Positions 1 to 64,000 of a stretch of DNA of 64,000 nt are shown piece by piece. The stretch comes from Desulfovibrio sp. (GTDB lineage Bacteria; Desulfobacterota; Desulfovibrionia; Desulfovibrionales; Desulfovibrionaceae), in the NCBI GenBank assembly GCA_016208105.1, contig JACQYS010000010.1:62001-126000 (forward strand), given 5' to 3'. A program made the translations under genes and the position numbers. The notes under the pieces are model-generated. The model had not been told where the DNA came from and did not search any database. It saw only the letters and a list, made by a program, of their open reading frames with translations. The stretch's first letter is position 1, and the number at the start of each line of letters is the position of its first letter.

Positions 1-330
1 CTCTTGGTCGACAAGAGCAATCGAACTACAGATTTAACAGCACGCTATGGTGGAGAGGAGTTCTCAATAATCCTGCCGGAAACCAGCGCGTATGGGGCGC
101 AGGTCATTGCGGAACGTATCCGTAAGGGAGTCAAGGACCTAGCCATACCACATTCCTCGTCGAGCATTTCCGATCATGTCACGGTAAGCCTTGGCGTGGT
201 GACGATCTCAGAGGCCAAGCCGGTCTCTCCAAAGGAATTGATTTTTTTGGCGGACGAACTGCTTTACGAGGCGAAATCCGGGGGGCGCGACCGGGTGGTT
301 GCGAAAGAATACGCAGAGAAGCAACCCTGA
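1..330 (+). CDS. GGDEF-domain diguanylate cyclase, C-terminal part (5' end outside window)
   Basis: The reading frame is open from the first base, so the start lies upstream of the window. The visible 109 residues are the second half of a GGDEF domain, which makes cyclic di-GMP from two GTP. The active-site loop RYGGEEF is intact, and the late motif SLGVV followed by LLYEAKSGGRDRV is typical of the domain's last strand and helix. An intact GGEEF supports catalytic activity rather than a degenerate receptor. No RxxD product-inhibition site is visible in the part seen. The upstream sensor domain cannot be known from here. The gene converges on the ACT/paaK pair, with a perfect hairpin between them. 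Confidence 0.9.
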   Translation, partial: LLVDKSNRTTDLTARYGGEEFSIILPETSAYGAQVIAERIRKGVKDLAIPHSSSSISDHVTVSLGVVTISEAKPVSPKELIFLADELLYEAKSGGRDRVVAKEYAEKQP

Positions 331-358
331 AGACACGGACAGCATGGATACAACAGAA

Positions 359-392
359 CGCGCCGTTCAACGGATGTCCGTTGAACGGCGCG
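359..392. terminator. Perfect 16-bp inverted repeat between convergent genes
   Basis: Arms CGCGCCGTTCAACGGA and TCCGTTGAACGGCGCG are exact reverse complements separated by two bases. The element lies between the end of the GGDEF gene and the end of the ACT gene, which converge. A clear U-run is missing on both strands, so the factor-independent terminator role is inferred from position and stem strength. Confidence 0.55.
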
Positions 393-465
393 ATTGCGTT
401 AAAGTATTCCGGATCGGTCGCGAGGGGCCGTCAAGGGCGGACCGGTCGTGGAACCTCAAGAACGG

Positions 466-897
466 CTACAAATTGTACAGCGTCTCGCCGGGGATGATCT
501 TTATCCCTTTCTGCCCGAGAAGCTCGATGGCCTGGTCGGTCTTGTCGAAGCGGAACACGATGATGGCCGTCCGGGCGCTCTGCTGCACGAAGGCGTACAT
601 GTATTCCACGTTGACCCCGCCCTGGGAGAGAATCTGCAGAATGGCGTTCAAGCCGCCGGGCTTGTCGTCCACTTCCACGGCCACCACCGAGGTGCGCCCC
701 ACTGTAAAGCCCTGTTCTTTCAGGGCCTTCTTGGCTTTCTCGTGGTCGGAGACGATCAGGCGCAGAATGCCGAAGTCCGAGGTGTCGGCCAGGGACAGGG
801 CCCGGATGCTCACCTCGTTCTCGGACAAGATGCGGGTCACTTCCTCCAGGCGTCCGGCCCGGTTTTCCAGGAAAATGGAAATCTGCTCGACTTTCAT
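466..897 (-). CDS. Tandem ACT-domain protein, partner of phenylacetate-CoA ligase
   Basis: A 143-residue protein made of two ACT ligand-binding modules and nothing else. The first begins at about residue 3 ([19 protein letters not shown]), the second at about residue 71 ([19 protein letters not shown]); each has the characteristic glycine turn after strand 1. ACT pairs usually bind amino acids and act allosterically. It starts 14 bp after the paaK stop with AGGGGG ahead of ATG. Stand-alone double-ACT proteins next to paaK-type ligases are common in anaerobes that degrade aromatic amino acids, so a regulatory role for the ligase or the amino-acid pool is inferred. Confidence 0.85.
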
Positions 898-911
898 GGG
901 TTCCCCCTAGC

Positions 912-2216
912 TTATTGGCTCTTGCGCAAATCGAGAATCCGCTGGGCCTTGCCTTCCGAACGCTGGATGCTCCTGGGTTCAACCAGCTTCACATGCGCTG
1001 TCACGCCCAGGTAATCCTTGATGTTCTTGATTATCTTGCCTTCGATGCGTTGTAAATTCTTGATTTCGTCCGAGAAGAGCTTCTCGTCTACCTCCACCTG
1101 CACTTCCAGCGTATCCAGGTTGCCCTCGCGCTTCACCACCAGGAGGTAGTGGGGCGACAGTCCTTCCGTTTCCAGGAGGATGGATTCTATCTGGCTGGGG
1201 AACACGTTCACGCCTCGGATGATGAGCATGTCGTCGGAGCGGCCCATCATGCGGTGCACCCGGGCGAAGGTCCGGCCGCAGCGGCAGGGCACAACGTCCA
1301 ATTTGGTGATGTCGCGGGTGCGGTAGCGGATGAGCGGCTGGGCTTCCTTGGTGAGCGTGGTGATGACCAGCTCGCCGACCTCGCCCGGAGGCAGAACCTC
1401 GCAGGTGTCGGGATCGATCACCTCGATCAGGAAGTGGTCTTCCATGATGTGCAGGCCCTTCTGGGCGATGTTGCACTCGATGCCCACGCCCGGTCCCATG
1501 ATCTCCGAGAGGCCGTAGATGTCGATGGCCGTGATGCCCATGCGCTCCTCGATGTCGCGGCGCATCTCCTCAGTCCAGGGCTCGGCCCCGAAAATGCCGA
1601 TCTTTAAGGGCAGGTCCTTGATGTTGACCCCGGCCTCCAGTGCCGCCTCGTGCAGCACCAGGGCGTAGGAGGGGGTGGAGCAGATAACGGTGGGGCCGAA
1701 ATCCTTCAGAAGCATCACCTGGCGCTTGGTGCCGCCGCCCGACACGGGCACGATGATGGCGCCGAGTTCTTCCGCGCCGTAGTGGGCGCCGAGCCCGCCG
1801 GTGAACAGGCCGTAGCCGTAGGCGTTGTGGATGATGTCGCGGGTGGAGGCGCCGGAGGCCACGAAGCAGCGGGCCATGAGCTTGGCCCAGTTGCGCACGT
1901 CGCGGTGGGTGTAGCCAACCACGGTGGACTTGCCCGTGGTGCCCGACGATGCATGGATGCGCACCACGTTCTCCTTGGGAACGGCGAAGAGCCCGAAGGG
2001 ATAGTGGTTGCGCAGGTCCTGCTTCTCCGTGAACGGCAGAAGCTTCACATCGGCCAGGGATCGAATGTCGGAGGGCTTTACCCCCATCTCGTCGAATTTC
2101 TGGCGGTAGAAGCCCACGTTGGCATGAACGCGCTCAACCAGCGACTTGAGCCGCTTGAGCTGCAGGGCTTCCAGGTCCTCCCTGGGCAGGGTTTCCATCT
2201 CCACGTCATAAATCAT
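912..2216 (-). CDS. paaK: Phenylacetate-CoA ligase (AMP-forming)
   Basis: A 434-residue adenylate-forming enzyme that activates an aryl acid, typically phenylacetate, with ATP and CoA. Family motifs visible are the AMP loop [14 protein letters not shown], the YGLSE motif, the hinge region YRTRDI, and an RCGR zinc-knuckle-like stretch before [23 protein letters not shown]. The C-terminal lid domain follows. The frame runs further upstream, but ATG at 2216 has GGAGGTG nine bases ahead and gives the usual PaaK length. Upstream extra codons are rejected. In this type of organism the likely substrates are products of aromatic amino-acid oxidation; no indolepyruvate oxidoreductase genes are adjacent, so the pathway is inferred. 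It heads a two-gene operon with the ACT protein. Confidence 0.9.
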
Positions 2217-2351
2217 ATGGGCTTCACCTCCGTCTTCTTGCACGCGTCTGGTGATTCCTGCCCGAAGGCGTGCGTCCGCGTCAATATCCCGGGCACTTTG
2301 CGTTTGCGGCAAGAGGGTAAAGTCTGTACGAATGCCTCACGGAATAAAACT

Positions 2352-2765
2352 ATGACAAAAGCAAAGAAACCACCGGTAAAGAAATCGTCGATCCCCACTG
2401 TGGAAAAGGTCCGGAAGGTGGCCCTCTGGCTCATGGAAAAAAAAGCCAAGGACATCGTGGCCATGGACATCAGCAAAGTGTGCAGCGTCACCGAATCCAT
2501 GGTCGTTGCCACCGCGGCCAACGTGCGCCAGGCCCAGGCCCTGGCCGACCATGTGCTTGCCAAGTGCGGGGAGGACAACATCTCCTTTTTGGGCATGGAC
2601 GGCTACAAGACCGGACAATGGATCCTCGTGGACCTCAACGACGTGCTCGTGCACATCTTCATGGAAGATGCCCGCGGATTCTACAACCTCGAAGGGCTCT
2701 GGTCCGAAGGCGTGGAAATATCCTTGCCCAAGGCGCCCGCAGCCCCCGCTGAACCCACTTCATGA
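2352..2765 (+). CDS. rsfS: Ribosomal silencing factor RsfS (Iojap family)
   Basis: A 137-residue Iojap/RsfS protein, which binds ribosomal protein uL14 and blocks joining of the subunits when nutrients are low. The core starts at about residue 15 with KVRKVALWLMEKKAKDIVAM and runs through SVTESMVVATAANVRQAQALAD to the end. The family hallmark, a tryptophan-aspartate type late segment, is seen as GQWILVDLNDVLVHIFMEDARGFYNLEGLW. The frame is open far upstream, but ATG at 2352 opens a Lys-rich N-terminus normal for the family. Its stop overlaps the gpmI start (ATGA), so the two are translationally coupled. Confidence 0.93.
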   Translation: MTKAKKPPVKKSSIPTVEKVRKVALWLMEKKAKDIVAMDISKVCSVTESMVVATAANVRQAQALADHVLAKCGEDNISFLGMDGYKTGQWILVDLNDVLVHIFMEDARGFYNLEGLWSEGVEISLPKAPAAPAEPTS

Positions 2766-4312
2766 AAAAAGCTCCCACTCTGCTTCTTATTCTGGATGGC
2801 TGGGGCATCGCTCCGGCCGGTCCTGGCAATGCCGTTACCACGGCCTGTCCCGCCACCCTGAACGCCCTGGCGGCCGAGTACCCTCATTCCCGGCTCAAAT
2901 GTTCCGGACGGGCCGTGGGCCTTCCGGACGGCTTCATGGGCAATTCCGAAGTAGGCCACATGAACATCGGCGCGGGCCGGGTGGTCTACCAGGACATGAC
3001 CCGCATTGACATGGCCATCGAGGAGCGCACCCTGTGGCAGAACCCCACCCTTGGGGATCTGGCGGCCAAGGTCAAGGCGAGCGGGGGAAAGCTTCATCTC
3101 ATGGGCCTGGTTTCCGACGGCGGCGTCCACAGCCACCAGAAACATATAGAAGCGTTGCTAGAAGTGTTCCGCGATCTAGGGCTGGAGCGGGTTTTCGTGC
3201 ATTGCTTCCTGGACGGACGCGACACTCCTCCGGACAGCGGTCAGGAGTATGTGGCCGATCTTCAGAAGGCCATGGTCCGCATCGGTTGCGGCAAGGTGGC
3301 CTCGGTGACGGGGCGTTTCTACGCCATGGACCGCGACAAGCGCTGGGAGCGCGTGGCGGATGCCTACGCCGCACTCACGTCCGGGCAGGGCATCTTGATA
3401 GCCGATCCCGTGGATTCCATTAAAGACGCCTACACCCATGATGAAACCGACGAATTCATAAAGCCCCGGCTGGTTATTGGTTCGGACGGCAACCCCCTGG
3501 CCCTGGTCGAGGACGGGGACGCGGTATTCTTCTTCAACTTCCGGGCGGACCGCGCCAGGGAGATAACCAGGGCCTTCATCGAGCCGGAATTCGCCGGTTT
3601 TGCCCGGGCCAGGACCCCCAAACTCTGCGCATTCGCCACCATGACCGAATACGAATCCAGTTTCGGCGTGCCCGTGGCCTTTGGCCCTGAAGAGCTTACC
3701 AACACCCTTGGCCAGGTGTACTCCGATGCCGGGCTTAAGCAGCTGAGGCTGGCTGAAACCGAGAAGTACGCCCATGTCACCTATTTTTTGAACGGCGGAC
3801 GCGAGGAGCCGTTCCCGGGCGAGGATAGGGTCATGATTCCCTCTCCCAGGGAAGTGGCCACCTACGACCTGAAGCCCCAGATGAGTGTCTACGAGGTCAC
3901 CGCCGCTTTTGAAGAGGCCTGGTCCAAGGGGTATGACCTGGTGGTCTGCAATCTGGCCAACCTGGACATGGTGGGCCACACGGGCATCATGGAAGCGGCC
4001 GTGGCCGCCTGCAAGGCCGTGGACGCCAGCGTTACGCGCATTCTCGATGCCGTGCTTGCTTCCGGGGGGCGCGCTCTTGTTACGGCGGACCACGGGAACG
4101 CCGAGGAGATGATCGACTCCCGGGGCGGCAAGATGACGGCCCACACCTTAAACGACGTGCCGCTCATACTGGTGGATCCGTCGCGCAAGGGCTCGAAATT
4201 AAAGGACGGCAAGCTCGCCGACCTGGCCCCCACCATCCTGGACCTGGCCGGGCTTGAAAAACCGCAGCAGATGACGGGTAATTCCCTGATCGAAGGCTTT
4301 AGCCATGTCTGA
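2762..4312 (+). CDS. gpmI: 2,3-bisphosphoglycerate-independent phosphoglycerate mutase
   Basis: A 516-residue, full-length iPGM that interconverts 3- and 2-phosphoglycerate in glycolysis and gluconeogenesis using two Mn2+ ions. It shows the N-terminal metal motif LDGWG, the catalytic phospho-serine in GNSEVGHMN (Ser62), the transferase-domain HCFLDGRDTPP and RFYAMDRDKRWER, and the C-terminal metal ligands NLANLDMVGHTG and TADHGNAEEM. ATG overlaps the rsfS stop by 4 bp; its own end overlaps the next small gene by 8 bp. The three form one operon. All active-site segments are intact. Confidence 0.97.
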   Translation: MKKAPTLLLILDGWGIAPAGPGNAVTTACPATLNALAAEYPHSRLKCSGRAVGLPDGFMGNSEVGHMNIGAGRVVYQDMTRIDMAIEERTLWQNPTLGDLAAKVKASGGKLHLMGLVSDGGVHSHQKHIEALLEVFRDLGLERVFVHCFLDGRDTPPDSGQEYVADLQKAMVRIGCGKVASVTGRFYAMDRDKRWERVADAYAALTSGQGILIADPVDSIKDAYTHDETDEFIKPRLVIGSDGNPLALVEDGDAVFFFNFRADRAREITRAFIEPEFAGFARARTPKLCAFATMTEYESSFGVPVAFGPEELTNTLGQVYSDAGLKQLRLAETEKYAHVTYFLNGGREEPFPGEDRVMIPSPREVATYDLKPQMSVYEVTAAFEEAWSKGYDLVVCNLANLDMVGHTGIMEAAVAACKAVDASVTRILDAVLASGGRALVTADHGNAEEMIDSRGGKMTAHTLNDVPLILVDPSRKGSKLKDGKLADLAPTILDLAGLEKPQQMTGNSLIEGFSHV

Positions 4313-4547
4313 GAAGAAAAAGCCCATCACCCCGGTGAAGCCCAGCGGGCTGGAGCTGGTCTACCTGTACCCGTGCCCCTACTGTGTTCGCGAGGTTCCG
4401 CTGATTGCGCCCACCAAACCCACCATGGCCCAGTGCGATGCCTGCCATCAGCGTTTCCCGGTGGTCCCGGCGGACGAGAAGACCGTGCGTTTCCTGAAGC
4501 TCATGACCGCGGGCGGCAGGGCGGGGATCGACCCGGACTTCCTGTAG
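4305..4547 (+). CDS. Small two-CxxC (zinc-ribbon-like) protein, function unknown
   Basis: An 80-residue protein that overlaps the last 8 bp of gpmI, so it is probably coupled to it. A CPYC pair near residue 25 and a CDAC pair about 23 residues later fit a rubredoxin/zinc-ribbon knuckle with two knuckles flanking a short beta hairpin. The rest is charged and Pro-rich at the N-terminus (SEKKKPITPVKPSG). No catalytic motif is visible. The codon pattern matches the neighbours, so it is taken as a real gene. Its role, possibly RNA or protein binding, cannot be stated. Confidence 0.75.
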   Translation: MSEKKKPITPVKPSGLELVYLYPCPYCVREVPLIAPTKPTMAQCDACHQRFPVVPADEKTVRFLKLMTAGGRAGIDPDFL

Positions 4548-4745
4548 GGATTTCGGGTTTCTGCGCTGCGACAACCAAAGATTCCCCTGAGCCTGGGCGG
4601 ATTGGCCGGTATGCGCCTTGATTCTAATACCCCAAGGGACGCGTAGCTTTTTCTTCTTCCCCTGGCCTTTTCTCCGCGCGCACTTCACGCCAACGATCTT
4701 GTTTTGTCCTTGCCGAGTCGTCATATACTGTTCCAAGAGCCTCAC

Positions 4746-5657
4746 ATGTTACAAAACGCCAGAATCGCCGGGTATCTTGCCGCCCTTGCCGCAACGGTCA
4801 TCTGGGCCGGTAACTTCGTGTTGGCCAGAGGCGTGGCGCAGCATATTCCGCCCATCCAGCTGAACTTCTGGCGCTGGGTGCTGGCGCTTGCCTGCATGCT
4901 GCCCATTGCCCTGCCCAAACTCCGGGCCGATTGGCCTGGCATGCGCAGGCAGTGGCGGTATCTCTTCCTCATGGCCCTGGTGGGAGTCTCGGGGTTGAAC
5001 GCGCTTATCTACAAGGCCGGACAGACCACGCAGAGCCTGAACATGGCCCTTCTGGTGCCCACGGCTCCCATCATGATCATCATTATGTCGCGCATTTTCT
5101 ACGGGGAGCCCATCACCTACCGCAGGCTGGCCGGGGTAGGGGTGGTGCTCCTTGGCGTTCTGGCGCTTATTTCGCGTGGTGACTGGCAGCACCTCGCCTC
5201 GGTGAAATTCACCCCGGGCGACCTGTGGGCTTTGGCTGGGGCGGCCTGCTTCGCGGTGTACTCGCTTTTCATCCGCAGGCGCCCGGCAGATATCTCCATC
5301 GAAGGCTTCAACGCGGCCATGTTCACTGCCGGCATAGTGCTCATGATCCCGGCGCTGGCCTGGGAGGCGGCCGTTTCGCCTGCGCCGGTGTGGAACGGCC
5401 CGGTCATTGTGGCCGTGCTCTACGCGGGAATCGGCTGCTCCTTTGCCGCGTACCTCCTCTGGACCAAGGCCATATCGATAATCGGCCCTGTCCTGGCAGG
5501 CATTGTGTATTATTCCCTTCCCTTGTTCGCGGCCATCGAATCGGTGGTCATCCTGGACGAACATATCGCCCTGTTCCATGTTTTCGGTGGCGGGCTCATC
5601 ATTGCGGGAATCCTGATCGCCACTCTGGACAAGGATTCTCTCTGGCGTCGGGCTTAA
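4746..5657 (+). CDS. EamA/DMT-family membrane transporter
   Basis: A 303-residue, ten-helix protein made of two EamA repeats. Repeat 1 starts with GYLAALAATVIWAGNFVLARG and repeat 2 near residue 155 with GDLWALAGAACFAVYSLFIRR; each has the family's W-x-G-x-N-type opening and GxxLL turns. DMT proteins export or exchange metabolites such as amino acids; the substrate cannot be predicted. The frame extends to a TTG at 4704, but ATG at 4746 begins right at the first membrane helix and is preferred. A TATACT hexamer lies at 4724-4729 in the 198-bp upstream gap, without a convincing -35 box. Confidence 0.88.
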   Translation: MLQNARIAGYLAALAATVIWAGNFVLARGVAQHIPPIQLNFWRWVLALACMLPIALPKLRADWPGMRRQWRYLFLMALVGVSGLNALIYKAGQTTQSLNMALLVPTAPIMIIIMSRIFYGEPITYRRLAGVGVVLLGVLALISRGDWQHLASVKFTPGDLWALAGAACFAVYSLFIRRRPADISIEGFNAAMFTAGIVLMIPALAWEAAVSPAPVWNGPVIVAVLYAGIGCSFAAYLLWTKAISIIGPVLAGIVYYSLPLFAAIESVVILDEHIALFHVFGGGLIIAGILIATLDKDSLWRRA

Positions 5658-5726
5658 GGGGAATAAACGACACCGGACACACGTGCGCCAGGGATCTCAC
5701 GTTGCACTCTCTCCCCCATCAGAGCG

Positions 5727-6434
5727 TCAGTCTTCACGCCTGAGCGCCTCCCAGCCGAATTCCAGCAGGGGCAGCACCTGCCGGGCGAAAACCCGCAAAT
5801 GTTCGATAAGTCCGGCGGACATGACCTCCTTGTCCGCCAGTGGCTTCATGACGGTGTAGCCTTTGAGCTTCACGGCCTTGGCCAGTTCCGGATCATCCAC
5901 ATCCTCGAAGCCGCGCGGCAGGCGCTTCAAGGTGTCGTCCGGATCGAGCCTGAGCCCATGCGAGGCGAGCTTTTTGACCATCCCATCGAACTTTTTCGGG
6001 TACTTCCGGACGTATTCGCGCAGTTTGGCAAGCTCCTTGGGTTCTGGCCGGTAGAAGCCCGCCGCCATCAGGCATCCCGTGGGGTCAATGTGGATGTAGA
6101 GCACGCCTTGCTCCTTCTTGGAGCCGGTGGGAGTAAGCACCGCCCCGGCGTGGGTCTTGTAGGGGCTTTTGTCCGGGGAGAAACGGATGTCCCGGTTTAT
6201 GCGAAAGAGCGAACCCAGGCGGTCGCCCCGCACCGGAATCGCTTCCTCCTTCATGGCCGCGCTGAGTTCTTCAACCAGTGCGCCGAGCGGAGCCTTCACC
6301 TCCCTTTCGTACAGCGGCTTGTTCTTGAGATAGTACTCCCTCGCGCCGTCGAAGTTGAAGTCTGCCTGCAATCTGTTGAGTGTGCGAAAGAACGTGAACG
6401 CCTCTTCCGAAAATCCCTGAAACGCGCCTTTCAT
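5727..6434 (-). CDS. DUF2461 / TIGR02453-family protein
   Basis: A 235-residue soluble protein with the pattern of DUF2461: FxGFSEEAFTFFRTLNRLQADFNFDGAREYY is cut here into its recognisable parts, GFSEEAFTFF at the start and FRINRDIRFSPDKSPYKTH near residue 90, followed by GVLYIHIDPTGCLMAAGFYRPEP. The RDxRFSxDKSPYKT segment is the family's best-conserved motif. The biochemical function is unknown. ATG at 6434 begins directly before the conserved N-terminus; the longer frame to 6575 is rejected. It is divergent from the DedA gene across 228 bp, which must hold both promoters. Confidence 0.8.
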   Translation of the reverse strand: MKGAFQGFSEEAFTFFRTLNRLQADFNFDGAREYYLKNKPLYEREVKAPLGALVEELSAAMKEEAIPVRGDRLGSLFRINRDIRFSPDKSPYKTHAGAVLTPTGSKKEQGVLYIHIDPTGCLMAAGFYRPEPKELAKLREYVRKYPKKFDGMVKKLASHGLRLDPDDTLKRLPRGFEDVDDPELAKAVKLKGYTVMKPLADKEVMSAGLIEHLRVFARQVLPLLEFGWEALRRED

Positions 6435-6662
6435 AGAGTAAAACCCCTGTACTCTTTTTGTTGAGGACAGCCTAAGCGAATGCCTCCGTCTGGGGAAGGG
6501 CGGGATTGTTATGGCCGGTGGTGCCAATGAGTGGGGATTCAAAAGCCTTGCCCAGCCGTGGCCAGGCACGTACATGTCGAACCTGAGATTGATTCATGGA
6601 AATTATGCTCGGCAACAACCGGGCATCTGGGTTCCGGCCTTAAGATCTGTTTTGGAGCGGTA

Positions 6663-7247
6663 ATGACGTTCGTTCCCACCGAACTACTATCCCAGTATGG
6701 CTATGCGGCCGTGTTTCTCGGCTGCCTGGTCGAAGGCGAAACCATCCTGCTTCTGGCCGGATTCGCCGCGCATCAGGGCTATCTGTCCTTCCCACTTGTT
6801 GCCGCGCTGGCGGTATGCGGTGGAGCGCTCGGCGACCAGATCTTCTTTTTTATAGGAAGAAAATACGGCCAGACCCTGATCGACAAATATCCCCGCATCA
6901 AGCCCCATGTCGACACGGTCAACAAGCTCATCATCCGTTTTCATTCAGCCGTGATCATCCTGGTCCGGTTCATGTACGGCCTGCGAGTGGCCGGTCCGGT
7001 GGCCATCGGCGCAAGCGGCGTTGGCATCTGGCGTTTCATGGTCTTCAATCTGCTTGGGGCCGCCCTGTGGGCACTGCTCGTGGGCGGGACGGGATATGTG
7101 TTCGGGCAGACCCTCGGCTGGCTGTTCTCGGACCTGAAACATTACGAGGAGCTGGCCCTTGTTCTGCTCGCCGTCATTGCCGTGGTTATCTTTCTTTTTA
7201 GGCGCAAACTCATGGATCGCCGGGAGAGAAGGCTCCGGCAGACGTAA
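6663..7247 (+). CDS. DedA-family membrane protein
   Basis: A 194-residue DedA (SNARE-associated/VTT domain) protein of the inner membrane. Seen are the re-entrant helix region FLGCLVEGETILLLAGF, the motif GDQIFFFIGRKYG (family G-x3-Y/F-x-G-R-x-x-G), and FHSAVIILVRFMYGLRVAGPVAIGASGVGIWRF, whose F-x-R-[FY]-x-[PG]-x-x-R is the family signature. DedA proteins act in membrane-lipid flipping and proton-motive-force homeostasis. ATG at 6663 follows GGAGCGG with good spacing. A C-terminal tail rich in Arg (RRKLMDRRERRLRQ) faces the cytoplasm. Confidence 0.88.
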   Translation: MTFVPTELLSQYGYAAVFLGCLVEGETILLLAGFAAHQGYLSFPLVAALAVCGGALGDQIFFFIGRKYGQTLIDKYPRIKPHVDTVNKLIIRFHSAVIILVRFMYGLRVAGPVAIGASGVGIWRFMVFNLLGAALWALLVGGTGYVFGQTLGWLFSDLKHYEELALVLLAVIAVVIFLFRRKLMDRRERRLRQT

Positions 7248-7305
7248 GGCTGATCCGCCCGAACACGTGGGTTGCATCCTTTTGGGGAAGGATTATTCAC
7301 AAGCT

Positions 7306-7932
7306 ATGAGCAGGATGTGGGGAAACGCCCAGCAGGTTTTCAACGCGGTGGTGGACAGGGGGGTGGAGGGCCTGCCTCCACTGGTGTCCTCGTGGGAGCT
7401 TGCCGTCAAGTACATGAGCGACCGCAGCCTGCCCAGCAACGACCTTCGCGTGGACGCGCTTATCCGCCGCGAATCCACCAAGAACGCCTTCAGCACCGCC
7501 GTGACCAACTTAGGCGGCGTCATGACCCTGCCTGTGGCCATTCCGGCCAACATCTACGCGTCCTTCGCCTACCAGGCCCGTCTGGCCGCTGCCGTGGCGC
7601 TTATCTACGGGCACGACATCCGTTCGCACAAAGTCAGGGTGATGGTTGGGCTGTCCTTGGCTGGCAGAAAGGCCGTGGAGGTGCTCAAAAGCCTTGGGGT
7701 CCGGTTCACGGTGATGCTTCTGGAACGAAGCGCCGCCCAGCTCTCTGAGAAGGTGCTGGCGGATATCGGGGCGGCAGTGGGGATTCGGATTCTCGCCCAG
7801 GGCGGCGAACAGGCGGCGGGGCTTCTTCTTAAAACCATTCCCATTGCCAGCGACGTGGTCTGCGGGGCCATCGACTGGAACTACTGCCGGGCGGTGGGCA
7901 AGGTTTCCCGGGACATCTTCAGACGCAAATGA
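7306..7932 (+). CDS. EcsC-like protein
   Basis: A 208-residue protein resembling the EcsC family: DRGVEGLPPLVSSWELA at the start, then DALIRRESTKNAFSTAVTNLGGVMTLPVAIPAN, whose TLPVAIPAN with preceding GG is the strongest family match, and a later helical region with YGHDIRSHKVRVMVGLSLAG. EcsC of Bacillus is encoded with an ABC exporter and its role is unclear; no transporter is adjacent here. ATG at 7306 is used but its ribosome site is weak (GGAAGGA lies about 14 bases upstream), and an earlier GTG is possible. A strong terminator follows directly. Confidence 0.6.
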   Translation: MSRMWGNAQQVFNAVVDRGVEGLPPLVSSWELAVKYMSDRSLPSNDLRVDALIRRESTKNAFSTAVTNLGGVMTLPVAIPANIYASFAYQARLAAAVALIYGHDIRSHKVRVMVGLSLAGRKAVEVLKSLGVRFTVMLLERSAAQLSEKVLADIGAAVGIRILAQGGEQAAGLLLKTIPIASDVVCGAIDWNYCRAVGKVSRDIFRRK

Positions 7933-7961
7933 AAAAGGCCCGGATTATCCGGGCCTTTGAA
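7932..7961 (+). terminator. Rho-independent-type terminator after the EcsC-like gene
   Basis: AAAGGCCCGGA and TCCGGGCCTTT form a perfect 11-bp stem with a TTA loop; the stem ends in TTT and begins with an A-run, so it can act in both directions, stopping the + gene and reads from the tRNA side. Confidence 0.8.
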
Positions 7962-8054
7962 GGAAACCAGGCACCCAAAAGCAACCGTTGCCGTTGCTCC
8001 CTTTCGGGCCTGGCGGGGTTGGCGGCGCCTTCGCCGCCTGGCTTCCTTGAAAAG

Positions 8055-8148
<94 letters not shown>

Positions 8149-8197
8149 GCGAGACGGCGGTTATTAGCGGGTTCCGGCCTGATTGGCAAGTTCAAAA

Positions 8198-8961
8198 TCA
8201 AATGCCCATGATATTAAAGCCGCTGTCCACGTAGATGACCTCCCCGGTCACGCCGCTGGACAGGGACGAACCCAGGTAGACGGCCGTTCCGGCCACGTCC
8301 TCCTGGGTGATGTTTCGTTTGAGCGGCGTGCGCTCCTCCACGATGGGCAGAAAACCCTTGAACCCCGTGATGCCCGAAGCCGCGAGCGTCCTTAAAGGCC
8401 CGGCGCTGATGGCGTTACCCGCACTCCCTGGGAGCCGAGGTCGGCCGCCAGGTAGCGGACGGAGCACTCCAGGGCCGCCTTGGCCACGCCCATGACGTTG
8501 TAGGAGGTGATGACCCGCTCCGCGCCCAGATAGCTCATGGTCATCACCGATGCATCCGGCGTCAGAAGGCTTTCAAACCCTTTGCACAGGGCAACCAGGG
8601 AAAATGCGGACACGTCCAAGGCCAGGGCGAAGCCGCTCCTTGATGTGTCCACGTAGCGTCCCTTGAGATCGTCCTGATGGGCGTAGGCCACCGAATGGAC
8701 CAGAATGTCGAACCGGCCCCATTTTTCGCGGACAGTGTCCGCGGCGGCGGCGATCTCCTCGTCCTTGGTCACGTCGCAGGGAAAGATGAAATCCCCGCCG
8801 AGTTCCTCGCTCAAGGGCTCCACGCGCTTGAGGATCGCCTCGCCAGGATAGTTGAAGGCCACGGAGGCTCCGTGTTCCTTGAAGGCCTTGGCCACGCCGT
8901 AGGCGATGGAACGGTCGTTGGCCACGCCGAATATGAGCGCTTTCTTGCCGGTAAGCAGCAT
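8198..8961 (-). pseudogene. fabI: Enoyl-ACP reductase FabI, with a 1-nt frameshift
   Basis: NADH-dependent enoyl-[acyl-carrier-protein] reductase of fatty-acid elongation. Frame 1 (from ATG 8961) has the nucleotide motif GVANDRSIAYG and the catalytic Tyr-x6-Lys in YNVMGVAK; it reads to ADLGSQGVRV and then runs off into a false end at 8392. Frame 2 continues exactly where frame 1 fails with NAISAGPLRTLAASGI and ends FNIMGI at 8198. One base is missing between about 8416 and 8417 (CGG GT_ AAC). The span of 764 nt plus one gives 254 aa, the normal FabI length. All catalytic residues survive and the protein is usually essential, so a sequencing error is as likely as a real mutation. The start has AGGAGT a few bases upstream. 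Confidence 0.9.
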
Positions 8962-9397
8962 GGGTACTCCTATTGCGATGATTGGATAGTATTTGCGTGA
9001 GTGTCTCGCACCCTAAAATTGAATTTGTGAACATGGTCAACCCGTGTGTTACTTTTCACGAGGAATTCTTTGGGTATGGAATAGTAAGTAACAGATAAAA
9101 TTAGTTATTATTTTTTACTTGTACGGTGTATGTGTTCGGTAAATTGTGAAATGGACAAAATGTCAGGCCGGCACGGGAAGAGTCAGATCGTATCGAACAC
9201 GTGTCGAAGCCGTCAGTCAGCAGAGTCCAGCCGTCTTTGCTGGCGAGAAGCGGCTTTATGTCTTCTCGTGTCACTTTGCAGGGTGAAGAACGCGAATGAT
9301 CTGGGAACAAAAAAGCCCCCGGCCGAGAACGTCCGGGGGCTAAGTATCGTCTGTCGCACGCGAAAGCTGGCGTGCGATTCAAAACGGCGAATGCGCG
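8962..9397. other. 436-bp intergenic stretch upstream of fabI
   Basis: Holds the fabI upstream region (an AT-rich patch at about 9000-9120; TTGACC on the minus strand at 9040-9035 is a possible -35 box, with only a poor -10 at 9017-9012) and the etfA terminator. Two overlapping ORFs of 93-95 codons here (one per strand) have no ribosome site, no recognisable product and mutually overlapping sequence; I regard them as chance. Confidence 0.6.
9308..9341 (-). terminator. Terminator downstream of etfA
   Basis: On the minus strand AGCCCCCGG and CCGGGGGCT form a 9-bp stem around an open loop and are followed by TTTTTTG. It lies 57 bp after the etfA stop and closes the etf transcript. Confidence 0.85.
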
Positions 9398-10423
9398 CTA
9401 CGGCAGAAGCGCAATGACCTTGCGCATCACCTCGAAGGCGTCGGCCACGTAGAGCACGTCCGCCTTGCCCTGGGCCCAGCCGCAGCTGGCGTCCAGGTTC
9501 ACGGCGCGGCGTTCGCCGATGAAGCGCCAGCCCACGGTGTGGGGTTCCTCGCCGTGGCAGCACGTGGCCAGGCCCTTGGCGTGGCGGGGAGTGGCCCCGG
9601 TCTGGCCGACCTGATGCATGTGGGTCAAGAACGACATCACCTGCTGGCCTTCCCCGGAGAGGTCAACCAGGGACTTGGAGGTGCCGAGCGAGGCCTGGGC
9701 CCTGTTCAGGAATCCCAGGATCAGCTCTTCCGCGTCGGTCAGGTGGGTCTGGCCGTCCGCCTGCTTCTTGGTCCAGCCAGCGCCGGCCACGAAGAGCAGA
9801 GCGGCGTCGGGGCGGATGGTCTGCTCCTCGGCGGAGGGGGAGATAACGGAGGTCACCTGGGTGCGCACGCCGCCAGCGGGAAGCGCAGCGGTTACGGCAG
9901 TGACGGAAGCCTTGCCAGCGGCTCCGGAGTAGGGCGCAAAGCACCCGGTGGAAACGCTCACGAGCCAGGGGCGCTCCTGACGGGTCAGTTCGGCGTACAT
10001 GCGCTGGCGATAGTACCAGCGGGTGAGGGTGGGCTTGCCGCCCTCCACCGCGATGGCGGTGACGTTGGTGTCGGAGGCGCCGCCCAAGCGTGCGGCCGCG
10101 CCGGGCAGCACCCGGCTCATGCGCGAGGTGGCCGCGCCGATGGCCATGGTGGCCCCGGAGGCCTTGAACAGGGCTTCGATGGCGGCAGCGTCGGTGGCGT
10201 AGCGCGCCTGGGCGAACTCCGCGCCGGACACGCCGTAAAAGGCCTCTGCGCCGCATGCGGCCACAGCGTCGGCAGCGGCCTGAATGTCCGCGCCAACTAT
10301 ACCCACACAGAATCCGGCCTTCAGCTGCTCGGCCAGGGTCTTGGCGGCGGTGAGGGCTTCCAGGGAAGCCTTGCTCAGGGTCCCGTCGCTTTCGGTCTGG
10401 GCTACGAAAAGAATCTTGTCCAT
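9398..10423 (-). CDS. etfA: Electron transfer flavoprotein, alpha subunit (divergent FAD loop)
   Basis: A 341-residue EtfA/FixB-type subunit. ETF is a soluble heterodimer that takes electrons from acyl-CoA dehydrogenases to a membrane quinone oxidoreductase. The N-terminal domain starts MDKILFVAQTESDG; the C-terminal FAD domain shows HQVGQTG. Unusually, the canonical segment containing SGAIQH after this motif is replaced by ATCCHGEEPHTVGWRF, and the usual INKD is replaced by VNLD. So FAD contacts probably differ. ATG at 10423 follows GGAGGAAC; upstream codons to 10513 are rejected. It lies downstream of etfB in the order acyl-CoA dehydrogenase, quinone oxidoreductase, etfB, etfA. Confidence 0.88.
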   Translation of the reverse strand: MDKILFVAQTESDGTLSKASLEALTAAKTLAEQLKAGFCVGIVGADIQAAADAVAACGAEAFYGVSGAEFAQARYATDAAAIEALFKASGATMAIGAATSRMSRVLPGAAARLGGASDTNVTAIAVEGGKPTLTRWYYRQRMYAELTRQERPWLVSVSTGCFAPYSGAAGKASVTAVTAALPAGGVRTQVTSVISPSAEEQTIRPDAALLFVAGAGWTKKQADGQTHLTDAEELILGFLNRAQASLGTSKSLVDLSGEGQQVMSFLTHMHQVGQTGATPRHAKGLATCCHGEEPHTVGWRFIGERRAVNLDASCGWAQGKADVLYVADAFEVMRKVIALLP

Positions 10424-10498
10424 ATGTTCCTCCGGCTGCCGGGAGATGTTTCCCGAGGTTGCCAGTGTTGTCGCTGAGGGTATTGCCGTTGGGTTATG

Positions 10499-10538
10499 GC
10501 CTCCGGCGGCCAAAGGGTCTTAGACCCTTTGGAATCCC
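10499..10538 (-). repeat. REP-like hairpin, copy A (etfB-etfA gap)
   Basis: Arms CCAAAGGGTC (10510-10519) and GACCCTTTGG (10523-10532) pair perfectly around TTA. On the minus strand it reads GGGATT, hairpin, then the conserved tail GGCCGCCGGAGGC. It shares the head and tail with copies C, D and E. Confidence 0.8.
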
Positions 10539-10554
10539 AAGTATTGGCGAGACG

Positions 10555-11361
10555 CTAGGCGTTCAGCCAGTCGATGATCTCTTTGGCGATGGTCTCGACC
10601 GGGGTGTCCTTGACGATCCGGGTTTCGCGCTTCTGGCTGGGGATCTGGACGCCGACGTACTCGGGACCGCCTTCGATTTTCACGGGCTTGGCCTTCTGCA
10701 GGGCGGGCATGACCAGACGCATGTTCTGCATGCCGACCTGGGGGTTGTTGGGCGGCTCGGGCAGTTCGCCGGTGGCCCAGCCGACCACGGCCGGAGGTCC
10801 GGCAACCACGGATTCCTGGTAGCTGCCGCCTTCGATGCGCTCAAGCACGCGGATGGAGCCGTCCGCCTGGGGCTCGAACTTGTCCACGCCCTGGAACTGG
10901 TCGAAAATGCCCAGCTTCTCGCCAACGATCTGCATTGTGGCTCCGGCGCCGCGTGAAGCCGACTGCCAGCCGCCGAAAACCAGGAGTTTCGATTTATCAA
11001 GGCCGGGGATGGCGTCGATGGCTTCGGCCAGGGCGGCACCCACTGTGGCAACCTCCACGAAGCCTCCGGCAGGGCCGTCCAGGACCACCAGCTCGAAGGG
11101 GACCTTCTGGGCGATGGTCATCATCACCTGCTGCAGCTTGGCCTTGGGGCCCATGCTCACCAGCCAGACCTTGCTGCCCGGGGCGTTCTTGGCCAGGTTG
11201 GCGGCCTCGAACAGGGCGTGGCCGGCCCAGGGGTCCAGGATGGCCGGGAGCATCAGCTCGTTTTTCAAACCCCAACCGGCGGGGCCCTTCACCGGCTCCA
11301 GGGTCTGGAGCGGATCCGGCACTATGCCGCCGCAAACAACTATGTGGTACACTGCGCTCAT
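10555..11361 (-). CDS. etfB: Electron transfer flavoprotein, beta subunit
   Basis: A 268-residue EtfB/FixA-type subunit that binds AMP (or a second FAD in bifurcating types). It opens YHIVVCGGIVPDPLQTLEPV, has the central VWLVSMGPKAKLQQVMMTIAQK and ends in PVETIAKEIIDWL. The segment LLVFGGWQSASRGAGATMQIVGEKLG corresponds to the DGDTxQVG-like loop of classic EtfB but is altered, as in EtfA. Both subunits therefore belong to a divergent ETF branch. ATG has AAGGAGACC ahead. REP-like elements flank the gene on both sides. Confidence 0.87.
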   Translation of the reverse strand: MSAVYHIVVCGGIVPDPLQTLEPVKGPAGWGLKNELMLPAILDPWAGHALFEAANLAKNAPGSKVWLVSMGPKAKLQQVMMTIAQKVPFELVVLDGPAGGFVEVATVGAALAEAIDAIPGLDKSKLLVFGGWQSASRGAGATMQIVGEKLGIFDQFQGVDKFEPQADGSIRVLERIEGGSYQESVVAGPPAVVGWATGELPEPPNNPQVGMQNMRLVMPALQKAKPVKIEGGPEYVGVQIPSQKRETRIVKDTPVETIAKEIIDWLNA

Positions 11362-11385
11362 ATGGTCTCCTTTAAGGTCGAAGAG

Positions 11386-11433
11386 CCTCCGGCGGCCAGA
11401 GAGGAAACTTTTTGAAAAAAGTTATCCTCTCTG
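11386..11433 (-). repeat. REP-like hairpin, copy B (upstream of etfB)
   Basis: CCAGAGAGGAAACTTTTT pairs with AAAAAGTTATCCTCTCTGG with one extra base; on the minus strand the hairpin is followed by GGCCGCCGGAGGC like the other copies. The stem sequence differs from copies A, D and E, but pairing is kept. Confidence 0.75.
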
Positions 11434-11459
11434 GGCTCTCCTTCAAAAACTTTTAATGG

Positions 11460-11483
11460 GCTTCGCGTTCATGAACGCGAAGC
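11460..11483. repeat. Perfect 11-bp palindrome next to REP copy C
   Basis: GCTTCGCGTTC and GAACGCGAAGC are exact reverse complements around AT. It sits in the 209-bp gap between etfB and the quinone oxidoreductase gene, between copies B and C of the REP-like family. It could be an extra hairpin of the same composite element or a regulator site. Confidence 0.6.
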
Positions 11484-11522
11484 TATATGGTGTCCAGAGG
11501 GCGAAGCCCCTTGGCGGGTGAG

Positions 11523-11561
11523 CCCAGAGAGGGCAGCGCCCTCTCTGGCCGCCGGAGGCCT
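11523..11561 (+). repeat. REP-like hairpin, copy C (after the quinone oxidoreductase gene)
   Basis: CCAGAGAGGGC (11524-11534) pairs perfectly with GCCCTCTCTGG (11538-11548) around AGC and is followed by the tail CCGCCGGAGGC. It begins 10 bases after the stop codon region of the minus-strand oxidoreductase. Confidence 0.8.
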
Positions 11562-11570
11562 AAACTAAGC

Positions 11571-13427
11571 CTAATTTTCAGCCGAATGCAATCCGCCCGC
11601 TCCGGCCCGGAACTCCACGTTGGTCTTTTCCGGGTCCTTGGGGTGCGGCTTGGAGCAGTTCCACAGGCAGGCCCCGCAGTGCACGCACTTCTCCCGGTCA
11701 AAGAGCGGCACGCCGTCTTCGGGATTGGTGGTGATGGCCTGGCCCGAACACATGTCGATGCAGATCTTCTCGGCGCAGCCGCGGCAGGTGTCGTGGTCGG
11801 CAAAAACGACATGATCGGCATAGCCGAAGGGCGCCTGGACCTTGCCGCCGATGAGCAGGGCGTCCTGATGCGAGACCAGCAGTTCCCCGTCGTATTCGAT
11901 TTTCGGCCAGCCCACCCGGTCCATGATGGCGTCGTGCAGGGCCTCGCCCTTGGCCGTGCACTCTTCGCGCATGGCCTTGAGCTCGTGTGCGGGAATCTGC
12001 GGGGAATACGTTTCTTCGACCGACGGCACCCGCTCGTGCGGGCGGCGATGGTCGCCGGGCATGTTGAACTTGCCGTCGGTGAAACCGGTGAGGGCCATGC
12101 CCAAAAGCCCCTGGATGAACCCTTTGCCGAAGCCGTCCCGGGATTTTTCCGCGATCTTGGCCTCAACTTCGAGCCGGGACGCCCTGCGGCGCTCCACGTA
12201 GACTTTGCGCAGGTTCTGGCGGGTGAAGGGCTTGCCGTCTTTTAAAAGCTCCAGCACGCCCTCGGCCAGGAGCGTTCCCGAGGTCCAGGCCTCGTCCACG
12301 CCCGAGCCGGTGAGCACGTTGGTGGTGCCGGAGCCTTCGCCTATGCGGGCGTAGCCGTCGCCAACCAGCCAGGGCTCGCCGCGCCGTCCCGATTCCAGGA
12401 GGGATTTGGCGCCCCAGGAGCGCATCTTGGCGCCCTTCAAGTGTTTCCACAAATAGGGATGGGTGATCCAGTGCTGCATGTAGCGGTAGGCGGTGCGCAC
12501 CGGTATATCGAGCCAGGAGGGCACGAAGATTCCGAGCGAGGCCACCCTGTCCGGCAGCACGTAGAGAAATCCGAAGATGTCCGGTTCGGGGTAGCCGAAG
12601 GTGTGCAGAACGAACCCTTCGGGCAGCTCGCAGCGCTCCGGCAGGTCCACCACCATCTTCATGCCCAGGGCCCAGTCGCGGCGATGGTGCCCGTGGGGCA
12701 TGCCCATGGCGTCGTCCAGGTCACGGCCCACAGGGCCAACCGGACCGTCGCCTATGACCGTGAGGGAAGAGCGGATGTCCATGCCGGGCATGAATCCGGC
12801 GTCCGGTTCGCCTTTTTTATCAACGCCCTGGTCGACCAGGCGCACGCCCACAACCTTGCCGTCCTCGATGAGCACCTTGGAAACGGGCATTCCTGGCCAT
12901 ATCTGGGCCATGCCGGACCCCATCACCTGGGAGCCCACCCACTGGTTGAACTGGCCGATGGAGAACACCAGCCCCGGCTCCTTTTGCAAAAACGGCGGGA
13001 TGTACGGCAGCTCCACCGCCTCGTCCTTGCAGAAGGGCAGGTACTTGCCGAAGGTGCGGATCATGTTGTCCTTGAAATCCAAGAGGTCCTGGCGGCGGCT
13101 CGCCCCGTGGGGATCGAGGAGATAGGCGACCTTTTCGTGGGTCACTTCAGCGCACATGGGCATCTGCGAGGGCTCGAAATCGGGGAAAGATTCCCTGATG
13201 CCGCGCGCCTTGGAGACCACGCCGGAAACCCCGGCGCCGATGTCGTCGGCGCGTTCGTAGCAGATTATCTGGGGGGGCATGCCGGGCATGACCGTGCTTT
13301 CGGACACCGGCGTTCCGTCTTCGGCGGTGAGTCCCCGGGTCAGTGTGGTCAGAAATCCGCCCATGGCGGGGCCGAACCCGACGCAGACGATGTCCACGTC
13401 CATGCTCTGGCGTTCAATATCGGACAT
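11571..13427 (-). CDS. ETF:quinone oxidoreductase-like flavoprotein with ferredoxin domain
   Basis: A 618-residue FAD protein with a C-terminal iron-sulfur domain, the layout of ETF:quinone oxidoreductase (FixC plus FixX). The N-terminal FAD motif is VDIVCVGFGPAMGG; WLVGDGYARIGEGSGTTNVLTGSG is the second FAD region. The tail carries two cysteine clusters, CRGCAEKICIDMC and CVHCGACLWNC, together able to hold [4Fe-4S] centres. Known members pass electrons from ETF to membrane quinone. A ribosome site is poor (GTGAGG). It lies between etfB and the acyl-CoA dehydrogenase, all on one strand, so a dehydrogenase-ETF-quinone chain is the simplest reading. Confidence 0.88.
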   Translation of the reverse strand: MSDIERQSMDVDIVCVGFGPAMGGFLTTLTRGLTAEDGTPVSESTVMPGMPPQIICYERADDIGAGVSGVVSKARGIRESFPDFEPSQMPMCAEVTHEKVAYLLDPHGASRRQDLLDFKDNMIRTFGKYLPFCKDEAVELPYIPPFLQKEPGLVFSIGQFNQWVGSQVMGSGMAQIWPGMPVSKVLIEDGKVVGVRLVDQGVDKKGEPDAGFMPGMDIRSSLTVIGDGPVGPVGRDLDDAMGMPHGHHRRDWALGMKMVVDLPERCELPEGFVLHTFGYPEPDIFGFLYVLPDRVASLGIFVPSWLDIPVRTAYRYMQHWITHPYLWKHLKGAKMRSWGAKSLLESGRRGEPWLVGDGYARIGEGSGTTNVLTGSGVDEAWTSGTLLAEGVLELLKDGKPFTRQNLRKVYVERRRASRLEVEAKIAEKSRDGFGKGFIQGLLGMALTGFTDGKFNMPGDHRRPHERVPSVEETYSPQIPAHELKAMREECTAKGEALHDAIMDRVGWPKIEYDGELLVSHQDALLIGGKVQAPFGYADHVVFADHDTCRGCAEKICIDMCSGQAITTNPEDGVPLFDREKCVHCGACLWNCSKPHPKDPEKTNVEFRAGAGGLHSAEN

Positions 13428-13450
13428 ATGCCTACCTCACACGTTCGCCG

Positions 13451-13508
13451 GAAAGGGATTCCAAAGGGCATAGCCCTTTGGCCGCCGGAGGCTTCCCCTC
13501 CGGCAGCC
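13451..13508 (+). repeat. REP-like hairpin, copy D (oxidoreductase-dehydrogenase gap)
   Basis: GGGATT is followed by CCAAAGGGC (13461-13469), ATA, GCCCTTTGG (13473-13481), then CCGCCGGAGGC. Head, stem and tail match copy A read on the opposite strand. A short CCTCCGG echo follows. Confidence 0.8.
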
Positions 13509-13535
13509 TATGGAAACAAATCCTTCAGTTCTTAA

Positions 13536-15593
13536 TTACAGCGGATAGTCCAGGGCTTCGGGAATCATGACCTGGGTCAAGGCGTGGCCCGCCCTGTCCT
13601 TGGCCAGGGCCGCGCCGCTGAGCGTCCTGTCGAGCTGGGAGCGCAGGGCGTCGAAGGCGTCAAATTCCGCCTCGTCCTGGGGGCCGAAGCCGTACACCAT
13701 GTTGGCGCAGACCTTGGCGCATTCCCCGGCGGCCTTGGCTGCCTGGACAACGGCCAGATCCGAGAAGAAGCCCAGGGTGCCTTCGAGGCCCTCAGCCACG
13801 ATGGGGTTTTCGGGTCCTTTTTCAGCCAGCTCCATGACGTCGGACACCTGGCAGCGCGAGGCCATCACCCAGCACAGGGCGTCGGCCATGGGGAAGCACA
13901 CGTTCTGGCGGCGGTTATGGTAGAGGCGCGCGCCAGAGGGATCCTTGCAGCGGTGCAGGAACTCCAGGGTCCAAAGCCACATTTCCATGGCCTTGGCCAC
14001 GATGGCCGCCCCGGTTTCGGGTTTGGCCTGGCCCAGCTTGGTGAACTGGTTGATCCAGATGCGCAGCTTGGCCAGGAAGACCTCGTTGGTCATGGTGAGG
14101 GAGAGATGACGGCGCTGCACGGCCTCGGGTCCCTCGTAGGTGGCTTCGAGCTGGGTGTCGGTCCACTTGTAGAAGAGGAATCCCGGGCAGTCTTCGGTGA
14201 TGCCGTAGCCGCCCATGAGGGCGATGGCTTCGCGCATCTGGTTGGCGGCCTGGCCGGTGTTCCAGAGCTTGCAGCCCGGGCAGAGGATGTTGGCCAGGGA
14301 TTCGAGCACCACGTAGCGAACCAGCGGGTTGTTGCTGAGTTCCTCGAAACGGGCTGCGTCGCGCTCGGATTCGGGCATGGCCTCCAGGTTCAGCAATTCG
14401 ATGGCCATCTTCTCGAACTTTCTCTGGGCCGAAATCTGGGATTTGGGTCCCACGATGCCCTGTTCGGCGAAGATGCGGTCCTTCTCCTTTTCCGAGGGAT
14501 CGAGCTGGTCGAAGAGCCTGGCGGTCTCGAACCCGAGCGAGGCGCCGGCCTCGCCCATGGCCCAGATTTCGGCCAGGCGCAGCACGGCGTCGGGTTTCTG
14601 CTGGATGCCCAGGTCGTACTTGGGGGTGCCGGGCACGGCGTCGCCGCCACGGAAACGCTGCCTCTGGTAGCGGATAACGGGTTCCACGGCCGAGAGGAGC
14701 TTGGCGGTGCTCATGAGCGCCACGGGAACGCGGGTGCGGTGGAACACCGCGCCGATGATCTCGGAGTGGGTGTAGTTGGGGACGATGACCCCGTCTTTCA
14801 CCGTGTAGCCGCCCACGATGCGGCTGGCCGGGACCTTCAGGTTGAAAACCGGGTCGCGGGTGGAGGAGAGTTGGTGCACCATCTTGAGGGTGGGCGCGCC
14901 GCGGTCGAAGAGGCCTTCGTCCGTGTCTTCCACGATGATGATGCACGAAGATTTGATGCGCGGGTCGTCGGTGTCCACGGCGCAGGTGGCGAAATTGGCG
15001 AAGTCCATGCCGGTGATGAAGCGGCCGCGCTTGTCCACCTGGATGATGGGTTCCTTGCCTTCTTCCCACTCGGCGATGCGGATCTTGCCCACCAGGGTGT
15101 TGGTCTCAACGCCGACGTAGGGCAGGGGCTCGGTAAGGGCGAAGGCCCCCCGGTAGATCTTGCGGTCATCGCCGGGCTGAGGCGGAACGCAGAGGCTCAT
15201 GTAGTAGTCGCGCTGCTCAGGCGTGCCGCGCTCGTGTATGGGGGCCAGGGCCAGGTTGGTGGCCAGGGAACAGGTGGCCGCGCCCGCGTCCACCCAGGAG
15301 AGCTCGAAAGCGACCAGGGCTAGGGCCAGGTTCTTGGGGCCCTCGATGAAGCCGCCCTGGTGGGGGTCCATGAAAAGGGCTGTCAGGCCGGAGGAATCGA
15401 AAGCCTCAAGGAGCTGGGCCTTGTGGTCGGTCCACTCGTGGGTGTGGCGGGCGCCTTCGGCCACCAAACGGGCCACCAGGGTGCGGGCCAGGGAGCGGGC
15501 GGATTGCAAGGCCATCTGGATGTCGTAACGGTCGGCGAAACGCCACATGATCTGGCGGACATCATCGCCAGGCAAAGTGCGAAGGGTCTCCAT
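13536..15593 (-). CDS. Acyl-CoA dehydrogenase family protein (long form)
   Basis: A 685-residue flavoenzyme, longer than the usual 380-residue acyl-CoA dehydrogenase and closer to the 600-residue class. The core has FALTEP (FAD/substrate loop), a middle beta domain with KGRF-like segments, and the C-terminal catalytic region MGGYGITEDCPGFLFYKW and TYEGPEAVQRR; the Glu in YEG is the position of the catalytic base. An extra C-terminal helical domain of about 130 residues follows. It probably oxidises an acyl-CoA and passes electrons to the adjacent ETF. The substrate is unknown. ATG at 15593 is the only in-frame start near the conserved N-terminus. No REP copy lies upstream. Confidence 0.87.
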   Translation of the reverse strand: METLRTLPGDDVRQIMWRFADRYDIQMALQSARSLARTLVARLVAEGARHTHEWTDHKAQLLEAFDSSGLTALFMDPHQGGFIEGPKNLALALVAFELSWVDAGAATCSLATNLALAPIHERGTPEQRDYYMSLCVPPQPGDDRKIYRGAFALTEPLPYVGVETNTLVGKIRIAEWEEGKEPIIQVDKRGRFITGMDFANFATCAVDTDDPRIKSSCIIIVEDTDEGLFDRGAPTLKMVHQLSSTRDPVFNLKVPASRIVGGYTVKDGVIVPNYTHSEIIGAVFHRTRVPVALMSTAKLLSAVEPVIRYQRQRFRGGDAVPGTPKYDLGIQQKPDAVLRLAEIWAMGEAGASLGFETARLFDQLDPSEKEKDRIFAEQGIVGPKSQISAQRKFEKMAIELLNLEAMPESERDAARFEELSNNPLVRYVVLESLANILCPGCKLWNTGQAANQMREAIALMGGYGITEDCPGFLFYKWTDTQLEATYEGPEAVQRRHLSLTMTNEVFLAKLRIWINQFTKLGQAKPETGAAIVAKAMEMWLWTLEFLHRCKDPSGARLYHNRRQNVCFPMADALCWVMASRCQVSDVMELAEKGPENPIVAEGLEGTLGFFSDLAVVQAAKAAGECAKVCANMVYGFGPQDEAEFDAFDALRSQLDRTLSGAALAKDRAGHALTQVMIPEALDYPL

Positions 15594-15667
15594 GAGTATT
15601 CCTATCCCCCAAGGTTATGAAAAAACTGTCAAACGCGACTGGAAATTTAGCCAAAATAAGCCATCCC

Positions 15668-15703
15668 CCGAGCCGCGTCAACGTGGCGAAGCCAACGGCT
15701 CGG
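15668..15703 (-). terminator. Nested hairpin downstream of purC
   Basis: CCGAGCCG (15668-15675) pairs with CGGCTCGG (15696-15703) and encloses a smaller TGGC-GAA-GCCA hairpin. It lies 25 bp after the purC stop on the minus strand. No immediate U-run, so the terminator role is tentative. Confidence 0.4.
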
Positions 15704-15727
15704 TTCCAGCTCGTGATTATCGGCTCA

Positions 15728-16624
15728 TTAAAAGCTCAGGACCTCACCGGTAAGTGACTGGTATGCCTCCATGTATTTCTTCTGGGTCTGGGAGGCGACA
15801 TCAGCGGGGATATTGGGCGCGGGCGGTTTTTTGTTGAATCCGATGGATTCGAGCCAGTCGCGCACGTACTGCTTGTCGTAGCTGGGCTGGCCCTTTCCCG
15901 GCTGGTAGCCCGAGGCGGGCCAGAAGCGGGAGGAATCCGGGGTGAGCACTTCGTCGATAAGAATCAGCTCATCGCCGATCATGCCGAATTCGAACTTGGT
16001 GTCGGCGATAAGAATCCCTTTGCCGCCAGCATAGTCGCGAGCCTGGGAGTAGATGGAAATCGCCGTGTCCTGCACCTTGTCGAAAACGGTCTGGCCGACC
16101 AGGGCCTTTGCCGCGTCCAGGGTGATGTTCTCGTCGTGGCTTCCAAGCTCGGCCTTGGTGGACGGGGTGAAGAGGGGTTTCTCCAGCTTGTCGGACTCGC
16201 GCAGGTTCGCGGGCAGGGCATGGCCGCAGACTTTCCCGGTGGCCTTGTAGTCCTTCCAGCCGGAGCCCGTGATGTAGCCGCGCACAATGCATTCAATGGG
16301 CAGGGGCTTGGCCTTGCGTACCAGCACGGCCCGGCCATCGAGCATGTCCGCGTGCGCCTTCAAGGGCGCAGGGAAATCGGCTGGCTCGGTGGCCAGGAGG
16401 TGGTTCTTCACCAGATTCTTGAATTTCTCCATCCAGAAGATGGTGATTTTATTTAAGATAACTCCCTTGTAGGGCACGGGGTCCGGCAAGATCACGTCGA
16501 AGGCGGAGATGCGGTCCGTGGTGACGATGAGCAGGACGTCGTCGGCCACCTGATAGATGTCGCGCACCTTGCCGCGCGAAAGGAGCGGATACTGGGTGAT
16601 GTCCGTATTGGTGATCACTTGCAT
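15728..16624 (-). CDS. purC: Phosphoribosylaminoimidazole-succinocarboxamide synthase
   Basis: A 298-residue SAICAR synthase (eukaryote-like long form) of purine biosynthesis, joining CAIR and aspartate with ATP. Motifs: GKVRDIYQVADDVLLIVTTDRISAFD near the start, then ECIVRGYITGSGWKDY and DTKFEFGMIGDELILIDEVLTPDSSRFWP. All ATP- and CAIR-binding segments are present. GGAGG lies upstream of ATG 16624. It follows hisD by 18 bp, so hisD-purC form an operon of two unrelated biosynthetic steps; both pathways share the AICAR intermediate, which may explain the link. Confidence 0.96.
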   Translation of the reverse strand: MQVITNTDITQYPLLSRGKVRDIYQVADDVLLIVTTDRISAFDVILPDPVPYKGVILNKITIFWMEKFKNLVKNHLLATEPADFPAPLKAHADMLDGRAVLVRKAKPLPIECIVRGYITGSGWKDYKATGKVCGHALPANLRESDKLEKPLFTPSTKAELGSHDENITLDAAKALVGQTVFDKVQDTAISIYSQARDYAGGKGILIADTKFEFGMIGDELILIDEVLTPDSSRFWPASGYQPGKGQPSYDKQYVRDWLESIGFNKKPPAPNIPADVASQTQKKYMEAYQSLTGEVLSF

Positions 16625-16642
16625 GGACGTAATCCTCCAAAA

Positions 16643-17947
16643 TTATTCGTTGCGGCATTCGACTGAGCGGGCGTGGGCCTCCAGGCCCTCCAGCCGCGCC
16701 AGCCGCGCTATCTTGGCCCCGTGCCTGCGTGCGTAGGCGGGAGGCGCTGCGATGAGGCTCGATTTCTTGGTGAAGGTCTCCACCGAGAGGGCCGAAGAGA
16801 ACCTGGCGTTGCCCATGGTGGGAAGCACGTGGTTGGGGCCCGCGAAGTAGTCGCCCACCGGTTCCGGGCAACCGGCGCCCAGAAAGATGGCTCCGGCGTG
16901 GCGGATGTCTCCCAGAATGCTCCAGGCGTCGGCAACGGCCAGCTCCAGGTGCTCCGGTGCCAGCCTGTTCACCACCTCTATGCCTTCCTTGATGCCGGGA
17001 ACGGTGATCACCGCGCCCCAATCGGCCAGGGCCTTGCGGGCGATTTCGCTGCGGGGCAGGCGGTCGAGCTGTGTCTTAAGCTCTCCAAGAACTGCCTGAC
17101 CAAGCTCCGGGCTGTCCGTAACCAGAATGGCGGCGGCGAACGGGTCGTGCTCGGCCTGGGAGAGCATGTCAGCGGCCAGCCAGGCGGCAGGCGCGGTCTG
17201 GTCGGCCAGGATGACGATTTCGGAGGGCCCGGCGATCATGTCTATGCCCACCTGGCCGACCAAAAGCCTTTTGGCGGTGGTGACGTAGATGTTGCCTGGC
17301 CCGGCCAGGACGTCCACCGGGGCCAGGGTGGCCGTGCCGTAGGCCATGGCCGCGATGGCCCAGGCGCTTCCGGCCCGGTAGATCTCGTCGATGCCTAAAA
17401 GCGAGGCAGCGGCGAGTATGTACGGATTGAGCGAGCCGTCCTTGCGCGGGGGCGACACGGCCACGATCCGCTCCACCCCGGCCACCTGGGCCGGAATGGC
17501 GTTCATGAGAAGCGAGGAGATAAGCGGGGTTTCGCCGCCCTGGCCGCCGGGCACGTAAAGACCGGCGGAATCGACCGGGCGGACCAGCTGGCCGAGGATG
17601 GTGCCGTCCTCTCGGGTGGTCCACCAGGATTTTTCCTTCTGGGATTCGTGGAACCGGCGGATGTTCGCGGCCGCTTCCTCGATGATGTCCATGTCCCCGG
17701 CCGGGACTTGGTTTCGCGCCTGAGCGATTTCATCAGCCGACACCCGCAGCATGGACAGGGTGAAGTCCGGGCAGTCGAACCGTCTGGTGTATTCGACCAG
17801 GGCTTCGTCGCCTTTGGCCGAGACGTTGGCCAGAATGTCGCGAACGCGCGCTTCAACAGCCAGGTCGGGATTCTCGCGGCCTTTGAGCTTGACGTGCAGG
17901 GGGGCGAAATCCTCGGGACGCTGGTATGTGAGCTGTGGGCAGGGCAT
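16643..17947 (-). CDS. hisD: Histidinol dehydrogenase
   Basis: A 434-residue HisD, the zinc enzyme doing the last two oxidations of histidine biosynthesis (histidinol to histidine with two NAD+). Visible are GGQGGETPLISSLLMNAIPAQVAGV, the strongly conserved AGSAWAIAAMAYGTATLAPVDVLAGPGN (shown here as the GPGN loop region) and the catalytic Glu-His in RLAPEHLEL, plus GDYFAGPNHVLPT. ATG at 17947 has GGAG upstream. It is not in a his operon here but leads a hisD-purC pair. It is divergent from the MFS gene. Confidence 0.96.
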   Translation of the reverse strand: MPCPQLTYQRPEDFAPLHVKLKGRENPDLAVEARVRDILANVSAKGDEALVEYTRRFDCPDFTLSMLRVSADEIAQARNQVPAGDMDIIEEAAANIRRFHESQKEKSWWTTREDGTILGQLVRPVDSAGLYVPGGQGGETPLISSLLMNAIPAQVAGVERIVAVSPPRKDGSLNPYILAAASLLGIDEIYRAGSAWAIAAMAYGTATLAPVDVLAGPGNIYVTTAKRLLVGQVGIDMIAGPSEIVILADQTAPAAWLAADMLSQAEHDPFAAAILVTDSPELGQAVLGELKTQLDRLPRSEIARKALADWGAVITVPGIKEGIEVVNRLAPEHLELAVADAWSILGDIRHAGAIFLGAGCPEPVGDYFAGPNHVLPTMGNARFSSALSVETFTKKSSLIAAPPAYARRHGAKIARLARLEGLEAHARSVECRNE

Positions 17948-18056
17948 GAGGGCTCCGGAATGCGTCGATGGCGCGCCTATAGATTATGAAGGGTAGTTTG
18001 TCGAGTATCGGAGTGTGGTGCAAGCGGCTTGAAGAATGAGCTTTCCACCCTTGAAA

Positions 18057-18095
18057 CAGGGTTCCAAAGAGGGTAGCCCTTTGGCCGCAGGAGGC
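18057..18095 (+). repeat. REP-like hairpin, copy E (hisD-MFS gap)
   Basis: GGTTCCAAAGAGGGTAGC is followed by CCTTTGG and the tail CCGCAGGAGGC. Stem CCAAAG/CTTTGG pairs; this is an imperfect copy with two changes against copies A and D. It lies in the divergent promoter region between hisD and the MFS gene. Confidence 0.65.
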
Positions 18096-18139
18096 TCACC
18101 ACCCACAGTATCGCCTTCGCCGCCCAGGAGTGTGGAAGA

Positions 18140-19405
18140 ATGAACCAATCCCATCTCGACAGCGCCGTGCGCAAGGCCTCCTGGCGTCTCCTGCCTTTTC
18201 TCTTCGTCCTTTATATAGTGGCCTACCTGGACCGCATCAACGTGAGTTTCGCGGCCTTGGGCATGAACAAGGACCTGGGCCTGGACCAGACCGCCTACGG
18301 ACTGGGGGCCGGGATATTCTTCCTGGGCTACGTGCTTTTCGAGGTGCCCAGCAACCTCATTCTTTATAAGGTCGGCCCCAGGCGCTGGATAGCCCGCATC
18401 ATGGTCAGCTGGGGGCTATTGACCATGGCCCTGGCCTACGCCCAGGGGCAGTGGAGCTTTGCGGGGCTTCGATTCCTGCTGGGCGTGGCCGAGGCGGGGT
18501 TCTTTCCCGGCATCATCCTCTACCTTACATACTGGTTTCCCCAGACCTTTCGGGCGCGCGCAGTGGCTCTTTTCATGACAGCCACGCCCATCGCGGGGCT
18601 TATCGGCAGCCCCGTGTCCGGCTGGATCATGCAGATGCACGGCGCGTTTAACCATGCGGGCTGGCAGTGGCTGTTCCTTCTGGAAGGCCTGCCCGCCGTG
18701 GTGCTTGGCGTGTTCGTCTTCTTTCGGCTCCCGAACGGGCCGAATGATACCCACTGGCTTACTCCCGAGGAAAAAAGCGCCTTGAGCGATCAGCTCGACC
18801 GTGAGAATAGCCTTGTGGCCGGGAGCCATCTTTCAGGGCTGCGCCAGGGACTTGTGAGCCCCAAGGTCTGGGCTTTTGGATTCGTGTATTTCTGCTCGGT
18901 GCTGGCCATGTACGGCCTGGTCATGTGGCTGCCGCAGATCGTGTCCGGCGTCACGGGAGGAAGCGCCCTGTCCGTGGGGTTCTACGTGATGATCGCCTAC
19001 TTCTTCGCGGCAGCCGGCATGGTGGTGATAGGTATAAGCTCCGACAAGTTCGCGGAGCGGCGCTGGCATATCATAGGGTCCATGGCGTTGTGCATGGCCG
19101 GTATGCTGGTGCTCTCGGTTTCGTCCGGACTTTTGGGAATCCTCACGGGAGCGAGCCTGGCCGCCATGGGCATCTGGGGAGTGCTTGGGCCGTTCTGGGG
19201 GCTGGCCACCTGCTACCTTACGGGCACCGCGGCCGCGGCCGGAATCGCGCTCATCAATTCGCTCGGCAACGTGGGCGGGTTTGCCGGGCCCTACCTGATG
19301 GGATGGATGAAAGCCCACACCGGGCACTATTCGGAGGCCTTCCTCTACATCGGCGTGGTCATGCTGGCTGGCCTGAGCCCGATTCTTTTTCTGAAAAAGC
19401 GCTAG
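18140..19405 (+). CDS. MFS transporter, anion:cation symporter (ACS) type
   Basis: A 421-residue, twelve-helix transporter. The ACS-type signature is clear: LYIVAYLDRINVSFAALGMNKDLGLD near residue 25, then FFLGYVLFEVPSNLILYKVGPRRWIARI and RFLLGVAEAGFFPGIILYLTYWFP. ACS members import organic anions (hexuronate, tartrate, hydroxyphenylacetate, phthalate) with H+ or Na+. The aromatic and acyl-CoA genes nearby make an organic acid a sensible substrate, but no specific one can be named. ATG follows a weak site (GTGGAAGA). The ends of this gene and the DHH fusion converge within 10 bp, with no terminator between them. Confidence 0.88.
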   Translation: MNQSHLDSAVRKASWRLLPFLFVLYIVAYLDRINVSFAALGMNKDLGLDQTAYGLGAGIFFLGYVLFEVPSNLILYKVGPRRWIARIMVSWGLLTMALAYAQGQWSFAGLRFLLGVAEAGFFPGIILYLTYWFPQTFRARAVALFMTATPIAGLIGSPVSGWIMQMHGAFNHAGWQWLFLLEGLPAVVLGVFVFFRLPNGPNDTHWLTPEEKSALSDQLDRENSLVAGSHLSGLRQGLVSPKVWAFGFVYFCSVLAMYGLVMWLPQIVSGVTGGSALSVGFYVMIAYFFAAAGMVVIGISSDKFAERRWHIIGSMALCMAGMLVLSVSSGLLGILTGASLAAMGIWGVLGPFWGLATCYLTGTAAAAGIALINSLGNVGGFAGPYLMGWMKAHTGHYSEAFLYIGVVMLAGLSPILFLKKR

Positions 19406-19414
19406 CAGACGGCG

Positions 19415-22108
19415 TCATTTCGCCGGTGCCGGCATCCACTCCAGGCCCATGAATCCATCGGAGAGGCGCTTGGCCAGATCCAGCTGGTCGGCCCGGCAGG
19501 TTGCCTTGCCGTCGAGCATGGCGGCTGTCACCGAACGCAGGATCTCGCTGTAGCGGGGGCCCGGAGGGATGCCCATGGCCAGAAGGTCGTCGCCGCTCAC
19601 CTCGATCTGCTGGTTCCGAAGCGTTGTCAGATAGAGCGAGATCGAGCGCTGCACGGTCTCCTTGGGGTGCCTGGCCATGAGATACAGAATGCCCTCCAGC
19701 GGAAGGTCCTTGAGCATGGAGTACAGCTCGCTGTAGAGGCCCTTGCGGTATTCCCACTCGTAGATCGACTGCGCGGTGTCCCGGATGCAATGGCGCAGGT
19801 GCAGGAACATCTCCTCGTGATGCTTGGAGAATCCCATGCGTTTGGTGACGCTTTGCACCTCGTCGTCGGCCATTCCGGCGCACAGCCCCAAAAAGTAAAT
19901 CCGCCAGATTTCAGGCTGGGGTTTGACGTAGAGCAGGCGGTACCAGCTGATAACCCGGTCCGCTTCGGCGAGAACCTCCTTCTTGCGGTCGTCCAGGGCC
20001 AGAAGGGGGTGTATCGCCGCCAGAAGACCGAAATCGTCCATGCGCCGGATGCAGGCCAGGGGGGTGTCGTCCTCGAAAATGTGGCGAATTTCGTGGAAAA
20101 CCCGCGACCCGGACAGCTTGTGCACGAACTGGTTGGTGATGGCGTTTCGTATGAGGCGCTCGGTCTGGGCGCCGATTTTGAAATTGAAACGCTGTTCGAA
20201 GCGGATGGCGCGCAGGATGCGGGTTGGGTCTTCCACGAAGGAGAGGGAGTGCAGCACCCGGATCACGCGCTCCTTCAAGTCCCTCTGGGCGCCGAAGAAA
20301 TCCACGAGCTTGCCGAAGCTGCCGGGGGACAGATGCACGGCCAGGGCGTTGATGGTGAAATCGCGCCGGTAGAGGTCCATTTTTATCGAGGAGAGTTCCA
20401 CCGTGGGCAGGGCGGCCGGGTACTCGTAGTACTCCAGGCGCGCGGTGGCCACGTCCACGCGGGTGCCGTTCTCCATGATGACCACGGCCGTCTTGAACTT
20501 GCGGTGGGACTTCACCCTGCCGCCAAGCTCCCGGGCCAAGGCCTCGGCAAAGAGGATGCCGTCTCCCTCCACCACCAGGTCCAGGTCCAGGTTGGGGCGT
20601 CCCAGGATAAGGTCGCGCACGAAACCGCCCACCACGTAGGCTTCGTAGCCCATGGACCAGGCCATGGTCCCGGCCCGCTTGAGCAGTTCGTAGAGCGGGG
20701 CGGGCAGTCTGTCCCGCAGGTGTCCGGCCACGCTGCGCTCGGATTTGCGCTCCGCGCCGACGCTCTCGGGAATGCGGGCCGGCTCGCGCACCAGGGTGTT
20801 GATGAGGTCCGTACGCGTGACCACGCCCACCACCTCGTCGTTTTCCACCACGGGTACCTGGCGCTGGCGCTGCCCCAGGATGATCTCCATGATGTGAAAA
20901 AGGTCGGCCTTGGGCGACACGGTCTGGGCGCCCTGCATCATGTAGTCGCTGGCGTCGGAGGTGGCCAGGCCGTGCTTGATGGCCTTGTCCACGATGTCGT
21001 GCTCCAGGATGCCCAGGCAGCGCCTGTTCTCGGAACTCACCACCGGGATGGCCTTGAGCCCGAAGCGGGCCATGATCTCCTGGGCCTGCGAGAGGGGCTT
21101 GTCGTCTTCGATGAGCACGGCGGGCTTGCTCATGAGGCTCTCGGCCAGAATCTGCGGGTTCACCTGGGAGTAGAGCAGGCCAAAGAGCTCCTCCTTGGCC
21201 TGGGTGAGGGTCTTTTCCTTAATAGATGCCGAGGCGGCGTAGGTGTGTCCGCCTCCGCCCAGGGCGGAGCAGATGCGGCCGACGTCCACGTCCGTGGTGC
21301 GGGAGCGGGCCACCAGATGCACCCGGTCCTTCATGAGGGCCAGGGCGAAGAGCACCCGGATGTTCTCCATGTCCATGAGCTTGTGGGCCAGCAGGGCGAA
21401 ATCGCCCACGTAGTTGTCCAGGGTCACTTCGGCCACCACGATCTCCACCCCGTTGATGTCGTAGGTGGTGGATGATTCTATGAGCGAGCTCATGATGGTT
21501 ATCTGCTCGGCCGATAGTTCTCTGGTGAGCAGTTCGGACAGGGTGGGCATGTCCATGCCCTGGCCTTTGAGCCAGGCCGCGGCGGTGAAATCCTCCTCCG
21601 TGGTGGAGGTGAAGGTGAAGGAACCGGTGTCCTCGTAGATGCCCAGCGCCAGGAAGGTGGCCTCGTCCGGGGTGAGCGTGAGTTTACGCTCCATGATCAT
21701 GTGGGTGAGGATGGTGGTGGTGGAGCCCCAGGGCTTCACCACGGTCACCTCGCTTGGCAGGTCCTCCTCGGTGTCCGGGTGGTGGTCGTAGACATGGACG
21801 GCCAGTTCCGGCTTGTCCAGGATCGGGTCCACGTGGGGCACTCGGGAGCGTTGCCGGGTGTCCACCAGGACCAGGGTCTTGACCGTTTCCGGGTCGATGT
21901 CCTTGTAGGTCTTGAAGTTGAACAGATAGGTGGCGCTTTGGATGAAGAAATTGCGGATGTTCTTCTCCTGGCTGCCGGGAAAGATGAGCGTGGCCCCAGG
22001 GTAGAGCTTGCTGGCGGCTATCATGGCGGCCAGGGCGTCGAAATCCGCGTTGATGTGCGCGGTGATGACAGTGGGAGCGGGCAAGCCCTTGTGAGGCTTG
22101 GAGATCAT
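19415..22108 (-). CDS. DHH phosphoesterase-CBS-CBS-tRNA nucleotidyltransferase fusion
   Basis: An 897-residue three-part protein. Residues 13-310: DHH/DHHA1 phosphoesterase with NADFDALAAM and the triad VYDHH (108-110) and the substrate motif GGGGHTYAAS. About 330-460: two CBS domains, normally adenine-nucleotide sensors. About 490-897: class II poly(A)-polymerase/CCA-type nucleotidyltransferase with YVVGGFVRDLILGRPNLDLD, the metal aspartates, RRDFTINA and EDPTRILRAIRFEQRF. The same architecture is known for Aquifex A-adding tRNA nucleotidyltransferase, so it probably repairs or completes tRNA 3' ends. ATG 22108 overlaps the xerD stop (ATGA) with AAGGAAGG upstream. Confidence 0.9.
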   Translation of the reverse strand: MISKPHKGLPAPTVITAHINADFDALAAMIAASKLYPGATLIFPGSQEKNIRNFFIQSATYLFNFKTYKDIDPETVKTLVLVDTRQRSRVPHVDPILDKPELAVHVYDHHPDTEEDLPSEVTVVKPWGSTTTILTHMIMERKLTLTPDEATFLALGIYEDTGSFTFTSTTEEDFTAAAWLKGQGMDMPTLSELLTRELSAEQITIMSSLIESSTTYDINGVEIVVAEVTLDNYVGDFALLAHKLMDMENIRVLFALALMKDRVHLVARSRTTDVDVGRICSALGGGGHTYAASASIKEKTLTQAKEELFGLLYSQVNPQILAESLMSKPAVLIEDDKPLSQAQEIMARFGLKAIPVVSSENRRCLGILEHDIVDKAIKHGLATSDASDYMMQGAQTVSPKADLFHIMEIILGQRQRQVPVVENDEVVGVVTRTDLINTLVREPARIPESVGAERKSERSVAGHLRDRLPAPLYELLKRAGTMAWSMGYEAYVVGGFVRDLILGRPNLDLDLVVEGDGILFAEALARELGGRVKSHRKFKTAVVIMENGTRVDVATARLEYYEYPAALPTVELSSIKMDLYRRDFTINALAVHLSPGSFGKLVDFFGAQRDLKERVIRVLHSLSFVEDPTRILRAIRFEQRFNFKIGAQTERLIRNAITNQFVHKLSGSRVFHEIRHIFEDDTPLACIRRMDDFGLLAAIHPLLALDDRKKEVLAEADRVISWYRLLYVKPQPEIWRIYFLGLCAGMADDEVQSVTKRMGFSKHHEEMFLHLRHCIRDTAQSIYEWEYRKGLYSELYSMLKDLPLEGILYLMARHPKETVQRSISLYLTTLRNQQIEVSGDDLLAMGIPPGPRYSEILRSVTAAMLDGKATCRADQLDLAKRLSDGFMGLEWMPAPAK

Positions 22109-23043
22109 GAATCCTTCCTTGTGGAACGCGAACGCGGGTGGTGGGCGCGGTGCACGCTGGTTAAACGGTCGGCCTGAACGTGGGTGTATATTTCCGTGGC
22201 CGCTATGTCCGCATGGCCCAGAAGCAGCTGTACCGTGCGCAGGTCGGCCCCGCCTTCGAGCAGGTGGGTGGCGAAGGAATGGCGCAGGCTGTGGGGTGAG
22301 ATGTCCTTGGCGATTCCGGCCTCCAGCGCGTAGCGCTTGATGAGCTTCCACACGCCCTGGCGGGTGAGCCCCTTGCCTGACCTGTTGAGAAAGAGAAAAT
22401 CCTTGGCAGGCCTGAACGCCGGGCGGATGCTCTGGACATAGCGGGAGAGAAGGTCCTGGGCCATGGAGTGGATGGGCACCAGGCGCTCCTTGTCGCCCTT
22501 GCCGAACACCCGCAGAATCCCCGCCTGGGCGTCGAAGTCCAGGGGGGTGAGGGTGATGAGCTCGGTTACGCGAAGGCCCGCCGCATAGAGAAGCTCGAGC
22601 ATGGCCCTGTCGCGAAAGCCCAGGCTGGTTTCCATGTCCGGGCGTGAAAGAAGCCCTTCCATCTCCTGGCGCGAAAGCACGTCCGGGAGCCTGCGCGGCA
22701 GCTTCGGGGCCTCGATGAGTTCCGCCGGGCTTGCATCAAGCCAGCCTTCCTCCACCGCATGGGTGAAAAAACCGCGCATGCTGGAGAGGTGCCTGGCCAG
22801 GGACCGGCTGGTCAGCCCCTTCTGGCGCAAAAACATGAGGTAGAGAAAAATGATCTGGTCGGTCACATCTTCCACAGTGGAGGATCTTTCCTCCAGAAAC
22901 AGCTGGAAGTGCAGCAAATCCTGCGCGTAGGCGGCCAGGCTGTTCTCCGAGAGCCCTTTGACAACCAAAAGGTGCTCCAGCCAGGCGTCCACCCAGGGGT
23001 GGGGGGCTTCGCGCAATTGCTTGGTTTTTATTGACACGTCCAT
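22105..23043 (-). CDS. xerD: Tyrosine site-specific recombinase XerD
   Basis: A 312-residue tyrosine recombinase that with XerC resolves chromosome dimers at dif. Catalytic residues are all present: Arg in LLYAAGLRVTELI, the HxxR in SPHSLRHSFATHLLEGGADL, His in GHADIAATEIYTH with the tyrosine nucleophile in IYTH. The length and N-terminal SAM-like domain (WLEHLLVVKGLSENSLAAY) match XerC/D rather than phage integrases. It is coupled to the DHH-tRNA nucleotidyltransferase gene. A dif-like site is 4.5 kb away and a second Xer gene is at 50941. The assignment to XerD rather than XerC rests on family resemblance only. Confidence 0.85.
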   Translation of the reverse strand: MDVSIKTKQLREAPHPWVDAWLEHLLVVKGLSENSLAAYAQDLLHFQLFLEERSSTVEDVTDQIIFLYLMFLRQKGLTSRSLARHLSSMRGFFTHAVEEGWLDASPAELIEAPKLPRRLPDVLSRQEMEGLLSRPDMETSLGFRDRAMLELLYAAGLRVTELITLTPLDFDAQAGILRVFGKGDKERLVPIHSMAQDLLSRYVQSIRPAFRPAKDFLFLNRSGKGLTRQGVWKLIKRYALEAGIAKDISPHSLRHSFATHLLEGGADLRTVQLLLGHADIAATEIYTHVQADRLTSVHRAHHPRSRSTRKDS

Positions 23044-23119
23044 CCGCCTCTTTTTATGACCTCGGGGCTTGCTTATTCCATTTCTTGCGCCCGCGCGCAA
23101 TCGCCCCAAGGAGCTTCCC

Positions 23120-24292
23120 ATGCCTCAGTTCAAGATGGCCGATCGTCTGGCCGCGCTGCCCCCCTACCTGTTCGCCGAGATCGACCGCGTGAAAAACGAG
23201 GTCAAGGCCCGCGGCGTGGACATCATAAGCCTGGGCATCGGCGATCCGGACATCCCCACCCCGGATTTCATCATCGACGCCCTGTACGCTTCCGCCAAGA
23301 AGCCCGAGAACCACCAGTACCCTTCCTATGTGGGCCTGCGCACCTTCCGCTCGGCCGTGGCCACCTGGTACAAGGGGCGCTTCGGCGTGGAGCTTGACCC
23401 GGACAACGAGGTGGTGAGCCTCATCGGTTCCAAGGAAGGCATCGCGCACTTCCCGCTGGCCTATGTGAACCCCGGCGACCTGGTGCTGGTGTGCACGCCC
23501 AACTACCCGGTGTACAACGTGGCCACAGGCTTCGCTGGCGGCACCACCAAGTTTTTGCCCATGACCGATGCCAACAACTTCCTGCCTGACTTGGACAGCG
23601 TGACCGAGGCGGAGTGGGCCAAGGCCAAGATGATCTTCACCAACTTCCCCAACAACCCCACCTCGGCCTGCGCGCCCAAGAGCTTCTACGAGAAGCTGGT
23701 GAAGAAGTGCCGGGACAGCAACACCATTCTCGTGGCCGACGCCGCCTACACCGAGATGTACTACAACGAGGCCGCCAAGCCCATCTCCGTGTTCGAGATC
23801 CCCGGGGCCAAGGACGTGGCCATCGAGTTCCATTCGCTTTCCAAGACCTACAACATGACCGGCTGGCGCATCGGCATGGCCGTTGGCAACGAATCCCTGG
23901 TGAAGGGGCTCGGAAAGATCAAGGAAAACGTGGATTCGGGCATCTTCCAGGCCGTGCAGGAAGCGGGCATCGCCGCTTTGGAAAAGGGCGACCCGTATGC
24001 CGAAAAGTTCCGCGCCATCTACAAGGAGCGCCGCGACGTTCTGGCCGCGGGGCTTAAGAAGATGGGCATCGAGTTCCGCCTGCCCGAGGCCACCTTCTAC
24101 TTCTGGTGCAAGGTCCCGGGGGGCCAGGACTCCAAGGGCTTCGTGACCAAGGTGCTCCAGGAGACCGGCGTGGTGCTCACCCCGGGCAACGGCTTCGGTT
24201 TCCCTGAGGCTGGCGAAGGCTATTTCCGCATCGCCATGACCGTGACCAAGGAGAAGATAGAGGAAGCTCTGTCGCGCCTGGCAAAGATGTAG
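23120..24292 (+). CDS. dapL: LL-diaminopimelate aminotransferase
   Basis: A 390-residue class I aminotransferase of the LL-DAP type, converting tetrahydrodipicolinate directly to LL-diaminopimelate for lysine and peptidoglycan. Seen are ISLGIGDPDIPTPDFIIDAL, NHQYPSYVGLRTFRSAVA, NFPNNPTSACA, the PLP lysine in HSLSKTYNMTGWRIG and the late GFGFPEAGEGYFRIAMT. The pathway context is right: dapB lies further on in the window. ATG 23120 has AAGGAG seven bases ahead. An overly short hairpin (CAATGCCCGC / GCGGGCATTG) follows the stop. Confidence 0.92.
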   Translation: MPQFKMADRLAALPPYLFAEIDRVKNEVKARGVDIISLGIGDPDIPTPDFIIDALYASAKKPENHQYPSYVGLRTFRSAVATWYKGRFGVELDPDNEVVSLIGSKEGIAHFPLAYVNPGDLVLVCTPNYPVYNVATGFAGGTTKFLPMTDANNFLPDLDSVTEAEWAKAKMIFTNFPNNPTSACAPKSFYEKLVKKCRDSNTILVADAAYTEMYYNEAAKPISVFEIPGAKDVAIEFHSLSKTYNMTGWRIGMAVGNESLVKGLGKIKENVDSGIFQAVQEAGIAALEKGDPYAEKFRAIYKERRDVLAAGLKKMGIEFRLPEATFYFWCKVPGGQDSKGFVTKVLQETGVVLTPGNGFGFPEAGEGYFRIAMTVTKEKIEEALSRLAKM

Positions 24293-24298
24293 TTCTGG

Positions 24299-24323
24299 CA
24301 ATGCCCGCATCCGGCGGGCATTG
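24299..24323 (+). terminator. Hairpin after dapL
   Basis: CAATGCCCGC and GCGGGCATTG form a perfect 10-bp stem around ATCCG, with only TT CC after it. Position 7 bp after the stop suggests a terminator, but the poor U-run lowers confidence. Confidence 0.5.
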
Positions 24324-24413
24324 TTCCAGCCGCGCAAATGAGGGCAGGGGAGGGCGCACCGCGTGACGTGCGCGCTGGCTTAAGGCTTCCCCAGCCGAGA
24401 GCGATAGCAAGAG

Positions 24414-24986
24414 ATGACGAACACAGCCGCATTCGTCGCCCTGGGGTCGAACCTGGGCGAACCGGCGGCCACGCTTTCCCGGGCCGCCGGGCGCATGGAC
24501 GGGATTCTTCCCGGCGTGCGCCTGGCGGCCCGCTCGCGTATCTGGCTGACGGCCCCGCATGAGCTGCAAGCAATGGAGCCGCCCCGGCCCGAGTGCCTGC
24601 GCGAATTGTGCGTTGATGATAGGGCCGTTGCCCCGGATGGCGGCGTGAAACAAGAGGCCGGACCGTGGTACGCCAACATGGTGGTTCGTTTGGATTGCCC
24701 GCCCGGGATAACCGCCGAATCGCTGTTCGAGGCCCTCATGGCCCTCGAATCCGAACTCGGCCGAAACCGCCTGATGGAAAGGCGGTGGGGGCCCCGGATG
24801 ATCGACATCGATCTTCTGACTTTCGGCAACGAAACGCGCAGCACCCCCCGGCTGACCTTGCCGCACCCGCGAATGTTCGAGCGCGCTTTCGTGGTTCTGC
24901 CCCTGGCCGAGATCGCCCCGGAACAGGTCGATGCGAAAATTGTCGCAGGTTTGTCTTTTAGTGCCTCTGGAACTATGATATTTTGA
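24414..24986 (+). CDS. folK: 2-amino-4-hydroxy-6-hydroxymethyldihydropteridine pyrophosphokinase
   Basis: A 190-residue HPPK of folate synthesis, transferring pyrophosphate from ATP to the pterin. Motifs ALGSNLGEP at the start, SRIWLTAPHE (the 'Y/W-x-T-x-P' loop), WYANMVVRLDCP, and the metal/ATP site RWGPRMIDIDLLTFGN are intact. It carries an insertion of about 25 residues after the TAPHE segment compared with E. coli. ATG at 24414 is preceded by GCAAGAG. The next gene starts 25 bp later. No folP is adjacent. Confidence 0.9.
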   Translation: MTNTAAFVALGSNLGEPAATLSRAAGRMDGILPGVRLAARSRIWLTAPHELQAMEPPRPECLRELCVDDRAVAPDGGVKQEAGPWYANMVVRLDCPPGITAESLFEALMALESELGRNRLMERRWGPRMIDIDLLTFGNETRSTPRLTLPHPRMFERAFVVLPLAEIAPEQVDAKIVAGLSFSASGTMIF

Positions 24987-25011
24987 ACTTTAGAAAAGGA
25001 TCGCCCGTATC

Positions 25012-25284
25012 ATGTGGAAATTCGTATTATTCGCTGTCGCGGCATTCGTTCTCTGGAAGATGTTCGCCGGCGACATGTTGCGCCGCAAGCAAGAGGCCAA
25101 GAAAGAAGAAGAAACACTGATTGCCAAGGGCGAGATGGTCAAGGACCCTGTTTGCGGGTCCTACGTGGCCCTGGACAACTCGGTCAGAGCGAATGAGGGC
25201 GGCAAGGTTGTGCATTTCTGCAGTTACGAATGCCGGGACAAATACCTCGCCCAGATCGAGTCCGCGAAAACCAAAGAGGGGTAA
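25012..25284 (+). CDS. Membrane-anchored YHS/TRASH-like metal-binding protein
   Basis: A 90-residue protein: one N-terminal membrane helix (WKFVLFAVAAFVLWKMF), a Lys/Glu-rich linker, then a small cysteine domain with VKDPVCGSYVALDNSVRA and VVHFCSYECRDKYL. The CG and CSxEC pair fits the YHS/TRASH family, thought to bind soft metals. The orientation is probably N-in with the cysteine domain outside or at the membrane face. It lies 3 bp before the transaldolase gene, 25 bp after folK. Function unknown. Confidence 0.75.
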   Translation: MWKFVLFAVAAFVLWKMFAGDMLRRKQEAKKEEETLIAKGEMVKDPVCGSYVALDNSVRANEGGKVVHFCSYECRDKYLAQIESAKTKEG

Positions 25285-25287
25285 CCC

Positions 25288-25935
25288 ATGAAATTCTTCC
25301 TGGACAGCGCCAGCCTAGACGAAATCAAAGCAACAAAAGACATGGGCATGCTCGACGGCGTGACCACCAACCCGAGTCTTTTCGCCAAGGAAAAGGGCGA
25401 CTGGCACAAGCTGGCCGAGGCCATCTGCAAAGAGGTCGACGGCCCGGTGAGCCTGGAGGTGGTCGGCACCACGGCCCAGGAAATGCTGGCCGAGGCCAAG
25501 GAGCTCATCAAGTTCGGGCCCAACGTGGTGGTGAAGATCCCCATGCTGCTCGAAGGCATGAAGGCCGTACGCCAGCTCAAGGCCCAGAAGATCCCGGTGA
25601 ACGTCACCCTCATCTTCCAGCCTTTGCAGGCCCTTATGGCCGCCAAGGCCGGCGCCACGTACGTGAGCCCCTTCGTGGGCCGCATCGACGCCATCGGCGG
25701 AGACGGCATGGCCATGGTGGAGGAGATCGTCACCATCTTCAACAACTACGATGTCGAAACCCAGGTGCTGGTGGCCAGCATAAGGAACCCGACTCACATC
25801 GTCCGAGCGGCCCTCATGGGAGCGGACGTTGTCACCGTGCCTTTTGCCGTGATCAAGGACCTTATCAAGCATCCTTTGACGGACGCCGGGCTTGAGACGT
25901 TTCTCAAGGACTGGGGCAAGGTTCAGAAGAGTTGA
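25288..25935 (+). CDS. fsa: Fructose-6-phosphate aldolase / transaldolase (TalC/Fsa type)
   Basis: A 215-residue small transaldolase. Family features: MKFFLDSASLDEIK and VTTNPS at the start, the Schiff-base lysine in VVVKIP (Lys83), NVTLIFQPLQALMAAKAGATYVSPFVGRIDAIGGDG, and the final segment. Phe in LIFQP replaces the Tyr often present in that position of F6P aldolases and is common in true transaldolases, so a transaldolase role in the non-oxidative pentose phosphate pathway is as likely as aldolase. GAGG lies upstream. The gene ends in a strong terminator. Confidence 0.87.
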   Translation: MKFFLDSASLDEIKATKDMGMLDGVTTNPSLFAKEKGDWHKLAEAICKEVDGPVSLEVVGTTAQEMLAEAKELIKFGPNVVVKIPMLLEGMKAVRQLKAQKIPVNVTLIFQPLQALMAAKAGATYVSPFVGRIDAIGGDGMAMVEEIVTIFNNYDVETQVLVASIRNPTHIVRAALMGADVVTVPFAVIKDLIKHPLTDAGLETFLKDWGKVQKS

Positions 25936-25958
25936 GCACGTTTGAAGCGATTTCTGCA

Positions 25959-25993
25959 AGCCGCCCAACATGGTTGTCGGGCGGCTTTTTTTT
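25959..25993 (+). terminator. Strong rho-independent terminator after the transaldolase gene
   Basis: AGCCGCCC (25959-25966) pairs with GGGCGGCT (25979-25986) around AACATGGTTGTC, followed directly by a run of seven T. Confidence 0.93.
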
Positions 25994-26312
25994 GAGTCAG
26001 CCGTTCAACAGATCATTTCGGTTTCCTGCCCCTTTTTGGAAAGGGGAGGGCAACCACGTTGCGCGCGAGGCAAAGAATCGAAAACACCTTGTGGCCCTAC
26101 TCCGTCCCGGAGCAGGGCGGCAGCCGGTTCTGCAGGGTGTGAGGCCGCAGGGGCGTGTGTTGGAGTAAAACAGCATTCCCACGGCGTCCTTTTCGTAGTA
26201 TTTAACGGATAAATTGCCTTTTTGCTCTGGGTAACAGCCTGTCAGCCGTGTAAACTTGGCGTGGTTTTTTCCGTATTCCCCGTGAGACATGCAGAGATTG
26301 AGGAGAAGGTTC
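25994..26312. other. Gene-free stretch before the AT-rich unknown gene
   Basis: No credible coding frame. Contains CCCCTTTTTGGAAAGGGG (a 7-bp stem, 26032-26049) with a GGGGAGGG octamer, and a GC-rich patch with CTCCG-TCC-CGGAG. The 3' part (26190-26300) is AT-rich and would hold the promoter of the next gene; no clear -35/-10 pair was found. Confidence 0.5.
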
Positions 26313-26774
26313 ATGGAAAGGCCGCTCTCAAAACGGATAGCAGACATTCTCACGTTGGATGTTATCGAACTTATTGGGGACGAAGCCTGTGAAGCTGTTA
26401 ACAAAATGCAAAATGACAATGACAGCGAAGAAAAAATTGTAAGTTTTATTGAGAAGAAACTATCAGAAGTCAGCGGTAAAATTGAAACAGACAGATATCA
26501 TGAGCTTCTTGATACAATTAGAAAGTCAAACAAGTATCAGGCAGACTTCATGATGTTAAAGAAAAACTTAAGGCGCGGACTTCCGGTAAGAATTGCTCGC
26601 AACCAGTGCTTCGAACTTATTGGATTGCACGGATATTCGATGATGGAAGACAAAATTGTTTCCGAGAACTTGATGAAAGGAAAAGATGTCCGGATGATTG
26701 CCAAGGCCTTGGCAGTGAAGGACTACCTTATTAAGTATTATAACGTTGATATTCCCATATTGTGGCTGAAATAG
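26313..26774 (+). CDS. Unknown 153-residue protein, AT-rich, possibly acquired
   Basis: No family recognised. The protein is all-helical in appearance, Lys/Glu/Asp-rich (SEEKIVSFIEKKLSEV, YHELLDTIRKSNKYQADFM) without Cys clusters or membrane segments. A more common start at 26289 exists, but ATG 26313 has AGGAGAAGG exactly upstream, so it is chosen. The base composition (many AAA, ATT, GAA codons) is clearly lower in GC than all neighbours, which fits recent transfer. It is the only likely gene between the transaldolase and adenine deaminase, 0.8 kb from the dif-like site. Confidence 0.7.
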   Translation: MERPLSKRIADILTLDVIELIGDEACEAVNKMQNDNDSEEKIVSFIEKKLSEVSGKIETDRYHELLDTIRKSNKYQADFMMLKKNLRRGLPVRIARNQCFELIGLHGYSMMEDKIVSENLMKGKDVRMIAKALAVKDYLIKYYNVDIPILWLK

Positions 26775-27426
26775 TGATGGATGTAAGCCGTTTAACTGTG
26801 ATGATCTGCGTCTAGAGAACCTGTCTGCTGCCGTCAGTAATGAGAATCGCTGCATTATTCGCTGAGAAAATGTAAAGTGACCCTTTAATTGTCTGGAAAG
26901 GGATATTCGTATTCATAAGAATTTCAAGAGACAACGTTGTAAATATCCCGCCAGATAAAGATGAACCATCATTGAGAAGCGGTCAGTGTATCATTTTTCT
27001 GCGTTCCGGTCAGCGGCCGTATCGGCCGGGGAAAACAAGGCTCAAAAATAGTCCAGGATGCGTTCTGGGGCAAAAGTATGTCTCTTCGTTAGCCGTCGGG
27101 GCCAGGACGTGTCCTGGGTCGTTTTTGGAGAAAAGAGGGGGTTGGCATAAAATAGTGGTTTTGGATGTGGTTTTGAAGTCTCGGTTGCCTCGGTTGGGAG
27201 GAGTCTAGGTGGCGAACATAGGTCCTGGAACTACTACGAACGTGCTTTGCCGCATTTGGGCTGTGGGGTAGTTCTCCGTTTCTGTCTCGGGATGAACCGC
27301 CGGTGCCCATGGCGGGATGTTCGTTGTTGATCGTCCAGAGCCTCAATGTGGAGAATCGTGCCAAGGGGGTCTGGGTCTTTGTGAAGATCATGTTGGTGGT
27401 TGGGACTTCTGTATCTTGACTGAAGA

Positions 27427-27466
27427 AGCCCTGGAACGCGTCACTGTTCCGGGGCTGTTTTTGTTT
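27427..27466 (+). terminator. Orphan terminator on the + strand
   Basis: AGCCCTGGAAC (27427-27437) and GTTCCGGGGCT (27446-27456) pair with one G-U, followed by GTTTTTGTTT. No protein gene ends nearby on this strand; the last + gene stops 650 bp upstream. Confidence 0.75.
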
Positions 27467-27571
27467 ATCGTGTCGTGAGCAGGGGCCTTCCGACTCCAAA
27501 AGTTCTTTGGAGGTGTGTTCGTGGAAGTGTCCGGAATTGTTGAAGAGCACCCCTTCCGAGCGTATGATTTA

Positions 27572-27599
27572 TTGTCTCATAATGTAAATTATGTAAACT
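27572..27599 (+). other. dif: dif-like XerC/XerD recombination site
   Basis: A 28-bp site with an 11-bp XerC-type arm TTGTCTCATAA, a 6-bp centre TGTAAA and an 11-bp XerD-type arm TTATGTAAACT. Against E. coli dif (recalled from memory) 20 of 28 positions match, and 16 of 17 in the block from CATAA to TTATGT. It lies in a gene-free stretch in the centre of the window, and KOPS-like octamers point to it from both sides. Function as the chromosome-dimer resolution site is inferred. Confidence 0.85.
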
Positions 27600-27733
27600 T
27601 TAATAAATAACGAAGGGGCTCGAAAGGGCGCGGCGCACCCTGTGAAAGGTGCTCGCTTTCCCCTCTCCTCGTAAAACGGGCCAGGATCGATTCTGTTGGG
27701 ATTTGCCTGGTTCTCTGTCAGGCGATCAGAGAA

Positions 27734-29473
27734 TCACAGCCACAGGTCGACGATTTCAAACTTGCCCACGTCGACCAGTCCCTTGTCGGTAAGTCTCAGC
27801 TCCGGGATCACTGGCAAGGAAGAAAAGGACATGGCCATGAACGGATGTGTGTACACGTCGGGATTAATGGCCACTGCTTTGAATGCGGCTCTCAGCCGTT
27901 CATACTCGTCAACGACGGTTTCCAGGGGCTTGAGGCTCATGAGCCCGGCCAAAGGAAGTTCGAGAAGCGCCAGGATCTTTCCATCGCAGGCGATGCAGTA
28001 GCCTCCCCCGGCCTTGGCCAGGGTGTTTCCGGCCAGGGCCATGTCTTCGTCCGACACTCCGGCAACGATGAGGTTGTGCGAGTCGTGGGCCACTGTTCCC
28101 GCCAGGGCGCCCCGCGCCAGGCCGAGCCCGTGCATGAATCCCAGGCCGATGTTGCCGTTCTTGCCGTGGCGCTCCACCACGGCCAGTTTCACCAGGTCTT
28201 TTTCCGGGTCCGCCTGGGCCATGCCGTTACTGAAAGCCGGGCGCATGCGCATGGCCTTGGTGGTTATCTGTCCGGGGATCACGCCGATGCAACGAACTTC
28301 ATCCTTCACTTTAACAATTTCAAAGTCCGCAGCAGAGAGTTTTCCTTCGGAACAGCTTATATGGACTGTATTTTTTGCCTCAACCGGGCCTGACGGCCCG
28401 AAAGTGATCTCCGAAACATCCGTGCCCGCCAAATAGGCTTTCCAGACGGCGAACGTGTCCAGATCGTCCAGGATGACCAGGTCGGCCCGGTATCCTGGGG
28501 CCACGGCCCCCCTTCCCCGCATGCCGAAATGGCGTGCGGTGTTGATGCTGGCCATCTGGATGGCCCTGATGGGCTCCATGCCCAGGCCCACGGCCATGCG
28601 CACGTTCTGGTCCATATGGCCGTGTTCGGTCAGGTCGAAGGGGTCCCTGTCGTCGCAGACAAGGGAAATATTTTGCGAATTGAAGCGGTTGGACGCGGCG
28701 ATCAGGTCCTTGAGGTTCTTTTCGTCGCTGCCTTCGCGCATAAACAGGTGCATGCCCTTGCGCAGCTTCTCCATGGCTTCTTCAAGATCCGTGCATTCGT
28801 GGTCGGAGCTGGGACCAGCCAGAATATAGGCGTTGAGCGCCTTTCCCGAAAGCTGGGGGGCGTGCCCGTCCACAACCGCGCAGGAACAGGCAGCTATCTT
28901 GGCCAGCACGGCGGGGTCTTTGGCCAGCACCCCGGGATAGTTCATGAGTTCCGCCAAACCGAGCACCCTGCTCAGGTTCTCCAGAACCAGGCGTTCAACG
29001 TCCTCGGCAGTCACCTCGGCCCCGGAGGTCTCCATGTTCGTGGCCGGAACGCAGCTGGAGGCCATGATGTAGAAGCTCAAGGGGCAATCCTTGGTAAGCT
29101 CCAGCATGTTCTCGATGCCTTCGCGGCCAAGGACGTTGGCTATCTCGTGCGGGTCCCACACCACGGCGCAGGTGCCGTGCGGGGCGGCCGCCCGGGCGAA
29201 TTCCCAGGGGGTGAGCAGGGTCGATTCGATGTGGATATGCCCGTCGATCAGCCCCGGAGATACGTGTCGCCCCTGGCAGTCAATGATTTTGTCGGCCTGA
29301 TAGTCCCCGAAACCTATGATGATGCCGTCGGCTATGGCGATGTCCGCGTCGTGGATGTCGCCTGAGAGCACGTTCACCAGACGGGCGTTTTTTAGAAGCA
29401 TGTCAGCCCGAATATCGCCCAGAGCCAACCCTATTTTTCTGGTAATAGCCGCTACAGGAGCGCTCAGATGCAT
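27734..29473 (-). CDS. ade: Adenine deaminase
   Basis: A 579-residue amidohydrolase-superfamily adenine deaminase (adenine to hypoxanthine) of purine salvage. Motifs: the metal ligands in LIDGHIHIESTLLTP, VVWDPHEIANVLG, the EGSDEKNL region, and VCDDRDPFDLTEHGHMD; the C-terminal domain has HDSHNLIVAG. ATG at 29473 has GAGAGG six bases upstream, better than the ATGs at 29488 and 29497, so it is used. Divergent from yedF, 122 bp apart. Confidence 0.92.
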   Translation of the reverse strand: MHLSAPVAAITRKIGLALGDIRADMLLKNARLVNVLSGDIHDADIAIADGIIIGFGDYQADKIIDCQGRHVSPGLIDGHIHIESTLLTPWEFARAAAPHGTCAVVWDPHEIANVLGREGIENMLELTKDCPLSFYIMASSCVPATNMETSGAEVTAEDVERLVLENLSRVLGLAELMNYPGVLAKDPAVLAKIAACSCAVVDGHAPQLSGKALNAYILAGPSSDHECTDLEEAMEKLRKGMHLFMREGSDEKNLKDLIAASNRFNSQNISLVCDDRDPFDLTEHGHMDQNVRMAVGLGMEPIRAIQMASINTARHFGMRGRGAVAPGYRADLVILDDLDTFAVWKAYLAGTDVSEITFGPSGPVEAKNTVHISCSEGKLSAADFEIVKVKDEVRCIGVIPGQITTKAMRMRPAFSNGMAQADPEKDLVKLAVVERHGKNGNIGLGFMHGLGLARGALAGTVAHDSHNLIVAGVSDEDMALAGNTLAKAGGGYCIACDGKILALLELPLAGLMSLKPLETVVDEYERLRAAFKAVAINPDVYTHPFMAMSFSSLPVIPELRLTDKGLVDVGKFEIVDLWL

Positions 29474-29594
29474 GGGAACCTCTCTCATGTGCTTCATCGA
29501 CCGTCTTCACGAAGACCGTCCGTACATATCAGGCTATACTATTTGACCCATCGGGTACTGTCCATGGTAATCACCTGACAAAAGGATGGATTAA

Positions 29595-30218
29595 ATGAGC
29601 GAACAAACCCTCGATTGCCTGGGCATGACCTGCCCCCAACCCCTGGTGGCATGCCGCAACTGCATTGAAAGCTACCACCCGGATACGCTGAAGGTTCTTG
29701 TGGACGACGAGGCCGCGCTGGAAAACGTCACCCGCTACCTCACCTCAAGCGGATACGAGCCGCGAAGCGTTAAGGACGGCCGAGCCTGGGTCATCACAGC
29801 CACTCGGGGGCCAGACGCTGGCCAGAAGAAGGCTCCGGCGGTCGAGGACTTTCCATGCCCGGTTCCATCCAAAAGCGAAATCCAGCGGATTGTGGTGTTT
29901 CTCACCGCCGACATCATCGGACGCGGCGACGACGAGCTTGGCGGCAAGCTCATGGGCAACTTCCTGAAAACCTTGCCGGAACTTGGTAAGGAATTGTGGC
30001 GGGTGGTGATGGTCAATGCCGCCGTGAAGCTCTCAGCAGCGGGAAATGCGAACCTCGAGGCCTTGCGCGCCCTGGAAGCTCAGGGGGTGAGCATCCTGGT
30101 GTGCGGAACATGCCTTGAGTTCTTCGGACTGTTGGACAAGCGCGCCGTAGGCCAGACCACCAACATGCTGGATGTGGTCACCAGCCTGCAGCTGGCCAGC
30201 AAAGTTATCAATATATAA
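29595..30218 (+). CDS. yedF: YedF-type protein (TusA-like plus DsrE-like domain)
   Basis: A 207-residue fusion. Residues 4-75 are a TusA/SirA domain with LDCLGMTCPQPLVACR, the CPQP motif carrying the sulfur-transfer cysteine. Residues about 95-207 are a DsrE/F-like domain (IVVFLTADIIGRGDDELGGKLMGNFLKTLPE, then ILVCGTCLEFFG with its cysteine). This architecture is the TIGR03527 'selenium metabolism protein YedF', found mostly in organisms that use selenium and near selenium genes. The role in selenium trafficking is suggested, not shown. It is relevant because a candidate selenoprotein with the same TusA fold is encoded at 48.3-48.5 kb. Confidence 0.87.
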   Translation: MSEQTLDCLGMTCPQPLVACRNCIESYHPDTLKVLVDDEAALENVTRYLTSSGYEPRSVKDGRAWVITATRGPDAGQKKAPAVEDFPCPVPSKSEIQRIVVFLTADIIGRGDDELGGKLMGNFLKTLPELGKELWRVVMVNAAVKLSAAGNANLEALRALEAQGVSILVCGTCLEFFGLLDKRAVGQTTNMLDVVTSLQLASKVINI

Positions 30219-30336
30219 GGTATTTTTGTCGTCGCCCGGGCTTGGCGGCGGCCTGGTCCTTGAACGGGCGCCAGTCTGTATATTCCCTGGTCAAAAGGGC
30301 TGGCGCCGGTTTCAATCCCGTATTATTGGGCTCTGG

Positions 30337-31122
30337 ATGCGCCCAATTCCCCCCTCCCCTGCTCCTGCTTCGTCATCCGGCCCGGCTGGAATGCGCCTGA
30401 ACAAGGCCCTGGCCCAGGCCGGTGTGTGCTCGCGCCGTGGCGCCGACGACCTGATCCGTTCCGGCCGGGTGACGGTGAACGGCCAACCGGCCGATCTCGG
30501 AACTCAAGTTCATCCCGGCCAGGACGACATCCGCGTGGACAACAAGCCCATAGCTTCGCCCGCGTCCGATACGGATCTCTATTACGTTCTCAACAAGCCC
30601 GTTGAAACAGTCACCACGGTCAAGGACCCCGAGGGCAGGCGCACCGTCCTGGAGATTCTGGGCGAGGAGGCCTTGCGGCGGCGGATATTTCCCGTGGGCA
30701 GGCTGGACTATTTTTCGGAAGGGCTTCTTATTCTCACCACGGACGGGGAACTGGCCAACCGGCTCATGCACCCGCGCTGGCATTTGCCAAAGCTCTATTG
30801 GGTGACGCTTCGCGGCGAGGTGCAAGAAAATGCGCTTACGCAAATGCGCTCCGGCATGACCCTGGCCGAGGGTGAACGCCTCGCCCCGGTGAAGGCCAGG
30901 ATCGTTGGCAAAGACCCCAGGGGCACGGTTCTGGAAATGGAACTCATCCAGGGCGTGAACCGCCAGATCAGGCGCATGTGCCGCGACCTGGGGCTCACCA
31001 TCTTGAAGCTCGTGCGCATAAGCCAGGGGCCACTCAAGCTCGGGAAACTGCCCGTCGGTAAATACAGGCCTCTTCTTCCAGAAGAGGTTGCCGCTCTGAG
31101 GGCAGCAGTGGATTTGCGCTAG
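30337..31122 (+). CDS. Pseudouridine synthase, RsuA/RluB family
   Basis: A 261-residue pseudouridine synthase modifying 23S or 16S rRNA. An N-terminal S4 RNA-binding domain (MRLNKALAQAGVCSRRGADDLIRSGRVTVNG) is followed by the catalytic domain with the Asp in FPVGRLDYFSEGLLILTTDG and GVNRQIRRMCRDLGL. This is RluB/RsuA type. Start uncertain: ATG at 30337 gives a 18-residue Pro/Ser-rich leader before the S4 domain; ATG 30391 starts right at the S4 domain but has no ribosome site. It converges on the lipoprotein gene; a palindrome separates them. Confidence 0.87.
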   Translation: MRPIPPSPAPASSSGPAGMRLNKALAQAGVCSRRGADDLIRSGRVTVNGQPADLGTQVHPGQDDIRVDNKPIASPASDTDLYYVLNKPVETVTTVKDPEGRRTVLEILGEEALRRRIFPVGRLDYFSEGLLILTTDGELANRLMHPRWHLPKLYWVTLRGEVQENALTQMRSGMTLAEGERLAPVKARIVGKDPRGTVLEMELIQGVNRQIRRMCRDLGLTILKLVRISQGPLKLGKLPVGKYRPLLPEEVAALRAAVDLR

Positions 31123-31186
31123 TGTGAGGTCCGCGAAATCCGTTCACACGGCCTGGGCGTGCAAAACAAGAGAACCATTGCAATAA

Positions 31187-31218
31187 ATTTTGAAAAACAT
31201 GTGCATGTTTTTCAAAAT
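31187..31218. terminator. Perfect 15-bp inverted repeat between convergent genes
   Basis: ATTTTGAAAAACATG and CATGTTTTTCAAAAT are exact reverse complements around TG. The T-rich arms give U-runs on either strand, so it can stop both the pseudouridine synthase transcript and the lipoprotein transcript. Confidence 0.75.
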
Positions 31219-31225
31219 CGCTACG

Positions 31226-32203
31226 CTAGTTGAGCGGCAGCTTGGCGGCCTCTCTGCCCAAGGCGGCCATTTTCCTGGCCCGTGCCGCGCTTTTCTCCAC
31301 GGAGCTTCTGGCCTGGGGTTCCTTGATGTTCAGCTGCACCGTGTCAAGGGATGTGGCGGCCTCGTCCAGGCGTTCCGACAGACGCTGCATCTCGGCCCTG
31401 GCGTCTTTCGCACCCTGTCTGCCCACGATCTCGACGAGCCCCGCACACGCCTCCAGCGCCCGGTTCACGTTCCGGACATAGGTGTTGCCGAGAAACCCTT
31501 TCTCCTGGGTGGTGATGCCTGTCGCGGAGCTGGACCACGCCGCTGTTTCCGTTGCCAGGCGGCTGAGTCCGTCCTTTTCGCGCTCCAGGGCCTTTTTGTA
31601 GGTCTGGCGAAGGTATGCCCCGGTGTCGCCTGCCGAGGCCTGGCTGAATTTTGCCTTGTCGCCGATGTTCAGTGAAGTGAACATCGTGTTGAAATCCTTT
31701 ATGTATCTTTCAACGGTTCCCGCTTCCGCCACGCCGACCAGCTCCACGCGGCCAAATCCCGTCAAGGCGATGATGCTGTAGTATTCCAGCCCCTGCCCGT
31801 CGCGAGGCGACAGCCAATAGGAGAGCACGCGCGAGGTGGTGTCCAGAAGAGCCTGTTTCAGCTGGTATTTATCAGGACTCACGGTCCACAGTTCGGAAAA
31901 CTCCAGGTTCTTGTCCTTGGACATGATGTCCAGAACGCCCTGCGGGGTGGGATCCATGATTTCGCGCATCACAAGCGTGGGGTAGCCTTTCCCCGTGGCG
32001 GCCGCGTTCTTGTGGGCCAGCACGCCCACTCGCCCACCCTCGCCCCCGGCCTTCTGGGCCACGGACCAGTCCGGGGGGAGCTTTATGCTGAAGGAACCGT
32101 CCGCGGCCGTGAAGCTGTCGCTGGAATCGCCCCCGGGCATAAGGGGTACGCCTGCGCAGGCGCCAAGCATAAGACAGGAAAACAGAACCAATAGAATACG
32201 CAT
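31226..32203 (-). CDS. Putative lipoprotein, function unknown
   Basis: A 325-residue exported protein: MRILLVLFSCLMLGAC is a signal peptide with a lipobox LGAC, so it is lipid-anchored. Then a domain with FTAADGSFSIKLPPDWSVAQK and LSPRDGQGLEYYSIIALTGF, a pattern like the small 'PsbP-like/DUF' sensor-type beta domains but not enough to name a family. The C-terminal 100 residues are helical (QKEKGFLGNTYVRNVNRALEACAGLVEIV). ATG 32203 has GAGGAG upstream. It faces the rtcB gene across 81 bp. Not recognised. Confidence 0.75.
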   Translation of the reverse strand: MRILLVLFSCLMLGACAGVPLMPGGDSSDSFTAADGSFSIKLPPDWSVAQKAGGEGGRVGVLAHKNAAATGKGYPTLVMREIMDPTPQGVLDIMSKDKNLEFSELWTVSPDKYQLKQALLDTTSRVLSYWLSPRDGQGLEYYSIIALTGFGRVELVGVAEAGTVERYIKDFNTMFTSLNIGDKAKFSQASAGDTGAYLRQTYKKALEREKDGLSRLATETAAWSSSATGITTQEKGFLGNTYVRNVNRALEACAGLVEIVGRQGAKDARAEMQRLSERLDEAATSLDTVQLNIKEPQARSSVEKSAARARKMAALGREAAKLPLN

Positions 32204-32284
32204 TGTTTCGTCTCCTCGGGAGAGTGGCAATGCGCCCGTGTCTGGCTTTTTGTCAAGAGCTGGCAAAAGGTGTACTGCGTCAGC

Positions 32285-33715
32285 ATGGATATGGACCTCT
32301 TGGAACGCATCGATGCCTGGCGCTGGCAGTACAGACAGCGGGGGACGATGCTCGTCCAGGCCGTGGTGTTCGGCTCCAGGGACATCGTGCGCGCCCTGGA
32401 CGACTCCGCCGCCCGCCAGATAGCCAATGTGGCCTGCCTGCCGGGCATCGTGGAAGCCGCTTACGCCATGCCGGACGCCCATACGGGGTACGGCTTTCCC
32501 ATAGGGGGCGTGGCCGCCTTCGACCCGGACCAGGGCGGAATAGTGTCCGCCGGAGGCGTCGGCTACGACATAGCCTGCGGCGTGCGGACCATCACCACGG
32601 GCATTTCTGAGGCCGACATCCGTCCTGTTCTGGAAAGGCTCTGCGACCGGCTTTTCGCCAGCGTGCCGGCGGGGGTCGGGAAAACCGGTTCCCTTGTGCT
32701 CAAGGGCAAGGACATGGACGCCATGCTGGATGGCGGCGCGGTATGGGCCATCCGCAAGGGCTTCGGGGAAAAGGCCGATCTGGAACATACGGAAGACTCC
32801 GGCCGGGCCCAGGGTGCTGATCCGTCCCTGGTTTCGGACCAGGCCAAGAAGCGCCAGCTCGCGCAGACAGGCACCCTCGGCTCCGGGAACCACTACCTGG
32901 AAATCCAGCTTGTCGAAGAACTCTTCGACAAAAAAGCCGCCCAGGTCTACGGAATCTCCCAGGGTGAGGTGGTTGTGAGCATCCACTGCGGATCGCGCGG
33001 GCTAGGCCACCAGGTAGCATCGGACTATCTGGACAGGATGCTTAAAGAAGCCCCCAAGCACGGCCTTGCCCTGCCCGATCCCGAACTGGCCTGCGCGCCC
33101 ATTCTCTCCACGCTTGGGCAGGAGTACCTGGCCGCCATGCGCGCGGGAATCAACTGCGCCCTGGCCAATCGCCAGGTTCTCACCCATCTCGTGCGCCAGG
33201 TATTGGCGGAGTTCTTTCCAACCCTCAGGGCGCGGCTTCTTTTCGACGTGTCCCACAACACCTGCAAGGAAGAAACCCACCTGGTCAAAGGCAAGCCCCG
33301 CAATCTTTTCGTGCACCGCAAAGGCGCCACCAGGGCCTGGGGGCCGTCCCACCCCGGCCTGCCCGCGTGGCTTCGCGGCGCCGGGCAGCCCATGCTGGTG
33401 GGCGGCAGCATGGGGACGGCCTCCTATATCCTTGCCGGCACGGATCTTTCGCTTGAGCGCTCCTTTGGCTCGGCCTGCCACGGAGCGGGCAGGAGCATGT
33501 CCCGGTCCCAGGCGCTGAAGCGTTTTCCAGGCCGGGAGGTCATTGAATCCTTGGCCAGAAATGGAGTAATCATAAGGGCCCACGGGTACAAGGGGGTGAG
33601 CGAGGAGGCTCCGGGCGCCTATAAAAACATAGACGCCGTGGTGGAAAGCGCCGTGGGTGCGGGGCTGGCCTCCAAGGTCGCCCGGCTGCGTCCGCTCGCG
33701 TGTGTGAAGGGGTAA
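32285..33715 (+). CDS. rtcB: RNA-splicing ligase RtcB
   Basis: A 476-residue RtcB, which joins 2',3'-cyclic phosphate or 3'-phosphate RNA ends to 5'-OH ends using GTP and Mn2+. Motifs: YAMPDAHTGYGFPIGGVAAFD, GGVGYDIACGVRTI (the metal-binding Cys), GTLGSGNHYLEIQ, the HCGSRGLGHQV metal histidines, SHNTCKEE, and the guanylated histidine region in SACHGAGRSMSRSQA. A GTG at 32270 is an alternative start. The following histidine-kinase gene begins 26 bp later. No archease or RtcA lies next to it. Confidence 0.93.
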   Translation: MDMDLLERIDAWRWQYRQRGTMLVQAVVFGSRDIVRALDDSAARQIANVACLPGIVEAAYAMPDAHTGYGFPIGGVAAFDPDQGGIVSAGGVGYDIACGVRTITTGISEADIRPVLERLCDRLFASVPAGVGKTGSLVLKGKDMDAMLDGGAVWAIRKGFGEKADLEHTEDSGRAQGADPSLVSDQAKKRQLAQTGTLGSGNHYLEIQLVEELFDKKAAQVYGISQGEVVVSIHCGSRGLGHQVASDYLDRMLKEAPKHGLALPDPELACAPILSTLGQEYLAAMRAGINCALANRQVLTHLVRQVLAEFFPTLRARLLFDVSHNTCKEETHLVKGKPRNLFVHRKGATRAWGPSHPGLPAWLRGAGQPMLVGGSMGTASYILAGTDLSLERSFGSACHGAGRSMSRSQALKRFPGREVIESLARNGVIIRAHGYKGVSEEAPGAYKNIDAVVESAVGAGLASKVARLRPLACVKG

Positions 33716-33741
33716 GGTTGCAATAGCTCGGGAAGCTGATA

Positions 33742-36051
<2,310 letters not shown>

Positions 36052-36074
36052 CGTCCGTTTTGCCCCGCCCCCCC

Positions 36075-38096
36075 ATGTCCTCCAGAGTACGTTCCCATTT
36101 CCTCGCTCCCGCCGTGTTTCTGGCCATCGGCCTGTGGCTTGTTCCCCTGACCATCCTTGGTCCCGATTTCAAGCGCATGCCCGGCGAGCCCTGCGATACC
36201 GGCTTTTCCAACTATGTGCTCGAACATGGATTCAAATGGATTTCAGGAAAAGAGCCGTCCTACTTCAGCGCCCCGTTTCTCTATCCCGCGAAGGATTCCA
36301 TAACTTTTTCCGACAATTTCCTGTCCACGCTCCCAGGCTATTCGGCCTTTCGATTTGCCGGACTGGACCGCGAAAGGGCTTATCAGGCCTGGTTCGTTTC
36401 CTTATTCATCCTTAATTTCGCGAGCGCGTTCTGGGCATTGAGACGCTTGGGGCACGCGCCTGTCATTGCCTCGCTCGGCGCGTATCTGTTCGCGTTCATG
36501 GCTCCGGTAATAGAAGAAGTCACCCATCCGGCGCTTCTGCATCTCTTCCCGATACCGCTGGCGGTCTGCGGCTTCATTCTCTGGGCGCAGAGTGGTTCAA
36601 TAAAGGCCTTCGCGGGCCTGTGCGCGGCCCTGGTTCTCCAATTCTACGGCGCGTTCTATCTGGGCGCGTTTCTCACCGTGGCCCTTGGTTTGTTCGGGCT
36701 CGCCTGGCTTCTGGTCTATCGGCGCATGGGGGGCGATTGGAGCGACGGGGCGGCTTTCAAGGTCGCGGTATGCGTGGCCTTGTCTGTAGCGGCCCTGTGG
36801 CCTCTGGCCGAACCGTACATGGCCACGTCCCAGGCCAATGGGCTCACGCGATTCTGGAGTGAGATAGCGGAGCAGCTTCCCACCCTGGCGGACATGTTCC
36901 GGGCCAATCCGGGAAACCTGCTCTGGGGATGGACCAGCGACCGGGCGGGCATCCTCTCCTTCAACAATGCCATGCACGTGGGCATTCTGCCATGGGCCGG
37001 CGTTGCCGTGTTGCTCTTCCTGCTTTTTCAAAGGCGAACGGATGTCCGGTTGTTGGCCACCGTCCTTTTGGTCCCGGCGTTGCTCACAATGCTTATCGTG
37101 AACATAGGCGGTTTCAGCCTTTTCAGGTTCGTCCAGTGGCTCCCGGTGTTTCAATCCATGCGTGCCCTGACCAGGGTGGTGCTGGTGGAGCATTTCTTTT
37201 TGATTCTCGTTCTCTTAGGCGTCGCCAAGATCGCCTTGGACCTGGTTCAGTCGGCATGGGCGAGGCATGTGTTGCTGGCGGGGCTGTGCGTGCTGGCGGT
37301 TCTGGACCAGCACAACACGCTGCTGCGCCATTACGGGTACGATCTGGCTGAACGAACCCGAAATATCGCTCTCGTGAAAGGGGAACTCCTGCGCGACGCT
37401 TCGAACGCCAGGGCAATGGCCTATCTGCCGGCTCCTGGGCAGTCGAGTTCCGAATGCGGGCTTGCCGTAGCCGCCATGCTGGCCTCGCAGGAACTTGGCC
37501 TGCCCGTGGTCAACGGCTACACCAGCTGGTTCCCAAGGGGGTACGCCTTCTTCGGACACACTGACTGCGCCACGTTATCCCTTTGGCTTTTGCGCAACCA
37601 GGCCCTGACGGATGATCCCGTGTCTTACGGTGTCGGTTGTGCGGGGCCGGGAGCACGGCCTGGTTGCGTCCCACGGTCCTGGACCAGGCAGGAAGCACGG
37701 ACAGAGCTTCTTACGCGCTACGTTTCCGGCGGTGACAAGGAGGACCTGGTCTGGGCGTTGTCTGCCAAAGGGTTCTCGACTGGCGGCAACAACGAGCTGT
37801 GGCTCGGGCGCCGCGGCGAATTGACCCTGAAGGCCGGGGAGAGCCTTACTCTCGAGGGCGTGAGCATATTCCCCCTGGAAGTGCGGGTGTATGCGGACGG
37901 GAAGGATTCGGGAAAGCTTCCGTTCTGGGGGCTGCCGACCAGGCTGACCCTGGGGGTGCCCGGCAAGGACGTTCGCTACAGCTTCGTGGCTGACAAGGTG
38001 GTGGTCAATGCCACGGACGGGGTCCTGCCCCAGTTCCCGGCCGTGAGCGTCATCTTCACCAAGGCGACGTTTCAGCCGGCCAAGACGGCCCAATGA
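36075..38096 (+). CDS. Large multi-spanning membrane protein, GT-C glycosyltransferase-like
   Basis: A 673-residue protein with about ten to twelve membrane helices in its first 430 residues, followed by a soluble C-terminal region with beta-strand character (residues 430-670). The N-terminal part, PFLYPAKDSITFSDNF after the first loop, and a long periplasmic loop resemble the polytopic glycosyltransferase/DUF2298-like families that transfer lipid-linked sugars, but no catalytic DXD/DE pair can be fixed. ATG 36075 is preferred over the TTG at 36060. It follows the kinase by 23 bp. Function unknown. Confidence 0.75.
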   Translation: MSSRVRSHFLAPAVFLAIGLWLVPLTILGPDFKRMPGEPCDTGFSNYVLEHGFKWISGKEPSYFSAPFLYPAKDSITFSDNFLSTLPGYSAFRFAGLDRERAYQAWFVSLFILNFASAFWALRRLGHAPVIASLGAYLFAFMAPVIEEVTHPALLHLFPIPLAVCGFILWAQSGSIKAFAGLCAALVLQFYGAFYLGAFLTVALGLFGLAWLLVYRRMGGDWSDGAAFKVAVCVALSVAALWPLAEPYMATSQANGLTRFWSEIAEQLPTLADMFRANPGNLLWGWTSDRAGILSFNNAMHVGILPWAGVAVLLFLLFQRRTDVRLLATVLLVPALLTMLIVNIGGFSLFRFVQWLPVFQSMRALTRVVLVEHFFLILVLLGVAKIALDLVQSAWARHVLLAGLCVLAVLDQHNTLLRHYGYDLAERTRNIALVKGELLRDASNARAMAYLPAPGQSSSECGLAVAAMLASQELGLPVVNGYTSWFPRGYAFFGHTDCATLSLWLLRNQALTDDPVSYGVGCAGPGARPGCVPRSWTRQEARTELLTRYVSGGDKEDLVWALSAKGFSTGGNNELWLGRRGELTLKAGESLTLEGVSIFPLEVRVYADGKDSGKLPFWGLPTRLTLGVPGKDVRYSFVADKVVVNATDGVLPQFPAVSVIFTKATFQPAKTAQ

Positions 38097-38106
38097 ATGG
38101 ACCTGG

Positions 38107-39774
38107 TCAATAGACGATCTTGCAGGCCAGGGGCATTCTCCAGCCCGTACCGAATGCTCTGTCCGTAATCTTCAGTCCCGGAGCGGCCTGGCGCCGTTTG
38201 AACTCGGCCGACTTCACCAGCCCGCACACCTTTTCCACCACGGCCTTTTCGAAGCCCGCCTCCACGATCTCCTTCACGGACTTGTAGCCCTCCACCCGCA
38301 TTTTTAGGATGGTGTCCAGCATTTCGTAGGGCGGCAGGCTGTCCTGGTCGGTCTGGTCCGGCTTGAGCTCGGCCGAGGGGGCCTTGTCGATGATGGCCTG
38401 CGGAATGACCTCTCCCCGGCCCCGGTCGTTTACGTATTGGGCCAGGCGGTAGACCATGGTCTTGGGCACGTCCGAAATGACGGCCAGGCCCCCGGACATG
38501 TCCCCGTAGATCGTGCAGTAGCCCACGGCCAGCTCGGATTTGTTGCCGGTGGTCAGGAGCAGTTTGCCGAACTTGTTGGACATGGCCATGAGCAGGTTGC
38601 CCCTGATCCTGGACTGGATGTTCTCCTCGGTGACGTCCGGGGAGAGCCCGGTGAACGCCTCGGCAAGCCCGGTATCAAACGCGTGCATGATGTCCGCGAT
38701 GGGGATGGTCTTACTGTGCATGCCCAGGCGTTTGGCCAGCTCCAGCGAGTCGTCCACGCTCCCCTGGCTTGAATAGGGGCTTGGCATGAGCACTCCCAGT
38801 ACGTTGGAAGCGCCAAGGGCCTCCACGGCGATGGCCGCGGTCAAAGCCGAGTCGATGCCGCCGGAGAGCCCGAGTATGGCCCCTTTGAAGCCGCATTTTC
38901 CGGCATAGTCTTTTACTCCGAGCACCAGGGCCCGCCAAGCTTCGGACTCTTCGGAGAAATCGTCCTCCGCCAATCTGGGGCGTTCGCCGTGATGGCCTTC
39001 GCCAAGTGTGCCCATGTCCACCACGAGCACGTCCTCCGTGAATCCTGGTGAGCGTGCGGCCAGCCGGCCGGAAGCGTCCAGGGCCATGGAGCGGCCGTCG
39101 AACACCAGGTCGTCGTTGCCACCCACCTGGTTGCAGTAGAGTATGGGAAGGCCGTACTTCTTGGCCACGCTTGCAAGCATGCGTTCGCGCATGGCCTGCT
39201 TGCCGAGGCTGAAGGGCGAAGCCGAAAGGTTGAGAATGGCGTCCAGGCCTTGCTCAACCAGGGGCTCCAACGGATCGGCCGTGTAGCGCCTGGTCCGCCA
39301 GAAATCCTTGTCGTTCCAGATGTCTTCGCAGATGGTGATGCCAAGGCGCGTGCCGTCTATTTCCACCAGACCCGGACATCCGCCGGATTGGAAATAGCGG
39401 TCCTCGTCGAAGACGTCGTAGGTGGGCAGGAGGGTTTTGGGCAGCATGGCCCCCACGGCGCCGTTGGCCAGAAGCGCGGCGCAGTTCTGAAGGGGCTTGC
39501 CGTCCGGGCGGCCTGTTCTGGCGGCTGTACCCACCAGCAGGACCGGACCGTTTTCCAATTGCTTGGCGATGCCCTCCAGTTCGCGCAGGGCTTTGTCCAC
39601 GAATGCGGGAGAGAGCAGAAGGTCGCGCGGCGGATAGCCCGTGAGGGCCAGCTCCGAAGTGATGCACACCCGGGCACCGGCTTCGGCCGCCTTGTGGGCG
39701 CCGTGGACGATTCGCCCGGCATTGCCGGACAAATCGCCCACCACGGTGTTCACCTGCAAGAGGCCGATTTTCAT
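38107..39774 (-). CDS. nadE: Glutamine-dependent NAD+ synthase
   Basis: A 555-residue two-domain NadE. The N-terminal nitrilase-like glutaminase has its Glu-Lys-Cys triad in [27 protein letters not shown] and GITICEDIW. The C-terminal ATP-pyrophosphatase synthetase domain has the P-loop [17 protein letters not shown] and the NaAD/ammonia site [20 protein letters not shown]. It makes NAD+ from deamido-NAD, using glutamine. ATG 39774 overlaps the dapB stop (ATGA). Converges tightly on the membrane protein gene, only 10 bp apart. Confidence 0.95.
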
Positions 39775-40556
39775 TTGAGCATGTCGGACATGGTGTGGAG
39801 CTTGCCGGGCTTCTGCCCCTTGAGCCACGTGGCGGCGCGAAGCGCACCCCTGGCTAAGGGCTCGCGAGAATGGAGCCTGTGCGTCACCTCGATGCGCTCC
39901 CCAGGCCCAAGGAAGTAGACGGTGTGGTCGCCCACCACGTCTCCGCCGCGGACAGCCAGCAGGCCGATCTCCCCCTGGGTGCGGGGGCCGATGATGCCGT
40001 CGCGGGAACACTTCTTCACGTCGTCGATCTTTTCCCCTCGCGCCGCGGCTATGGCCTGGCCGAGCTTCAAGGCGGTGCCGCTGGGTGAATCCGCCTTCTT
40101 GTTGTGGTGGATTTCCATGATCTCCAGGTCGTAGGCCGGTCCCAGAACCTCAACCAGCTTGGGCAGCACCTGGAGCAGGGAATTGATGCCGACGCTCATG
40201 TTCGGGGCCCAGAACAGAAGGCCCTGGCGCGCGGCGCTCTCCAGTTCCTTCATCTGCTGCGCGGTGAACCCGGTTGTGCCGATGACCGCCGGATTGCCCA
40301 TGCGCGCGGCCAGATTGGCCACCTTGAGGCTCGATTCCGGGGCTGTAAAGTCGACAATCACCGCTCCGGGGCAGCGGGCGAAGACGTCCTCCATTTCCGT
40401 GCCCTTCACGCACTCGAAACGGTCCAATGCCTGGGCGTTCTGGGGCCTTTCCACAACACCGGCCAGGCGCAGGCCCGGGTCTTCCGTGGCCAGGGCGGCC
40501 AGGGTGGAGCCCATGCGCCCGCCCGCGCCCATGATGATGAGATCGCATACGCTCAT
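39771..40556 (-). CDS. dapB: 4-hydroxy-tetrahydrodipicolinate reductase
   Basis: A 261-residue DapB, second step of the lysine/diaminopimelate pathway, using NAD(P)H. Motifs: [15 protein letters not shown] (dinucleotide fold), [39 protein letters not shown] (substrate site with catalytic His-Lys) and [18 protein letters not shown]. Length is usual. It is in the same pathway as dapL at 23.1 kb. The stop overlaps nadE; it follows ligA by 12 bp. Confidence 0.95.
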
Positions 40557-40568
40557 GATGGTTCCCTC

Positions 40569-43321
<2,753 letters not shown>

Positions 43322-43346
43322 CACGGCCGCTCGGGTCCGGCAGCTC

Positions 43347-44402
43347 TTACGTCAGCTGCTTCTGCATTTCAGCGAGGTTCTGCTTGCCGCCCACCAGGAT
43401 CAGGGTGTCGCCCGCTTCCAGCACCACCTGGGGCTGCGGGTTGAAGAGCAGTTTCCCGTCCGGCTTCTTGATGCCGATGACGATGACGTTGAAACGCTGG
43501 CGAAGCTGCGATTCTATCAGGTCCTTTCCGGCAACCGGGGATCCCGTGGCGATGGTGAGCTGCTCCATCTGCAGATCCTCGATGTCTCCGCGCATGGCCA
43601 GGTCCATGAATCCCAGCACCGTTGGCCGCAGCACGGACTGGGCCATGCGGATGCCGCCGTAGAGGTGCGGGAAGAGAACCTGGTTGGCCCCGGCCCGGGT
43701 CAGGCGCTGGGAGTGGTCGGGCGAATCGCTTCTGGCCACGATGTAGATGTCCGGGTTGAGCTGGCGGGCCGTGAGCGTCACGTACACGTTGGCGGATTCG
43801 TCCGTCAGGGCCGAAACCAGGGACTTGGCGTTATGAAGTCCCGCCGCCAGAAGCACCTCGTCCTTGGTGGCGTCTCCGGCCACATAGTGGATATTTTTTT
43901 GCTGGAGCTCTTCGATCAGGTTCTGGCCGCGCTCCACCACCACCACGCCGTGCCCCTCCGCGAGGATTTCACGGGCGACGATGCCGCCAATGCGGCCATA
44001 CCCGCAGACGATGGTGTGACCTTTCATTTTTTCGATGGCCCGCTGCATCCGCCGCCTCCCGAAAATGTTTTGGATATGCCCCTCGATAACCAGTTGCACG
44101 ATGGCGCCAGCCAGATAGAAGAACGTGCCCACTCCAAGCAGTAAAACAATGGCCGTGATGACCCTGCCCGCCCTGGTGAGGGGGTGGACCTCGCCGTAGC
44201 CGACCGTGGTGAGGGAGATGATCACCATGTAAACGCTGTCAAAAAGGTCCCAGCCTTCCACGATCATATAGGCTGCAGTGCCGCCCACGAAAATCAACAG
44301 GATGGCGAACAGGCCCGATATTACAGGCCACAGTATGCCCATCTTGCGTCTGAGGGAGGGAAAACGCCCAAATTTCGAGCCAAGCTTGCGAACCCGTTTC
44401 AC
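43347..44402 (-). CDS. Two-helix K+ channel with RCK (TrkA) regulatory domains
   Basis: A 351-residue potassium channel. Two membrane helices flank the pore loop with the K+ filter TVGYGE (SLTTVGYGEVHPLTRAGR), then a soluble RCK: TrkA-N Rossmann domain (KGHTIVCGYGRIGGIVAREILAEGHGV) and TrkA-C near the end (VVLEAGDTLILVGGKQ). GTG 44402 with GGAGAG upstream is the likely start. The MthK-type layout suggests gating by Ca2+ or nucleotides, and the GYGRIG nucleotide motif is intact. Confidence 0.9.
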   Translation of the reverse strand: MKRVRKLGSKFGRFPSLRRKMGILWPVISGLFAILLIFVGGTAAYMIVEGWDLFDSVYMVIISLTTVGYGEVHPLTRAGRVITAIVLLLGVGTFFYLAGAIVQLVIEGHIQNIFGRRRMQRAIEKMKGHTIVCGYGRIGGIVAREILAEGHGVVVVERGQNLIEELQQKNIHYVAGDATKDEVLLAAGLHNAKSLVSALTDESANVYVTLTARQLNPDIYIVARSDSPDHSQRLTRAGANQVLFPHLYGGIRMAQSVLRPTVLGFMDLAMRGDIEDLQMEQLTIATGSPVAGKDLIESQLRQRFNVIVIGIKKPDGKLLFNPQPQVVLEAGDTLILVGGKQNLAEMQKQLT

Positions 44403-44478
44403 CCTGCTCTCTCCGTGTGCATGTGCCGGGTAACCCTCATGGAGGTTCCCAATACGGCCGTATGCTTTTGCTGCATCG

Positions 44479-46518
44479 TCATTGTGCCCCTGTGCCCTGC
44501 TTTACGCGAAGCGAGGTGATGGCGTCGCGCAGTTCGGCGGCTCGTTCGAAGGCCAGGTCCTTGGCTGCGGCGCGCATGTCCCGTTCCAGGCTTTTGATGA
44601 GTTTCTCCACGGTTTCGGAACTCTCGGCCCGCTGCATGATTTCGTCAATAAAGCTCGACCCTTTGGTTTTGGCGCCCTTTTCGGACTTGGCCTGGGCGTA
44701 AATTGCATCCAGGACGTTGTCCATATCTTTGAGAATGGTCTGGGGCGTTATGCCATGCTCCAGGTTGTGGGCCTGCTGCTTGGCGCGGCGCCGGTTGGTC
44801 TCCTCCATGGCGTCGCGCATTGAGCCGGTGACGGAGTCGGCGTACATGATCACCCGGCCGGACACGTTGCGGGCGGCGCGTCCGAACGTCTGGATAAGCG
44901 ATCTGGTCGAGCGCAGGAATCCTTCCGTGTCCGCGTCCAGAATGGCTATGAGCGAAACCTCCGGGATGTCCAACCCTTCGCGCAGCAGGTTTATGCCCAC
45001 CAGAACGTCGAACTCTCCGGCGCGCAGGGCCTGGAGGATGGCCACCCGCTCCAGGGTGTCGATATCCGAATGCAGGTAGCGGGTGTTCACCCCGTAATTG
45101 TTGAGATAATCGGTGAGTTCCTCGGCCATGCGCTTGGTGAGCGTGGTGACAAGCACGCGTTCGTGCGCGGCCACCCGTTTCTTGCACTCCGAGAGCAGGT
45201 CGTCCACCTGGCCCTTGGTGGGGCGCACCTCGAGCATGGGGTCCAGAAGGCCCGTGGGGCGGATGATCTGCTCCACCACGAGCCCTTGCGAGCGGTCAAG
45301 CTCCCAGGGGCCCGGGGTGGCCGAGACGTAGATGGCCTGGCCGATGCGCTCGGAAAACTCCTGGAAATTGAGCGGCCGGTTGTCCAGGGCCGAGGGAAGC
45401 CTGAAGCCGTAGTCCACAAGGGTCGATTTGCGGGAGAAGTCGCCGTTGAACATGCCCCCGATCTGCGGCACCGTGATGTGGGACTCGTCCACGAAAAGGA
45501 TGAAGTCCTCTGGAAAGTAGTCGATCAGCGTGGCCGGGGGCTGTCCGGCCGTGCGCCCGTCCAGGTGGCGGGAATAGTTCTCGATGCCGTTGCAGTAGCC
45601 CAGCTCCTCGATCATCTCCAGGTCGTAGAGGGTGCGCTGCTCCAGGCGCTGGGCTTCCACCAGCATCTGGTTCTGTTTGAAATAGATCAGGCGCTCGCGC
45701 AGCTCGTCGCGGATGTCGCTCATGGCACGGGAGAGGTTGTCGCGGTCCGAGACATAGTGCGAGTTCGGGAAGATGACCGTTTTTTTCATCTTGCCGAACA
45801 CCTCGCCGGTCAGCGGGTCGGTTTCCAGGATCGATTCTATCTCGTCTCCGAAGAATTCCAGGCGCAGCGCCCTTTCCCGGCTGTAGGCCGGGATGATTTC
45901 CAGCACGTCGCCGCGCACGCGGAACACGCCGCGGTGGAAATCCATGTCGTTTCGTTCGTACTGGATTTCAACCAGCCTGCCGATCACCTCTTCCATGGCC
46001 ACCCGCTGCCCCTCCTCCAGGGCCAGCACCATCTTGGCGTAGTATTCGGGCGATCCCAGACCGTAGATACAGCTCACCGAGGCCACGATCACCACGTCCC
46101 GGCGCGTCAGGAGCGAGTGCGTGGCCGCATGCCGGAGCTTGTCGATATCCTCGTTGATGGATGAGTCCTTCTCGATGTATGTATCCGAGCGGGGCAGGTA
46201 GGCTTCCGGCTGGTAGTAGTCGTAGTAGCTGACGAAATACTCCACGGCGTTTTCGGGGAAAAGTCCCTTGAACTCGTTGAAAAGCTGGGCCGCCAGGGTT
46301 TTGTTCGGGGCGATGATGAGGGCTGGCCGGTTGGAACGGGCGATGAGCTGGGCCATGGTGAAGGTCTTGCCGGTGCCTGTGGCGCCGAGCAGAACCTGGT
46401 CGCGAACTCCGGACGCAAGGTTGCCCAGAAGTTCATCAATGGCCCTGGGCTGGTCACCCTGGGGGGTGAAGGGGCTCTGGAGCAAGAACCTGGATTGACT
46501 TTTGCCCTGATTTTCCAA
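44479..46518 (-). CDS. uvrB: UvrABC excision nuclease subunit B
   Basis: A ~679-residue UvrB helicase-like damage-verification subunit of nucleotide excision repair. Walker [16 protein letters not shown], the beta-hairpin [12 protein letters not shown], helicase motifs ([13 protein letters not shown]) and the C-terminal UVR motif [26 protein letters not shown] (shortened here to its [10 protein letters not shown] core) are all there. The N-terminus is uncertain: TTG 46518 has GAGGG well placed (GAGGGAACGAT) and begins LENQGKSQ; a GTG at 46539 is another choice. The frame is open to 46575 but no ATG is present. Confidence 0.93.
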
Positions 46519-46590
46519 ATCGTTCCCTCGTTGCGGCACTTTCGCAATCCTACGGCCTTGCAGGCCATAAAACAAGCTCGGAGGCCATCA

Positions 46591-47079
46591 ATGCTGATCG
46601 ATATCGTTCCGGCGCAGGAGAAGCTGCCCGTGGACCGCGCCTGGTCCATGACCGTCGTCATCAAGAGCTTCAAGGGACGCAAGGACGTGGATGTTCATCT
46701 CTTCCGCCCCTGCTGGGACCCCTTGGAAGAGGAAGTCTATGATTGGGCCAACGTGCTGGGCGACCCCATGCATCCGGACATGGACGCGGACATCGCTTCC
46801 GGGCGCAAGCTTGTTATGGAATCCTTCACGGCTGAAGAGCGCGACATGATTATCGCCTACTTCCAGGAGCGCTACGCCGGGAAGCTGGAATCCATCCGCT
46901 CCTGCCCCATCGATTTTCCCATACCGCTGGGTATACCCGCCCTTTGTGACCTGGCCGAGGGCAAGGACATGGGGTTCATACTCTTCGACAAGATTCCCAA
47001 CTACTCGCTGCCCTTTGAGATCCGGGGATTCTTCGATTTGAGCCAGCACCCGCCCATCGTGGAAGCGGAGCAGCAGTGA
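46591..47079 (+). CDS. Conserved protein of unknown function
   Basis: A 162-residue soluble acidic protein that starts MLIDIVPAQEKLPVDRAW; includes SFTAEERDMIIAYFQERYAGKLESIR and SLPFEIRGFFDLSQHPP. No motif recognised; no membrane helix or Cys cluster. ATG 46591 has GGAGG upstream. It is divergent from uvrB (72 bp) and overlaps the LOG gene by GTGA, so it is co-translated with it. The pair may work together, but nothing in the sequence shows how. Confidence 0.8.
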   Translation: MLIDIVPAQEKLPVDRAWSMTVVIKSFKGRKDVDVHLFRPCWDPLEEEVYDWANVLGDPMHPDMDADIASGRKLVMESFTAEERDMIIAYFQERYAGKLESIRSCPIDFPIPLGIPALCDLAEGKDMGFILFDKIPNYSLPFEIRGFFDLSQHPPIVEAEQQ

Positions 47080-47657
47080 AAAGCGTCTGCGTTTTCCTGG
47101 GCTCGAATCCCGGCAATTCCCCCGCGTACGGCGAGTCCGCCGGACGGCTTGGCGGGCTCTTAGCCAGCCGGGGAATCACCCTGGTGTACGGCGGGGCCAA
47201 GAACGGGCTCATGGGCATGCTCGCCCAGGCCGTGGTGTCCGCAGGCGGCCGGGTTGTGGGCGTGCTGCCGGGGTTCCTCAAGGCCAAGGAACTGGCCTTC
47301 GAGGCCCTGTCCGAGATGTACGAAGTGGAGTCCATGCACGAGCGCAAGGCCAAGATGGCCGTCCTCTCCGACGGCTTCATCGCCATGCCGGGCGGTCTGG
47401 GCACCCTGGAGGAGATATTCGAGGTGGCCACCTGGGGGCAGCTTGGACTGCACGCCAAACCCGTGGGATTCTACAACGTCGAGGGGTACTACGACAAACT
47501 GAGCGAATTCCTCGACCACATGGTGAACCATGGATTCCTGAAACGCCCGCACCGGGCCAATCTCATGTGCAATGATGATCCGGCTGAACTGTTGGACCTG
47601 ATGGAGGCCTTCAAACCGGCTGTGCTGGGGAAATGGTACGGGCTGGAAAAATCCTAG
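47076..47657 (+). CDS. LOG-family protein (cytokinin riboside 5'-monophosphate phosphoribohydrolase-like)
   Basis: A 193-residue LOG protein. Motifs: FLGSNPGNSPAYGE, the nucleotide-binding YGGAKNGLMGMLAQA and the signature PGGLGTLEEIFEVATWGQLG. The MHERKAKM helix is present. Biochemically characterised LOG proteins hydrolyse nucleotide 5'-monophosphates, releasing the base; the bacterial role is often unclear. GTG 47076 overlaps the stop of the upstream unknown gene. It converges with the VOC gene over a bidirectional terminator. Confidence 0.9.
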   Translation: MKSVCVFLGSNPGNSPAYGESAGRLGGLLASRGITLVYGGAKNGLMGMLAQAVVSAGGRVVGVLPGFLKAKELAFEALSEMYEVESMHERKAKMAVLSDGFIAMPGGLGTLEEIFEVATWGQLGLHAKPVGFYNVEGYYDKLSEFLDHMVNHGFLKRPHRANLMCNDDPAELLDLMEAFKPAVLGKWYGLEKS

Positions 47658-47711
47658 CCCGGAATTTCGCCGCAGGGTCAGCACATGATACCCGGCAATC
47701 GCCAACCCGGC

Positions 47712-47749
47712 AAAAAGCCCTGGAATGTTGAAACATTCCAGGGCTTTTT
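47712..47749. terminator. Bidirectional terminator between LOG and VOC genes
   Basis: AAAAAGCCCTGGAATGTT (47712-47729) and AACATTCCAGGGCTTTTT (47732-47749) are exact reverse complements with two bases between. A-run on one side and T-run on the other let it work on both strands. Confidence 0.93.
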
Positions 47750-47783
47750 CAGCGGCTGCCCAACGGCATCGAGCGGTTGAGCC

Positions 47784-48266
47784 TTATTCTCCGGCGATAT
47801 GCCTGACAATCTCCACAGGCAGCATGGTCCGCTTGCTGACTTCCTCGAAGCTCAGGCCCTGGGCCAAAAAGCGTTTCGCCACGAGGGGCATCGGCTCTCC
47901 TATCTCAACAATGCGGCCCTCCGGGTCCCGGACCCGAAAACACCGCTGCCCCCAGGGCTGCTCGCGTAGTTCATGAATGAAGGGCACTTTGGCCACGCGC
48001 ATTTTTTCCAATTCGGATTCAATCTCACTCGATTCGAAATAGAGCTCAAACACCGCGTCGGTGTTTTGCGGTTCTGAAAGAGCCTGGTTGCCGAATATCA
48101 TGGCGTGCGCCCCAGTGGCCTCCCAGAGAGAGAACTTCGAGGCATAGGCCGTATACGCGTCTCCAACGGCGAAGAGCACCTTCTGGTCCAGCAGATTCTC
48201 GTAGAAAGCACGGCAGGAAGCCATGTCGCGCACCATCACCGCGGGGCCTTCGAACGAAAGAGCCAT
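47784..48266 (-). CDS. VOC-superfamily (glyoxalase/bleomycin-resistance-like) protein
   Basis: A 160-residue protein; residues 4-115 form the vicinal-oxygen-chelate fold: FEGPAVMVRDMASCRAFYENLLDQKVLFAVGDAY and RCFRVRDPEGRIVEIGEPM, whose FRVRDPEGRIVEI is the classic VOC end. The C-terminal 35 residues are a short helical addition. AGGAGGGAAC is directly upstream. Metal or substrate is unknown. It is the last gene of the minus-strand array that begins at cpoB and follows the candidate selenoprotein by 52 bp. Confidence 0.85.
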   Translation of the reverse strand: MALSFEGPAVMVRDMASCRAFYENLLDQKVLFAVGDAYTAYASKFSLWEATGAHAMIFGNQALSEPQNTDAVFELYFESSEIESELEKMRVAKVPFIHELREQPWGQRCFRVRDPEGRIVEIGEPMPLVAKRFLAQGLSFEEVSKRTMLPVEIVRHIAGE

Positions 48267-48318
48267 GTTCCCTCCTGTATTGCCGGGATCGGCCTGCCCC
48301 GGCTTCTCTCCCGGTGTG

Positions 48319-48537
48319 TCATCTCAAAAAACTGAACCGGTGCACACCGTCTTGTTCCTCATGTTCCAAACGCCACTGTGAATAGGTTGCGGCCAATTCC
48401 TCGAATACCGGAGCCTGCCCGGCTTCGGCCCAAACATCCAGCCGCGCGGCCTGAACGAACCGGAGGTGCCACCCGACCTCCGCGCCCACGCCTCAGCACT
48501 TGCCGCGAACATCCAGCACCACTCTCTCATCTGGCAT
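48319..48537 (-). CDS. Candidate TusA/SirA-fold selenoprotein (in-frame TGA read as Sec15)
   Basis: Not found by ordinary ORF calling because of an in-frame TGA at 48495-48493. From ATG 48537 (GGGAG seven bases upstream, inside the aat end) the frame reads MPDERVVLDVRGKC, TGA, then GVGAEVGWHLRFVQA and on to HRFSFLR and a TGA stop: 72 codons. Strand/helix order (b-a-b-a-b-b) and length fit TusA/SirA. Aligning LDVRGKC-TGA with LDALGLRC of E. coli TusA places the TGA on the catalytic cysteine; the Pro after it is Gly. A 7-bp hairpin lies just 3' of the TGA. A minor overlapping ATG frame (68 codons, Trp/Arg-rich) is less protein-like. Selenium use is inferred from the TGA, hairpin and the YedF gene; no selABC genes are in this window. 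Confidence 0.65.
48461..48482 (-). promoter_or_regulatory. Candidate bacterial SECIS hairpin
   Basis: On the minus strand CGGAGGT (48482-48476) pairs perfectly with ACCTCCG (48467-48461); the 8-base loop CGGGTGGC is G/U-rich. The loop starts 18 bases after the in-frame TGA, inside the 16-37 base distance known for bacterial SECIS. It could also be a chance GC-rich stem. Confidence 0.5.
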
Positions 48538-49255
48538 GCAAAAACTCCCTACGTTTTATGGGATCGTTCCACCACGGCTGGCTCCTCCAGCCTTCGATTT
48601 CACCGGGCAGAGCGGCCGCCGCTTCCACCAGCCTGGTGAACTTGAGCCGCGGGATTTCCCGCGCTCCAAGGCGCATCACATGGGGCGTGGACTGCTGGCA
48701 ATCCATAAAGCTGTACTTTAACTTTTCCAGCAGCAAGACCAGGTGCACCAAGGCCACCTTGGAGGCCTGGCCCACGTCGTGGAACATGGATTCCCCAAAG
48801 AACGCCCGGCCCACGGCCACGCCGTAGATGCCGCCCACCAGGCGGCCATGAAGGCGGCACTCGATGCTGTGGGCGTAGCCGGAATGGTGCATCCGGACGT
48901 ATGCCCGGATCATGTCGTCCGTGAGCCAGGTGCCCGCCTGGCCATGGCGTTCCGCCGTGGCGCAGGCGCTGATAACGGCCTGGAAGTCGGTGTCGACGGA
49001 GAGTTCAAAGGGGTGGCCGCGAAGGTAGCGGCGAAATCTGGCGTCGAGCCTGAGCTCGTTCGGCACCAGGATGGGGCGGGGGTCGGGAGACCACCACAGT
49101 ATGGGGTGGTCCTCGTTGTACCAGGGGAAGATGCCGTGGCTGTAGGCCTCCACAAGCCTCCGAATGCTCAAGTCCCCGCCAACGGCAAGAAGGCCCCCGG
49201 GGTCGGCGGTTTCCGGATCGGGAAAACCCAGCGCTGTAGTGAGCAAAGTGATCAC
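48527..49255 (-). CDS. aat: Leucyl/phenylalanyl-tRNA--protein transferase
   Basis: A 242-residue Aat, which adds Leu or Phe from its tRNA to proteins with N-terminal Arg or Lys so that ClpS/ClpAP can destroy them. Motifs: LLAVGGDLSIRRLVEAYSHGIFPWYN and PILWWSPDPRPILVP, HSIECRLHGRLVGGIYGVAVGRAFFGESMFH, and DCQQSTPHVMRLGAREIPR. The start GTG 49255 is the only one that includes the conserved LLAVGG region and lies 4 bp after the upstream stop. The end overlaps the candidate selenoprotein. Confidence 0.93.
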   Translation of the reverse strand: MITLLTTALGFPDPETADPGGLLAVGGDLSIRRLVEAYSHGIFPWYNEDHPILWWSPDPRPILVPNELRLDARFRRYLRGHPFELSVDTDFQAVISACATAERHGQAGTWLTDDMIRAYVRMHHSGYAHSIECRLHGRLVGGIYGVAVGRAFFGESMFHDVGQASKVALVHLVLLLEKLKYSFMDCQQSTPHVMRLGAREIPRLKFTRLVEAAAALPGEIEGWRSQPWWNDPIKRREFLHAR

Positions 49256-49259
49256 GGCG

Positions 49260-49976
49260 TTACTTTACCGGAGAAGCCTCCAGAACCTGGAGCACGTTGC
49301 CCTCCTTGATGACGCCGGTGATCTTGAGCCGCACGTTCACATGCTCCTTGGAATGAAAGCAGAGGTCGTCCATGCATCCGTACAAAGAGCCGTCGTCCGC
49401 GCGAAACCGAACGCAGTAATAGAGCGGGTCGTCCTGCCCGCCCCAGCTGGAGCTCGATTTGGAGCGCACGCAGCCTTCATACCGGCCGGTGACGGTCACC
49501 TGCTTTTCCGAAGGGTCGTATCCGTCGAAGGAAATGCGGGAGAGGTATGGTTCGTTGCTGGCCGTGCCGTGGAAGACGGATGTCACCGTAAGCCTCACGG
49601 CGGTGCCTTTGCCGTGCAGGGTTATCACCTGCGGCTTGTCCGTGTCTTTCAGGGAAATGGTCTGCTTACCGCCTCCGGCGAAGACGAGTTCGGCTGTTTT
49701 TATGCGACCGTGTTGCTTGAACGATCCCGGGGCGGCCCAGCCGTTGACCACCGTCACCTTGGTGACGGCCACCGGTTTGGAGAAGCCGAATTCGATCCAC
49801 TCTCCGATGGCTACGCCAACGGTGTTCGCGGGGTCCACCAGCTTGGCCAGATTGCCTCCCTGGCCTTTCGATCCGGCCGCGTCGATCTGTACCGCCAAGG
49901 GAAAGGAGACGATGGGATTTTTGGCCCAGGCCGTGGACGCAACAGCCAGGACGAGAAAGAGAACAAACTTGGACAT
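49260..49976 (-). CDS. Exported protein with a galactose-binding-like (discoidin) fold
   Basis: A 238-residue protein with a cleaved signal peptide (MSKFVLFLVLAVASTAWA, Ala-x-Ala end). The mature part matches the NADase-type glycan-binding/F5-8-type domain: PANTVGVAIGEWIEFGFSKPVAVTKVTVVNGWA, then KTAELVFAGGGKQTISLKD and EPYLSRISFDGYD. Four Cys (CVRS, YYC, GCMDDLCFHS) may be disulfide-bonded. GAGGAG lies upstream. Role unknown; likely periplasmic or surface carbohydrate contact. It starts 15 bp after the motB stop. Confidence 0.75.
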   Translation of the reverse strand: MSKFVLFLVLAVASTAWAKNPIVSFPLAVQIDAAGSKGQGGNLAKLVDPANTVGVAIGEWIEFGFSKPVAVTKVTVVNGWAAPGSFKQHGRIKTAELVFAGGGKQTISLKDTDKPQVITLHGKGTAVRLTVTSVFHGTASNEPYLSRISFDGYDPSEKQVTVTGRYEGCVRSKSSSSWGGQDDPLYYCVRFRADDGSLYGCMDDLCFHSKEHVNVRLKITGVIKEGNVLQVLEASPVK

Positions 49977-49990
49977 GGCTCCTCGCAGGG

Positions 49991-50758
49991 TCAATAGAGG
50001 TTAGACATCTCCTGGGAGTGGTACAGAAATTCCACCCGGCGGTTGATGGCTCGGTTTTGGTCGGTGGTGTTGGGGGTGATGGGCTGGCTGTCGGCATAGG
50101 CGGCCGCTTTGACGCGCGTGGTCGGAATGCCGCCCTTCTCCACGATGTAGCGCACGCAGGTGGCGGCGCGAAGAGCGGACAGCTCGAACCGCGCCAGGCC
50201 GTTGGCGCCAATTTCAATATCGTCCGTGTGTCCCCGCACCACCAGGTCGACTTTGATTTTTTTGAGCACCTGAACCACATCGTCCAGGAGCTTGTAGCCC
50301 TCCGGCTTCATCACGGCCGATCCGGGCTGGAACATGACGGCATTGTTCACATGCAGAAGCACCCCGATCTTATCCGAGCTGATGCCGGAATTCTGCTTCA
50401 TGTTGGGGTTGTTGTCCATGAGCTGCTTGATCATCAGGGCCACTTCGTACTTGAATTTCTCTTCCTGGGAGAGCTTGAACTGCGGAGTGCCCTGCTGCAC
50501 GTCCTTGGCGATGTAGGTGGGCATGACCACGGTTTCGGTGGGTTTTTCGCGCTTGGGGAGCTCCTGGTCCTGGAAGAAGGCCGAGAGCTGTTCTTTCTGC
50601 TGGGGCTTCAAAGCCATGGTGAGCCACAGAAGCAGGAAAAGGGCCATCATGGCCGTGACAAAGTCCGCGTAGGCCACCTTCCAGCTGCCGCCGTGGTGTC
50701 CGCCGTGGCTGTCTTCTTCCTTCTTGACGATTATCGGAGCGGGTTTGTTTTTCGACAT
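49991..50758 (-). CDS. motB: MotB-like/OmpA-domain stator protein
   Basis: A 255-residue flagellar stator component. The N-terminal membrane helix has the proton-carrying aspartate (YADFVTAMMALFLLLWL), followed by a linker and a C-terminal OmpA/MotB peptidoglycan domain with GHTDDIEIGANGLARFELSALRA and NRAINRRVEF. Start ATG 50758 has AAGGCAG upstream; codons to 50791 are rejected. No motA lies next to it: the gene sits alone after xerC, so the partner must be elsewhere or the protein is one of the free-standing MotB types. Confidence 0.88.
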   Translation of the reverse strand: MSKNKPAPIIVKKEEDSHGGHHGGSWKVAYADFVTAMMALFLLLWLTMALKPQQKEQLSAFFQDQELPKREKPTETVVMPTYIAKDVQQGTPQFKLSQEEKFKYEVALMIKQLMDNNPNMKQNSGISSDKIGVLLHVNNAVMFQPGSAVMKPEGYKLLDDVVQVLKKIKVDLVVRGHTDDIEIGANGLARFELSALRAATCVRYIVEKGGIPTTRVKAAAYADSQPITPNTTDQNRAINRRVEFLYHSQEMSNLY

Positions 50759-50940
50759 GTGGCTGCCTTGGCGTACATTGCACGCCAGCAATATCCATAA
50801 AGGCTCGCAGGGGGGATTTCAACCACGCTTTTCAGTTATTGTTGGATAGTAGCGTTTCGCGAAGAAGACTTCACTCGTTACAGCAAAGAGCCTTTATTCT
50901 AGATTCTCGGATCCAGTGCGGACCTGGTTCGCTCTTGTCC

Positions 50941-51894
50941 TTATGAATCTTCTTTGTCGCGTGTTCCCTTGGCCCTTGGGTGCGCCTGGTCGTACGCCTT
51001 GGCCAGCTGGTCCAGGTTCAGGTGCGTGTAGCGCTGCGTGGTGGACAGACGGGCATGGCCCAGGAGCTCCTGAACCGCGCGCATGTCCGCACCGGATTGG
51101 AGCATGTGGCTGGCGAAGCTGTGCCGCAAAACGTGCGGGCTCACAGCAGTGGGCAGCCCGGCGCTGGCGCTTAAGGCTTCCAGTATCCTGTTTGCCTGCC
51201 GGCGCTGCAAGGGGCCGCCGCGAAGCCCCAGGAACACCGCCTGTTCTGCGGGAGCTGGCGAAAAGGCGTGGCGCACGCCAAGATAGGCCTTCAATGCCGC
51301 TGCCGCCGTGTCGGACAGGGGGGCCAGGCGTTCCTTGCTGCCCTTGCCCATAACGCGCGCAATCCGCGAGGAAATGTCCAGATCATTGAGTTTCAGGCCT
51401 ATGGCCTCGCTCACTCGAAGGCCTGAGCCATAGAGCAGTTCCGCCAGTGCGGCGTCGCGCAGCGCCTCCGGGTCGCCTCCCGTGCCAGGGGTGTCCAGCA
51501 GGGCGAAAGCCTGGTCCACGTTGAGGCTCTTGGGGTGCGGCTTGGAGAGCTTCGGGTTGGAAAGCCCCTCGGCCGGGTTTTTCACGAGAACTTTCTGGCG
51601 GACAAGATGCTTGAAGAAGCCGCGCAAACAGGAAAGCCTTCTGGACATGGAGGTCTTGGCCTGGCGGGCCCTGTGCTGTTCGGCCAGGAATCCCTGGAGA
51701 TCCCGGCGGGTCAAATCCTTGGGAGCGGCCAGCGTCCGGCCGCGACTGTTCAAGTAGTTCTCGAAGTATTTGAGGTCGGACTCGTAGGCCAGAAGCGTGG
51801 CCCTGGCATAGCCCTTCTCGATGGCCAGCCTGGCGAGGTAGGCCTGGGCGTGCTCGGGAAGCGGCGTGTCAGGGCTGGCGTTTGTCGAGGACAT
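50941..51894 (-). CDS. xerC: Tyrosine site-specific recombinase XerC
   Basis: A 317-residue tyrosine recombinase. Catalytic Arg in LLYGSGLRVSEAIGL, HxxR in SPHVLRHSFASHMLQSGADM, His and Tyr in GHARLSTTQRYTHLN are all present; N-terminal SAM-like domain AYLARLAIEKGYARATLLAYES. With XerD it acts at dif. ATG 51894 lies inside the 3' end of the REC-GGDEF gene (26-bp overlap). Placing XerC here and XerD at 22 kb is based on family resemblance. Confidence 0.87.
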   Translation of the reverse strand: MSSTNASPDTPLPEHAQAYLARLAIEKGYARATLLAYESDLKYFENYLNSRGRTLAAPKDLTRRDLQGFLAEQHRARQAKTSMSRRLSCLRGFFKHLVRQKVLVKNPAEGLSNPKLSKPHPKSLNVDQAFALLDTPGTGGDPEALRDAALAELLYGSGLRVSEAIGLKLNDLDISSRIARVMGKGSKERLAPLSDTAAAALKAYLGVRHAFSPAPAEQAVFLGLRGGPLQRRQANRILEALSASAGLPTAVSPHVLRHSFASHMLQSGADMRAVQELLGHARLSTTQRYTHLNLDQLAKAYDQAHPRAKGTRDKEDS

Positions 51895-52828
51895 AGGAGC
51901 TCTTGGGGTTCTCCTTGGCCTTTTTCTTGAGCGTCATGGCGATCTGGGAGGCCTCGCCATAGTGCTTGAGGCGGCCTCCCACGTTGAAGACCACGGCGAT
52001 GGATATGGCCATGAGCGGAAAGGTGCGCATGTTGCCCTCGCGGTCCGTGGACTGGATGTAGCCCTTGGCCCGGTCGTCCTCGTCGTAGAAATGGGGCACG
52101 ATGGAGTCGAAGTTGTCCACCACGCGCTGGCAGGCCAGCTCCACCTTGTCGGGGGGCAGGATGAACACGAAATCGTCCCCACCGATGTGTCCCACAAAGG
52201 AGCGGACTTCTGAGAACCCGCGAATGGTGTTCACGATGACCCGCGCGGTCATCATGAGGATCTCGTCGCCGCGCGAGAACCCGTACTTGTCGTTGAAGCT
52301 CTTGAAGTAATCCAGGTCAGCATAGGCCAGGGCGAAGTCCTCCTGGCGGTCGATCATCTCCTGGATGCGCTGAATGATGGAGGTGTTGCCCGGCAGTTTG
52401 GAAAGGGGGTTGGCGTCGAAGGCTCTGGAGGCGCGGGTTATGGTCAAAAACACGCGGGCCTTCACCCTGGCCGGGCTGGAGGGGACGATGATGAGGTCGT
52501 CCACTTCGGCGAAGCACCAGTCCGCCCCTTCGAGCAGGCTCTCTTCCCTGATGGCCAGAATCACCGGGAGCTGGCGGTAGACGTTCTCGCTCTTGACCAG
52601 GTTCACCACGTCAAGCCCGGGCATGTCCGGCAGGTCGTGGTCCACAATGAGGAGATCGGGAAGCTCGTTGAAGAGGACCTCTATGGCCCCCCTGCCCCGG
52701 TCGAAATGGACAATCTCCAGCTGGCCGTCGTCCCAGAGTTCCGAAAGGGTCTTTTTAAGACCCACATCGGCCGAAAGAAGATAGACCTTCTGGGGGCGTG
52801 GCAGGCGGCAGGCGTCCTGGGCTGTCAT
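51869..52828 (-). CDS. Receiver-GGDEF protein with altered active site (GGDDF)
   Basis: A 319-residue protein: residues about 14-130 form a receiver-like domain (DLLIVDHDLPDMPGLDVV, acceptor Asp kept), residues 135-310 a GGDEF domain with LSKLPGNTSIIQRIQ, YADLDYFKSFNDKYGFSRGDEIL and HIGGDDFVFIL. The motif GGDDF differs from GG[DE]EF by one Asp and may reduce or keep activity. The two-domain layout is that of WspR/PleD-like cyclases. It starts 3 bp after the HDOD gene and overlaps xerC by 26 bp. Confidence 0.85.
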   Translation of the reverse strand: MTAQDACRLPRPQKVYLLSADVGLKKTLSELWDDGQLEIVHFDRGRGAIEVLFNELPDLLIVDHDLPDMPGLDVVNLVKSENVYRQLPVILAIREESLLEGADWCFAEVDDLIIVPSSPARVKARVFLTITRASRAFDANPLSKLPGNTSIIQRIQEMIDRQEDFALAYADLDYFKSFNDKYGFSRGDEILMMTARVIVNTIRGFSEVRSFVGHIGGDDFVFILPPDKVELACQRVVDNFDSIVPHFYDEDDRAKGYIQSTDREGNMRTFPLMAISIAVVFNVGGRLKHYGEASQIAMTLKKKAKENPKSSYVLDKRQP

Positions 52829-52831
52829 GGC

Positions 52832-53671
52832 TCAGACGAAGCTCAGGTCGGCGATATCCAGGAATTGTTCGCAGAGCTGGTCGAGGATGGTTTCGACGTC
52901 GCTGGATTTGAGCTTGAGCTTCTTGAGGGCTTCGGGCTCAAGGTAGAGCACGTTGTCGTCGCCGCCGGAGCCGTACTCGAACACGCGCACCATGAAGTCG
53001 CCCAGGTGCACGCAGCAGGCCACTTCGGGGTATGTGCGGGCCAGCTGGGGCTTGTGGTGGTAGCTCATGCCTTCCTTGATGCTGGGGGGCAGCTTCCAGT
53101 GGTCCGCGATCCAGGCGTTCACCCGGTCGTGTCCGAAGCCCATGAAGGCCTTCTCGGCATCCAGATAGGTGAGGTCCTTCTCCTTGACCATTGCGTCGAT
53201 ACCCACCTTCATATCCGGCAACTGCACGGCCGTGACCACCTTGCCCAGGTCGTGCAGGAGCCCGGCCACGGAAATGTCCTCGACGTCTTTTAGCCCGACG
53301 AAACGGGCGATGGTGGAGCTGGCCAGGGCGCACCCCACCGAGTGCTCCCACAGGCCCACCATGGCCTGGTTCATCATGTCCATCACCGACGTGGAGACGA
53401 TGACCCCGCGCAGGACGTTGAACCCCAGAAGCACCAGGGCGTGGTGAATGGAGCTTATGCGGCCTGGAAATCCGTAGATGGGCGAGTTGACCATCTTCAA
53501 GACTTTGGCCGAGAGCACCTGGTCCATGGCGATGAGCTTGGCGATCTGCTCGGTGGAGGAATCCGGGTCCTTCACCAGGCGGGACACCTCGTCCAACACC
53601 TTGGGCAGGGTCGGCAGGTCTTTGACCGCCAGGATCTGATCCTTGCGCTCGAGTTTCAGGTCCTCGACCAT
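52832..53671 (-). CDS. HDOD-domain signalling protein
   Basis: A 279-residue HDOD protein: LPTLPKVLDEVSRLVKDPDSSTEQIAKLIAMDQVLSAKVLKMVNSP near the start, GFPGRISSIHHALVLLGFNVLRG, and VAGLLHDLGKVV in the middle with an HD-like pair (HDxGK). HDOD proteins are regulatory, often near c-di-GMP genes; here the next gene is a GGDEF protein, and the one before it resembles an HD-GYP leader. ATG 53671 has AGGAGC upstream; the longer frame to 53752 is rejected. Confidence 0.87.
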   Translation of the reverse strand: MVEDLKLERKDQILAVKDLPTLPKVLDEVSRLVKDPDSSTEQIAKLIAMDQVLSAKVLKMVNSPIYGFPGRISSIHHALVLLGFNVLRGVIVSTSVMDMMNQAMVGLWEHSVGCALASSTIARFVGLKDVEDISVAGLLHDLGKVVTAVQLPDMKVGIDAMVKEKDLTYLDAEKAFMGFGHDRVNAWIADHWKLPPSIKEGMSYHHKPQLARTYPEVACCVHLGDFMVRVFEYGSGGDDNVLYLEPEALKKLKLKSSDVETILDQLCEQFLDIADLSFV

Positions 53672-53682
53672 GACGTATGCTC

Positions 53683-54009
53683 CTAGCCGGCCTTGGAGGC
53701 CACCTTCATCTTGAAAAAGTGAGTGAAAAGAGCCTTCACCTGGTTCATCCACTGATCCTTCTCGTGGTGGCGGAACAGATGATCCAGGCGTTGCAGGCGT
53801 GTGTCGTAGTTGGTGCCCGAGGCCACACCGTCCGTCTGGATGGGTTCGCCTTCCACCACCACCTGCTCGACGCCCATCATGTCGAACTTGTCGAGCAGGG
53901 CCTCGGTGAGCTCGGCCCCCTGCGGGGCCACGACCATTCCGTCGGATCTGGCAACCGGCTTGGCCAGAACAAAGCCCGGTTTGGCCAGGTTGAGCGGTAT
54001 CTTCTGCAT
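53683..54009 (-). CDS. Small protein resembling the leader domain of HD-GYP phosphodiesterases
   Basis: A 108-residue protein. Its first half (LNLAKPGFVLAKPVARSDGMVVAPQGAELTEALLDKFDMMGVEQVVVEG) is the 'L-x-x-G-M/F-x-L-A-x-P-V' sandwich seen before HD-GYP domains, but no HD-GYP follows; a separate HDOD protein is encoded 11 bp downstream. The tail is helical and basic. AAGGAG lies eight bases before ATG. It may be a partner or sensor piece for the HDOD or REC-GGDEF protein. Function not known. Confidence 0.7.
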   Translation of the reverse strand: MQKIPLNLAKPGFVLAKPVARSDGMVVAPQGAELTEALLDKFDMMGVEQVVVEGEPIQTDGVASGTNYDTRLQRLDHLFRHHEKDQWMNQVKALFTHFFKMKVASKAG

Positions 54010-54031
54010 GCCTTACGGCTCCTTCGTGGAA

Positions 54032-55327
54032 TCAAGCTGAGAGATAGTACCCACCGGGAAGCCTGCGCACAACCCCTTTCAGTTCGAGCACTACCAAAGT
54101 GCGGCTCATTTCCGAGGCATCCTTGCCGAGCACGCGGCAGAGCGAGTCGATATGCGTGGCCCCCAGGGCCTCAAGATGCCCGGCCACAGTCTCTTCCAAC
54201 GAAGAGGACGCCTGCTGTCCGGGTACAATGTGGGAAGCGGCGCAAAGCTGCGCGGGGTCGAGGCCGGGGCCGCCAGCGGATGAAGACTGGGACTTTGCGC
54301 GCCTGGAAGCCCTTTCGTCCGGCCCCGAACGCGCTTGCGGCGCTCTTGCGGCGGAACGCGCGGGCAAGAGGCTGGCCTGTTCACTCACGGGGCGGGCCGA
54401 AGGCGATATTTTCGGGTGCCCTTGCCGGGCCAGAAAGGCTTCCAGCTGAGGTTTTATTTCCAAGAGGATGTCCTCGGCCCCGTGGATGAGCTTGGCCCCT
54501 TTGTTGATGATCTCGTGGCAGCCCCGGTAGCTCGGCAGGGACACCGGCCCCGGCAGGGCGAAGACCTCCCTGCCCTGCTCCATGGCCAGCCTGGCGGTGA
54601 TGAGGCTGCCCGAGCGGGTGCTGGCCTCCACCACAAGAACTCCCAGGGAGAGTCCGCTTATTATGCGGTTTCGCTTGGGGAAATTGGCCGCAAGCGGCTT
54701 CGTGCCGGGAGGAAATTCAGAGAGCACCAGCCCCTTGCCCGCGAGCTCGCGCCACAGGTCGCGGTTGGAAGCGGGATAGATGAGGTCCGGGCCTGTGCCC
54801 ATCACCGCGATGGAGCTGCCCGGGCCGGAGAGGCCTCCCAGATGCGCTTCCCGATCGATGCCGTGGGCCATTCCGGAAATGACCGTGATCCCCGCAGCGG
54901 AAAGATCCACGGCGATGCGGCGGGCCAGTTCGATGCCGTAGCGGGAAGAATCCCTGGAGCCGACCATGGCCACGCCTGGAAAATCCAGTAGCCCCAGGTC
55001 GCCAATGGCGTAGAGGAATACCGGAGGGTCGGGGATCTCCCTCAAGCGTTCCGGGTAGCGCGGATCGGACCAGAGCAGGACGTCGATGCCCTTGTCATGC
55101 GCAACGGCCAGTTCATCCTGGGCCTGAGAAAGCCAGGACTGGGCGAGAAAAGACTGCAATTGCGCTGAAGTAGCAAGGCCCATGCCTTGCCAGCGTGCGG
55201 CATTGTCCACGGCCTTGGCCGCGCTCCCGAAGCGTTCGAGGATTTTTTTGGACGTGCGCGGCCCGAGCCCGGGCGAATGTTTGAGGCACAGGCTGGCCCA
55301 AAACTCCTGGCGCGTGCGCTCGGACAC
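54032..55327 (-). CDS. dprA: DNA-processing protein DprA/Smf
   Basis: A 431-residue DprA, which loads RecA on incoming single-stranded DNA in transformation and handles ssDNA more generally. The Rossmann-type core shows VAMVGSRDSSRYGIELARRIAVDLSAAG, SGMAHGIDREAHLGGL, GTGPDLIYPASNRDL, FPKRNRIISGLSLGVLVVEAS and GCHEIINKGAKLIHGAED. An N-terminal SAM-like part and a C-terminal winged-helix (LCRVLGKDASEMSRTLVVLELKGVVRRLPGGYY) are joined by a long Ala/Ser/Arg-rich linker. GTG 55327 lies 5 bp after cpoB. Confidence 0.93.
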   Translation of the reverse strand: MSERTRQEFWASLCLKHSPGLGPRTSKKILERFGSAAKAVDNAARWQGMGLATSAQLQSFLAQSWLSQAQDELAVAHDKGIDVLLWSDPRYPERLREIPDPPVFLYAIGDLGLLDFPGVAMVGSRDSSRYGIELARRIAVDLSAAGITVISGMAHGIDREAHLGGLSGPGSSIAVMGTGPDLIYPASNRDLWRELAGKGLVLSEFPPGTKPLAANFPKRNRIISGLSLGVLVVEASTRSGSLITARLAMEQGREVFALPGPVSLPSYRGCHEIINKGAKLIHGAEDILLEIKPQLEAFLARQGHPKISPSARPVSEQASLLPARSAARAPQARSGPDERASRRAKSQSSSAGGPGLDPAQLCAASHIVPGQQASSSLEETVAGHLEALGATHIDSLCRVLGKDASEMSRTLVVLELKGVVRRLPGGYYLSA

Positions 55328-55332
55328 GGTGC

Positions 55333-56400
55333 TTACTGGCCCAGCTGCTTCAGCTTCTGTTTGGCTTTCCCGGCGAATTCGGAGTTGGGGTTCTCATCCA
55401 CCAGCATCTTCAAGTGGAATACGGCATTGGACTTGTCGCCCAGGCGTTCGTAGGCGTCCGCGATGCGATAAAGGGATTCGGCTGATTTGGAATCCTTGGG
55501 GAACCGGGTGGTGACTTCCTTGAAGGCCAGAATGGCCTGGTTGTAGCTTTTGTCGCCCATGTAGCTCTCCCCGATCCAGTAGAGGGCCTCGGGAGTCTTG
55601 GAGGAGCTTGGGTATTTGGCCAGGAAGTCATTGAATTTCTTGCGCCCCTCGTCGTTTTTGTTGGCCGAGACCGACCGGAGCGCTTCGGTGTAGAGAAGCT
55701 GCTCCTGCATGTCCGTGGTCTGGGGGGAGGCAGCGGCGGTTGCGGGCGCCTTGGCCTGGTGAGGCGCCGGGGCTGGCGCGGGGGAAACAGGCGCGGGCTG
55801 GGTCAGGCCGCTCACGGGCTGCGGTGTGCGGGCCGAGGTTTTTTCCTTGGCGGAGCGAGGTGCGGACACCGGCATCGGCTGCCTGGCCTGCATCAGGGTC
55901 GCGGGCTGAAGCCTTCCTGCGGACTCTCCGAGCGTGACCACAGGCGGTTGCAACGCGGGCAGAGGCTGCGGCGCGGGCTGAACAGCCGCGGGCTGCGCTG
56001 AAACCGGCTGGGGAGCCGAGGGAGACTGTTGCACCTGGGCCGGCATGGGCGTCTGGGCGGGGGCCGTGCCCGAAAGCTGGGAATACGGAATCACCTGGCC
56101 GGCGACGATGGGCTGGCGGGAGGCGCTTGCGGCAACGGGTTTGCGCTCTTTGCCTTTGGTGGCTTTTGGGGCCGGAGCCTGGCCGGAACCGAGCTTGTCC
56201 AGGCGGGTGGCTATCTCGCGGAGCTTGTAGTCGATGTCGGCGTCCCTGGCGCGCTGCTGCTCCTGGAAGCGGGAAAAACTGGCTTCAAGAGTGTCCACTC
56301 GGGAAGGCTGGGCGGCTTCCTTGGCGACTTTGCCCTTGTTTTGGGCACAACCGGAGAAGGCAAGCGTCAACGCCAGGACGGTCAGGCTTAATCGTTTCAC
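55333..56400 (-). CDS. cpoB: Tol-Pal system protein CpoB/YbgF
   Basis: A 355-residue lipoprotein-like periplasmic protein. GTG 56400 (GGAG upstream) opens MKRLSLTVLALTLAFSGC, a signal peptide with a lipobox, so this is preferred to the longer frame. A coiled-coil segment (RVDTLEASFSRFQEQQRARDAD) is followed by a long Pro/Ala/Gln-rich linker, then two to three TPR repeats (LYTEALRSVSANKNDEGRKKFNDFL, ALYWIGESYMGDKSYNQAIL, ESLYRIADAYERLGDKSNAVFHLKML). It coordinates cell-wall synthesis with outer-membrane constriction in E. coli. No tol genes are adjacent; dprA follows 5 bp downstream. Confidence 0.87.
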   Translation of the reverse strand: MKRLSLTVLALTLAFSGCAQNKGKVAKEAAQPSRVDTLEASFSRFQEQQRARDADIDYKLREIATRLDKLGSGQAPAPKATKGKERKPVAASASRQPIVAGQVIPYSQLSGTAPAQTPMPAQVQQSPSAPQPVSAQPAAVQPAPQPLPALQPPVVTLGESAGRLQPATLMQARQPMPVSAPRSAKEKTSARTPQPVSGLTQPAPVSPAPAPAPHQAKAPATAAASPQTTDMQEQLLYTEALRSVSANKNDEGRKKFNDFLAKYPSSSKTPEALYWIGESYMGDKSYNQAILAFKEVTTRFPKDSKSAESLYRIADAYERLGDKSNAVFHLKMLVDENPNSEFAGKAKQKLKQLGQ

Positions 56401-56750
56401 CGCATTCTCCAAGAGTTTTCTCTCGCGATAATCGACCCTTGCCATGAAAGCAAGGTCTCGGTCTTTAAAAAACGGAGACTTAGCAGCCTGCCCAAAAACT
56501 CCCGCTGGCGGCGTTGCCGCGCAAAAGTCAAACCTTCGCATATGTCAACTACGCTTCAGTCTTGACTTTTTTCCGCGCCTGGCCAGCTGACTTTTTGAAC
56601 AGGCTGCGAGATTCGACTTTTACAACAGGTTGCAAACAGTGGCGATCCATTCTTGCCATTTGCCCGCGTTGCATCGCGGACCAAATTAAGGCAAAAAAGC
56701 CGCGCCGCCATTACGGCGCCTGAGTGAATAAACAAGGAGTCCGGTCCAGC
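56401..56750. other. 350-bp divergent gap holding a long imperfect palindrome
   Basis: Contains the upstream region of cpoB (minus) and of the membrane protein (plus). Most of it is taken up by an imperfect inverted repeat at 56483-56607 and a small GCGCCG-CCATTA-CGGCGC hairpin at about 56703-56720. No coding frame is supported. Confidence 0.6.
56483..56607. repeat. 125-bp nested imperfect palindrome (REP/MITE-like)
   Basis: Outer arms GCAGCCTGCCCAAAAACT... at 56483-56509 and ...GACTTTTTGAACAGGCTGC at 56581-56607 pair imperfectly; inner arms GCGCAAAAGTCAAACC at 56519-56534 and TTGACTTTTTTCCGCGC at 56562-56578 also pair. The sequence has no ORF. It resembles a mobile or structural intergenic element, but only one copy is in the window. 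Confidence 0.6.
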
Positions 56751-57677
56751 GTGAGCGATACTGTTCTCTTCGCGGCCATCATGGCCCTCGTCTGTCTGCC
56801 TTTGTCAATCGCACTGGCCGCTTCGGGTTTGCCCCTGACCAGCGCCGTGCTTCTCTTCAACCCCCCGAAGCGGGTGAAGGTCTTTAGGGACAAATACGGG
56901 CAGCAGACGGCCACGCTCTGCCTTCTGGCCGGCATCGTTTCCATAATCGGCCTGGTTTGCGGCGCGGCCGTGATGAAGTTTCAATTCCCGGCCGCGGCGT
57001 CCTTCTGGCTCGGCTGGCCTCTTCCCACAGCCCCCCTGGCAATCGTTCTGCTTGTGTGCGCCGTTCTGGCCATCATCTACCGGGCTGCGTGGCAAACGCT
57101 CAAGGAGAAACGCGCGGCGCAGGCCTCCCTCGGGGTATCCGCCACAGCCTCGGCCTGGGTTCTCGGCTATCTTTTCCTCGCCTTTCTCCGGCATTTCGTG
57201 GCGACTCCGGCTGATCCCTCGGATGATCCGTTCTTTTTCCTCCCCCCCGTTGTTTCTTCCGCCTGGCTGCTCCTTCCGTGGGTTCTGAGCATAAGCCTGG
57301 CCATGGCCGGGGCGTTGTCTCCTCTGTACCTCATCCACCGGCGCGACAAGGACGACTTCGGCCGCGACTATTACAATTACGCTTTGAAGATGGCCGCCAA
57401 ATGGGCCACGTTCTCAACGCTGGCGGCCCTTGCCTGCCAGGCCGGGCTTTTCGCTATGATTTGGCCAGCGGTGCGCGACCTGCCGATACGCCCTGCCTTC
57501 TTCTGGGGAGAGGGAATCGGCTTGGGGTGCTTCGTCATGGCCTGCCTTCTCTGGGCTCTGGTGCTCAAGAACCAGAACCCGCTGCGCTTGAAGCTCCACT
57601 GCGTGGCCGCGTTCTTCCTGACGGTGGCCGGTTTTGCCGGGGTTGTGGCCTCCTACGTGAGGTTTTTCCTCGGCTGA
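56751..57677 (+). CDS. Unknown integral membrane protein
   Basis: A 308-residue protein with about eight hydrophobic helices: LFAAIMALVCLPLSIALAASGLPL, LCLLAGIVSIIGLVCGAAV, LAIVLLVCAVLAIIYRAA, VLGYLFLAFLRHFVATP and others. Loops carry few charges; a conserved-looking YLIHRRDKDDFGRDYYNYAL segment links two helices. No family recognised. GTG 56751 has AAGGAG 12 bases upstream and starts at the first helix; GTG 56724 is an alternative. It faces the cheA end with a bidirectional terminator in between. Confidence 0.75.
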   Translation: MSDTVLFAAIMALVCLPLSIALAASGLPLTSAVLLFNPPKRVKVFRDKYGQQTATLCLLAGIVSIIGLVCGAAVMKFQFPAAASFWLGWPLPTAPLAIVLLVCAVLAIIYRAAWQTLKEKRAAQASLGVSATASAWVLGYLFLAFLRHFVATPADPSDDPFFFLPPVVSSAWLLLPWVLSISLAMAGALSPLYLIHRRDKDDFGRDYYNYALKMAAKWATFSTLAALACQAGLFAMIWPAVRDLPIRPAFFWGEGIGLGCFVMACLLWALVLKNQNPLRLKLHCVAAFFLTVAGFAGVVASYVRFFLG

Positions 57678-57710
57678 TGTCTCTTAAGTTTTTTAGCCGG
57701 TACGCGCACA

Positions 57711-57740
57711 AAAAAGCGGCTCCCTAGGGAGCCGCTTTTC
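57711..57740. terminator. Bidirectional terminator between membrane protein and cheA
   Basis: AAAAGCGGCTCCC (57712-57724) and GGGAGCCGCTTTT (57727-57739) are exact reverse complements with TA between, with A/T runs on both ends. Confidence 0.93.
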
Positions 57741-57760
57741 TTATGGTGCGGTGCTGAGGA

Positions 57761-60700
57761 TCAGAGACTGGCCGAACTGCGCTGCGAGGTGGCCATGAGG
57801 TATATCTCGTGCGGGTCAAGGATGAGCACCACCGATCCGTCGCCCATGATGGTGGCGCCGGAGAGGCCGCGCATGTCGAACTCCGAGAGGTAGGAGCCCA
57901 GGGGCTTGATAACCACTTCCTGACGTTCCAGGAGCTTGTCCACGATAACGCCCAATCGGCGGTCGTTGTCCTGGAGGATGACCATGGAGACGATCTCCTT
58001 CTCCTCGTCCTCGGGCGGGGGAAGCTCCAGGATTTCGCGAAGCTCTATGATGCCAAGCACTTCGCCGCGCAGGGTGACGGCCTTGCGCTTGTTGACCTCG
58101 GTCATGCGCTTGACTTCGATCTTGGTGGTCTCGGAGACGGCGTCGAGCGGAATGGCGTAGATCTGTTCGCCCACCATGACCATGAGCGCGTCGATGATGG
58201 CCAGGGTCAGGGGCAGGGCCATGGTGAACTTGGTGCCCTTGCCCACCTCGCTGGTCACGCTCACGGTGCCCTTGAGGTTCTTGATGTTGGTGCGGACCAC
58301 GTCCATGCCCACGCCGCGTCCCGAAATGTCGGTGATGGTCTCGGCCGAGGAGAAGCCCGGCATGAAGATGAGCTCCAGGGCGTCGCGGTCGTCCAGGTTC
58401 TTGGCTTCCTCAGGGGTGACGAGGCCTTTGCGGATGCCCACTTCGCGCATCTTGGCCGGATCGATGCCCTTGCCTTCGTCCTCGACCTCGATGGCCACGG
58501 AATTGCCGCGGTGATAGGCGCGCAGCCAGACCTTGCCGATGGCCGACTTGCCCGCGGCCAGGCGGGCTTCTTCGGTTTCCAGGCCGTGGTCGACGCTGTT
58601 TCGGATAAGGTGCACCAGCGGGTCGCCGATGACCTCCACCACGGACTTGTCCAGCTCGGTTTCCTCACCTTCCATGATGAGTTCCACTTCCTTGCCGGAT
58701 TTGCGCGAAAGGTCCCGCACCAGGCGCGGGAAGCGGGAGAACACCGAGGAAACCGGCACCATGCGGACCTTCATGATGGTGTCCTGAAGGTCGTCCGAGA
58801 GCCTGGCCATGGCGTAGGTGGTCTCGGTGAGCTGCTGGGCTATGGCCTGGACGTCCAGCTTGCCCTCTTCCAGTGATCTGGCCAGGAGGGCGTACCGGTT
58901 CCGGTTGATGATAAGCTCGCCGATCAGGTTCATGAGGTGGTCAAGCTTCTCGTGGTCAACCCGGATGGTGGACGAAACCTTTGCAGCCGGTTGACCTTGA
59001 CCCCCCGCGGCAGCCGCGGGTGCTGGAGGCGGAGCCGGCTCGGCCTTGGGAGCAGGCTTTGGAGCCGGCTTGGGCTCGGGCTTAGGTTCGGGCTCAGGCT
59101 CAGGCTTGGGCTCAGGCTTGGGCTCAGGCTTGGGCTCAGGCTTGGGCTCAGGTTTGGGCTCAGGCTTGGGCTCAGGTTTGGGCTCGGGTTTGGGCTTTTT
59201 CTCAGCCTTGGGCTTGGGCTTGTCCGCAACAACGGCCTCGGCCTTATCCGGTGCGGCCTCGGCAGGCTGCGCCACGGGAGCTGTCTCTTCCGTAGCCCCG
59301 CCGCCCTTGAGCGTTTTCAGCACAGCCTTGATCATATCTTCGATGATGGCACATTCCTGCTTGAGAATGTCCAGCATCAACTCGAAGTCCAAACCGGATT
59401 TCCGGGCCTGGTCCACCATTCCTGCCGTGCGCTCGGCGTAGGTCTTTATCTCGTCAAGGCCCATGTAGCCTGTCGAATTGCGCAGGGTGTCGAGCGAGCG
59501 GTACAAGCCGTCGATATAATCCTTGTTGGAGCCGTCCTTGGCCAACTCCTCCAGGGCCAGGTGGATATTGGCCAGCTGATGGTTGACGGTCTCCTCGAAA
59601 ATCTCGTTGTCTTCGTCGTCGTGCTCTGAAGAGGAAGCGGGTTTCGTCTCCTCGTCTTGGGCCTGCGCCTCTTCGGGGGCCTCTTCAGGGGCTTCTTCAG
59701 GGGCTTCTTCAGGTTGGACCGGCGCCTCTTCGGGCGCTGCTTCCACAGGTTCTTCAGGCGCTACCGCTTCGGCCTCTGGAGCGGCATGCTCGCCAAAGTC
59801 CACGTCTCCCGTGGCCACGGCCTGCTGCAGTTTTTCCACCAGAAAGGAGATGTCCAGGGGCGTCGCCTGGTTGTGTTTCGCGTCGATCTTGGAGACCAGG
59901 GTCTCCATGGTGTCCACAGTGCCAAGCAGCAGGTCGATCATGCGCGGGGTCGGGGTCATTTCCCCTTTGCGCACCTTGTTGAGCAAGGTTTCGGCCTCAT
60001 GGGTGAGCGCGTTGAGCTCCTTGTGGCCTATGATCCCGGAGTTTCCCTTGAGATTGTGAAAATACCTGAAGGTGTCGTTGACCAAATCCCCGCCGGCGGT
60101 GGGGTCTTTTTCCAGTTCGAGAAGCGAAGAATTGAGATTTTCAATTATTTCGAGAGCTTCTTCAAGGAAGTCGTTGAGGTGTCCTTCGCCTATTGCCTGA
60201 AGATCATACGCAGGCCCGGTTTCGACAATTTCGGGCATTATGAATCCGCGCCCTTCGCTCACAGGAGGCTTGTTTTCACTGCTCACGGTGTCCTCCTCTA
60301 AGGGAGCGCTCGGGGCAAGGTCGGGCTCTTCAGGAACCGGATCCGCCGCCGGGGCTGAATCCGGCAGGCTCTCTCCTGCCAGAATCGCTTCGATGCGCTG
60401 GATAATGGATGCTGTTTCGACATCGCCCTCGACTCCCTGTGTCTCCAGGTTGTCGATCATGGTGCGCAAGGCGTCGGTTGCCGCGAGAATCACATCCATG
60501 ATCGCCGCGGTCACGGCTATGTTGCCCTTGCGCAACTCGTCCAGAATGTTCTCGGCACGGTGGGCCAGGCCGTTGATATGATTGAGGCCAAGGAAGCCGG
60601 ATGCCCCTTTGAGGGAGTGCATGGGCCGGAATATCTCGTTCAACAAGCTAAGATTGTCCGGATTCTTTTCCAACTCGAGCAGGTTCGGCTCGATGGTTTC

Positions 60701-60766
60701 AAGATGTTCTTTTGCTTCGACGATGAAATCGGCGAAGAGTTCCGGATCCATGAAATCTTGGCTCAT
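57761..60766 (-). CDS. cheA: Chemotaxis histidine kinase CheA with three Hpt-type domains
   Basis: A 1001-residue CheA. Residues 1-130: Hpt1 with His50 in HSLKGASGFLG. About 195-310: Hpt2 with His237 in YFHNLKGNSGIIG. About 390-485: a third Hpt-like fold where His is Asp426 (SLDTLRNSTGYMG), so it cannot be phosphorylated there. Low-complexity EAPEE (about 340-370) and Pro-Glu-Pro-Lys (about 514-580) linkers join them. Then dimerisation (KLDHLMNLIGELIINRNR), HATPase (HLIRNSVDHGLE, GKGIDPAKM, DISGRGVGMDVV) and a CheW-like domain (QIYAIPLDAVSETTKI). AGAGG lies upstream of ATG. It ends the che operon. Confidence 0.95.
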   Translation of the reverse strand: MSQDFMDPELFADFIVEAKEHLETIEPNLLELEKNPDNLSLLNEIFRPMHSLKGASGFLGLNHINGLAHRAENILDELRKGNIAVTAAIMDVILAATDALRTMIDNLETQGVEGDVETASIIQRIEAILAGESLPDSAPAADPVPEEPDLAPSAPLEEDTVSSENKPPVSEGRGFIMPEIVETGPAYDLQAIGEGHLNDFLEEALEIIENLNSSLLELEKDPTAGGDLVNDTFRYFHNLKGNSGIIGHKELNALTHEAETLLNKVRKGEMTPTPRMIDLLLGTVDTMETLVSKIDAKHNQATPLDISFLVEKLQQAVATGDVDFGEHAAPEAEAVAPEEPVEAAPEEAPVQPEEAPEEAPEEAPEEAQAQDEETKPASSSEHDDEDNEIFEETVNHQLANIHLALEELAKDGSNKDYIDGLYRSLDTLRNSTGYMGLDEIKTYAERTAGMVDQARKSGLDFELMLDILKQECAIIEDMIKAVLKTLKGGGATEETAPVAQPAEAAPDKAEAVVADKPKPKAEKKPKPEPKPEPKPEPKPEPKPEPKPEPKPEPKPEPEPEPKPEPKPAPKPAPKAEPAPPPAPAAAAGGQGQPAAKVSSTIRVDHEKLDHLMNLIGELIINRNRYALLARSLEEGKLDVQAIAQQLTETTYAMARLSDDLQDTIMKVRMVPVSSVFSRFPRLVRDLSRKSGKEVELIMEGEETELDKSVVEVIGDPLVHLIRNSVDHGLETEEARLAAGKSAIGKVWLRAYHRGNSVAIEVEDEGKGIDPAKMREVGIRKGLVTPEEAKNLDDRDALELIFMPGFSSAETITDISGRGVGMDVVRTNIKNLKGTVSVTSEVGKGTKFTMALPLTLAIIDALMVMVGEQIYAIPLDAVSETTKIEVKRMTEVNKRKAVTLRGEVLGIIELREILELPPPEDEEKEIVSMVILQDNDRRLGVIVDKLLERQEVVIKPLGSYLSEFDMRGLSGATIMGDGSVVLILDPHEIYLMATSQRSSASL
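59029..59221 (-). repeat. In-gene tandem repeat coding Pro-Glu-Pro-Lys in cheA
   Basis: About 8-10 copies of a 12-bp unit (GGCTCAGGCTTG on the + strand, with small changes) encode the PEPK linker between the third Hpt-like domain and the dimerisation domain. Units are in frame, so copy-number change would lengthen the linker without a frameshift. Confidence 0.85.
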
Positions 60767-60794
60767 GCGTACCTCTATGGGCGGGTTCTATCGT

Positions 60795-61163
60795 CTAGCC
60801 AAGAAGCATCTTGACGTTCTTGAGCATTTTTTCCGGCTGGGCCGGTTTGACCATGTACATGTTGGCTCCGATCGAAAGACCGGCCTGTATGTCCTTTTCC
60901 TGACCCTCAGTGGAGAGTACCACTATGGGCATGTCCCTGTAGGCATCCTGCTCGCGGACGCTTTTGATGAACGTGAATCCGTCCATTCGCGGCATGTTGA
61001 TGTCCGAGATGATCAGGTCGATCTTGTCTGCGGAGTACAGTTTTTCCAGGCCGTCCAGGCCGTCCTCGGCCGTTACGACCTTAAAGCCTTCCTTTTTCAT
61101 GATAAAGGCCACGAGGTTCCGCACTGTCTTCGAATCGTCAACGATGAGAATCGTTTTTGACAT
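60795..61163 (-). CDS. cheY: Response regulator CheY
   Basis: A 122-residue single-domain receiver. The acidic pocket and phospho-Asp are seen in TILIVDDSKTVRNLV and IDLIISDINMPRMDGFTFI, the Thr/Ser site in VVLSTEG and the Lys in MVKPAQPEKML. It directs flagellar switching after phosphorylation by CheA. The order CheW, CheY, CheA in one operon gives the phospho-relay. AGGAG lies seven bases before ATG. Only about 9 bp separate the stop of CheW from it. Confidence 0.93.
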   Translation of the reverse strand: MSKTILIVDDSKTVRNLVAFIMKKEGFKVVTAEDGLDGLEKLYSADKIDLIISDINMPRMDGFTFIKSVREQDAYRDMPIVVLSTEGQEKDIQAGLSIGANMYMVKPAQPEKMLKNVKMLLG

Positions 61164-61172
61164 ATCCGGCTC

Positions 61173-61844
61173 CTAGTTCTTGAGCACTTTCTGAAACAGT
61201 CGGCTGACCGACAATATCTTGATCAGCCTGTCGCCATTTTTAAGAAGACCAGCCATAAGGTCGGCACTGACGCCAACCTGACTTTCGATATTCCATTCGA
61301 TGTCGCCGCGCGGGGCTTTGTACATCGTGTCGATCGCCCGGACCTGAAGTCCGATTTGCATACCATGCACGCGGCACACGATCAAAAAGTTGTCGGGCAC
61401 TTCCGGGTTCGACGGAACTCCGAGCAAACAGGCCAAATCCACCAACGGGGTCACCCGGCCGCGCAGGTTGGTGACCCCAGCCAAAAACCGCGGCGCCGCG
61501 GGCAGTTTTGTGGCTGGAACAGCGCGAAGCACTTCCTGCACGAGCATAATGGGCACAGCGAAAACCTGGTCGGCTACGTGGAAACTCACGAGCCTGAGTT
61601 CCTCCTCGGCCATGAGGCTCGCTTCGTCAGGTCCGCCATCCACTTCGGGAGCGTCTCCGGACGGCCCCATGACTTGCTCGGCCTGAACCGGGCGGGCCAA
61701 AGCCCTGCCCTCGGGAGAGTTCTCCCATCCGGCTCCGACGTACTTTTCCAAAAACGCCTGCTCTGGACCGGTCAACCCCTGCGTTTGACCTGCGGCCTCG
61801 GGCAGGACGACGTCCTGTTCAAAATACGTTTCCAACGTCTTCAT
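61173..61844 (-). CDS. cheW: CheW-like adaptor with an extended N-terminus
   Basis: A 223-residue protein. The last 140 residues are a CheW domain: LVSFHVADQVFAVPIMLVQEVLRAVPATKLPAAPRFLAGVTNLRGRVTPLVDLACLLG in sections FAVPIMLVQEVL, FLAGVTNLRGRVTPLVDL; the N-terminal 80 residues are acidic and unrelated, with a GPEQAFLEKYVGAGWE segment near residue 27. CheW links chemoreceptors to CheA. The ATG overlaps the ParA stop by one base (TGATG). The N-terminal addition may bind ParA, as ParP/CheW-like proteins do in Vibrio; this is a guess from context. Confidence 0.88.
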   Translation of the reverse strand: MKTLETYFEQDVVLPEAAGQTQGLTGPEQAFLEKYVGAGWENSPEGRALARPVQAEQVMGPSGDAPEVDGGPDEASLMAEEELRLVSFHVADQVFAVPIMLVQEVLRAVPATKLPAAPRFLAGVTNLRGRVTPLVDLACLLGVPSNPEVPDNFLIVCRVHGMQIGLQVRAIDTMYKAPRGDIEWNIESQVGVSADLMAGLLKNGDRLIKILSVSRLFQKVLKN

Positions 61845-62611
61845 CAGGTCACTATTTCCTTCGCCAAAGCCATGTATTCCTTTGCTCCGCGCGAGCCCGG
61901 CGCCACGTCGTATATCACCTGACCGCGCGCGCTGGCTTCCCGGAATTGAGTGTCCAGGCCAATGACCGTTTCGAACATCTTGTCACCCAGCTTGTTTCGG
62001 ACAAGTTCCAGCACCCTGCGGCAGGCCCCGGCGCGCTTGTCGAACATGGTGGCCAATGCTTTCCAGGCCACCGGACGCGGGAGCACCCGGTTCAATATCC
62101 TTATGGAGTCAAAGATCAGCCTCAAGCCATGAAGTGCCAGAAAATCAGTCTGGATCGGGATGATGAGCAGGTCCGAGGCCACCATCGCATTCACCAGGAG
62201 CACTCCCATGTTCGGCGGGCAATCAAGGATTACGAAATCGTACTCCCCCGCCGCCGAGGCCAACAAGTTCTTGAGCAAAAGTCCCTTATTCTCCCGTCCC
62301 TTGAGATCTATGTCCAATTCCGAAAGCCGGACGTTGCTGGCTACAAGGTCCATGCCGCCTTCTCTTGATGGAAACACGGCACTGTCCCACTGGCTCTTCT
62401 CGAACTGGTCCAGCAACAGCAAATCGTACGCCGATACCGGCACGTTCTCCGGAAACAACCCCAGGTGCACCGAAGCGCAACCGTGCGGGTCCAAATCCAT
62501 GAGGAGAACCTTTTTCTCCATCCTTGCCAGAGCCGCTCCCATTGATAAAGCCGTGGTGGTTTTGCCCACTCCGCCTTTTTGGTTGGCTATGGCGATTACC
62601 TTTACACCCAC
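61844..62611 (-). CDS. ParA-family ATPase in the chemotaxis operon
   Basis: A 255-residue ParA/Soj/MinD-like ATPase. Walker A is the deviant KGGVGKTT motif (IANQKGGVGKTTTALSMGAALA), then DLDPHGCASVHLGL and the Walker B/sensor stretch YDFVILDCPPNMGVLLVNAM. In Vibrio a che-linked ParC of this class places chemoreceptor arrays at the pole; the operon position between cheR and cheW points to the same job here. GTG 62611 (GGGAG upstream) is used; TTG 62635 and GTG 62617 are other options. Confidence 0.9.
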   Translation of the reverse strand: MGVKVIAIANQKGGVGKTTTALSMGAALARMEKKVLLMDLDPHGCASVHLGLFPENVPVSAYDLLLLDQFEKSQWDSAVFPSREGGMDLVASNVRLSELDIDLKGRENKGLLLKNLLASAAGEYDFVILDCPPNMGVLLVNAMVASDLLIIPIQTDFLALHGLRLIFDSIRILNRVLPRPVAWKALATMFDKRAGACRRVLELVRNKLGDKMFETVIGLDTQFREASARGQVIYDVAPGSRGAKEYMALAKEIVT

Positions 62612-62683
62612 TGACACTCCCGAAACCTGGAGCAAGACTGCACCTGGCCATACACGTCATTTTCGGCCAACATTCGGAATTCT

Positions 62684-63562
62684 TTATCCTTCTTTCAAAT
62701 AGACAATGGCGCCGGGGTAGTGCTTGGGTTTAAACGCCCGGGATATGTTATGCAACGACTCTGAGTGCCCAATAAGCAGATATCCTCCGGGTAACAAATT
62801 GTCATAGAAAGAACCGATCACATTTTTCTTCATTTCATCATCAAAGTAAATGATCACATTCCTGCAGAAAACTATCTGGGACCGATCCACTCGCTTCAGC
62901 ATGGCCCTGTCACTCAAGTTGATCTGCCCGAAACTGACCAGGCGCTTCACCTCAGGCTTCACTTTGAATTTGCCCTCTTCCGCCAGGAAATACTTTGTAA
63001 CAATATCCTTTGGCGTGGTGCGTAGCGTATAGTCATTATAGACGCCGCGCCTTGCCGAGGACAGCACCGCCTCGGACAGATCGTTCGCGGTGATTTTTAT
63101 ATCCCAGGAGGCGATTTCGGTCTTGAGCGCCTCAAGCAGAATGATGGCGATGGTGTAGGGTTCCTCACCCGTTGAGCAGCCAGCGGACCATATGCGGAGC
63201 TTTTTGGCGCCGAGTTTGCGCTGCTGGTCGATCACCTCGGCAAGGACATTGTTTTGGAAAACAGCCAATTGCGGAGGGTTGCGGTAAAAGCTCGTTTCGT
63301 TTGTGGTCACCACCTCGAAGAGGCGGTTCAATTCCTGGCGTTTGCCGGGATCGTACTGCAGGAAGTGGTAATATTCGGCAAAACTCTTGAGATTCAATTC
63401 CTTGATGCGGTTGGCCAGCCTGTTCTCGAGAAGATACTTGCGGTTGTCCGCAATGTATATTCCCGACTGCTGGTAAATGTAGTCCCTGAGCTGCGTGAAC
63501 TCGGCATCTGTTATCTTGAGTTCCTTGCGCAGGGAAATGGACTTGGAAAAAAGAGAGGACAT
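62684..63562 (-). CDS. cheR: Chemotaxis methyltransferase CheR
   Basis: A 292-residue CheR that methylates glutamates of chemoreceptors with S-adenosylmethionine. N-terminal all-helical domain (FTQLRDYIYQQSGIYIADNRKYLLENRL), then the SAM domain: VTTNETSFYRNP, LRIWSAGCSTGEEPYTIAI, ITANDLSEAVLSSAR, IVFCRNVIIYFD and GGYLLIGHSESLHN. No CheB lies next to it in the window. The start ATG 63562 immediately follows the HEAT-repeat stop. The gap to parA is 70 bp. Confidence 0.94.
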   Translation of the reverse strand: MSSLFSKSISLRKELKITDAEFTQLRDYIYQQSGIYIADNRKYLLENRLANRIKELNLKSFAEYYHFLQYDPGKRQELNRLFEVVTTNETSFYRNPPQLAVFQNNVLAEVIDQQRKLGAKKLRIWSAGCSTGEEPYTIAIILLEALKTEIASWDIKITANDLSEAVLSSARRGVYNDYTLRTTPKDIVTKYFLAEEGKFKVKPEVKRLVSFGQINLSDRAMLKRVDRSQIVFCRNVIIYFDDEMKKNVIGSFYDNLLPGGYLLIGHSESLHNISRAFKPKHYPGAIVYLKEG

Positions 63563-64000
63563 CTACAAATCCTCTCCGTGCCCTTCTTGAATCTTGGAGA
63601 TGGCGGCTTCGGCCGCATCGATCAGTTCCTGGTCGTTTGTGTTGAGCACTTCGAGAAGAGCCCGGAAGGACACGTTGCCGCCGATCTCCCCAAGCGTCTC
63701 GATGACCTTTAAGGCCAGGAGCTTGTTGGGGCTTTCAAGGAAGCCGACGAGCTTGGGCACGGCTTCCTGGGCCATGCGGGTTCCCAAGGCTTCCATGGCC
63801 CTGATGCGGACCCAGTCGTCGGAATCATCCAATGCCTGTATGAGGTACTCGGTGCCCTCGGTCAGCGAGCAGTGTCCTATCTGTTCCACCACGGCCAGAC
63901 GTACTTCCCGGGACTCGTCGGAGAGCCTGGAAACAAGAAGGGCAAGCCCTTCCCCTTCCGGGCCGCAGAGCCTGGCCACGGCTTCGAGCGCCACTTTGCG
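63563..64000 (-). CDS. HEAT-repeat protein (5' end outside window)
   Basis: The frame is open to the last base, so the N-terminus is beyond the window; at least 145 residues are visible. They form HEAT-like helical repeats: about 30-residue units such as LLVSRLSDESREVRLAVVEQIG, LIQALDDSDDWVRIRAMEALG, LVGFLESPNKLLALKVIETLG and RALLEVLNTNDQELIDAAEAAI. Such arrays bind proteins. As the first visible gene of the che operon, directly joined to cheR, it may be a scaffold for the array; the family is known in similar deltaproteobacterial che clusters only loosely to me. Not a known catalytic family. Confidence 0.8.
   Translation of the reverse strand, partial: RKVALEAVARLCGPEGEGLALLVSRLSDESREVRLAVVEQIGHCSLTEGTEYLIQALDDSDDWVRIRAMEALGTRMAQEAVPKLVGFLESPNKLLALKVIETLGEIGGNVSFRALLEVLNTNDQELIDAAEAAISKIQEGHGEDL

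Follow-up and report, generated by a model that had tools for sequence, protein, structure and literature searches.

A short minus-strand gene of Desulfovibrio sp. very likely encodes a 72-residue selenoprotein with a TusA-like fold (probability roughly 0.9), and the UGA at its codon 15 almost certainly specifies selenocysteine (Sec), as judged from sequence comparison. Within one taxonomic family 131 of the 288 genomes searched carry a gene of this type, as do 34 genomes from three further families of the order, and together these genes apparently constitute an unannotated selenoprotein family. The window, meaning the whole 64,000-nucleotide stretch of DNA that was analysed, holds the gene as a frame of 72 codons including the stop, which on direct reading runs from an ATG at 48537-48535 to a closing TGA at 48321-48319 (Table 1). 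Its start overlaps the end of the aat ORF by 11 bases, and aat is not part of the usual operon of the selenoprotein. The sequence-only reading had described the ATG behind GGGAG, the TGA at codon 15, the TGA stop and the overlap with the end of aat, and the sequence is exactly so. Also encoded in the window, 18 kb from the selenoprotein, is YedF (29595-30218, plus strand; TIGR03527, 198.6 bits), which has a TusA domain and a second domain.

Table 1. The selenoprotein gene, its elements and its neighbours in the window
Feature	Coordinates	Strand	Basis
Probable selenoprotein gene, predicted TusA-like fold, motif K-C-U-G	48319..48537	-	reading, homolog and profile searches, predicted fold
In-frame TGA, codon 15, taken as selenocysteine	48493..48495	-	conserved TGA, Cys in paralogs
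Bacterial SECIS-type stem-loop	48461..48482	-	7-bp stem, 8-base loop, G at second loop position, TGA-loop distance 17 nt
GGGAG, likely ribosome-binding site	48545..48549	-	direct reading; 7 bases before ATG
aat, leucyl/phenylalanyl-tRNA protein transferase, upstream neighbour	48527..49255	-	PF03588, 234 bits
VOC/glyoxalase-domain protein, downstream neighbour	47784..48266	-	PF12681, 89.6 bits

Relatives of the frame are frequent among close genomes. The single protein, carrying X at the TGA, was used as a query against 288 genomes of its own taxonomic family (E <= 0.01) and finds matches in 129 of them, the best match having the in-frame TGA in all 129. The codon at the Sec position is TGA in 129 of the 130 loci read and TGC in one, a paralog. 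Profile A1, consisting of 39 sequences, matches 133 of the 288 genomes, 131 with the TGA type, while G162 and G165 have a stop-free match only. A combined profile applied to 348 genomes of the class matches 175, including 35 in three other families of the order; the TGA type is found in 34 of these 35, and the match in G688 has no stop. With the combined profile G162 has two matches, as opposed to one with profile A1. Across the own family and the three others, 165 of 168 matching genomes have an in-frame TGA match, and this, together with constraint on both sides of the codon, upholds the proposal that homologs would preserve the frame around a TGA at the same place. A profile search of 395 genomes of the phylum gave 6 matches, all in the own family, with at most 14 candidates scored per genome and a draw that was perhaps poor in other families. 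Two scans of a named genome collection with a query carrying Cys in place of the TGA found no relative.

Because independent assemblies from 165 genomes show this TGA and constraint acts downstream of it, a sequencing error or pseudogene in the window's own genome is extremely improbable, and for the family as a whole that explanation is refuted. One relative does look broken: L026 (G228:C1) has an additional TAA in its second half, while the frame of the Cys paralog, L165, is unbroken. L026 was excluded from the alignment and from the selection counts, as were from the matches two weak second hits, G207:C1:607411 (three TGA and two TAG) and G204:C5:53788 (one TAG). From the other families 30 loci of 35 genomes were read, with G686, G687, G688, G710 and G712 left out. 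Of the 161 loci, 160 have Cys immediately ahead of the TGA and one, L171 (G148), has Gly; the residue following Sec is Gly in 143, His in 14, Arg in 3 and Ala in 1. The Cys of the CUG motif proposed from the sequence is therefore a near-constant feature, whereas its Gly is variable. Profile A1 is invariant at M1, D9, C14, the Sec position and L25, and nearly so at G16, E20, W23, R26 and W55. Members from genus g12 (L104, L111, L113, L114, L115, L121, L123) have a C-terminal extension with a Gly/His-rich tail, which may perhaps bind metal.

Substitution patterns indicate that protein-level constraint is acting on both sides of the TGA. In 473 non-independent pairs whose proteins are 65-97% identical, the dN/dS upstream of the TGA is 0.18; it drops to 0.08 over the next twelve codons and is 0.23 further downstream. 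The synonymous difference falls to 0.25 in the twelve codons past the TGA, compared with about 0.55 elsewhere. Values of 0.47, 0.25 and 0.86 obtained from 3153 divergent pairs were judged saturated and set aside. Stops interrupt the two other frames of the same strand in 125 and in 113 of the 128 genes; the opposite-strand frames contain them in 40 (a fairly open frame), 86 and 111 of the 128.

A stem-loop begins 10 bases past the TGA, with CGGAGGT (48482-48476) pairing with ACCTCCG (48467-48461) around a loop at 48475-48468. It had been noticed earlier as a perfect 7-bp stem-loop at this distance, which a second reading confirms. The window copy (distance 17, loop 8, stem 7, dG -10.3) fits published rules for bacterial SECIS elements, taken here as the bacterial model of PMC13188914 with the element 16-37 nt downstream and with a dG of the stem-loop itself of <= -7.5. 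Loci of the own family obey these rules in 118 of 131 cases and those of the other families in 18 of 30; the background is 98 among 1500 TGAs taken at random from the window and 92 among 1500 further TGAs within the loci themselves. Folding of the 45 bases that start at the TGA is more stable than that of shuffled versions (mean z -2.46, 131 loci), while five other offsets give z from +0.08 to -0.33 (44 loci each). Codon choice within the element is also narrow: Leu25 is CTC in 127 of 131 loci, as against 85 of 608 Leu codons further down, and Glu20 is GAG in 128 of 128, as against 424 of 698. Across 106 distinct sequences the stem is paired in 95.6% of cells (shuffles 90.0%; versions with the stem slid, 35-59%), and four stem pairs are altered on both sides. 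Covariation scores 0.194, a value reached in 0 of 500 shuffles, compared with 0.106 after shuffling. The suggestion that a SECIS element follows the TGA is thus borne out by a covarying stem-loop that obeys the published rules in the window copy. In the other families part of the loci have a different stem sequence; the g288 loci (L213-L232 range) mostly combine His after Sec with a different stem, and several of them fit the SECIS rules poorly.

These observations bear directly on whether the TGA is an ordinary stop, which would leave a 14-residue peptide or, by restart at codon 17 (GTG in the window), a shorter protein. Codon 17 is ATG, GTG or TTG in 91 of 161 loci, as a restart would require, but it is no start codon in the other 70; in-frame conservation and constraint extend to the residues ahead of the TGA (dN/dS as given above), the codon is TGA in 131 of 131 Sec-type loci and TAA or TAG in none, and the covarying SECIS-type element lies downstream. 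An ordinary stop is therefore very improbable, and decoding as Sec is strongly preferred.

The machinery for Sec incorporation, whose presence had been set as a check on the Sec reading, was found complete in the window's own genome, which encodes selA (600 bits), selB (366 bits), selD (334 bits) and a tRNA-Sec with anticodon TCA. Its selD (L150 1122-2042, C3) has an in-frame TGA and probably encodes a selenoprotein itself. Among the 288 genomes selB exceeds the cut-off in 121 of the 131 with the gene versus 111 of the 157 without it (Fisher p 2e-6, uncorrected for relatedness). The 56 genomes under the selB cut-off were picked out by E-values, in number as the tally of the selB search gives, and the ten of them that bear the gene are all less than 90% complete or in at least 220 contigs.

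Stop-free relatives of the selenoprotein provide a further line of evidence. Profile A1 finds at least 19 stop-free matches in the own family, and all 19 listed were read. They are taken to be paralogs, since 17 of the 19 genomes with a stop-free match also have the TGA type. At the Sec position all 19 have Cys followed by Gly, within CGLVP, CGLIP, CGLMP or CGTIP, so that the search for Cys homologs suggested by the sequence-only reading was successful. The residue before this Cys varies among C, V, T, S, A, K and M; because it is variable in the paralogs and near-fixed beside Sec, the vicinal Cys seems to go with Sec. A tree of 79 rows, built on no more than 82 columns, unites the 49 Sec rows (100/99) and, separately, 15 TusA domains, with 15 Cys rows between them. 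The paralogs also weigh against decoding of the TGA by other means, for example insertion of Trp or Cys by a near-cognate tRNA. This is extremely unlikely in view of the Cys-for-Sec paralogs, the SECIS-type stem-loop, the Sec machinery and the similar in-frame TGA in selD of the same genome. The original proposal that the TGA is read as Sec consequently draws support from the conserved TGA, the Cys paralogs, the machinery and the covarying stem-loop, all of which are comparative in kind.

The predicted fold of the selenoprotein is TusA/SirA-like, with Smr and Alba, other two-layer domains, scoring nearly as high as TusA against it; the model of a Cys paralog is TusA/SirA-like too, with tied rows. 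In an hhalign profile alignment the Cys of the paralogs falls on the Cys of the TusA CP motif, in agreement with the earlier alignment of the TGA with the TusA catalytic Cys. Taken alone, the Sec profile fails to align with TusA across the active site; its match, at 14%, is confined to the C-terminal half. Structure prediction and profile alignment together make a TusA-like fold highly probable, with the Sec closing strand 1 in the position that the persulfide-bearing Cys occupies in TusA. Sequence kinship with TusA appears moderate and is visible through the Cys paralogs. The description of the protein as TusA-like accordingly stands for the predicted fold and falls for family membership, since Pfam and NCBIfam models recognise 0 of 39 members. 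The YedF model TIGR03527 does not match the selenoprotein. Foldseek and a viral fold library gave no match at E <= 0.001, PHROGs gave none, and a PDB sequence search with profile A3 returned designed repeats, importins and a phosphodiesterase, with TusA absent.

The common genomic setting is unlike the aat/VOC setting of the window. In 95 of 130 loci the selenoprotein gene lies between genes for an MBL-fold hydrolase (PF00753) and an FMN reductase (PF03358), and in 8 more the reductase alone was seen; the flanks read measured 1.5 kb at 30 loci and at most 3 kb at 100, and contig ends truncated some of them. Of the 30 loci from the other families, 29 have both neighbours and all 30 the reductase; the copy L219 in G671:C1 has both. 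The result is a three-gene unit (hydrolase, selenoprotein, flavin reductase) in sulfate reducers. The selenoprotein gene is located elsewhere in the genus of the window, as it is in g39, g17, g25 and g3, and there the MBL-FMN pair stands alone (six genomes examined: L174, L187, L188, L189, L192, L193); L174, from the window's own genome (C17:115953-122522), has hydrolase and reductase adjacent with no selenoprotein between them. The pair is also found in genomes lacking the selenoprotein (14 loci), and no Cys ortholog occupies the operon position in these 14. An FMN reductase at E <= 1e-20 is encoded by 128 of the 131 Sec-type genomes versus 129 of the 157 others; among four Sec-less genomes of otherwise Sec-bearing genera it is absent from G162, G165 and G231 and present in G270.

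TusA carries a persulfide on Cys19 (PMC5372717), and in thioredoxin reductase flavin electrons pass via the Cys-Sec selenenylsulfide of the GCUG motif (PMC2268967). Joining these two precedents favours a redox or persulfide relay on a small carrier, which is advanced tentatively, at slightly less than even odds. The UGA at codon 15 is very probably decoded by SelB and tRNA-Sec, guided by the downstream stem-loop. The Sec would accept sulfur, as a persulfide, or an oxidising equivalent, and the adjacent Cys would resolve it as a Cys-Sec selenenylsulfide, in the manner of the GCUG motif of the mammalian enzyme. A flavoprotein, most likely the FMN reductase encoded alongside in most relatives, would then re-reduce the pair, while the MBL-fold hydrolase may act on a thioester or persulfide substrate. 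This mechanism is weakened by the MBL-FMN pairs that occur without the selenoprotein and by the location of the selenoprotein gene away from the pair in the window's genus. Alternatively, the selenoprotein might deliver selenium or sulfur to SelD, tRNA thiolation or cofactor making and have no reductase-coupled relay. The TusA and YedF relatives make such deliveries (PMC5372717, PMC2432076), YedF is encoded in the same window, and a stop-free paralog directly follows mnmE, a gene of tRNA wobble-uridine modification, in two loci (L165, L168), where it may serve tRNA thiolation. The genes that recur beside the selenoprotein gene nevertheless encode the MBL hydrolase and the FMN reductase, and selD, mnmA and cysteine desulfurase genes are not among them. 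A redox role is also suggested by the vicinal Cys, at a position almost fixed beside Sec and variable in the paralogs. Delivery is on balance rather unlikely, and the Cys-Sec relay is the preferred proposal. What a Cys-Sec pair does on a sulfur-carrier fold thereby becomes testable.

The selenoprotein family seems to have been missed by annotation. Table 1 of PMC13188914 (2026), with its 119 selenoprotein families, includes no TusA/SirA member, the nearest rows being YeeE/YedE transporters, DsrE-like and rhodanese-like proteins and other CU-motif families. SirA and TusA are unmentioned in PMC9312934, and searches of open-access papers listed none on a TusA/SirA selenoprotein. The authors of deep-Sep state that selenoproteins without Cys homologs may be filtered out, and for Desulfomicrobium orale they list six known and no new selenoprotein genes (PMC12013277). 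If the operon place has no Cys ortholog, as in the 14 loci above, this would explain why searches based on Cys homologs miss the family, which points to a blind spot of selenoprotein prediction for families without Cys homologs. In its fullest form the proposal is of a selenoprotein family that spans the order, has so far gone unrecorded and would be the first of TusA/SirA-type fold, whose vicinal Cys-Sec pair would make of a sulfur-carrier scaffold a flavoprotein-fed persulfide/selenenylsulfide relay in sulfate reducers, and which would have a single origin from a Cys paralog with no Cys ortholog in the operon place. Taken whole, this has a little under an even chance of being right.

The closest relatives of the selenoprotein in the tree are the stop-free paralogs, which share with it the motif order DxxxxxCG and of which those tested, like it, match no Pfam or NCBIfam model. 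They differ in having Cys for Sec, a variable preceding residue, other neighbours and, in many cases, a C-terminal tail closing in a stretch of the L-x-x-x-Y type. The TusA/SirA/YeeD carriers (PF01206) have Cys where the selenoprotein has Sec, which is preceded here by a vicinal Cys, and CPxP where it has UGxG or UHxG. In relation to the TusA family proper (PF01206 / NF001423), the selenoprotein shares the fold, as predicted, and neither matches the family models nor contains CPxP. YedF (TIGR03527) resembles it in its TusA domain, in being named for selenium metabolism and in having one copy in the window, and differs in its length of 207 aa, its second domain and its lack of an in-frame TGA. 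Adjacent Cys and Sec are found, as here, in SaoC, SaoL, HgcA, MbdU, KCU-star and Csac_0668 (PMC13188914, Table 1), and the CU-motif rows of that table have other domains, none of them TusA/SirA. The GCUG motif of mammalian thioredoxin reductase likewise places Cys beside Sec, as in the selenoprotein, in an enzyme that is not a TusA/SirA protein.
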